Shown: one piece after another, positions 1 through 38,324 of the stretch
How the letters are laid out: each line of letters starts with the position of its first letter
Position numbering within the stretch: the stretch's first letter is position 1
Source: Verrucomicrobiia bacterium Tous-C4TDCM
GTDB taxonomy: Bacteria > Verrucomicrobiota > Verrucomicrobiia > Verrucomicrobiales > Akkermansiaceae
Direction: 5' to 3'
Length of the DNA: 38,324 nucleotides
Assembly: GCA_002304315.1 (NCBI GenBank)
Contig: NEUO01000018.1
Location: 1 to 38,324, forward strand
Translations under genes and position numbers: made by a program
Notes under the pieces: generated by a model
Databases searched by the model: none
Seen by the model: the letters and a program-made list of their open reading frames with translations, nothing else
Told to the model about the DNA's origin: nothing

Positions 1-2
1 CC

Positions 3-302
3 TGGGGCTCCTTCGCCTTCGAACACTGGAACTCCGCGATCGAGATCGGCCGGGCACCCGTGGGCTCCCCTTCCGCCTTCGCCGACAAGATGGGGAGGGG
101 CCCTTTCCCAACCAAGGAACCGCTACCGCCGGTCTGGTGGCCGGCGGTGGAGGCCAAGCGTGACTACTACGGCCGGCCCTATGTCCGGGTCCCGCACTGG
201 CTGCTGGTGTTGGCCTACATCGTAACGTGGTCTGCCGTCATTGGCGTCCGCCGACGGCACTGGATCAAGGCCCGCCAAGCCGCTCAGTTGACCACCTCGT
301 AA
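3..302 (+). CDS. C-terminal part of a hypothetical membrane-anchored protein (5' end outside window)
   Basis: The frame is open from the first bases of the window to a TAA at 300-302, so this is the last ~99 residues of a longer protein. The listed GTG at 60 need not be its start. One hydrophobic stretch (VPHWLLVLAYIVTWSAVIGV) is followed by a basic tail (RRRHW), as in small planctomycete/verrucomicrobial membrane proteins of unknown function. It converges on the protease gene, and the two reading frames overlap tail to tail by 19 bp. I do not recognise a function. Confidence 0.6.
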   Translation, partial: WGSFAFEHWNSAIEIGRAPVGSPSAFADKMGRGPFPTKEPLPPVWWPAVEAKRDYYGRPYVRVPHWLLVLAYIVTWSAVIGVRRRHWIKARQAAQLTTS

Positions 303-3300
303 ACGATCCGCAGGAAGCGCTTCGAGCCAACGCGCGGAACCTCGTAACCGCCAGGGATGGCCTGCACCCCGTCGGTCGTCCAAGACTGGAGGCCTGCGGA
401 AGTCTCGGCCGAAAACACGATGCCCAGCGGCGGAGGTGGAACCATCAGCCGCATCGTGGTCGCGGTGAGCACCGGCTGCAGGCGGGGAAGCGAAGATGGG
501 TTGTTAGGAAGCGTCCCGAAGGCATACTCCCCGGCATTGTCCCAGCCGTCGCCATCAAGGTCTCCGGACGCCGCGGCATCCGGATCAGCCGGATCGGTGA
601 ACGTTGAAATCCACGCCGTGTAAGCGGAACGGATGACCAGGGTTCCGCTCGCGCTGCCGCTGTAGCCGGGTGATGTTACGGTCGCGGAAACGGCATAACT
701 TCCAGCATTGGAAGGCACCACCGGCGAGCCATCGTAGGTGACGGAAACCCCGATCCCGGCAGGATCGGTGATGACGGTGACAGGTTTCGCAAATCCATCG
801 AAGGTCACCACCAGATTCGACAGGGTGATCGACGCGGGTTGCACCGGCAGATCCTCGATGGCCAATGAGACCGAAGCGGGAGCAGCGGGTGCATAGCCGG
901 ACTGGTTGGCCGGTATCGAAAGCGTGGCCGATTCCGGACCTTCCGCGAGTCCATCGGCAATGGCGAAGATCTCGAGGTTGCTGCTGGTCTGGCCGGCGGG
1001 CAGCGGCATGGTGAGCGGAACCGAGAAGTCCGCCGCTCCGGCGGAACCGCTGCGTCCCAGAATGACGGTGACATCCGAGGCGAGGGGCAGCGGGGTCGAA
1101 AGCGTCAATGTCACGCCGGTACCCGGTGTTTGCTCCGAGAGCTGGGTTCCCGAAGCTGCGAGGGACAAGAGAGGCCGGAAAGGATCGGCAGTTTTCACCG
1201 TGGAGCTGAATTTCACATCGTCCACATTCCATCCGGTGACGGTCGTGGCGCTGTTATGGGCGAGCCGCCAGCGGAAAACGATGCTCTCACCTGCCCACGC
1301 GGCAGGCATCCGCACCCGGCTGGTGACGAAGGCGGCCACGGAACCGGTCCAGGCCTGGCGACCCCGGATCGCGGAACTGGAACCGAAAGAGATGCTTCCG
1401 TTGTAGTCGCCCGCTTCCACCGTCGCGGCGGAGTTCATGAGATCGAACCACGCGCCACCGTTGCGCGAGGCTTCCAGCACGCCGCCGTCCCGCGACGATT
1501 CCAACAGATAGCGGTGGCTGAATTCCAGCACGGTGCCGCCATCCGGCCCCACACCGACGGCGGGGGAAACAAGCAGCGCCTCGCCGTTCGGGCTGACCGA
1601 GGGCGAGAAGGCGGAGTTCGGAGTGCTGTTAGAACGATTGGTCGAGATCACCCACGGGCTGCCGGCACCGGAGACCGACTGGCTCCAACCTGCGGGTAGG
1701 ATGCTGCTGCCGTCGAAATTCTCATCGAGCAGGACAGCCGTCGTCGTAGTCCCCAGCGTCAACGGCAGACTCAGCACTTCCGCATAGCCCGGAGCTGCAA
1801 GCGAAAGCTGGAGATTCACCGTGTCACCGGGCGCCCCTCCGACCGCAAAGGTGAACTGCCGCTCGTCCGAAGCTCCGGGGGCGAGCGTTCCATAGTTCGC
1901 CGTCGGCGCGAAAAGCGTGGAGCCGGGGGGAGCGGAGAGCGTCGCAACCAGTCCGGATGCGGTCAGATCGCCCTCGTTCGTCAGCGTGAAACCATAGCGC
2001 ACCGTTTCGCCGGGATCCGGCACACCGTTCGTGCCGCTGTTCGACTCCGCATCCAGCCGCGTGGCGGTGACCGCCATCCGCGGAGCCGGCGGCGCGTCCA
2101 CCCGGAGCACCTCCATCCGGTAGAGTTGCGCCCGGTCCGTCGTGCCGCCCCGGACGCGAATGAAGTGGGTCCCGTCCGCAGGCAGTCGGAAGGTGACGAT
2201 TTCCTCCGTGACGCCCGCCGCTTGCGAAGGGGCGGTGGCGACAACCGTACTGCCGTTCGTCCCGAGGAGGTCCAGGACCAGGTCCTGCTGGGTCGTCGGG
2301 TCGAAGGGCGTGCCGCCGTCACAGTTGGGATACGCGGTCGGGGAGCCCTCGAGATAGGTGTCGTTGACCGGATCATTCGGCAAGACGGGGTCCGACGGGA
2401 TGATTCTCACGGTGACCTGATGGTCGCGCGTGCCGCTGAACGAGTAGTGATCGATGTCGCTGTTGTCATCGATGCTCAGCCACTGCCACGAGGCCTGGCT
2501 GCCGGTTGTTAGCGCGAGTGCCGTGGCATTGGCAGGTATGTCGTTGGTGCGGAGCGAACCGTGGACTTCCAGCGGGTCGCCGTAGTTCCGCTGGTGGGAG
2601 TAGATGTCGTCGAACTGCGAGCCGCGGAAGGAGGTGCTCAGCGAAGGTTCCATCAACTTCGTGTTATTGATCGGACAGACATGATCCAGGCCGAGCGAAT
2701 GCCCGATCTCATGCTCGATGACGTTGCGGAGCCGGATCGAGTTGTTGCTGATCGTGTTATAAAAGGTGTCGTCGGTATCGATCACAATGTCACCGCCGTC
2801 CGGAAAATAGGCATACGCGAGGGTATTGCTGTTGCCGTCGATGGGGTGCCCGCTGACCCGGATATCACCGCGCAGGCCGAGGGCACCGGGAAGCGAGCCG
2901 TCGGCGATGCCCGTGCCATCGTCCGCCGGCTCGTAGACGAAACGCAGGCCCGAGTTTGCCGCGAGATTGTCGAAGGTGGCTTGGAACACCGCGAACCACG
3001 GTTGGTCCCGCGGGTCGCCGGCCGCGCTGCCCCCGTAAATCTCGGCAAGCCGGGCGCGCAGCGTGCTGTTCGCGGCCGGCTCGCCGACCCCGCCGCTGAC
3101 CGGGGTGCCGTCGGGTACGATGCTCCACGTGAGCGTCACCGGCAGGCCCTGTGTGTTTTGCCCACTGCCGTTCGTCGCCGTGCGAAACCAGTGGGGGCCG
3201 ACTTGCAGTGCCTTCAAACCCAGGCCGGCCACGCTGCCGATCTGGTGCTCGACCCTCCGATAGGCGCGGACAATTTTCTCCGGAGTGCCGGGAGCCCAGC

Positions 3301-3745
3301 AACGTATGGCGGGGGTGTCGGAAGTCGCCAGTTGCCCGGCATACATCGCCAGCGACACCCGGTGCTCCGGCGGTAAATCCGCGAATGATCCGGCATCGCC
3401 GAGGATGCGGTCGAGCACCTCGAGCTTCCTCGCCCGGCGCTGCTCCGGGCTGAGTTCGCGGGCCGCAAGCTGCTCGGAAAGCGGCACCGGCAGGCCCGTG
3501 GCCGCCATCGTGGCATGGCCGGCGACCCGGGCCGCGGACTCGCTGTCCTCGATCGGCGCGGTCGTGCCGGATGCCTGGCCCGGTCGGGCATCGGAACTGC
3601 GGATTGCCTTTGACGGAAGCGGGGTAAGCCCTGCCTCGGATTGCGTATCGTTGCGGAACACCAGCCCGACAAAAGTCAGCAGCGCAAAGAGGGTGAGCAA
3701 GGGCGCTTGGGATCGCTTCACGTCGCAGGACCATAAATGATTCAT
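284..3745 (-). CDS. Secreted multidomain metzincin-like metalloprotease
   Basis: About 1153 residues. An N-terminal hydrophobic segment (LLTLFALLTFVGLVF) acts as export signal or anchor. The zinc site HEIGHSLGLDH lies near residue 345-355 and matches HExxHxxGxxH of matrixin/metzincin peptidases; a Met-turn-like KLMEPS follows. Next come a region like PPC (pre-peptidase C-terminal) domains, a CARDB/DUF11-like module (DPGETVRYGFTLTNEG), a jelly-roll or cleaved-adhesin-like module, a Calx-beta-like module, an MBG-like module (VTYDGSPVVPSNAGSYAV) and an acidic DLDGDGWDNAGEYAFG calcium-binding-type segment near the C-terminus. It probably degrades extracellular protein, but the substrate is unknown. 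ATG at 3745 is preferred over the TTG at 3757. It has its own transcription unit after the rpsA terminator. Confidence 0.8.
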   Translation of the reverse strand: MNHLWSCDVKRSQAPLLTLFALLTFVGLVFRNDTQSEAGLTPLPSKAIRSSDARPGQASGTTAPIEDSESAARVAGHATMAATGLPVPLSEQLAARELSPEQRRARKLEVLDRILGDAGSFADLPPEHRVSLAMYAGQLATSDTPAIRCWAPGTPEKIVRAYRRVEHQIGSVAGLGLKALQVGPHWFRTATNGSGQNTQGLPVTLTWSIVPDGTPVSGGVGEPAANSTLRARLAEIYGGSAAGDPRDQPWFAVFQATFDNLAANSGLRFVYEPADDGTGIADGSLPGALGLRGDIRVSGHPIDGNSNTLAYAYFPDGGDIVIDTDDTFYNTISNNSIRLRNVIEHEIGHSLGLDHVCPINNTKLMEPSLSTSFRGSQFDDIYSHQRNYGDPLEVHGSLRTNDIPANATALALTTGSQASWQWLSIDDNSDIDHYSFSGTRDHQVTVRIIPSDPVLPNDPVNDTYLEGSPTAYPNCDGGTPFDPTTQQDLVLDLLGTNGSTVVATAPSQAAGVTEEIVTFRLPADGTHFIRVRGGTTDRAQLYRMEVLRVDAPPAPRMAVTATRLDAESNSGTNGVPDPGETVRYGFTLTNEGDLTASGLVATLSAPPGSTLFAPTANYGTLAPGASDERQFTFAVGGAPGDTVNLQLSLAAPGYAEVLSLPLTLGTTTTAVLLDENFDGSSILPAGWSQSVSGAGSPWVISTNRSNSTPNSAFSPSVSPNGEALLVSPAVGVGPDGGTVLEFSHRYLLESSRDGGVLEASRNGGAWFDLMNSAATVEAGDYNGSISFGSSSAIRGRQAWTGSVAAFVTSRVRMPAAWAGESIVFRWRLAHNSATTVTGWNVDDVKFSSTVKTADPFRPLLSLAASGTQLSEQTPGTGVTLTLSTPLPLASDVTVILGRSGSAGAADFSVPLTMPLPAGQTSSNLEIFAIADGLAEGPESATLSIPANQSGYAPAAPASVSLAIEDLPVQPASITLSNLVVTFDGFAKPVTVITDPAGIGVSVTYDGSPVVPSNAGSYAVSATVTSPGYSGSASGTLVIRSAYTAWISTFTDPADPDAAASGDLDGDGWDNAGEYAFGTLPNNPSSLPRLQPVLTATTMRLMVPPPPLGIVFSAETSAGLQSWTTDGVQAIPGGYEVPRVGSKRFLRIVYEVVN

Positions 3746-3752
3746 TCGAAGT

Positions 3753-3768
3753 GACAAGGGACCTTGTC
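3753..3768. promoter_or_regulatory. Palindrome just upstream of the protease gene
   Basis: A perfect 7-bp inverted repeat, GACAAGG and CCTTGTC, is separated by 2 nt and lies 8 bp before the ATG of the metalloprotease. The position suits an operator or a 5'-leader hairpin over the ribosome-binding region. No regulator can be named. Confidence 0.35.
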
Positions 3769-3785
3769 AGGCAGCCCCCGGGCAC

Positions 3786-3817
3786 GAAAAAGCCGGGAAG
3801 GTTTCCCTCCCCGGCTT
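3786..3817 (-). terminator. Intrinsic terminator of rpsA
   Basis: Read on the minus strand, AAGCCGGG pairs with CCCGGCTT across a short loop and is followed directly by a run of five T. It lies 28 bp past the rpsA stop codon and before the protease gene, so it separates the two units. Confidence 0.85.
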
Positions 3818-3844
3818 GGAATCTTTCGTTCGACCCGCTGCGGA

Positions 3845-5551
3845 TCAATCTTCCGACGGGCTCCACTCTTCGGTGGAGAGCGATGCCAGATTGAAGGCCT
3901 GTTCGAGACCCACCATTTCGGAGGACGGGCGCAGGCTTTCGAAGCTGGCGCTCTCCTTCTTGAGATCGGCCTCGTTGTAGTTCACGGCCTTGATCGAGAG
4001 GCCGATGCGGCGCTCGACCTTGTCCACCTTGATCACGCGGGCTTCGACCTCGTCGCCGACCTTGATCACGTCCTTGACCTTCTCCACGTGGTCCTCGCTG
4101 AGCTGCGAGATGTGGATGAGGCCGTCGATGTCGCCATCGAGGCTGATGAACGCGCCAAAGGAGGCGATCTTCGCGACGGTGCCCTTGACCAGGTCACCGA
4201 CCTTGAAGCGCTCGTCGATGTGGCTCCATGGATCGTCCTCAAGCTGCTTGAGACCGAGCGACACGCGCTGGTTCGGCTTGTCGATGGAAAGCACGATCGC
4301 TTCCACTTCGTCGTTCTTCTTGAGAACTTCGGAGGGGTGATTGATCTTGCGGGTCCAGGACATGTCCGAGACGTGGACCATGCCGTCGATGCCTTCTTCG
4401 AGTTCGACGAAGGCGCCGTAAGCGGTGAGGTTGCGGACGGGGCCCTTGATGGTGGCACCGATCGGGTAGCGGCTCTCGATTTCGTCCCAAGGATTCGGCT
4501 CGAGCTGGCGGACACCGAGGGAGATCTTCTGCTCCTCGATGCTGATGCCGAGCACGACGGCCTCGATGACCTGGTCGAGTTCGAGCACGTCGCTCGGGCG
4601 GGTGATGCGCTTGACCCAGGAAAGCTCGGACACGTGGACCAGGCCTTCGACACCGCGCTCGAGTTCGATGAACGCGCCGTAAGGCAGGAGCTTGGTGACC
4701 TTGCCCTTGACGTTGGAGCCGATGGCGAACTTGCGCTCGATGTCTTCCCAAGGATTGTCGGACATTTGCTTCAGGCCGAGGGAGACGCGCTCCTTCTCGC
4801 GGTCGACGTCGAGAATAACGACGTCCACCGGCTGGCCGATGATGAGCATTTCCGAAGGGTGGTTGATCCGGCCCCACGACATGTCGGTGATGTGGAGCAG
4901 GCCGTCCATGCCCTGCAGGTCGACGAACGCACCGAAGTCGGTGATGTTCTTGACCGCGCCGGTGACCTTGTCGCCGACCTTGACGCTCTGGAGGAAGTGC
5001 TGGCGAAGCTCCGCGCGCTCGGCTTCGATGACTTCGCGGCGGGAGAGCACGATGTTCTTCCGCTCGTCGTTGACCTTGACGATTTTGAATTCGTAGACGT
5101 TGCCGACGTATTCGTTGAGATCCTTGGGCGGGATGATGTCGACCTGGGAGCCGGGAAGGAAGGCTTCGACACCGACGTTGACGGTGAGGCCGCCCTTGAC
5201 GACCGCCTTGACCTTGCCGCGGACGAGACCGCCGTCCTGGAAGACCTTGACGATCTTTTCCCAGTTCTGCTTGTGGGCGGCTTTCTCCTTCGAGAGGACG
5301 ACCATGCCCTCGTCGTTTTCGAGGCGCTCGAGGAGCACTTCGACTTCATCGCCGGCTTCGATTTCCTCATCCTCGAACTCGTTCGATGGAATGGCGCCCT
5401 CGGACTTGTAGCCGATGTCGACGAGGACGACTTGCGGGCGGATCTCGATGATCGTGCCCTTGACGATGGTTCCTTCGCGGAACTCGCGGAACTTGGCGTC
5501 GATGAGATCGCTGAGTTCCTGGTTGGTATTTTCAAGCACTGCGGTGCTCAT
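3845..5551 (-). CDS. rpsA: 30S ribosomal protein S1
   Basis: 568 residues, close to the usual ~557-580. Six consecutive S1 (OB-fold) RNA-binding repeats can be read at roughly residues 24-92, 108-174, 196-264, 281-351, 368-438 and 455-524, with recurring signatures such as VTDFGAFVDL-like strands and GLLHITDMSW/GMVHVSDMSW. S1 binds mRNA leaders and helps load transcripts on the 30S subunit. The listed ORF extends 53 codons further upstream in low-complexity Pro-rich sequence; the ATG at 5551 (MSTAVLENTNQEL) fits the family start. The leader shows no Shine-Dalgarno and is pyrimidine/A-rich, as expected for an S1-dependent message. An acidic tail ends the protein. Confidence 0.97.
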   Translation of the reverse strand: MSTAVLENTNQELSDLIDAKFREFREGTIVKGTIIEIRPQVVLVDIGYKSEGAIPSNEFEDEEIEAGDEVEVLLERLENDEGMVVLSKEKAAHKQNWEKIVKVFQDGGLVRGKVKAVVKGGLTVNVGVEAFLPGSQVDIIPPKDLNEYVGNVYEFKIVKVNDERKNIVLSRREVIEAERAELRQHFLQSVKVGDKVTGAVKNITDFGAFVDLQGMDGLLHITDMSWGRINHPSEMLIIGQPVDVVILDVDREKERVSLGLKQMSDNPWEDIERKFAIGSNVKGKVTKLLPYGAFIELERGVEGLVHVSELSWVKRITRPSDVLELDQVIEAVVLGISIEEQKISLGVRQLEPNPWDEIESRYPIGATIKGPVRNLTAYGAFVELEEGIDGMVHVSDMSWTRKINHPSEVLKKNDEVEAIVLSIDKPNQRVSLGLKQLEDDPWSHIDERFKVGDLVKGTVAKIASFGAFISLDGDIDGLIHISQLSEDHVEKVKDVIKVGDEVEARVIKVDKVERRIGLSIKAVNYNEADLKKESASFESLRPSSEMVGLEQAFNLASLSTEEWSPSED

Positions 5552-5766
5552 GTTGGTAGCGGGGTTGGGGTTAGGTTGGTTTGGTTTCGCTTTTCCTTCC
5601 GGCAAATGCCCCGGTGGAAGAACTGGCGGGCCACGGGGCTCCAACTGCACGCCAGCAAACTGAAAGGTGAAACGGGGCCGCGAAGCTAGAGGCCCGGACC
5701 GGCATGGCAAGCCGAAAATCCCCGGTTTTCAGGGAGTTCCGGGGGCGGCGGCGGGGGGACGCGCTT

Positions 5767-5875
5767 GGATTGACGATTGAGGAATGTTGATTTTCGATTG
5801 TTGAATTGACCGAAAGGCAAAATCTTCTACCTCCAATCAAAAATCAACATTCCTCAATCATCAATCGTCAATCCT
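5767..5875. repeat. Long imperfect inverted repeat with GATTGACGATTG-type units
   Basis: The left arm (5767-5800) and right arm (about 5833-5872) are reverse complements over ~34 bp, except that the right arm carries one extra 7-nt ATGATTG unit. The loop is about 32 nt. The same AATCAAC/CAATCGTCAATC vocabulary recurs inside the SNF2 gene at 26875. It lies between the esterase stop and the rpsA start, so it may act as terminator or leader hairpin, or be a dispersed REP-like element. I see no gene in 5552-5910. Confidence 0.8.
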
Positions 5876-5910
5876 CCCCGAGGTCGGCCAAACTGCGCAT
5901 CCCTTCGGAG

Positions 5911-7026
5911 CTACTTCGCGCCAAGCAGCTTCACCATCGCCTGGCCCATTGCTTCGCCGACGTCCATGTAAACCTCGGCCTTGCCGCCGTAGTGGCCGTT
6001 GCCGCTGCCACCTTGCGCCATGGGATTTGTATAAATGGTCGCGACGTTGCCTTTGAACTCGGGGTATCTGCCTGAGGTGCCGTCCACGGCGAGATGGGCT
6101 TCGAGGATCTTGCCGCCGTTGCCGCCGCCGCCCTTTGCGGACTCACCCATCGTGCCGAGCACGAAGGGCGCGCTGGGGGCGTTGAAGTCCTTGCGCAAGG
6201 CCTTGATGAGCTGGACCAGATTTTTCTCATAGTGAGCCGCCCAGACTGGATTGCCGGCGTCCTTTTCACCCTGCCAGTAAAAGAAGCCGCCCACCTCGTA
6301 GGTCTTCGCGTCGGGGTAGTGCTTCCCGATATCCGCAAGCACCTTCCTGGTATCCGAGGTGTCATCGTCATACTGTTTGCCGGCATACCAGCCCGCCGGT
6401 TGATCCCCCTTCAGGGTTATCGTCCCCTCTTTGATGACGGGCGGACTTGGTTCGGTTCCTTTGGCCCATGAATCCGGAGCATCTCTATATCCGGCATACA
6501 CTTTCCCTCCTTCTTCAAACCGCGTGCTTCCAGGAGGCAGAAGATGCCAGCCAAGGGCGCGGTTGCCGATGCAGCTCTTGAGAATCATCACGGGTGCATC
6601 GACCGCATCGCCGACCCGATGTCCGATCCCGAACTCCGGCCCGATGGTGCCGCCCTTGATGCCCAACCACTCGTTATTCATCAACCCGTCTCCCTGCATC
6701 ATCCGGACGAACCGAACATCCTTTCGCTCGGACCAGTTGCCGGCCTCGTCCACAAGATAGGAATACTTCATCTTGCTCTTCACCGCATGCTCGAGGGATC
6801 CCTCGGGTCCGGCTTTGCCCTCAGCGCTGATCCTGCCGAGGCCGACCATGTTCGACTGGCCGAGCAGGATGAAGACTTTCACGGGTTTGCTCATGTCGGC
6901 GGCCCTGCCGTCCGGCTTCGGGATCGGCGGTTCCGCCGCCGAGACCATGGCCGACGGCGGACCGAGTGCCGCGAACACGATGAATGTCAGAGCAAAAGCA
7001 CGGCAGGTAATGAGGTTTGGGTTCAT
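5911..7026 (-). CDS. Exported SASA-family carbohydrate esterase (sialate O-acetylesterase-like)
   Basis: 371 residues. A signal peptide (about residues 1-30, ending SAMVSAAEPP) is followed by KVFILLGQSNMVG near residue 50-62, where GQSNM holds the catalytic serine of the SASA/CE6 SGNH-type esterases. Near the C-terminus GNGHYGGKAEVYMDVGEAM supplies the expected histidine. The family removes acetyl groups from sialic acids or plant polysaccharides such as xylan; which substrate applies here is unknown. It is a single gene; upstream sits a 218-bp spacer with only a small CCGG-type hairpin. Confidence 0.85.
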   Translation of the reverse strand: MNPNLITCRAFALTFIVFAALGPPSAMVSAAEPPIPKPDGRAADMSKPVKVFILLGQSNMVGLGRISAEGKAGPEGSLEHAVKSKMKYSYLVDEAGNWSERKDVRFVRMMQGDGLMNNEWLGIKGGTIGPEFGIGHRVGDAVDAPVMILKSCIGNRALGWHLLPPGSTRFEEGGKVYAGYRDAPDSWAKGTEPSPPVIKEGTITLKGDQPAGWYAGKQYDDDTSDTRKVLADIGKHYPDAKTYEVGGFFYWQGEKDAGNPVWAAHYEKNLVQLIKALRKDFNAPSAPFVLGTMGESAKGGGGNGGKILEAHLAVDGTSGRYPEFKGNVATIYTNPMAQGGSGNGHYGGKAEVYMDVGEAMGQAMVKLLGAK

Positions 7027-7244
7027 GGGTGGGATTCTGGAACCGGAAAATCTCCGGAAGGGAAGTGCGTGGAAACCCTTACGCCGTGGCAGGGGATCAC
7101 TTTCATGGTGCCGAACAATCGCTCCCGACGGCCTGCCAACCGGCGCATCCCCCTGGAGACCATGCCGTCCCGCTACCCCGGATTCGTCCCAAAGTCCGCC
7201 GCGGGCGGCGGGAAATGCAGAATTGCGACTGCCGGGCGGGGGAG

Positions 7245-7679
7245 CTACTTCGCTTTATCCCGGATGCTCTTGGTGACAGCGACTCTCTCTTTTCCTGTCG
7301 TTTTCTCCGATGCATCCATCAGCGCACTCAAATTTTTGGTCTTGGTGGGCAGTTCCTCGATCAGCGCTAAATCGCGGCCCAGGTTTTTTTCCAGCTTGGG
7401 TGGCGGAGCTGACAGGGTCCTATCCACAACGAGCGCGACGGAGGCTTCACCGCGCAGCGCCTTGGAGTAGGGGCATGTTTGGTGAGCTTGTTCCATGATT
7501 CGCCGTGCTTGATCGGGATCCATGCCGGGGAGCAGCGCATGGAGCTCGATGGCCAGGCCGTAGGCCCCCTCCCCATCCTCGACCAAACTCACCATGGCGC
7601 GCACGGTGGATCCTTGGATCGGAGTGCCGAGCTTCTTGGCCGCATTGACCAAGGCACCGTGGTAACAAGCGGAATTCAT
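7245..7679 (-). CDS. OsmC/Ohr-family protein lacking the N-terminal half
   Basis: 144 residues. SACYHGAL and AHQTCPYSKALRG correspond to the two redox cysteine motifs of Ohr/OsmC hydroperoxide reductases (YAACFxxAL and CPYSNAxRGN). In normal family members ~50-60 residues precede the first cysteine, including the catalytic arginine and glutamate; here only three residues do. The in-frame sequence upstream (no stop for at least 20 codons) does not resemble the missing part. A charged ~57-residue C-terminal tail is added. It follows the truncated reductase at 7708 by 28 bp, on the same strand. It may be a decayed gene or one with altered function. The start ATG has no clear ribosome-binding site. 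Confidence 0.65.
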   Translation of the reverse strand: MNSACYHGALVNAAKKLGTPIQGSTVRAMVSLVEDGEGAYGLAIELHALLPGMDPDQARRIMEQAHQTCPYSKALRGEASVALVVDRTLSAPPPKLEKNLGRDLALIEELPTKTKNLSALMDASEKTTGKERVAVTKSIRDKAK

Positions 7680-7707
7680 GGAGATAGAATGATCGATGGG
7701 GATGCGA

Positions 7708-8499
7708 TTACTTCTGGCGCGGTGATTCGAGTTCGTCGCCCGGCGCCTTCCGGCCTTTGCGCATTTCTGTCACGGCGTCCATCAACGTCAGTGCGGCGCT
7801 CCTCGCCTCTTCCATGAACGCAGTGTCACGATCCAGTGCCTCATGGCTGGTGGCGTAGGGTTCGTAATAGCCGATGTAGCGATCAAAGACCGCGGCAGCT
7901 CCGGCGGGGGCGAGTTCCATATCGGTCAGCCAGTCGTGGATCTGGCCCATGTAATGATTGGGATAGCAGGAACACGGCCAGTGGCAGAGCGGCATGGCGG
8001 TGGAGACGCACGCTTTGCAAGGGTGAATCTGGCGGCCGTATTCGGAGTTGATCCGGCTCAGATCGAGGAAGTCCACGGTGAAGCCGCTGTTCCTTTCGAT
8101 GCATTCGCGCACCTCTGTGGTCACCCGGAATGTTTTCGCCATCTCACCGGGGCAGGTTTCATCGGTGCGTGGCGAGGCGGAAATCAGAAGGATGCGCGAC
8201 TTGCCGCCGTGATCCTCGAAGCGCTGCTGAGCCTCCTTTATGGCCGCTCGCGTTTCCAGCCATTCGAGCGGGAGTTCATGCTCCGGATCGGCAAACTCCG
8301 GCCCGGCCTTCCGCGAGTGCGGGCTTTTTCGACTGTCCTCGTAAGCCTCCCACGCGATGGTCGTAAGCCGCTCGACTTCCGGTGTCGGAGCGTCGAAAGC
8401 AGGGTCCGCAAACTGCGCCCGGTAGCGGTGCTCGAACTCCGAGCGCGACAGTCGGGTCGAACCTTGACCGGTGCGAACCGTGGGTAATTCGTTGCTCAT
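7708..8499 (-). CDS. Flavodoxin-fold NAD(P)H-dependent reductase with an apparent internal deletion
   Basis: 263 residues from ATG 8499 (a GTG at 8532 is possible). SRILLISASPRTDETCPGEMAK is the FMN-phosphate loop of the FMN_red family, and HPCKACVSTAMPLCHWPCSCYPNH is the cysteine-rich segment of a known subfamily. As I recall that subfamily, ~100 residues, including the TPVxWYQ flavin-contacting motif, separate a GQxxDW element from a later DWLxDMxLxPAG element. Here the two are fused as GQIHDWLTDMELAPAG (near 7925-7950). The C-terminus (DRYIGYYEPYATSHEALD) is intact. The fused protein probably cannot bind FMN normally. The length is short for the subfamily. The next gene, OsmC-like, is also truncated. 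Confidence 0.7.
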   Translation of the reverse strand: MSNELPTVRTGQGSTRLSRSEFEHRYRAQFADPAFDAPTPEVERLTTIAWEAYEDSRKSPHSRKAGPEFADPEHELPLEWLETRAAIKEAQQRFEDHGGKSRILLISASPRTDETCPGEMAKTFRVTTEVRECIERNSGFTVDFLDLSRINSEYGRQIHPCKACVSTAMPLCHWPCSCYPNHYMGQIHDWLTDMELAPAGAAAVFDRYIGYYEPYATSHEALDRDTAFMEEARSAALTLMDAVTEMRKGRKAPGDELESPRQK

Positions 8500-8795
8500 A
8501 GGGGATGCGAGGCAAGTGCCGAAGCCGGTCACGGTTTTCAGCTGGGGAGATAGGGGAGTTGGAGGTTGTGCTTGCTGCAGCGATGACCACTGTATCCCGA
8601 ACGCTAGGCGTGGCTATGGGGTCCAACCCTACCTTTCCAAAAAGGGACGATGCCAAGGAGGATTGCCATTTTCCGCAAGGGTCTCCCATTTCACGACCGC
8701 CAGCGCTTCCAAGCCTGCTCCGCGGCGACCGGCACCCTTTTAAAAACTTCCCTTGCCTCCCTGCCGCGCCCCCGCTATCCCCGCCGCCCCGCACG

Positions 8796-9683
8796 ATGCC
8801 GGAAAGCCCCGACAGAACCCTCAAGCTGGCCATTCCCAAGGGATCCTTGGAAGCGCCGACCCTCGACCTTCTCGCGAAGGCCGGCTACGAGGTTTATGTC
8901 TCGTCACGTGGTTTGCGGCCCTCGTCGAACGACCCGGAGCTGGATCTCTACCTGATCCGCGCCCAGGAAGTCGCCCGCTACATCGACCAGGGCTTTCTCG
9001 ACTGCGGCATCACCGGTCTCGACTGGGCCAGTGAATTCTCGGACAACCTCGTCGACCTCGTCGAGTTGCCGTTTTCACGCGCCTCCGCCATGCCGACCCG
9101 CTGGGTCCTGGTGGTCCCGGAAGACTCGCCGGTCCGCAAGCCGGAAGACCTTGAAGGCAAGCGGATCGCGACGGAGGGTGTGGCAATCACCGAGCGATAC
9201 CTGAAGGCAAAGGGGATCAATGCCGAAGTCGAGTTTTCCTGGGGTGCGACCGAAGTGAAGGTGCCGGACCTGGTCGACGCCATCGTCGATGTCACCGAAA
9301 CCGGTTCCTCGATCAAGGCCAACAAGCTGCGGATCGTTGACACCTTGTTGACCTCCTTTCCCCACTTCTACGCCAGCCAGGCTGCCTCGGCTGACCCGTG
9401 GAAGCGCCAGAAAATGGAGCGCCTGACCCTCCTTCTGAAGGCCGCGCTCGAAGCCCGCGACAAAGTGGGCTTGAAAATGAATCTTCCCGCGGACAAGTTG
9501 CCCGCCCTGCTCGAACTCCTGCCCGCGATGCGCCGGCCGACCGTGTCCCACCTCTCGGAAGAGGGCTGGGTGGCTGTCGAAACGGTCATCTGCGAAAAGA
9601 TCGTCCGAGACATCATCCCGACGCTCAAGGAACTCGGTGCCGAAGGCATCATCGAGTATCCGCTGAACAAGATCGTCCCCTGA
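8796..9683 (+). CDS. hisG: ATP phosphoribosyltransferase, long form
   Basis: 295 residues from ATG 8796 (MPESPDRTLKLAIPKGSLE); the listed ORF starts 97 codons too early. It catalyses the first step of histidine synthesis, joining ATP and PRPP. KLAIPKGSLE, SRGLRPSS and GFLDCGITGLDW are family landmarks, and VDVTETGSSIKANKLRIVDT is the PRPP-binding motif region. The ~75 C-terminal residues form the regulatory ACT-like domain of the long, hisZ-independent form. No other his gene is in the window. The 8500-8795 spacer holds the divergent promoter region with the reductase gene; I see no further gene there. Confidence 0.95.
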   Translation: MPESPDRTLKLAIPKGSLEAPTLDLLAKAGYEVYVSSRGLRPSSNDPELDLYLIRAQEVARYIDQGFLDCGITGLDWASEFSDNLVDLVELPFSRASAMPTRWVLVVPEDSPVRKPEDLEGKRIATEGVAITERYLKAKGINAEVEFSWGATEVKVPDLVDAIVDVTETGSSIKANKLRIVDTLLTSFPHFYASQAASADPWKRQKMERLTLLLKAALEARDKVGLKMNLPADKLPALLELLPAMRRPTVSHLSEEGWVAVETVICEKIVRDIIPTLKELGAEGIIEYPLNKIVP

Positions 9684-9719
9684 AATTTTCCCATCCACCC
9701 GTAACTACCAAGCACCACC

Positions 9720-9824
9720 ATGGGCTCGCTGAAGAAACGCCGTAAGACCAAGATCAACAAGCACAAGCGCAAGAAGCGCATGAAGCAGAACCGCCATAAA
9801 AAGCGCCTGCGTTACAAGTCCTAG
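9720..9824 (+). CDS. 34-residue basic ribosome-associated protein (AURKAIP1/COX24, bS22-like)
   Basis: This ORF is too short for the supplied track. It begins ATG GGC TCG CTG AAG AAA and ends at TAG 9822-9824. The product (MGSLKKRRKTKINKHKRKK, then MKQNRHKKRLRYKS) is more than half Lys/Arg and follows the pattern of the ~33-residue COX24/AURKAIP1-domain proteins, which include mycobacterial bS22 and mitochondrial mS38. These bind helix 44 of 16S rRNA near the decoding site. It lies 36 bp after hisG on the same strand and before a hairpin, so it may be co-transcribed. No Shine-Dalgarno is visible. Confidence 0.75.
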   Translation: MGSLKKRRKTKINKHKRKKRMKQNRHKKRLRYKS

Positions 9825-9836
9825 TGGCTTGCGTGC

Positions 9837-9903
9837 CACGGGCGTGACCCGTGCTTGAAGTGAAATGTTCTTCCCGACAGGGATCCGGTCATACCGGGTC
9901 CCT
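9837..9903 (+). terminator. Tandem hairpins after hisG and the small basic gene
   Basis: CACGGG/CCCGTG with a 5-nt loop (9837-9853) is followed by a stronger 11-bp stem, AGGGATCCGGT/ACCGGGTCCCT, with a 3-nt loop (9879-9903, one G-T-type mismatch), then GCTTT. The U-run is short, so termination efficiency is uncertain. Confidence 0.5.
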
Positions 9904-9950
9904 GCTTTCGCGTACTAGGTCCAGGGGGACTCCGCCCCAATCGAGGAATG

Positions 9951-10087
9951 AGAACCACGGAAGACTCGGAATACACGGAAGCTTGGAAAACTTCGAAGTT
10001 CCGCGGCTTGCAGCAGTCTTCAAGGTATCGGTCCACTGCATCCATCGGGTTCCGCGTGTTCCTGTATTCCGTGGTTTTCCTTCTTCC
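9951..10087. repeat. Inverted pair of AACCACGGAATACACGGAA-type repeats
   Basis: The left copy (9951-9982) reads AGAACCACGGAAGACTCGGA and continues ATACACGGAAG. The right copy (10049-10087) is its imperfect reverse complement (TTCCGCGTGTTCCTGTATTC, then CGTGGTTTTCC). Such units recur between genes in Verrucomicrobia. The element fills the space between the hisG unit and the convergent tspO gene. No gene is seen in 9904-10093. Confidence 0.65.
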
Positions 10088-10093
10088 AAAGAT

Positions 10094-10567
10094 TCAGCGG
10101 TTCAGGAACACGATACCGCCATTCAGCCAGGTCGCGTAGGTAACCCAGGCCCAGTAGGGCAGCAGCAGCCGGGCGGCGGTCATGGAGACCGGCTTGGCAG
10201 CGCGGACGGTGAGGCCAATCAAAATTCCCATCGCCACGATGATCGCCAGCGCGGCGGCCGGCTGTTGCAGCGCGAAGAAGACTGGAGACCACGCAAGATT
10301 AAGCCCGAACTGGACCGCGAACAGCCGGACCGCGCACCAGGCCTTCTTGACGATCAGCAGGCCGCCCGCCCAGCCCATCAGGAGGTAGAGCCCCGACCAC
10401 ACTGGCCCGAAAACCCAGGAGGGCGGGGTGCCGGGCGTTTTGACGAGGTCGCGGTACCAATCACTGCTGCCGCCACCGGCCGAGGACGCGCCGGAAAGCC
10501 CGCCTGCCACGAGGCAGATGAGCGCCATGCCAAGCGGCCATGCCCAAGAGCGGATCGCGGTGCTCAT
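10094..10567 (-). CDS. tspO: TspO/MBR family tryptophan-rich membrane protein
   Basis: 157 residues from ATG 10567. The family signature WYRDLVKTPGTPPSWVFGPVW leads into five predicted membrane helices, and the loop LLPYWAWVTYATWLNGGI matches the conserved C-terminal helix. TspO proteins bind porphyrins and sterols and modulate tetrapyrrole and stress responses. The start codon overlaps the stop of the upstream ADP-ribosylglycohydrolase gene by one base (TGATG), so translation is probably coupled. It is the last gene of a three-gene minus-strand operon. Confidence 0.92.
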   Translation of the reverse strand: MSTAIRSWAWPLGMALICLVAGGLSGASSAGGGSSDWYRDLVKTPGTPPSWVFGPVWSGLYLLMGWAGGLLIVKKAWCAVRLFAVQFGLNLAWSPVFFALQQPAAALAIIVAMGILIGLTVRAAKPVSMTAARLLLPYWAWVTYATWLNGGIVFLNR

Positions 10568-11463
10568 CAGGATTCGAGGCGCTCCAGCGCGTGGTTGATG
10601 GTTCCGATCGCCTTTAACTGGTCCGTCCATCCGGCGGAAAAGGCGTCCGCCCCGTGCCGCGCGCCCATCAGCAAGCCGAGCATCAAGCCCCGCGCCGCCG
10701 AGTCACCGCCGAGCATCGCATTGGCGGATAGTGCTTCCACCGGTTCGTCCTCATGGCAAAGCGCCAGCGCCAAGGTGATCGGAAAGGCCCCGGCGATGTC
10801 GCAGCCGAGTCCGAGCGCGGTTGCGTGCTCGACGAGGTCACTCGAAGCATGGCGCGCCACCATCAACCAGTCGCTCGCGGGCAGCGCCGAATACGGGAAG
10901 AACGCAGATTCCTCAAAGGCTTCAGCAAACTCCGCTCCTTCCCCGACCGCAAAGGCCGCGCGGGCGAAGAACTCGGCGGCGTCGATCACCCGTGCATCGC
11001 CATGGGTCAGCGCGGTTTGCATGCGGGCGGCAGCGACCAGCGGCGTGACGTCGCCGTGGACCGCGAACAAGGGCGCGATTCGTGCCGCACCCGCGAGGTC
11101 GCTCGAATCCGACGGCTGCTTTCGACCTTCGGCGAGATTCCCGAGGGTCCCGCGCGTTGCCCCGTCGAAATAGCTGCTCTTGTCGTCCCGGATCCGCTCC
11201 GCCCACGCCCGCCAGTCGGTTGACCACGCGGCAAATGAACCGCCGTGATCGGCCAGCGAGCCAAGGAGCGCCAGCGTCTGGTCGCCGAGGTGGGTGAAGT
11301 CCCCCGCCGACTTGCCCGGGTGGTATGAACTACGAGGATCGTCGTACTCGCGGATCCCGCCGGGGTAGAGGGCGGCGATTTTCGAAGGGTCGTAAATCCA
11401 ATGCGGCCCGAGGGCCAGGGCATCGCCGAAGAACGAGGGGAGGATGAAGTCGCGGGCGGTCAT
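10567..11463 (-). CDS. ADP-ribosylglycohydrolase family protein
   Basis: 298 residues from ATG 11463. A TTG 15 bp earlier would overlap the upstream gene. The N-terminus (FFGDALALGPHW) and the C-terminal LGGDSAARGLMLGLLMGAR match the DraG/ARH fold, where aspartates of these segments normally hold two magnesium ions. The usual first-motif GDAxG/D pattern appears as GDALALG, so the substrate may differ from arginine-ADP-ribose. The family removes ADP-ribose from proteins or nucleic acids. The gene begins 4 nt after the alcohol dehydrogenase stop and overlaps the tspO start. Confidence 0.85.
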   Translation of the reverse strand: MTARDFILPSFFGDALALGPHWIYDPSKIAALYPGGIREYDDPRSSYHPGKSAGDFTHLGDQTLALLGSLADHGGSFAAWSTDWRAWAERIRDDKSSYFDGATRGTLGNLAEGRKQPSDSSDLAGAARIAPLFAVHGDVTPLVAAARMQTALTHGDARVIDAAEFFARAAFAVGEGAEFAEAFEESAFFPYSALPASDWLMVARHASSDLVEHATALGLGCDIAGAFPITLALALCHEDEPVEALSANAMLGGDSAARGLMLGLLMGARHGADAFSAGWTDQLKAIGTINHALERLES

Positions 11464-11467
11464 GGAT

Positions 11468-12478
11468 TCAGTTTTCAAGGACGATGCGGTAGCGGGCCTT
11501 GCCGGCGCGCAGGTGGTCGAGCGCGGCGTTCACCTCGCTCATCGGGAAGCTTTCGGTCTGCGCGGCGATGCCGTGACGTGCGCAGAAATCGAGCATGTCC
11601 GTCACGGTCGCGATCGACCCGAACGGCGATCCGCTGATCCGCTTGCGACCGCCGATCAGCGCGAAGGCGGGCACCGCCACCGGCTCCAGCACCGCACCGA
11701 CGAAGTGCAGCCGCCCGTCCGGAGCCAGCATGTCAAGGTAGGCGTTCCAGTCGAGCGGGACATTCACGGTGGACAAGATGAAGTCGAAGCTGCCGGCGGC
11801 GGACTTCATCGCGGCGCTGTCGCGGGAGTTCAGCACCGCGTGGGCACCGAGGGCCTTCGCTTCGTCTGCTTTCGAATCGGTGGAGGTGAACGCCGTGACG
11901 TGGCACCCCCACTTGTTGAGAAACTGAAGCGCCAGGTGGCCGAGCCCGCCGATTCCGATCACACCCACCCGGTGGGTCGGCTTGACGCCGAAATCGGCGA
12001 TCGGCCCGAAAACCGTGATCCCTCCGCAGAACAGCGGCCCGGCTTTCCGCGGATCCACGCCTTCCGGCAGCCGGATCGCCCAGCTCCAGTGGCAGCGCAC
12101 CCGGTCGGCGAAGCCGCCGTGGCGGCCGACGATCGTCTGCTCGGAGTTCGCGCAGAGGTTCTGGCGTCCGGACAGGCAAGGGTGGCAGCTCATGCAAGAA
12201 CCGGCGAACCAGCCGAGCCCGACGCGGTCGCCGGCCTTCACGCCTTTCGCGAATTCGCCGACCTCCTCCACGATCCCGACCGCCTCGTGACCGGCGACCA
12301 GCGGGAAGACCGAGTTGCCCCATTCGTTGTCGATCATCGAAAGGTCCGAGTGGCAGATCCCGCAGGATTCGATGCGGATCTGCACCTGTTCCGGACCCAG
12401 CGGGCCGGGCTGATAGTCGAGCGGCTTGAGAACGGCACCGCGGTCGGCCGCGGCCCAGGCGTGGAAGGTTTCTGACAT
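11468..12478 (-). CDS. Zinc-dependent alcohol dehydrogenase (CAD/YahK-like)
   Basis: 336 residues. The catalytic zinc ligands are seen in SCGICHSD (Cys39) and AGHE (His63-Glu64 region). The structural zinc site is CMSCHPCLSGRQNLC (Cys95, 98, 101, 109). The nucleotide-binding motif is GVIGIGGLGHLALQF (about 173-187), and FTSTDSKADEAKALGAH follows as in NADP-dependent cinnamyl-alcohol/YahK-type enzymes. It oxidises alcohols or reduces aldehydes in the cytoplasm; the physiological substrate is unknown. It is the first gene of the operon with the ADP-ribosylglycohydrolase and tspO. Confidence 0.93.
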   Translation of the reverse strand: MSETFHAWAAADRGAVLKPLDYQPGPLGPEQVQIRIESCGICHSDLSMIDNEWGNSVFPLVAGHEAVGIVEEVGEFAKGVKAGDRVGLGWFAGSCMSCHPCLSGRQNLCANSEQTIVGRHGGFADRVRCHWSWAIRLPEGVDPRKAGPLFCGGITVFGPIADFGVKPTHRVGVIGIGGLGHLALQFLNKWGCHVTAFTSTDSKADEAKALGAHAVLNSRDSAAMKSAAGSFDFILSTVNVPLDWNAYLDMLAPDGRLHFVGAVLEPVAVPAFALIGGRKRISGSPFGSIATVTDMLDFCARHGIAAQTESFPMSEVNAALDHLRAGKARYRIVLEN

Positions 12479-12550
12479 GCTCTCCCATCCGCCCGTTCTG
12501 CGCGGTTGGCAAGTCCCCGCTCAGCAGCGGCTGCAAATCGGCACCACAAA

Positions 12551-12586
12551 ACGAAAAAAGCCATCCGGGATCACCCGGATGGCTTT
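12551..12586 (-). terminator. Strong intrinsic terminator after the desaturase gene
   Basis: A perfect 13-bp stem (AAAGCCATCCGGG and its complement, 4-nt loop) is followed on the minus strand by a run of T (AAAAAA at 12554-12559 on the plus strand). It lies 15 bp past the desaturase stop and upstream of the alcohol dehydrogenase gene. Confidence 0.92.
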
Positions 12587-12601
12587 GAAAACGTGCGCCG
12601 G

Positions 12602-13723
12602 TCAGGCCGGGATGAGGCGGCCGCTACTCAACTGGGAGAGATGATTCAGCATTTCGCGGGTTTCCTTGCTCCAGTTGCGGATCGCCTTGCGCGAAAGTTC
12701 GACGCGGTCGGCCATCGCCTTCTCCAGTTCCTGGTAATTGGCGCTCAGACGTTCGCTCAGGGCATTCATGGCTTCGAGGGCCTTGTCGCGGAGCGGGTGG
12801 TCGCCGGATTCTTTCAAGCGGGCGAGCTCCAGATCGGCGCGGCGGCGGGCTTCCGCCATCTCGGCGAGCAGCACCTTTGTGTCCGGCACACGGCGCAGTT
12901 CGCTCGCCAGACCGAGTTTTGAAAGCAGCCAGATCGACCATTTGGTGGGGTCGAAGTTCCACGGCTTCACGCCGTTGCGGTAGTCGTGCTGGAACTCGTG
13001 ATGGTAGTTGTGGTAGCCCTCGCCGAAGGTCACCAACGACATGACGAAACTGTCGCGGGCGCTGCAGCGGGTCGAGTAAGGCTGGTTGCCGATGGTGTGG
13101 CAGAGCGAGTTGATGAAGAAGGTGCACTGCTGGACCACGAAAACCCGCATCACGCCGGCGATCATGAAACCCCCAAGGGCACCGGTGGCACCGCCGGCGA
13201 AATAGTAACCGAGCACGGCGGGTAGGATCAGACCGACCGAGAGGGCGATCAGCTTGTCCCAGCGGTGTTGCCACATGACCAGCTGGTCCTTGCGGAGATC
13301 ATTCACGTTGTCGAGCGGTGGCTCGGGCAATCGCTTGAAAAGGATCCAGCCAATGTGCGCCCAGAGGAAGCCTTGGGAAATGTCATAGGGATCGTCGTCG
13401 TGATCCGTATGCTTGTGATGGCGGCGATGGTCGGAGACCCAGTTCAGCGCGGAGTTTTCGAAGGCGCAGGCTCCGAAAACCAAGGTGAACAAACGAACCG
13501 GCCATTTGGCCTTGAACGAGAGGTGGGAGAACAGGCGATGGTAGCCGAGCGTGATGCTCATGCCGGTCGCGATGCAGTAGAAGGCGAACATGCCGCCGAT
13601 GAAGCCGTTCATGCCGTGTTGCCACAGGTAGATCGGTGCCGCAATCACGGCGAGCAGCGAGATGATCAGGAGGAAGCCGGTGTTGATCCAGTCAACCCGC
13701 TCAAAGGAAAGACGCATTTTCAT
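12602..13723 (-). CDS. Acyl-CoA/acyl-lipid desaturase (delta-9 type) with C-terminal coiled-coil extension
   Basis: 373 residues from ATG 13723. The three histidine boxes of membrane di-iron desaturases are present: HRLFSH (62-67), HRRHHKH (99-105) and HNYHH (238-242), plus NSLCHTIG at 205. Four membrane helices flank them. The enzyme puts a double bond into acyl chains and adjusts membrane fluidity. Residues ~270-373 form a charged, heptad-like extension (EMAEARRRADLELARLKE and on) not part of the core fold. The listed ORF begins 39 codons upstream in unlikely sequence. Transcription ends at the 12551 terminator. Confidence 0.92.
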   Translation of the reverse strand: MKMRLSFERVDWINTGFLLIISLLAVIAAPIYLWQHGMNGFIGGMFAFYCIATGMSITLGYHRLFSHLSFKAKWPVRLFTLVFGACAFENSALNWVSDHRRHHKHTDHDDDPYDISQGFLWAHIGWILFKRLPEPPLDNVNDLRKDQLVMWQHRWDKLIALSVGLILPAVLGYYFAGGATGALGGFMIAGVMRVFVVQQCTFFINSLCHTIGNQPYSTRCSARDSFVMSLVTFGEGYHNYHHEFQHDYRNGVKPWNFDPTKWSIWLLSKLGLASELRRVPDTKVLLAEMAEARRRADLELARLKESGDHPLRDKALEAMNALSERLSANYQELEKAMADRVELSRKAIRNWSKETREMLNHLSQLSSGRLIPA

Positions 13724-14042
13724 GAGGAATGACGCCCCGGAGGGCGCGGCTTCATAGCTGCATCCGGGGCACCGGTCAATGTCCCAACCACTTGATCCCC
13801 GATTCTTTTTCATCGAGGAGAGCAAAATGCGTGGAAACACTAAGTAAAGCTTGGGGAAAGTTTTTCAAATCGGTACTTGCCCCCCCCATCCGCTCCGGTC
13901 ATGGTTTCCTCGCGCTCGCCGCCCTGGCAGATTCAAGGCATGGAGGGTCATCAAGTGAATTGCATTCAGTGGTGATTTGAAACCCGGTTCGCGGGAACAG
14001 TCGAAGAAGAGACAGTAGGAAAGTTCGGGCCACCTGATTGCA

Positions 14043-14480
<438 letters not shown>

Positions 14481-14512
14481 TCCCGGCTCTGCCCTTCCAA
14501 AGGCAATTTCTC

Positions 14513-14545
14513 AAGGCGGATCTCCTCACGGAGGTCCGCCTTTTT
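14513..14545 (+). terminator. Terminator of the RRM gene
   Basis: AAGGCGGATCTCC pairs with GGAGGTCCGCCTT (one mismatch) across a 4-nt loop and is followed by TTT. It lies 33 bp after the stop codon. Confidence 0.88.
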
Positions 14546-14579
14546 CGTGCGCGGACAACGCACTGACGGTTGCCGGAAA

Positions 14580-14608
14580 CAAAAAAACCACTCCCCGAGG
14601 GAAGTGGT
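14580..14608 (-). terminator. Terminator of the tRNA-Glu transcript
   Basis: Read on the minus strand, an ACCACT/AGTGGT stem with a G/C-rich inner part is followed by seven or more T. It begins 11 bp beyond the tRNA 3' end. Confidence 0.75.
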
Positions 14609-14619
14609 GAAAAGGATCG

Positions 14620-14691
14620 CAACCCGTAGGGGAATCGAACCCCTATTGCCAGAATGAAAATCTGGAGTCCTAACCGTTAGACGAACGGGTC
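14620..14691 (-). tRNA. tRNA-Glu (anticodon UUC)
   Basis: The cloverleaf reads on the minus strand: acceptor GACCCGT pairing with ACGGGTT (G-U at 1-72), D-arm with GGTTAGGA, anticodon stem CCAGA/TCTGG around loop TTTTCAT (anticodon TTC), and T-arm AGGGGTTCGATTCCCCT. The discriminator is G and CCA is not encoded. The length without CCA is 72 nt. Confidence 0.95.
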
Positions 14692-14720
14692 TTGCTATCG
14701 TGCCGTGTGAGGCGGGCGGA

Positions 14721-14748
14721 AAACTAGTCGTCCGGCCCACGGTGACAA
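14721..14748 (-). promoter_or_regulatory. Possible promoter of tRNA-Glu
   Basis: On the minus strand TTGTCA (14743-14748) is 16 bp from TAGTTT (14721-14726), about 30 bp before the tRNA 5' end. It is a reasonable but weak sigma-70-type match. Confidence 0.35.
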
Positions 14749-14884
14749 GCCAAAATTCACATGAAAGTGCTCGTGTCGCATTTCTCCCATGAATTCGTCA
14801 CCGGATACTGCCCCGCTTGCGGCTTGCCAGCAGGGTTCCGCCCCCTAACCTCCGCGCCCTGTCCGACAACTTCGAACCGCTCTC

Positions 14885-16867
14885 ATGAATACCGCCCTTC
14901 TCTCCCAAGCTGCCAGCCAGGCCCGCGGCCTCGCCATGGACGCCGTCCACGCCTGCAACTCCGGCCACCTCGGACTGCCGCTCGGCTGCGCGGAAATCGG
15001 TGCCGTCCTTTACAGCGGTGGCCTCCGCCAGAATCCCGACGCCCCGAAGTGGCTCAATCGCGATCGCTTCATCCTCTCCGCCGGCCACGGCTCGATGTTC
15101 CTCTACTCCTGGTTGCACCTCAGCGGCTACGATCTCCCGCTTTCCGAACTGAAGAACTTCCGCCAGCTCGGCTCGCACACCCCCGGCCACCCGGAGTCCT
15201 TTGAAACCGTCGGCGTCGAAGCCACCACCGGCCCGCTCGGCCAAGGCATCGGAAACGCCGTCGGCTTCGCCCTCTCCGGCAAGCGCGCCGCGGCGAAGTT
15301 CAACACCGCCGACCACGTGATCTTCGACCAGCACGTCTTCGCCCTCCACGGCGACGGCTGCCTTCAGGAAGGCGTCGCCAAGGAAGCGATCGCCTTCGCC
15401 GGCCACAACGGCCTGGATAACCTGATTCTGATCTACGACTCCAACGACGTCACCCTCGACGCGATGGCGGTGCAGACCCAGGGCGAGGACGCGGAAGCCT
15501 ACTTCACCTCCCAGCAGTGGGACGCCGTAACCATCGACGGCCACGACTTCAACGCCATCGCCGCGGCGAGCGCCAAGGCAAAGGCTGACAAGAACGGCCG
15601 CCCGAAGGTGATCATCGCCAAGACCCTCATCGGCAAAGGCATCCCGCAGGTCGCCGGCACCGCCGCGGCCCACGGGGAAGGCGGCGCGAAGTTCATCGAC
15701 GAAGCCCGAGCCGGCCTCGGCCTGCCCGCCGACCAGCACTTCTACGTCTCCGACGAGGTCCGTGCCCACTTCGCCGCGGTGAAAGCCGAGTCGGTCAAGG
15801 CCTTCGAAGCCTGGCAGGCGACCTACGAAGCCTGGTCCGCCGCCAATCCGGAACTCGCCGCCGAACTCACCGCTTGCGTCGCCGGTGCCGTGCCGAGCGA
15901 CCTTTCCGCCAAGATCCCAGCCTTCGCCGCCGATTACAAGGACGCTACCCGCGGTGCCGGCGGCGTCGTCATCCAGGCGGTCGCCAAGGCCGTCCCGCAG
16001 CTCATCACCGGCTCGGCCGACCTCTACGGCTCGACCAAGAACTACATCAAGGACGGCGGCGACTACTCCGCCGCCAACCCGCTCGGTCGCAACATCTGGT
16101 TCGGCATCCGCGAACACGCGATGGGCGCGATCTGCAACGGGATCGCCTACGACGGCTTGTTCCGCGCCTCCGGCGCGACCTTTCTGGTCTTCGCCGACTA
16201 CGTCCGCCCGGCGATCCGCCTCGCCGCGCTGTCCAAACTCCCGGTCACCTACATCTTCACCCACGACTCAGTCGGCGTCGGTGAGGACGGCCCGACCCAC
16301 CAGCCGGTCGAAACCGTCAGCGGTCTGCGGGTGATCCCGAACCTCGATGTCATTCGCCCGGCCGATGCCGAGGAAACCGCCGGCGCCTACGTCGCCGCGA
16401 TGCTCCGCACCGACGGCCCGACCCTGCTCAGCCTTACCCGCCAGGCCGTCCCGCTGATGAACGAGCTGTCCGTCGAAGCCCGCCGCGACGGCGTGCTGCG
16501 CGGCGCCTACATCGCGAAAAAGGAAAGCGGTACGCTGACCCACATCCTGATGTCCTGCGGCTCCGAGCTGCAGCATTGCATCGCCGCCGCCGCGGAACTC
16601 GGCGATGGCGTCCGCGTGGTATCCGTCCCCTGCTGCGAGCGCTTCGACCGCCAGGACCCCGCCTACCAGGAAAGCGTATTGCCGAAGAGCTGCACCAAGC
16701 GCCTCGCCATCGAAGCCGGCGTCTCCGGCCTCTGGTGGAAATACGTCGGCCTCGGCGGCAAGGTCCTCGGCATCGACCGCTTCGGCATCAGCGCCCCGGG
16801 CAATACCGTGATGAAGGAACTCGGCATGACCAAGGACCACGTCCTCGCCGCCGCCAAGGCGCTCTAA
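14885..16867 (+). CDS. tkt: Transketolase
   Basis: 660 residues, the usual size. The N-terminal thiamine-diphosphate half has [37 protein letters not shown] and the TPP motif GDGCLQEGV through DSNDVTLD. The pyrimidine half has [16 protein letters not shown] and [19 protein letters not shown], the latter carrying catalytic histidines. It moves two-carbon units between sugar phosphates in the pentose phosphate pathway. It stands alone, with its own terminator at 16885. Confidence 0.97.
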
Positions 16868-16884
16868 CAAGCCTCCGCTTTTCC

Positions 16885-16921
16885 AAGGCGCGCTTCCCAA
16901 ACCGGGGAGCGCGCCTTTTTT
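16885..16921 (+). terminator. Terminator of tkt
   Basis: AAGGCGCGCTTCCC pairs with GGGGAGCGCGCCTT (one mismatch) and is followed by TTTTTT. It lies between tkt and the convergent SIMPL gene, and its stem could also help end that transcript. Confidence 0.9.
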
Positions 16922-16930
16922 CAGCTCTGG

Positions 16931-17734
16931 TCATTGGACCTTGTACTCGGCACGGACGATCGTGATGATGTCCTTTTCGTAAGCCGTGGTGTCATTGTTC
17001 CCTTCGCTCGATGTAGCGGTGGAATTGGCAGGGTTGATATTGATGATCCCCATCGACGAATACACCAGCGGCCCGAGCTCCGCATTGCCCGCGGACCTGA
17101 GGATGTTCTCCGCCCGGCTGCGGGCATCCTTGGCGGCCTCCGACAGCATCTCCAACTTCAGCTCGCCGAGACGGGTGTAATAGTATCGCGGCAGGTGGGA
17201 GGTCACGAAGACATCCTGCTCCAGCAGCGACGTGATCTCGCGGGAGGCCTTTTCGATCAGCGGCACATCGGGGGATCCCACGGACACCAGTTGAACGGCC
17301 CGGAATCCGGTGGATTTCTGGGTCTCCGTACGCAGCGGGATGTTGGTTCCCTCCAGCACCTTGTCTTCGCGCACGATCTCAAATTCCTCGGTGATCGTGG
17401 CGGACTGGATCTTGATATCGTCCGCCTTGAGGCCCTGCGCCTTCAGAAAGGCCACCACCTTTTCAGTGCCACTTTTGAGCGAAATGTAGGCCGCGGTGCG
17501 GTCGTTGCCGCTGCCCTCGATGGTGGCAGACCACTCGATATGATCCGAGACGATCCTCTTTTTCGCGGAGCCGGTGATCTGGATGTTGTTCTTCTCGGAA
17601 GGCTTCCGGACGTCCCGCCAGGTGCTTGCGGCAATGTAGGTGGAAGTCGCAAGCCCGATGGCGAGCGCGACGGCGGCAAGTGGCGGCAGGCTGATACTGC
17701 GGACGGGACGTTGTGAACCGGGATCGTTGCTCAT
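16931..17734 (-). CDS. SIMPL (DUF541) domain protein, membrane-anchored
   Basis: 267 residues. One N-terminal membrane segment (LAAVALAIGLATSTYIAAS, ~18-36) places the rest outside the cytoplasmic membrane. The SIMPL domain follows: NIQITGSAKKRIVSDHIEWSATI, DIKIQSATITEEFE and the AAKDARSRAENIL helix near residue 205. Relatives (YggE, BP26) are periplasmic and linked to oxidative stress, but the biochemical role is unknown. The gene is monocistronic. Confidence 0.88.
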   Translation of the reverse strand: MSNDPGSQRPVRSISLPPLAAVALAIGLATSTYIAASTWRDVRKPSEKNNIQITGSAKKRIVSDHIEWSATIEGSGNDRTAAYISLKSGTEKVVAFLKAQGLKADDIKIQSATITEEFEIVREDKVLEGTNIPLRTETQKSTGFRAVQLVSVGSPDVPLIEKASREITSLLEQDVFVTSHLPRYYYTRLGELKLEMLSEAAKDARSRAENILRSAGNAELGPLVYSSMGIININPANSTATSSEGNNDTTAYEKDIITIVRAEYKVQ

Positions 17735-17838
17735 GATGGATTTCGTAATTGAGGGTGCGGGTGGCGGATGTCACCCGGCCCGTTCCACACCCCAAGGTCA
17801 TGGATCGGGCCGGGCTTCATGAGCCATCCGCCAGCAGG

Positions 17839-17879
17839 TGCGGAATTTTTCCGCAGAACGGATCAGGAAAATTTGATCC
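17839..17879. promoter_or_regulatory. Two adjacent palindromes upstream of the SIMPL gene
   Basis: TGCGGAA-TTT-TTCCGCA (17839-17855, 7-bp arms) is followed 4 bp later by GGATCA-N8-TGATCC (17860-17879). They lie in the 256-bp spacer between the kinase 3' end and the SIMPL start, about 105-145 bp before the latter. They could be operator sites, or hairpins ending the kinase transcript, though no T-run follows. No gene is seen in 17735-17990. Confidence 0.4.
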
Positions 17880-17990
17880 CCGGGCTTATTTGTCCCGATT
17901 CCTGGCAGGCGCGATTCCGTTGCGGATCAGGTGAGGACATCGGATCGCCACGCTTGGCAGGCCACTACGGCACGGAAAACGAGCACCCTC

Positions 17991-19889
17991 TCATTTCACC
18001 GGTTCCTTCTCTTGTGGAGGAAACAGCTCGTGCCGGATCCCGATCTGATCCGCGGCGGAGGCAAGTTGCCTGAGGCGGAAATGATAAACGGCATCCGTCG
18101 GTTTCGCCCCTGCGGGCAAGGTGACTTTCAGCCGGCGTGACGGGCTTTTCCCGCTGCCATCATCGTCAAGCGGTGTGGCGAAGGCCTTGAGCAGCACGGG
18201 ATAGGCGACCAACTTGCCGTTGTGATAGAACTGACCGCGTTCGTTCATGTCCAAGGCAGTGATGTGGCTTCCAAAGAGCTTGGCTCGCACCAGCCCGACG
18301 GCCACATCGGGGTTCTTCGATTCCATTAGGAGCTGCTCCAGTTGTTCGTTGGCCTGCTGAAGTCGTTCGATTTCCTCCGTGTAGCGCTCTTGGTTCGCCA
18401 CCTCGCTGCTAACCTTGTCGAGCAGTGCCTGGTTTTCTTTTCGCAGCGCCTCGAACTCCGCGGGAAGCTGGGCTCCGCTCTTACTCATGCTCTGGATCTC
18501 TCCGAGCATCTCCTGGTTCGACTCGAGGAGGCCTGAAAGGCGCTCCTTGTAGTCGACGAGCGCGAGCTTCTGCCGGTCCAGCTCCTGGTTTTTGACCGTC
18601 AGCTCCTCCTTGGCGTCGAGCGCCCGCTTCATGCCAATGGATGTCCCCACCGCCCCGAGGAGCAAGGCCGTCAGCAGCGCCGCCCCCGCAATGACCGGAC
18701 TGCGGTGGCGGCGGGCGAAGCGCTGCATGAGATAGGCCATGCTCGGCGGGCGGGCCTCCACGGGCTTGTGCTGGAGAAAGCGGTGCAAGTCCTCCGCCAA
18801 GGCACCCGCCGACTCGTAGCGCCGCTCGGGATCTTTCTCGAGCGCCCTTAGCACGATCCAATCGAGATCGCCTCGCAGCGCCCGGGGAGAGACACCGGTA
18901 TGAGACAGGGGAACCGATCCCGGACCGGCAAGGGACGCGGTGAGCTTGGTACTGGGTCTCGGCGGGATCACCTCCCGGATCAGACGCTGGACTTCCGCGT
19001 AGGACGCCGTGCGGAGCTGTTCGGCATTCAACGGCGTCGCCCCCGTGAGGAGCTCATACAGAATAACGCCGAGTGAATAGATGTCGCTGCGGGTGTCCAC
19101 TGTCTGCGGATTGAGCTCGGCTTGCTCGGGGCTCATGTACTGCGGTGTCCCGATCATCCTGCCCAGTTGTGTGAAAAGGGTCTTCCCGGTGGACTCGCTG
19201 CCGATTGCCTTCGCGATTCCGAAGTCGATCACCTTGACGAGCGGCTCGCCATCGTGGACCGGGACCAGGATATTGGCCGGCTTCAGATCGCGATGAATGA
19301 TGCCCTTCTGGTGCGCGTGCTGAACGGCGGCGCAAACATCGATGAAAAGACCCAGTCGCTCCGCCATATCAAGATCCTCCGCCCCGCAGAAGGCCGTGAT
19401 CGACATGCCTTCGACCAACTCCATCACGAAGTAAGGTCGACCGCTTTCGGTCGTCCCTGCATCGTGCACTTTGGCAATGTTCGGATGATTCATCAGCGCC
19501 AGCGCCTGGCGCTCCGATTCGAAGCGGGCGATGACTTCCCTGGAGTCCATGCCCGGCTTGATCACCTTGAGAGCCACCTGGCGTCTCACCGGCGCACTTT
19601 GATCGGCCAGATAGACCGTGCCGAAGCCCCCTTCACCGAGTTGCCGGATCAGCTTGTAGCGGCCGATCATGTCCCCCGCCCCCTCTCCGCGGATCTCCTC
19701 CCAAAGAATCCGATCAGCCGGTGCCATGAAACTCTCATCCGCGAAATGAGCGGCGACGAGCGAGTCGACCTCCTCACGAAATCCCCGGTCACCGCGGCAG
19801 GCCTCGTCAAGGTAGCAGGCGCGCTTCTCCGGAACCGCGAACTCCAAGGCGGCTTGCAGGATGATCTCCAGGGTGGGGCGTTCTGGCAT
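17991..19889 (-). CDS. Membrane-anchored Ser/Thr protein kinase (PknB-like)
   Basis: 632 residues from ATG 19889. The kinase domain spans ~79-370: glycine loop GEGGFGTVYLAD (85-96), Lys108 in VALKV, catalytic HRDLKPANIL (Asp201), DFGIAKA (222-228) and GTPQYMSPEQ (248-257), so it should be active. A single membrane helix (~397-419) leads into a coiled coil (~425-535) and a ~100-residue C-terminal sensor region outside the membrane, with no recognised fold. An N-terminal helical region (EKRACYLDEACRGDRGFREEVDSL) is typical of planctomycete/verrucomicrobial kinases. It lies 125 bp downstream of the ECF sigma gene, same strand, so the two probably form one signalling unit. Confidence 0.93.
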   Translation of the reverse strand: MPERPTLEIILQAALEFAVPEKRACYLDEACRGDRGFREEVDSLVAAHFADESFMAPADRILWEEIRGEGAGDMIGRYKLIRQLGEGGFGTVYLADQSAPVRRQVALKVIKPGMDSREVIARFESERQALALMNHPNIAKVHDAGTTESGRPYFVMELVEGMSITAFCGAEDLDMAERLGLFIDVCAAVQHAHQKGIIHRDLKPANILVPVHDGEPLVKVIDFGIAKAIGSESTGKTLFTQLGRMIGTPQYMSPEQAELNPQTVDTRSDIYSLGVILYELLTGATPLNAEQLRTASYAEVQRLIREVIPPRPSTKLTASLAGPGSVPLSHTGVSPRALRGDLDWIVLRALEKDPERRYESAGALAEDLHRFLQHKPVEARPPSMAYLMQRFARRHRSPVIAGAALLTALLLGAVGTSIGMKRALDAKEELTVKNQELDRQKLALVDYKERLSGLLESNQEMLGEIQSMSKSGAQLPAEFEALRKENQALLDKVSSEVANQERYTEEIERLQQANEQLEQLLMESKNPDVAVGLVRAKLFGSHITALDMNERGQFYHNGKLVAYPVLLKAFATPLDDDGSGKSPSRRLKVTLPAGAKPTDAVYHFRLRQLASAADQIGIRHELFPPQEKEPVK

Positions 19890-19932
19890 GGTTCCGGGTG
19901 ATGGGTGAAAGCTCGCGGGAGACATTTCACGG

Positions 19933-19969
19933 GATCCATTTCATGCGAAATAACCCCGGAAAATGGATC
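19933..19969. promoter_or_regulatory. Stem-loop or operator between the sigma and kinase genes
   Basis: GATCCATTT (19933-19941) and AAATGGATC (19961-19969) are perfect 9-bp inverted arms with a 19-nt spacer, in the 125-bp gap between the ECF sigma stop and the kinase start. It could set the ratio of the two products or be a target site. Confidence 0.45.
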
Positions 19970-20014
19970 AAAAACTTTCACAGGAACTGCGAATTCCTCC
20001 AAACCAACCGGCAT

Positions 20015-20599
20015 TCAATCCGACTCGCGGCTCAGTTCCCGGAACAACCAGGCCCGGGCGAATGTCCAATCGCGCTTCGCCGTCGGCGTCGAAATCCCAA
20101 GGGCTTCCGCGGTCTCCTCGAGGGTCATTCCCACGAAATAGCGGAGCTTCACCACCTCCGCCTTGCGCGGCTCGATCAGGGCGAAGCGATCCAGGATCCC
20201 GCTGATGGCAAGGATCTCGTCATCCTGCGCGAATGGCGCCGCGATGACGTCTTCCGCAAATTCAGCTCGCTGCAACCCGCCACCATGCCGCACGGCCTTC
20301 CGATGCCTCGCGCGGTCGATCAGAATGCGGCGCATCGCCTCGGCGGCGGCGCTGAAAAAGTGCCTGCGCCCTTCCCACTGGCTCTCGCCGGGCGAAAGCT
20401 TCAAGTAGGCCTCGTGCACCAAGGCGGTCGCCTGCAGGGTATGCGCCACCGCTTCCTGCCTCAATCGCCAGGCCGCCAGCTTGCGCAGCTCGGCATAGAC
20501 CAGCGGAATGAGATCCTCCGCCGCCTGCCGGTCACCATCGCATGCCGCATGGAGCGTGCGGGTCACATTCTCATCTCCGATTTCCTGGGTGGCTGACAT
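20015..20599 (-). CDS. ECF RNA polymerase sigma factor (TIGR02999-type)
   Basis: 194 residues. Region 2 is seen in LVYAELRKLAAWRLRQE, THTLQATALVHEAYLKL-like sequence and RRHFFSAAAEAMRRILIDRARHR (the hallmark of this subfamily). Region 4 is a helix-turn-helix, VVKLRYFVGMTLEETAEALGISTPTAKRDW. These ECF factors occur mainly in Planctomycetes, Verrucomicrobia and Acidobacteria next to Ser/Thr kinases, with no classical anti-sigma factor. Phosphorylation by the downstream kinase is a natural hypothesis. Confidence 0.93.
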   Translation of the reverse strand: MSATQEIGDENVTRTLHAACDGDRQAAEDLIPLVYAELRKLAAWRLRQEAVAHTLQATALVHEAYLKLSPGESQWEGRRHFFSAAAEAMRRILIDRARHRKAVRHGGGLQRAEFAEDVIAAPFAQDDEILAISGILDRFALIEPRKAEVVKLRYFVGMTLEETAEALGISTPTAKRDWTFARAWLFRELSRESD

Positions 20600-20746
20600 G
20601 GGTGCGGGAACGGTTTGGCAGAATTGCTCGCCTTTCTCAAAGGCAGAGAACGCGCTGCAAAGGATCCTGCTTTCTCAGAGAACCGCCATTGTGCGATGAA
20701 AGCGATGCAGCCGACAAACCGGCATGAGCAAAACTTGAATGGCCTT

Positions 20747-20764
20747 TGATCCTTCTCAGGATCA
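20747..20764. other. Hairpin in the spacer upstream of the sigma gene
   Basis: TGATCCT-TCTC-AGGATCA is a perfect 7-bp stem with a 4-nt loop, in the 229-bp spacer between the hypothetical gene at 20829 and the sigma gene. It may be a weak terminator for the former or an operator for the latter. No T-run follows on either strand. No gene is seen in 20600-20828. Confidence 0.4.
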
Positions 20765-20828
20765 CGATGCCGAAATACCGAAGCGCCGTCGTTTGGGATC
20801 TTGTCCGTCCACGGTGCAGGACCGAGGG

Positions 20829-21395
20829 TCATTTCGACTCGGGGCGGGCAGACGGTTTTCCTCCACCGTCCTCGCTGCGTTTTGTCCAGAAACCCTTGAA
20901 GGCGGGGTTGAGCTTCCGATCCTCCGTCAGCAACTGTGGCGCATCGGGAAAACGGCGGCGCATGTCGGAAGCCATGTGCATCAACCCAAAAGCCGGGAAA
21001 CTTCCGGTCTCGGAATCGGCGATAACGGTGTCGAACTGGGAATAATCGCCAAACGCAGTCTGCAAGGCGGAGATCAAATAGGCTCTCTTCATCGGATCGT
21101 CCTGATCCTTGATCGCGGCCAGGAGATCGGAGTGCGCGGATCCGCCGATCTTCTCAAGGGCACTTGGCAAGTAGCCGTATCGACGCACCCAAGGTGAGTT
21201 CTTCTCAATACTGGCGATGGTCGGTCGGATCGCCCGCTCGCCGAAGAACACGATCCGATCGCGAGCAGCTCGAGAGGACTCTTCACCCTTGCCGGTGGCC
21301 AGCGCCATCGACCAGACGGCAAGCTGCGGCAACACCAACCATCCGCCGATGGAGATCGCGGCGAAGCTGGTTAGGATGACATTGCGGCGACGCAT
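20829..21395 (-). CDS. Hypothetical membrane-anchored protein with HEAT-like helices
   Basis: 188 residues from ATG 21395 (a TTG at 21425 is the listed alternative). An N-terminal hydrophobic segment (VILTSFAAISIGGWLVLPQLAV) anchors it. The following segment (FFGERAIRPTIASIEKN, then SPWVRRYGYLPSALEKIG) looks like short alpha-helical HEAT-type repeats. I do not recognise the family. It lies between the sigma/kinase unit and another unknown membrane gene, all on the minus strand but with spacers of about 100-230 bp. Confidence 0.6.
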   Translation of the reverse strand: MRRRNVILTSFAAISIGGWLVLPQLAVWSMALATGKGEESSRAARDRIVFFGERAIRPTIASIEKNSPWVRRYGYLPSALEKIGGSAHSDLLAAIKDQDDPMKRAYLISALQTAFGDYSQFDTVIADSETGSFPAFGLMHMASDMRRRFPDAPQLLTEDRKLNPAFKGFWTKRSEDGGGKPSARPESK

Positions 21396-21497
21396 GGGAT
21401 TGAGCGAACGTCCGAAGTCCTCCAACGCCTAACTGGGGCGAGGGATCGACTGTGGGTTGCTGGAGGAACGCTCATGGCAATTGGAACTGCCGGCCGG

Positions 21498-21935
21498 TCA
21501 GTCGTTGGGATCGACGGCGTCGGCGACTTTTGTTCGCGGACGAACAAGCAGCAAGATTCCCGATACACTCCAAATTGCTGCAAACTCACCGAGAATGCCC
21601 GCGGTTTGCATCCCGGTCCTCATCATGATGTAAAACCAACGCTGGGGATTCGACGCCACATCTGCAAAGCCAGCGCTATTCACACCAGCATCTGTAAAAG
21701 CCCAACGTCGCAATCCGAGCAAACCGTGGGTGAGTGACCAGACAGTTGCGGCAAGATGACCGATAAGAACGCACCACAGGAGTTGCCTCAGATGGAAGCG
21801 CAAGGTAGGGCGAGCAATGAAGAGCGGGAAGGCCAATACCCAAACAAAGGCCAGCACGTGGGCCGGGATGGTCCCGACGTTGATGGGGAACCAAAGCTCA
21901 TACCACGGTATCGGAATTGCGATTGAACCCAGCAT
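21498..21935 (-). CDS. Hypothetical membrane protein with four predicted helices
   Basis: 145 residues. Hydrophobic stretches are seen at about 20-42 (VGTIPAHVLAFVWVLAFPLF), 50-70, 95-115 and 115-132 (ILGEFAAIWSVSGILLLV). No motif is recognised. The N-terminus (MLGSIAIPIPWYELWFP) starts close to a membrane interface. Base composition is less GC-rich than the neighbours, hinting at different ancestry. Confidence 0.55.
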   Translation of the reverse strand: MLGSIAIPIPWYELWFPINVGTIPAHVLAFVWVLAFPLFIARPTLRFHLRQLLWCVLIGHLAATVWSLTHGLLGLRRWAFTDAGVNSAGFADVASNPQRWFYIMMRTGMQTAGILGEFAAIWSVSGILLLVRPRTKVADAVDPND

Positions 21936-22250
21936 GGCGTTTCAGATTCTTTGCCCAACAGTATGGATCACCAAACGGTCGGACTACCCCCTGTTCCCCG
22001 ACCCGTCGGAGAACCGAAGAAAAGCCGACACCGGGGATTCGAAGGTCGCGTGGATCGTTCAAGCCCGACTTCTAGCAGCGCAACCGGGATCTGCCAAGAA
22101 ACGAGTCTGGAGAAGCGCTGAGGCCCACGATTGGCCCCATGTCATCTCCGCGATCCCTCCCCGACCTCTGCGTCTCCGCGGCTCGTTTCGTCTTAACTCC
22201 TGCAGATTTCCCATCGTCATCCCGCCCCTCACTCCCCATCCTCCCCCCGA
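21936..22250. other. Non-coding spacer with a CTCTGCGTCTCCGCG-type repeat piece
   Basis: I see no gene in this 315-bp divergent spacer. CCTCTGCGTCTCCGCGGCTC at about 22169 resembles a repeat often found between verrucomicrobial genes. The stretch before the amidase start is C-rich and lacks a Shine-Dalgarno. Confidence 0.4.
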
Positions 22251-22973
22251 ATGAAACCCTAGACCTTCGCTGCCGCCGGCATCGCCCTCCTGCTCGCCTC
22301 TTGCGCCGGACCGGGGGGGAGTGGTGGCTTACAGCACGACAAATGGGGCCACCGCCCCGGGCCGAAAGGCTTCCACACCGTCATCATCGACGCCGGCCAC
22401 GGCGGCAAGGACTCAGGCGCGATTTCCCGCAGCACCGGCGCGCAGGAAAAGGATCTCGCCCTCGACACCGCCCAGCGCCTCCAGCGCCAGCTCTCCGGCA
22501 AGGTCAAGGTGGTGATGATGCGCAAGGGCGACTCGTTCATCGAGCTCGACGACCGCGCGTCCCGCGCCAGCGGCAAGGACGGCACCGTGCTCATCAGCAT
22601 CCACTACAACTCCAGTAGTTCCGGCATCCGCGGGCCGGAGACCTGCTACTGGCGCGTCGACAGCCACGGCCTGGCGACCCGAGTCCAGCGCGCGATGGAA
22701 TCCGTCTCGCCCGCCGAATCCGGCAACCGCGGCAAAGTCCGCCGCCGCCTGCGCCTGACCCGCAATCCCGACGTGCCCTGCATCCTCGCCGAACCCGGCT
22801 ACCTCAGCCACCCCGCGGAAGCCCGCCTCTGCTCCGACCCGGCCTACCGCGAACGGATGGCCTCCGCCCTCGCCCGCGCCATCCTCGACCAGCAGGCAAA
22901 CGGCGACGCCGGCTCCTTGCCCAAGCCGATCTACGCCCCGCCCAGCCGCCCGACCGATCCACCGGGCTCCTGA
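22251..22973 (+). pseudogene. N-acetylmuramoyl-L-alanine amidase lipoprotein interrupted by TAG at codon 4
   Basis: Reading from ATG 22251 gives MKP, then TAG (22260-22262), then TFAAAGIALLLASCAG, a complete lipoprotein signal with lipobox LASC, and an intact Amidase_3 domain to 22973. The domain has HTVIIDAGHGGKDSG (zinc His), QEKDLALD (zinc Glu), ISIHYN (zinc His) and CILAEPGYLSHP (catalytic Glu). These enzymes cut the peptide stem from peptidoglycan in the periplasm. No ATG, GTG or TTG lies in frame between the TAG and the GTG at 22509, which would omit the first zinc ligands. One C-to-T change (CAG to TAG) would explain the stop. Recent nonsense mutation, readthrough or a sequencing error are all possible; the rest shows no decay. 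Confidence 0.8.
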
Positions 22974-22978
22974 TCCCC

Positions 22979-23437
22979 TCACCGGCCGCCTTCGACCCGT
23001 AGCTTCACGTCGCGCAGCATCCCGTTGTAAGCGGATTTTCCCATCATCATCGGTTCGCGGACGATCTCCCCGTCGACCGTGCTCTGCTGCGCCACCTCGA
23101 CCTGGCAGGTCACGGTGAATTCCGAGCTGCCCGTGCTGCGCCAGCGCACCGTCGGCCGGATCATCACCGGATTCGGGTTGTCGATCGTCGTCCACGCGAT
23201 CTCCGCGCTACGCCCGCCGCGCTTCTGGAAGGTGATCATTCCCGGGCTCTGCGAGAGCACGGAAAACTCCTGCGCCTGGAACACCGAAATCACCGAACGC
23301 CGCACCGCATCGGAGGAAGTCGTCCGAATCGTCGTCGAAGCCAGGCTGTCCACCCCGCCGCCACCGACACCCACCGCCGCGCCGCAGCCGGACAACACCA
23401 GACACCCGAGCCCCGAAAGCCATGATCTGCGATTCAT
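22979..23437 (-). CDS. Hypothetical lipoprotein
   Basis: 152 residues from ATG 23437. The signal peptide ends in lipobox LSGC (MNRRSWLSGLGCLVLSGCG), and a glycine-rich linker follows. The body has alternating beta-type segments (FSVLSQSPGMITFQKRGG, EFTVTCQVEVAQQ) and resembles small outer-membrane-attached proteins with no known role. It converges on the amidase gene with only 5 bp between stop codons and is divergent from the SGNH hydrolase. Confidence 0.75.
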   Translation of the reverse strand: MNRRSWLSGLGCLVLSGCGAAVGVGGGGVDSLASTTIRTTSSDAVRRSVISVFQAQEFSVLSQSPGMITFQKRGGRSAEIAWTTIDNPNPVMIRPTVRWRSTGSSEFTVTCQVEVAQQSTVDGEIVREPMMMGKSAYNGMLRDVKLRVEGGR

Positions 23438-23544
23438 GAGCCCACGATGCCTCGCCCGCTTTTCCCGTCGAGCGCCAAGTCCGAAGTCGCCGACGATGCC
23501 AGAGCACAATGACAGACCCCGCAGCTTCACAAGGTAAGCCGCCC

Positions 23545-24831
23545 ATGTCCGCCAAGCTCTCCCTCCTCGCCTTTCTAACCATCGCCACCACCGGCCTCCG
23601 CGCCGCGACCCCGCTCAACGCCGCGGCCCTGCTCCCCGAAGGCGCCCGGCTCGCCGTGGTGGGCGACTCGATCACCGAACAGAAGCAGTACACCCGCTTC
23701 ATCGAAGCCTACCTCGTCGCCTGCGCCGGCCGGTCCGACGTGAAGGTCTTCCAGTTCGGCTGGGGCGGCGAGACCGCCGGCGGCTTCGCCCAGCGCGCCA
23801 TGAACGACCTCGCGGTCTTCAAGCCGACCACCGTGACGCTTTGCTACGGCATGAACGACGGCGGCTACCGGCCCTTCGATGAGAACGTCGGCAAGGGTTA
23901 CACCGAATCGATGCGCGCCGTGATGACCGTCCTCAAGGACATCGGCGTGCCGCACGTGGTGGTCGGCTCGCCCGGCGCGGTGGACACCTTCTTTTTCAAG
24001 CGCGACAACTTCGCGCCGAAGTCCGGTGCAGACGGCTACAACGACAACCTCCGCCAGCTCGGCGAGATCGGTAAAACGCTCGCCGGCGAGTTCCAGCAGA
24101 CCTTCGCCGACGTCCACCAGCCGATGATCGACGCGATGCGGATGGCCAAGCCCGCCCTCGGGGAAAACTACGACGTCTGCGGCGGCGACGGCTTTCACCC
24201 GAATGCCAACGGCCACCTCGTGATGGCGATGGCCTTCCTCAAGGCCCTCGGCTGCGACGGCAACATCGGCGAAATCGCGATCGACATGAACGGCCCGGCC
24301 ACATCCAGCGACGGCCACAAGGTCCTCACCAGCGGCCCCGGCACCGCGGAGTTCGAAAGCACCCGCTACCCCTTCTGCTTCCAAGGCGATGAAAAGTCAT
24401 CCTCCGGCACCCGCAGCATCGTTCCCTTCATCCCCTTCAACCAGGACCTGAACCGCTTCATCCTCAAGGTCGCGAATCTCCCGTCCGCCAAAGCCAGCGT
24501 GACCTGGGGCAGCGAGACCAAGGAGTTCACCAAGGAACAACTCAGCGCCGGGATCAACCTCGCCGCGGAGTTCCCCGTCACGCCCTTCGACGCCAACTTC
24601 GCCGCCTACCTCGGCCAGCTCGGCGGCAAGCAGCAGTTCGAGACCGTCCTGATCAAGGAACTGGTCACCCGCTTCCGCGCCTTCGACGGCGAAGCCAAGG
24701 CCGACCCGGAAGTCGCCGCCGCCTTCGACACCCTCCGCAAGAAGCTCCCCGCCCGCCAGGCCGCCCTTGACGCCCAGGCCCGCCAGGCGCTGGCCCCGGT
24801 CAAGCATGGCCTGAAAGTCACGCCGCTCTGA
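23545..24831 (+). CDS. Secreted SGNH/GDSL-type hydrolase
   Basis: 428 residues from ATG 23545. A signal peptide (~1-20, ending GLRAAT) is followed by block I VVGDSITE with the catalytic serine, block III YGMNDGG and block V GDGFHPNANG with the Asp-His pair. The domain ends near 235. About 190 further residues form a beta-rich and helical C-terminal region common to verrucomicrobial homologues. Such enzymes deacylate glycans or lipids; the substrate is unknown. Confidence 0.87.
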   Translation: MSAKLSLLAFLTIATTGLRAATPLNAAALLPEGARLAVVGDSITEQKQYTRFIEAYLVACAGRSDVKVFQFGWGGETAGGFAQRAMNDLAVFKPTTVTLCYGMNDGGYRPFDENVGKGYTESMRAVMTVLKDIGVPHVVVGSPGAVDTFFFKRDNFAPKSGADGYNDNLRQLGEIGKTLAGEFQQTFADVHQPMIDAMRMAKPALGENYDVCGGDGFHPNANGHLVMAMAFLKALGCDGNIGEIAIDMNGPATSSDGHKVLTSGPGTAEFESTRYPFCFQGDEKSSSGTRSIVPFIPFNQDLNRFILKVANLPSAKASVTWGSETKEFTKEQLSAGINLAAEFPVTPFDANFAAYLGQLGGKQQFETVLIKELVTRFRAFDGEAKADPEVAAAFDTLRKKLPARQAALDAQARQALAPVKHGLKVTPL

Positions 24832-25092
24832 CCCCCGGGAGCGCCGGTCCTCAGACCGGCAGAACGGTCCCCAGGAGCCAGCCCCACCTCTCAAGCCTGC
24901 ATCGGCCCAGCGTCGCCTTGCAGATCATCCCCCAACCGGGGGTGCAACACCCAGCCTTCCGTGGAGGCCCTGCGTGCGAGGCGGCATGAGGACCACCTCG
25001 CGGGACCATGCCGAGATTCGGCAGCAGACCGCCCAAAAGGACCATTCTGCGAGGCGGAGCCTCCGCGCACCCGGTGGAAGCCCGCCGCCCGC
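24832..25092. other. Convergent spacer with hairpins and REP-like palindromes
   Basis: No gene is seen. GCCGGTC-CTCA-GACCGGC (24843-24860) is a perfect 7-bp hairpin just past the hydrolase stop; the same stem occurs inside the SNF2 gene at 26507. Further on, segments near 24960-25000 and 25045-25080 are rough reverse complements (GTGGAGGCCCTGCGTGCGAG against CTGCGAGGCGGAGCCTCCGC). They may serve as terminators of both converging genes. Confidence 0.55.
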
Positions 25093-26046
25093 TCAACCCC
25101 GCACCACCACCAACCTCCCAGCCCGCCTTCTCATCACCCACCCTCCCGGCAGATTCACCGCCGGCCCCGCCGCGGGATCCATCAAGCCCAGACAGCGCTC
25201 CACCACCTCCCGCGAAAGTTCCGTCACCCCGGAAGTACGAAGGTAATCGTAGATGCAGGCCGCCTGCACCGCTTCCGGCAGCGTCCTCAACCGCGGCACG
25301 TGCAGCCGCCCCTGCGGATCCACCGCCGCCGCCTGCGCCACCGCCCAGCGTTCGATCTCCCGCATCTCGGCCGATCCTTCTTCCGCCCGCCGCAGCGATT
25401 CCCCCACATCCCGCCGCGCAATCTCCGCCAACAGTGGCAGCGCCTCGTTGCGCAAACGGTTCCGCGCCGCCACCGGCTGGGCATTGCTCGCGTCTTCTCT
25501 CCAAGTCAGCCGTTCCGCCCTCAGCCACTCCCGCAACTGCTCACGCCGCGCCCCCAGCAAGGGCCGCAAGCATTCCACCAGCTGCCCGCCGAGTTTCAGC
25601 ACCTGGCTTTCCTTCATCCCGGTGAAACCCCGGCTGCCCCTCAACAGGTTCCATAAAATCGTCTCCGCCTGATCGTCCGCATGATGGGCAAGCAGCAGCC
25701 GGTCGCAGCGATACTTCCGCGAGCATTCACCGAAAAACCCATGCCGCGCCTCCCGCGCCGCCGTTTCCATCGAGGCGCCGCTCGACTTCATCAGCGCCCG
25801 CACCTCCGCCTTGCCCGACTCACAGCGATAGCCCAGCGAAGCCGCCAGCTTTTCGACAAAGCGCGCATCCCCCGCCGACGCCCGCCCGCGCAGCCCGTGG
25901 TCGAGGTGGCAAACCACCACCTCACGGAATCCATGCCGGTGCAGCAAATGCAGCAGCGCCACCGAATCCGCCCCGCCCGAAATGCCCGCGAGGTAGCGCC
26001 GCCGCTTCGGCGCTTCACGAAACCAGGCGATGTCCGGCAGCGGCAC
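25093..26046 (-). CDS. tilS: tRNA(Ile)-lysidine synthase
   Basis: 317 residues from GTG 26046 (VPLPDIAWFREAPKRRR); ATG 26157 is the alternative but would run into the divergent helicase gene. The PP-loop ATP motif SGGADS lies at ~23-28, and HLDHGLRG, ASMETAAREAR and LAHHADDQAETILWNLLRGS are classic TilS landmarks. It changes C34 of the CAU-anticodon tRNA-Ile to lysidine so that AUA is read. The C-terminal substrate-binding domain seems short (SREVVERCLGLMDPAAGPAVNLPGGW), as in many non-enteric forms. Confidence 0.92.
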   Translation of the reverse strand: MPLPDIAWFREAPKRRRYLAGISGGADSVALLHLLHRHGFREVVVCHLDHGLRGRASAGDARFVEKLAASLGYRCESGKAEVRALMKSSGASMETAAREARHGFFGECSRKYRCDRLLLAHHADDQAETILWNLLRGSRGFTGMKESQVLKLGGQLVECLRPLLGARREQLREWLRAERLTWREDASNAQPVAARNRLRNEALPLLAEIARRDVGESLRRAEEGSAEMREIERWAVAQAAAVDPQGRLHVPRLRTLPEAVQAACIYDYLRTSGVTELSREVVERCLGLMDPAAGPAVNLPGGWVMRRRAGRLVVVRG

Positions 26047-26137
26047 GAACCATCCATGCCATCGCCGGAGCGAAGGCGGAATCCGAAACTCCCGCGGCTT
26101 GCCTTCCGCGCCGTGTCGCTCAATCCTGCCTGCCCGT

Positions 26138-33106: not shown

Positions 33107-34225
33107 ATGCTTCGCACCCTCCACCTCCGCGGCTACCGCTCGCTCCGGGATTTCCGGCTGTCGCTCGGGCGGATCACCGTGGTCACCGGCGGGAACGGCG
33201 TCGGGAAGTCGAACCTCTACCGCGCGCTGGCGATGCTCCAGCGGATGGCCGACGGACGCTTCGCGGAAGCCGTCGCCCAGGAAGGCGGGATGCCGAGCCT
33301 GCTGTGGGCGGGCGAGCGGCGGAAGGAGGAGCTGAAGCGGATCACCTGGGAGTTGAGCCACGCGGACTTCGACTTTTCGATGGAATGCGGGCTGTCACCG
33401 GCCGACCGCAATCCCGTGGAGCCGTCGAAGTTCCAGACCGATCCCGACATCAAATCCGAGTCCATCCGCTTCGGCGGCGAGAAGGGCCGGCTGATGGCGA
33501 AGCGCAGGGGACCGGTGATCGACCTGCGGAATCCCGAGGGCAAAATGGAAGCCTCGCCGCTGCCGGTCCACGCGCCGGAGTCGATGCTCAGCGAGATCCG
33601 CGACGGCCTTAACTTCCCCGCTCTAACAGCCGTCCGCGAGACCCTGCTCGGCTGGCGTTTCTATCACCAGTTCCGCACCGATCCCGACTCGCCGCTGCGC
33701 CGGCCGCGGATTGGATCTTGGTCGCCGGTCCTCGCCCACGACGGATCGAACCTCGCCGCCGCCTTGCAAAGCATCGGGGAATCCGGGTGGAGGATTCAGC
33801 TCAACGAGGCGGTCGAGGCCGCTTTTCCCGGCACATCATGGCGGGCGGTCGATGACAGCGGCGGCTTCCAATTGCAGATCGCCCGACCCGGTGTCGACCG
33901 CTGGATGGATGCGAGCGAGCTGTCCGATGGCACCCTCCGTTTCTTCTGCCTCTGCGCCGCCCTGCTCACGCCGAAACCGCCGCCGCTGCTGGTCTTCAAC
34001 GAGCCGGAAACCAGCCTTCATCCCGATTTGTTAGAACCGCTCGCCGAACTCGTGCTGAGGACCCCGCCGCAGACCCAGATCCTCGTCGTGACCCATGCGC
34101 AGCAGCTCGCGGAAAGGATCGCGGAACACCCCGACGCGAAAATCACCCGCCTGGTGAGCTTCGAAGGCGAGACGCGGCGGGAAGGCGAGGACTCGGGCAA
34201 GCGGGTCTGGACCTTCGACGGCTGA
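33107..34225 (+). CDS. AAA ATPase of the RecF/OLD-like (AAA_21) type
   Basis: 372 residues from ATG 33107 (MLRTLHLRGYRSLRDFRLSLG). Walker A is GGNGVGKSN (28-36), the ABC-type signature region is ELSDGTLRFFCLCAALL, Walker B is PLLVFNEPETSLHPDLLEPL, and TQILVVTHAQQLAERI supplies the H-loop. It is a SMC/RecF-like ATPase without a nuclease domain. Stand-alone members are often annotated as DUF4435- or retron-like partners, but no partner nuclease is adjacent here. It is co-directional with the upstream oxidoreductase. Role unknown. Confidence 0.85.
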   Translation: MLRTLHLRGYRSLRDFRLSLGRITVVTGGNGVGKSNLYRALAMLQRMADGRFAEAVAQEGGMPSLLWAGERRKEELKRITWELSHADFDFSMECGLSPADRNPVEPSKFQTDPDIKSESIRFGGEKGRLMAKRRGPVIDLRNPEGKMEASPLPVHAPESMLSEIRDGLNFPALTAVRETLLGWRFYHQFRTDPDSPLRRPRIGSWSPVLAHDGSNLAAALQSIGESGWRIQLNEAVEAAFPGTSWRAVDDSGGFQLQIARPGVDRWMDASELSDGTLRFFCLCAALLTPKPPPLLVFNEPETSLHPDLLEPLAELVLRTPPQTQILVVTHAQQLAERIAEHPDAKITRLVSFEGETRREGEDSGKRVWTFDG

Positions 34226-34317
34226 TCCGGCACGCCCTTCCGAAATCGCCCCGGTTTTCTCATTGATCCTCCCTTCCCGTCTCTCCAATCTGCCCGGGCA
34301 TCTACCCCTCCACACCT

Positions 34318-35382
34318 ATGGGACTCCTGGACTTCATCAAAGGCGAGCTGCTTGAAATCATCGAGTGGCAGGACGATTCACGCGACACCATCGCCTGGCG
34401 CTTCCCCGACGACGACAAGGCGATCAAGAACGGCGCCCAGCTCATCGCCCGCGAAAGCCAGACCGTGCAGTTTGTTTACCTCGGCCAGTTCGGCGACACC
34501 TTCGGCCCCGGCAAGCACACGCTGACCACCGACAACATCCCGGTGCTGACCCGCCTCAAGGGCTGGAAGTACGGCTTCCAGTCGCCCTTCAAGGCCGACG
34601 TCTATTTCGTCAACACCCGCCTCTTCACCGGCAACAAGTGGGGCACCGCCAATCCCATCATGCTGCGCGACGCCGACCTCGGCGTGGTCCGCGCCCGCGC
34701 TTACGGGACCTATGACTTCCGGGTCGTGAACGTGCAGACTTTCCTCAAGGAAGTCGCCGGCTCCGATCACGACTTCCGCGTCGACGAATTCGCCGACACC
34801 ATGCGCTCGCGGATCGTCAGCATCTTCTCGGATGCCCTTGCGAATGCCCACGTCCCGGTCTTCGACGTTGCCACCCGCTACACCGAGCTCGGCGATGCGC
34901 TGATGCCGCTGATCAATCCGGTGATCTCCGCCAAATACGGCATCGAGGTCGCTTCGTTCGTGATCGAGAACGTCAGCGTCCCGCCCGAAGTCGAGGAAGC
35001 CATCGACAAGCGGTCCGCGATGTCCGCCATCGGCAATCTCAACGACTACGTCAAATACCAGATGGGCCAGGGCATGGCTGCCGGCGGCGGCGGTGGTGCC
35101 GCCGGCACCGCCAGCGAACTGGCTGTCGGCTTTGCCGTGGCGAAGGAACTCATGGCACAGAGCAACCTCGCCGGCGGCACCCCGCCGCCGATCCCCGGCG
35201 CGCCCGCTGCCGCGGCCCAAGCGAATCCCGACGTGCTCGATCCCGCGACGGTCGCCCGCATGCTCGGCGTGTCCGAAGCCGATGTGATGGCCGAGATCGA
35301 AGGCGGCACGCTCCCGGCGAAAAAGATCGGCTCCAGCTACCGCGTCACCCGCGCCGCTCTCGACGCCTTCCTCGCCCAATAG
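34318..35382 (+). CDS. SPFH-domain protein fused to a C-terminal excisionase-type helix-turn-helix
   Basis: 354 residues. Residues ~20-235 match the YdjI-like SPFH/virion-core family (IIEWQDDSRDTIAWRFP, FGPGKHTLTTDNIPVL, YGIEVASFVIENVSVPPEVEEAIDKR). A glycine/alanine/proline linker (~250-300) leads to VLDPATVARMLGVSEADVMAEIEGGTLPAKKIGSSYRV (~304-345), which reads as a MerR/excisionase-type HTH_17 fold. SPFH relatives such as Bacillus YdjI work with PspA-like proteins at the membrane under envelope stress. A DNA-binding-type tail is an odd partner and may bind protein instead. The zinc-ribbon protein downstream is a usual neighbour of this family. Confidence 0.85.
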   Translation: MGLLDFIKGELLEIIEWQDDSRDTIAWRFPDDDKAIKNGAQLIARESQTVQFVYLGQFGDTFGPGKHTLTTDNIPVLTRLKGWKYGFQSPFKADVYFVNTRLFTGNKWGTANPIMLRDADLGVVRARAYGTYDFRVVNVQTFLKEVAGSDHDFRVDEFADTMRSRIVSIFSDALANAHVPVFDVATRYTELGDALMPLINPVISAKYGIEVASFVIENVSVPPEVEEAIDKRSAMSAIGNLNDYVKYQMGQGMAAGGGGGAAGTASELAVGFAVAKELMAQSNLAGGTPPPIPGAPAAAAQANPDVLDPATVARMLGVSEADVMAEIEGGTLPAKKIGSSYRVTRAALDAFLAQ

Positions 35383-35458
35383 CATGGCTGCGGCATCCCT
35401 GCCCCTCGTAGCTTTAGCGAAGTGGGGCTGCCGCAAGCCAGCTTCACCATCCGCTGTC

Positions 35459-35665
35459 ATGACCACGCGCATCACCTACTGGATCGAATCGGACGGCCGC
35501 TACCTCGGCTTTCTCAACGACTGGCCGGATCACTGGACGCAAGGGGATGACCTCGATGACCTTCGCGAACAGTTGCGCGACCTCTTCGACACCTTCTCCA
35601 AGGAAGCGCTGACCGGAATCCGCAAAGTCGAAGAACTCGAAGTCGCGGGAAGCGCCGCGACTTGA
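35459..35665 (+). CDS. hicB: HicB-family antitoxin, short form
   Basis: 68 residues from ATG 35459; the listed ORF begins 25 codons earlier. ITYWIESDGRYLGFLNDWPDHWTQGDDLDDLREQLRDLF follows the HicB degenerate RNase H fold. It lacks the C-terminal DNA-binding domain of long HicB proteins, so autoregulation would need another factor. The spacer before it (35383-35458) contains GTAGCTTTAGCGAAGTGGGG, possibly a dispersed repeat piece. Its stop TGA overlaps the hicA start. Confidence 0.8.
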   Translation: MTTRITYWIESDGRYLGFLNDWPDHWTQGDDLDDLREQLRDLFDTFSKEALTGIRKVEELEVAGSAAT

Positions 35666-35823
35666 TCGCCAGACTGGAGAATGCCGGGTGCCGTCTGCTT
35701 CGCCACGGCAGCCGGCACGATATCTACCATAATCCGGCGAACGGCAAGTCGGAGCCCGTCCCGCGGCACAACGAGATCAACGAGCTGCTGGCGAAGAAAA
35801 TTCTCAAAAGCCTCGTACCTTAA
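35662..35823 (+). CDS. hicA: HicA-family mRNA interferase toxin, TTG start
   Basis: Too short for the supplied track: 53 residues, LIARLENAGCRLLRHGSRHD and then IYHNPANGKSEPVPRHNEIN, followed by ELLAKKILKSLVP. It matches the HicA double-stranded-RNA-binding-like fold with catalytic His19 in GSRHDIY. TTG at 35662 overlaps the hicB stop (CTTGA) and is the only usual start in the frame. Upstream in-frame codons read GKRRD, as in longer HicA proteins, but no start precedes them before a stop. TAA overlaps the ATG of the next gene (TAATG). The order is antitoxin first. Confidence 0.8.
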   Translation: MIARLENAGCRLLRHGSRHDIYHNPANGKSEPVPRHNEINELLAKKILKSLVP

Positions 35824-37049
35824 TGCGAATGGCCCAAGAGCCACCACTCCTCCCTGATGACGGCGACCTCCGCGAAAACGAAGCCGGTCCGCCGCTCGAA
35901 GTCCCGCGCAAGCGCATGCCGCCGCCGCTTCCGGGCGACCGCGGCGTGGCCGCGGAGGTGCGTTCCCTCGAAAGACACGTCTGCCCCGAATGCGGCGGCA
36001 AGGGCGAGTGGGATCCCGGCAAGGCGGAGCTGGTTTGCCCCTACTGCGGCAACCAGTTCGCCCGCATCGCCCCACCGCCGCCGCCGGGATCCATCGTCGA
36101 GCACGACCTCGACGACACCCTCTCCCGGCTCGGCGAAGGCGGCCGCACCGTCAACACCGCCGAGCGCCGCGTGCAGTGCAACAACTGCCACGCCGTCATC
36201 GTCCGCAGCGCCGAAACCGTCGCCCAGCACTGCGACTTCTGCGGCTCTCCCGAGCTGCTCGATTACCAGGACATCTCCAGCCCGATTTCCCCGGAGTCGC
36301 TGCTCCCCGCCATTGTCTCGAAGGAGAAAGCCTACCACGCCTTGAAGGCCTTCCTCGCCGCGAAATGGTTCGCGCCAAACGACCTCAAGCGCCGCAACCT
36401 GATCGACCGGATTAACCGCGTCTATCTCCCCTACTGGACCTTCGACTCCTCCGCCGAGTGTCCGTGGACCGCCGACAGCGGCACTTACTACTACGTCACC
36501 GTACAAAGCCGCGACTCCAACGGCCGCACCGTCTCCCGCCAGGAACGCCGCACCCGCTGGCGGCCCGCCAGCGGCCATGTCTCGACTTGGTTCGACGATA
36601 TCGTCGTCTCCGGCTCCCGCGGCCTCGACATCGCTCTGCTCAAGCACCTCGAGCCCTTCCCGACCAAGGAGCTCGTCCCTTACGAAACCCGCTTCGTGTC
36701 CGGCTGGCAGGTCGAGCACTACCAGGTCCCCCTGCTCGATGCCGCCCGCAACGGCTTCGGCACCATGGAAGCCATCCTCCGCGAAATGTGCGGCCGCGAG
36801 GTTCCCGGCGACACCTACCGGAACCTCCAGATCCGCCCGGAGTTCTCCAACAAGACCTTCAAGCACATCCTCGTCCCCATCTGGCTGCTCGCCTACCAGT
36901 ACCGCGGCAAGACCTGGCAAGGCGCCGTCAACGCCGTCACCGGCACCGCCCACGCCCGCTTCCCGCTCAGCGCATGGAAGATCGCGTTTGTCACGTTGCT
37001 GGTGATCGTGGTCGTGGCACTGATCGCCTTCCTGGCGAACTCAAGGTAG
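35823..37049 (+). CDS. Zinc-ribbon protein with C-terminal membrane anchor
   Basis: 408 residues. Two zinc-ribbon pairs are seen: CPECGGKGEWDPGKAELVCPYCG (~54-76) and CNNCH with CDFCG (~119-142). A central domain (INRVYLPYWTFDSSAECPW, then a segment ending YETRFVSGWQVEHYQV) is shared by proteins annotated as PriA-like or TFIIB-type zinc-ribbon, although no helicase motif is present. A C-terminal membrane helix (IAFVTLLVIVVVALIAFLA) anchors it. It normally sits beside SPFH genes of the YdjI type; here hicBA separates them, and its ATG overlaps the hicA stop. Confidence 0.8.
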   Translation: MRMAQEPPLLPDDGDLRENEAGPPLEVPRKRMPPPLPGDRGVAAEVRSLERHVCPECGGKGEWDPGKAELVCPYCGNQFARIAPPPPPGSIVEHDLDDTLSRLGEGGRTVNTAERRVQCNNCHAVIVRSAETVAQHCDFCGSPELLDYQDISSPISPESLLPAIVSKEKAYHALKAFLAAKWFAPNDLKRRNLIDRINRVYLPYWTFDSSAECPWTADSGTYYYVTVQSRDSNGRTVSRQERRTRWRPASGHVSTWFDDIVVSGSRGLDIALLKHLEPFPTKELVPYETRFVSGWQVEHYQVPLLDAARNGFGTMEAILREMCGREVPGDTYRNLQIRPEFSNKTFKHILVPIWLLAYQYRGKTWQGAVNAVTGTAHARFPLSAWKIAFVTLLVIVVVALIAFLANSR

Positions 37050-37166
37050 CGGATCGGCTGCGCCGTTCCGCTGGGGACGGCCCGCAAAGCGATCAAGCGC
37101 GCCCCAATCCCCGGGGAACTCCGGCCGAAACGAAACGACGCAAGGCGTATCGCAACCTCCCGGGCT

Positions 37167-37928
37167 TCAGCGCGGGTGCATCAGGTCCTTGTCCTCCAGC
37201 CCCGTGAGTTCCCGCAGGCCTTTCAGCAGCCGCATCAGGGTATAGACCATGAATCCCACCAGTGGTGCGCCGATCACCACCAGCCCGGCCCAGGTCATCT
37301 TGCTGATAATGCTGTTGTAGGTCTCCGTGGCGTCCGCCGCGTTCGCGTCGAAACTCCGGAACAGCCAGAGGGCGAGCGCGATGTTCAGCGGCGCGCTGAT
37401 GAAAAAAGAGGCCGCGAAGAGCTTGGTGGCAGCGGCGATGAGCTTCTGATAAGCGCTTTCCACGGACCGCTCCGCAATCCGGTTCTCGATCCTCGCGATG
37501 TCGAAGATGTTGTCGTTGTAAATGAAGACACGCAGCATGGGAGTACCGAAGCGCAGCGAACCCAGCACCGCGATTCCCAGCATCAAAGGCACCAGCGCCT
37601 CCTTCAGTCCGACCAGCATCCCCGCGTTGGGCTTCACCGTTCCGTTGGCGTTCCACAAGTAAAGCGTGAGGCCGCCGGTGAACAGGATCGAAACCAGGCC
37701 GATGCCCGAGAAGAAGTTCAGCTTCCGGGTTTGGGTGAAGTGCCAGATCCCGTAGCCCAGCGGCAGCGCCAGCGCGATCGCCATCGCCCACCCCGGCCCG
37801 ACGTGCCACAGCTTCGCCCCGAGTTTCTCGGGATTCTTGCTGAGATGATCCAATGCCATCACCGGGATCAGCACGTTGATCAGGATGTTGGCGAGCGGAT
37901 GCTCCTGCTTCGGCTTGGGATCGGGCAT
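37167..37928 (-). CDS. VC0807-like conserved membrane protein
   Basis: 253 residues with about five predicted membrane helices: ANILINVLIPVMALDHLS (VC0807-type start), AMAIALALPLGYGIWHF, FSGIGLVSILFTGGLTLYLW, LFAASFFISAPLNIALALWLF and LVVIGAPLVGFMVYTLM. A conserved-looking loop reads RVFIYNDNIFDIARIE. The family has no established function. It converges on the zinc-ribbon gene; the 117-bp spacer (37050-37166) shows no gene. Confidence 0.7.
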   Translation of the reverse strand: MPDPKPKQEHPLANILINVLIPVMALDHLSKNPEKLGAKLWHVGPGWAMAIALALPLGYGIWHFTQTRKLNFFSGIGLVSILFTGGLTLYLWNANGTVKPNAGMLVGLKEALVPLMLGIAVLGSLRFGTPMLRVFIYNDNIFDIARIENRIAERSVESAYQKLIAAATKLFAASFFISAPLNIALALWLFRSFDANAADATETYNSIISKMTWAGLVVIGAPLVGFMVYTLMRLLKGLRELTGLEDKDLMHPR

Positions 37929-37943
37929 GACGGGCTTCGCCGG

Positions 37944-37960
37944 AGATAAGCGACTTATCT
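37944..37960. promoter_or_regulatory. Palindrome before the VC0807-like gene
   Basis: AGATAAG-CGA-CTTATCT is a perfect 7-bp inverted repeat starting 16 bp upstream of the ATG. It could be an operator or a leader hairpin that occludes the start. Confidence 0.45.
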
Positions 37961-38022
37961 TCGCGATGGAAACGAAAAAGGCGACAGGTTTCGCCAGGCG
38001 GAAAACGCCCCCCGGAGACGAT

Positions 38023-38133
38023 TCACTTCAAATCTTCCAGGATCCTGTCCAATCCGCGAAATTGATTCCCCCCCAAGGGGATACTTGCCTCCACCGCAAC
38101 GGCTACTGCCAAAATCAGGAGAAGTCGCTTCAT
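38023..38133 (-). CDS. Possible 36-residue secreted peptide
   Basis: A short ORF below the track cut-off reads MKRLLLILAVAVAVEASIPL and then GGNQFRGLDRILEDLK. The N-terminus is a credible signal peptide or membrane segment. It lies on the same strand as, and ~95 bp upstream of, the VC0807-like gene. It contains a run of seven G (C on the plus strand) that could be a frameshift site. Support is weak. The remaining sequence to 38324 shows no gene. Confidence 0.3.
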   Translation of the reverse strand: MKRLLLILAVAVAVEASIPLGGNQFRGLDRILEDLK

Positions 38134-38324
38134 GTTCTTCGCCCGAGCGATTGAGCGCTCCCACGGGCGCGATTGAAAGTGCCTGAAGTGAAATTGCAGG
38201 GCATTCGCGTCAGTTTAAGGCTAGGATTCCTGATTCCACCGCGGATTGGCGGGCTCGCTTGTCTCGCGTGACGTGTCTCGGATCGGGATTGAAAGCTGCG
38301 ACCGCGGCAAGGTCCGTGGACTTG

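Follow-up and report, generated by a model that had tools for sequence, protein, structure and literature searches.

A probable young nonsense pseudogene: an amber codon near the start of an otherwise intact Amidase_3 lipoprotein frame

Results

The stretch of DNA analysed here (the window, 38,324 nucleotides) is contig 90 of a 4.28-Mb draft genome from a verrucomicrobium, probably of Haloferula type; the draft consists of 206 contigs and is 72% complete. Direct reading of the window gives ATG AAA CCC TAG at positions 22251–22262. Past the TAG, the frame remains open for 236 codons before it reaches a TGA (Table 1), and the amidase frame as a whole comprises 241 codons with one stop and no frameshifts. 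Its read-through product would begin with MKP*TFAAAGIALLLASC and continue through a linker rich in Gly and Ser into an Amidase_3 domain. A first-pass annotation, made from the sequence alone, had reported this amber codon together with an in-frame lipoprotein signal and a complete set of zinc and catalytic residues, and reading of the sequence, the Pfam match and an alignment of 30 sequences bear it out. The same annotation had stated that no ATG, GTG or TTG start would save the domain. Our search of in-frame starts agrees, as it found none that preserves the Amidase_3 domain; the earliest such codon located 3' of the TAG is GTG 22509, and a start there loses the DAGHGG zinc motif.

Table 1. 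Positions of the amidase frame, its leader, its unusual residues and the truncated ortholog in the relative G006 (window coordinates unless a locus is given).
Feature	Position	Strand	Basis or remark
Leader directly 5' of the start; only upstream stretch common with G008	22207–22250	+	blastn homology to G008:C13 begins at 22207
Original start ATG	22251–22253	+	Same ATG in G008
In-frame TAG (amber), codon 4	22260–22262	+	CGG (Arg) in G008
Rest of lipoprotein signal, TFAAAGIALLLASC	22263–22304	+	TGC 22302 encodes the lipobox Cys
Amidase_3 (PF01520) zinc amidase domain	22380–22886	+	H 22398, E 22446, H 22602, catalytic E 22791
TGC (Cys) where 29 relatives carry Tyr or Phe	22644–22646	+	Alignment
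CCC (Pro) right after the catalytic Glu	22794–22796	+	Alignment; relatives I/V/L/C/F/G, Ile in G006 and G008
Original stop TGA	22971–22973	+	End of open frame
Truncated amidase ortholog	L278 17000–18000 (G006:C93)	-	Homology to window

The amidase frame scores 134.7 bits with the Pfam Amidase_3 profile (cut-off 27), and the match covers positions 1–173 of the 174 in the profile. H46, E62, H114 and E177, numbered along the 236-codon frame, show no variation across the 30 aligned sequences; as in the family generally, they would be the zinc-binding residues and the catalytic Glu. Membership in the Amidase_3 family is indicated by the full-length domain above the curated cut-off and by this conserved His/Glu set. 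The intact orthologs are predicted to be small lipoprotein N-acetylmuramoyl-L-alanine amidases, which would be exported and would receive their lipid on the LASC cysteine, and which, judged by their family, would cleave the amide bond joining muramic acid to the stem peptide. Like CwlV (PDB 1jwq) and PDB 4rn7, the window amidase has a full-length Amidase_3 domain with conserved His/Glu residues. However, it differs from both in being a short lipoprotein whose tail is rich in proline, in the break of its frame at codon 4, and in the window-only change of Tyr/Phe to Cys and the Pro following the catalytic Glu. A literature search returned no paper on this enzyme in Haloferula. Rfam gave no match, and the promoter and terminator scans gave no signal.

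A search of 17 other genomes of the genus for the amidase ortholog revealed a full-length copy in 15, with no stop in any of them, and no in-frame stop is present in any of the 29 aligned orthologs. The nearest intact relative (G008) carries an amidase 88% identical to that of the window. Its start, MNPRTFAAAGIALFFASC, aligns exactly with the window ATG, and the column of the TAG is occupied by CGG, two base differences away. Since the homologous gene starts at the same ATG and has CGG at the position of the amber codon, the amber site is more than a chance occurrence. The first-pass annotation had expected CAG or AAG in sister strains; the nearest relative does have a sense codon here, but it is neither of these two. 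The window and G008 have most of their gene order in common between 22207 and about 37080 but not upstream of 22207, where homology to G008 ends 44 bases before the amidase start. Upstream of the amidase, G008 has a sulfatase-like gene, and the window and G006 have another gene set that includes a protein kinase and a sigma factor.

In a further relative (G006), the 5' part of the amidase gene has been replaced. G006 is syntenic with the window on both sides of the gene, upstream over 16925–22107 (with gaps) and downstream over 22767–24831; the matching stretches (16925–17873, 17990–19897, 20026–20640, 21946–22107 and 22767–24831) show 79–91% identity. In place of window positions 22108–22766, G006 has about 564 bp of unrelated DNA, which removes the leader, the start, the signal and the first 168 amidase residues, that is, the 5' 70% of the gene. 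The remnant consists of the last 69 residues and is 87–88% identical. No second amidase copy was found in the G006 assembly, where a DNA query with the 5' part gives, elsewhere, only short matches about 50 bases long. A motif of about 30 bases (CGGTCGGA....CCCCCTGT) is present at the G006 junction and about 670 bp upstream of it, and also near window position 21978. A dispersed repeat was considered as the cause of the replacement and rejected: the 148-bp stretch in common upstream proved not to be a dispersed repeat, although the short motif recurs at the junction. The amidase ortholog is absent from a third relative, G004, whose genome is 97% complete. Because the 5' part is replaced in G006 and the gene is absent from G004, the amidase appears to be dispensable in this genus. 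The window genome itself has further amidase genes, namely an Amidase_3 gene on contig C164 and Amidase_2 genes on contigs C70 and C184.

Apart from the stop, the window copy has two radical changes at conserved positions, the Cys and Pro listed in Table 1. They are accompanied by a two-residue deletion which, among the relatives compared, is present in the window copy only. The G006 remnant spans the Pro site and the deletion site and keeps Ile and both residues; these two changes have therefore arisen on the window's own line. The two window-only changes at conserved sites would fit relaxed selection, as judged from the alignment. However, the dN/dS between the window and G008 amidases is 0.22–0.23, which is on the high side of normal when set against about 70 other orthologs and is no outlier, and the amino-acid relative-rate test gives no significant rise for the window copy (p 0.15–0.79), so decay is barely visible. 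The window copy still looks selected overall, and the lesion is therefore recent or the gene weakly constrained.

In-frame stops were surveyed over about 1.1 Mb of the window genome against about 1.2 Mb of G008, covering about 70 ortholog pairs and 31,000 aligned codons. Only one genuine gene among these pairs, the amidase, has an internal stop; other flagged in-frame stops were discounted on inspection of the alignments, as they lie 5' of the likely start or in antisense-looking reading frames. Release factor RF1 is present in the window genome above its curated cut-off. No tRNA with a CTA anticodon is among the 28 tRNAs found in this draft, whose tRNA set is incomplete at 72% completeness. 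TAG terminates 10 of the 70 ortholog-checked genes and also ends several genes within the window.

Discussion

The analysis suggests that the window gene is probably a recently inactivated amidase gene, either a young nonsense pseudogene or a null allele. It carries a disabling lesion at codon 4 in a gene that is free of stops in all 29 aligned orthologs. A ribosome would start at ATG 22251, stop at codon 4 and release a peptide of three residues, and the lipoprotein amidase would not be made from this gene. Because the next 82 codons contain no ATG, GTG or TTG at which translation could restart, no enzyme is expected, and we infer that no functional protein results. Its loss is likely to be tolerable, since one further Amidase_3 gene and two Amidase_2 genes remain in the genome and since other members of the genus have a truncated copy of this gene or none. 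The mutation itself appears to be real and fixed, and not a minority allele or an error. The first-pass annotation had listed a very recent mutation among four explanations, and this one gains support from the intact orthologs, the truncated copy in a close relative and the overall selected look of the gene; readthrough and a CTG start, also on its list, fare poorly, as discussed below.

A consensus base error or a strain mixture in the draft assembly, with a sense codon as the dominant allele, is possible but less likely than a pseudogene or null allele, and on balance we consider it unlikely. The fragmented and incomplete state of the draft would allow it, as would the presence of only one stop in a gene that otherwise looks selected. 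However, the survey of about 70 orthologs revealed no other genuine in-frame stop in 31,000 aligned codons, and consensus substitution errors are therefore rare. The TAG is also two bases away from the CGG of G008, and the truncation in G006 and the absence from G004 make a true loss plausible. It is more doubtful still that the amidase continues to be expressed, through a non-canonical start (ATC 22281 or CTG 22290), low-level readthrough of the TAG or restart past codon 4. In favour of such expression, the domain is open and retains its zinc and catalytic residues. However, ATC 22281 and CTG 22290 are the only candidate starts before the lipobox, and both were rejected, as either would cost the signal its charged n-region and the greater part of its core and as the ATG is conserved with G008; the proposed CTG start falls on the same grounds. 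A restart would have to await GTG 22509, no CTA tRNA is among the 28 found, RF1 is present, and relaxed selection would suit the two changes that only the window copy has at conserved sites. A related idea, that the start-proximal amber codon serves to restrain a potentially lytic amidase, which would be made at low level by readthrough or a non-AUG start, we regard as very improbable.

Least probable of all, and hardly credible, is that TAG is recoded or suppressed across the whole genome. A single amber codon and a tRNA set left incomplete by the draft are all that speak for it. Against it stand the RF1 above its cut-off, the use of TAG as a common terminator, in the window as among the checked genes, and the lack of any other internal TAG in genuine genes of the ortholog survey. 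The first-pass annotation had raised stop readthrough and had proposed a search for further in-frame TAG codons and a suppressor tRNA; that search, run over about 70 orthologs and 28 tRNAs, found neither and argues against suppression. A lone in-frame amber codon is no evidence for recoding.

The window amidase gene resembles bacterial nonsense pseudogenes (PMC522871) in its single stop, its intact relatives, its paralogs and the truncation or absence of the gene in siblings. However, it differs from them in being young, with no clear rise in its overall dN/dS or amino-acid rate. Taken alone, it is of little significance, as one more young pseudogene. Together, the window stop, the 5' replacement in G006 and the absence from G004 give a small example, from one genus, of a redundant cell-wall hydrolase lost repeatedly.

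Pseudogenes make up 1–5% of gene-like sequences in prokaryotes (PMC522871), and against this figure the load of broken genes in our ortholog sample is ordinary. Indels have broken two further genes of this sample. Compared with its intact counterpart in G008, an aminotransferase-like gene (L222, G000:C141, about 25364–26516, minus strand) has a frameshift near codon 300 that splits it, and is either a pseudogene or the product of an assembly indel. A FAD-linked oxidase-like gene (L235 5422–6548, G000:C164, minus strand) has an internal deletion and a change of frame relative to G008.
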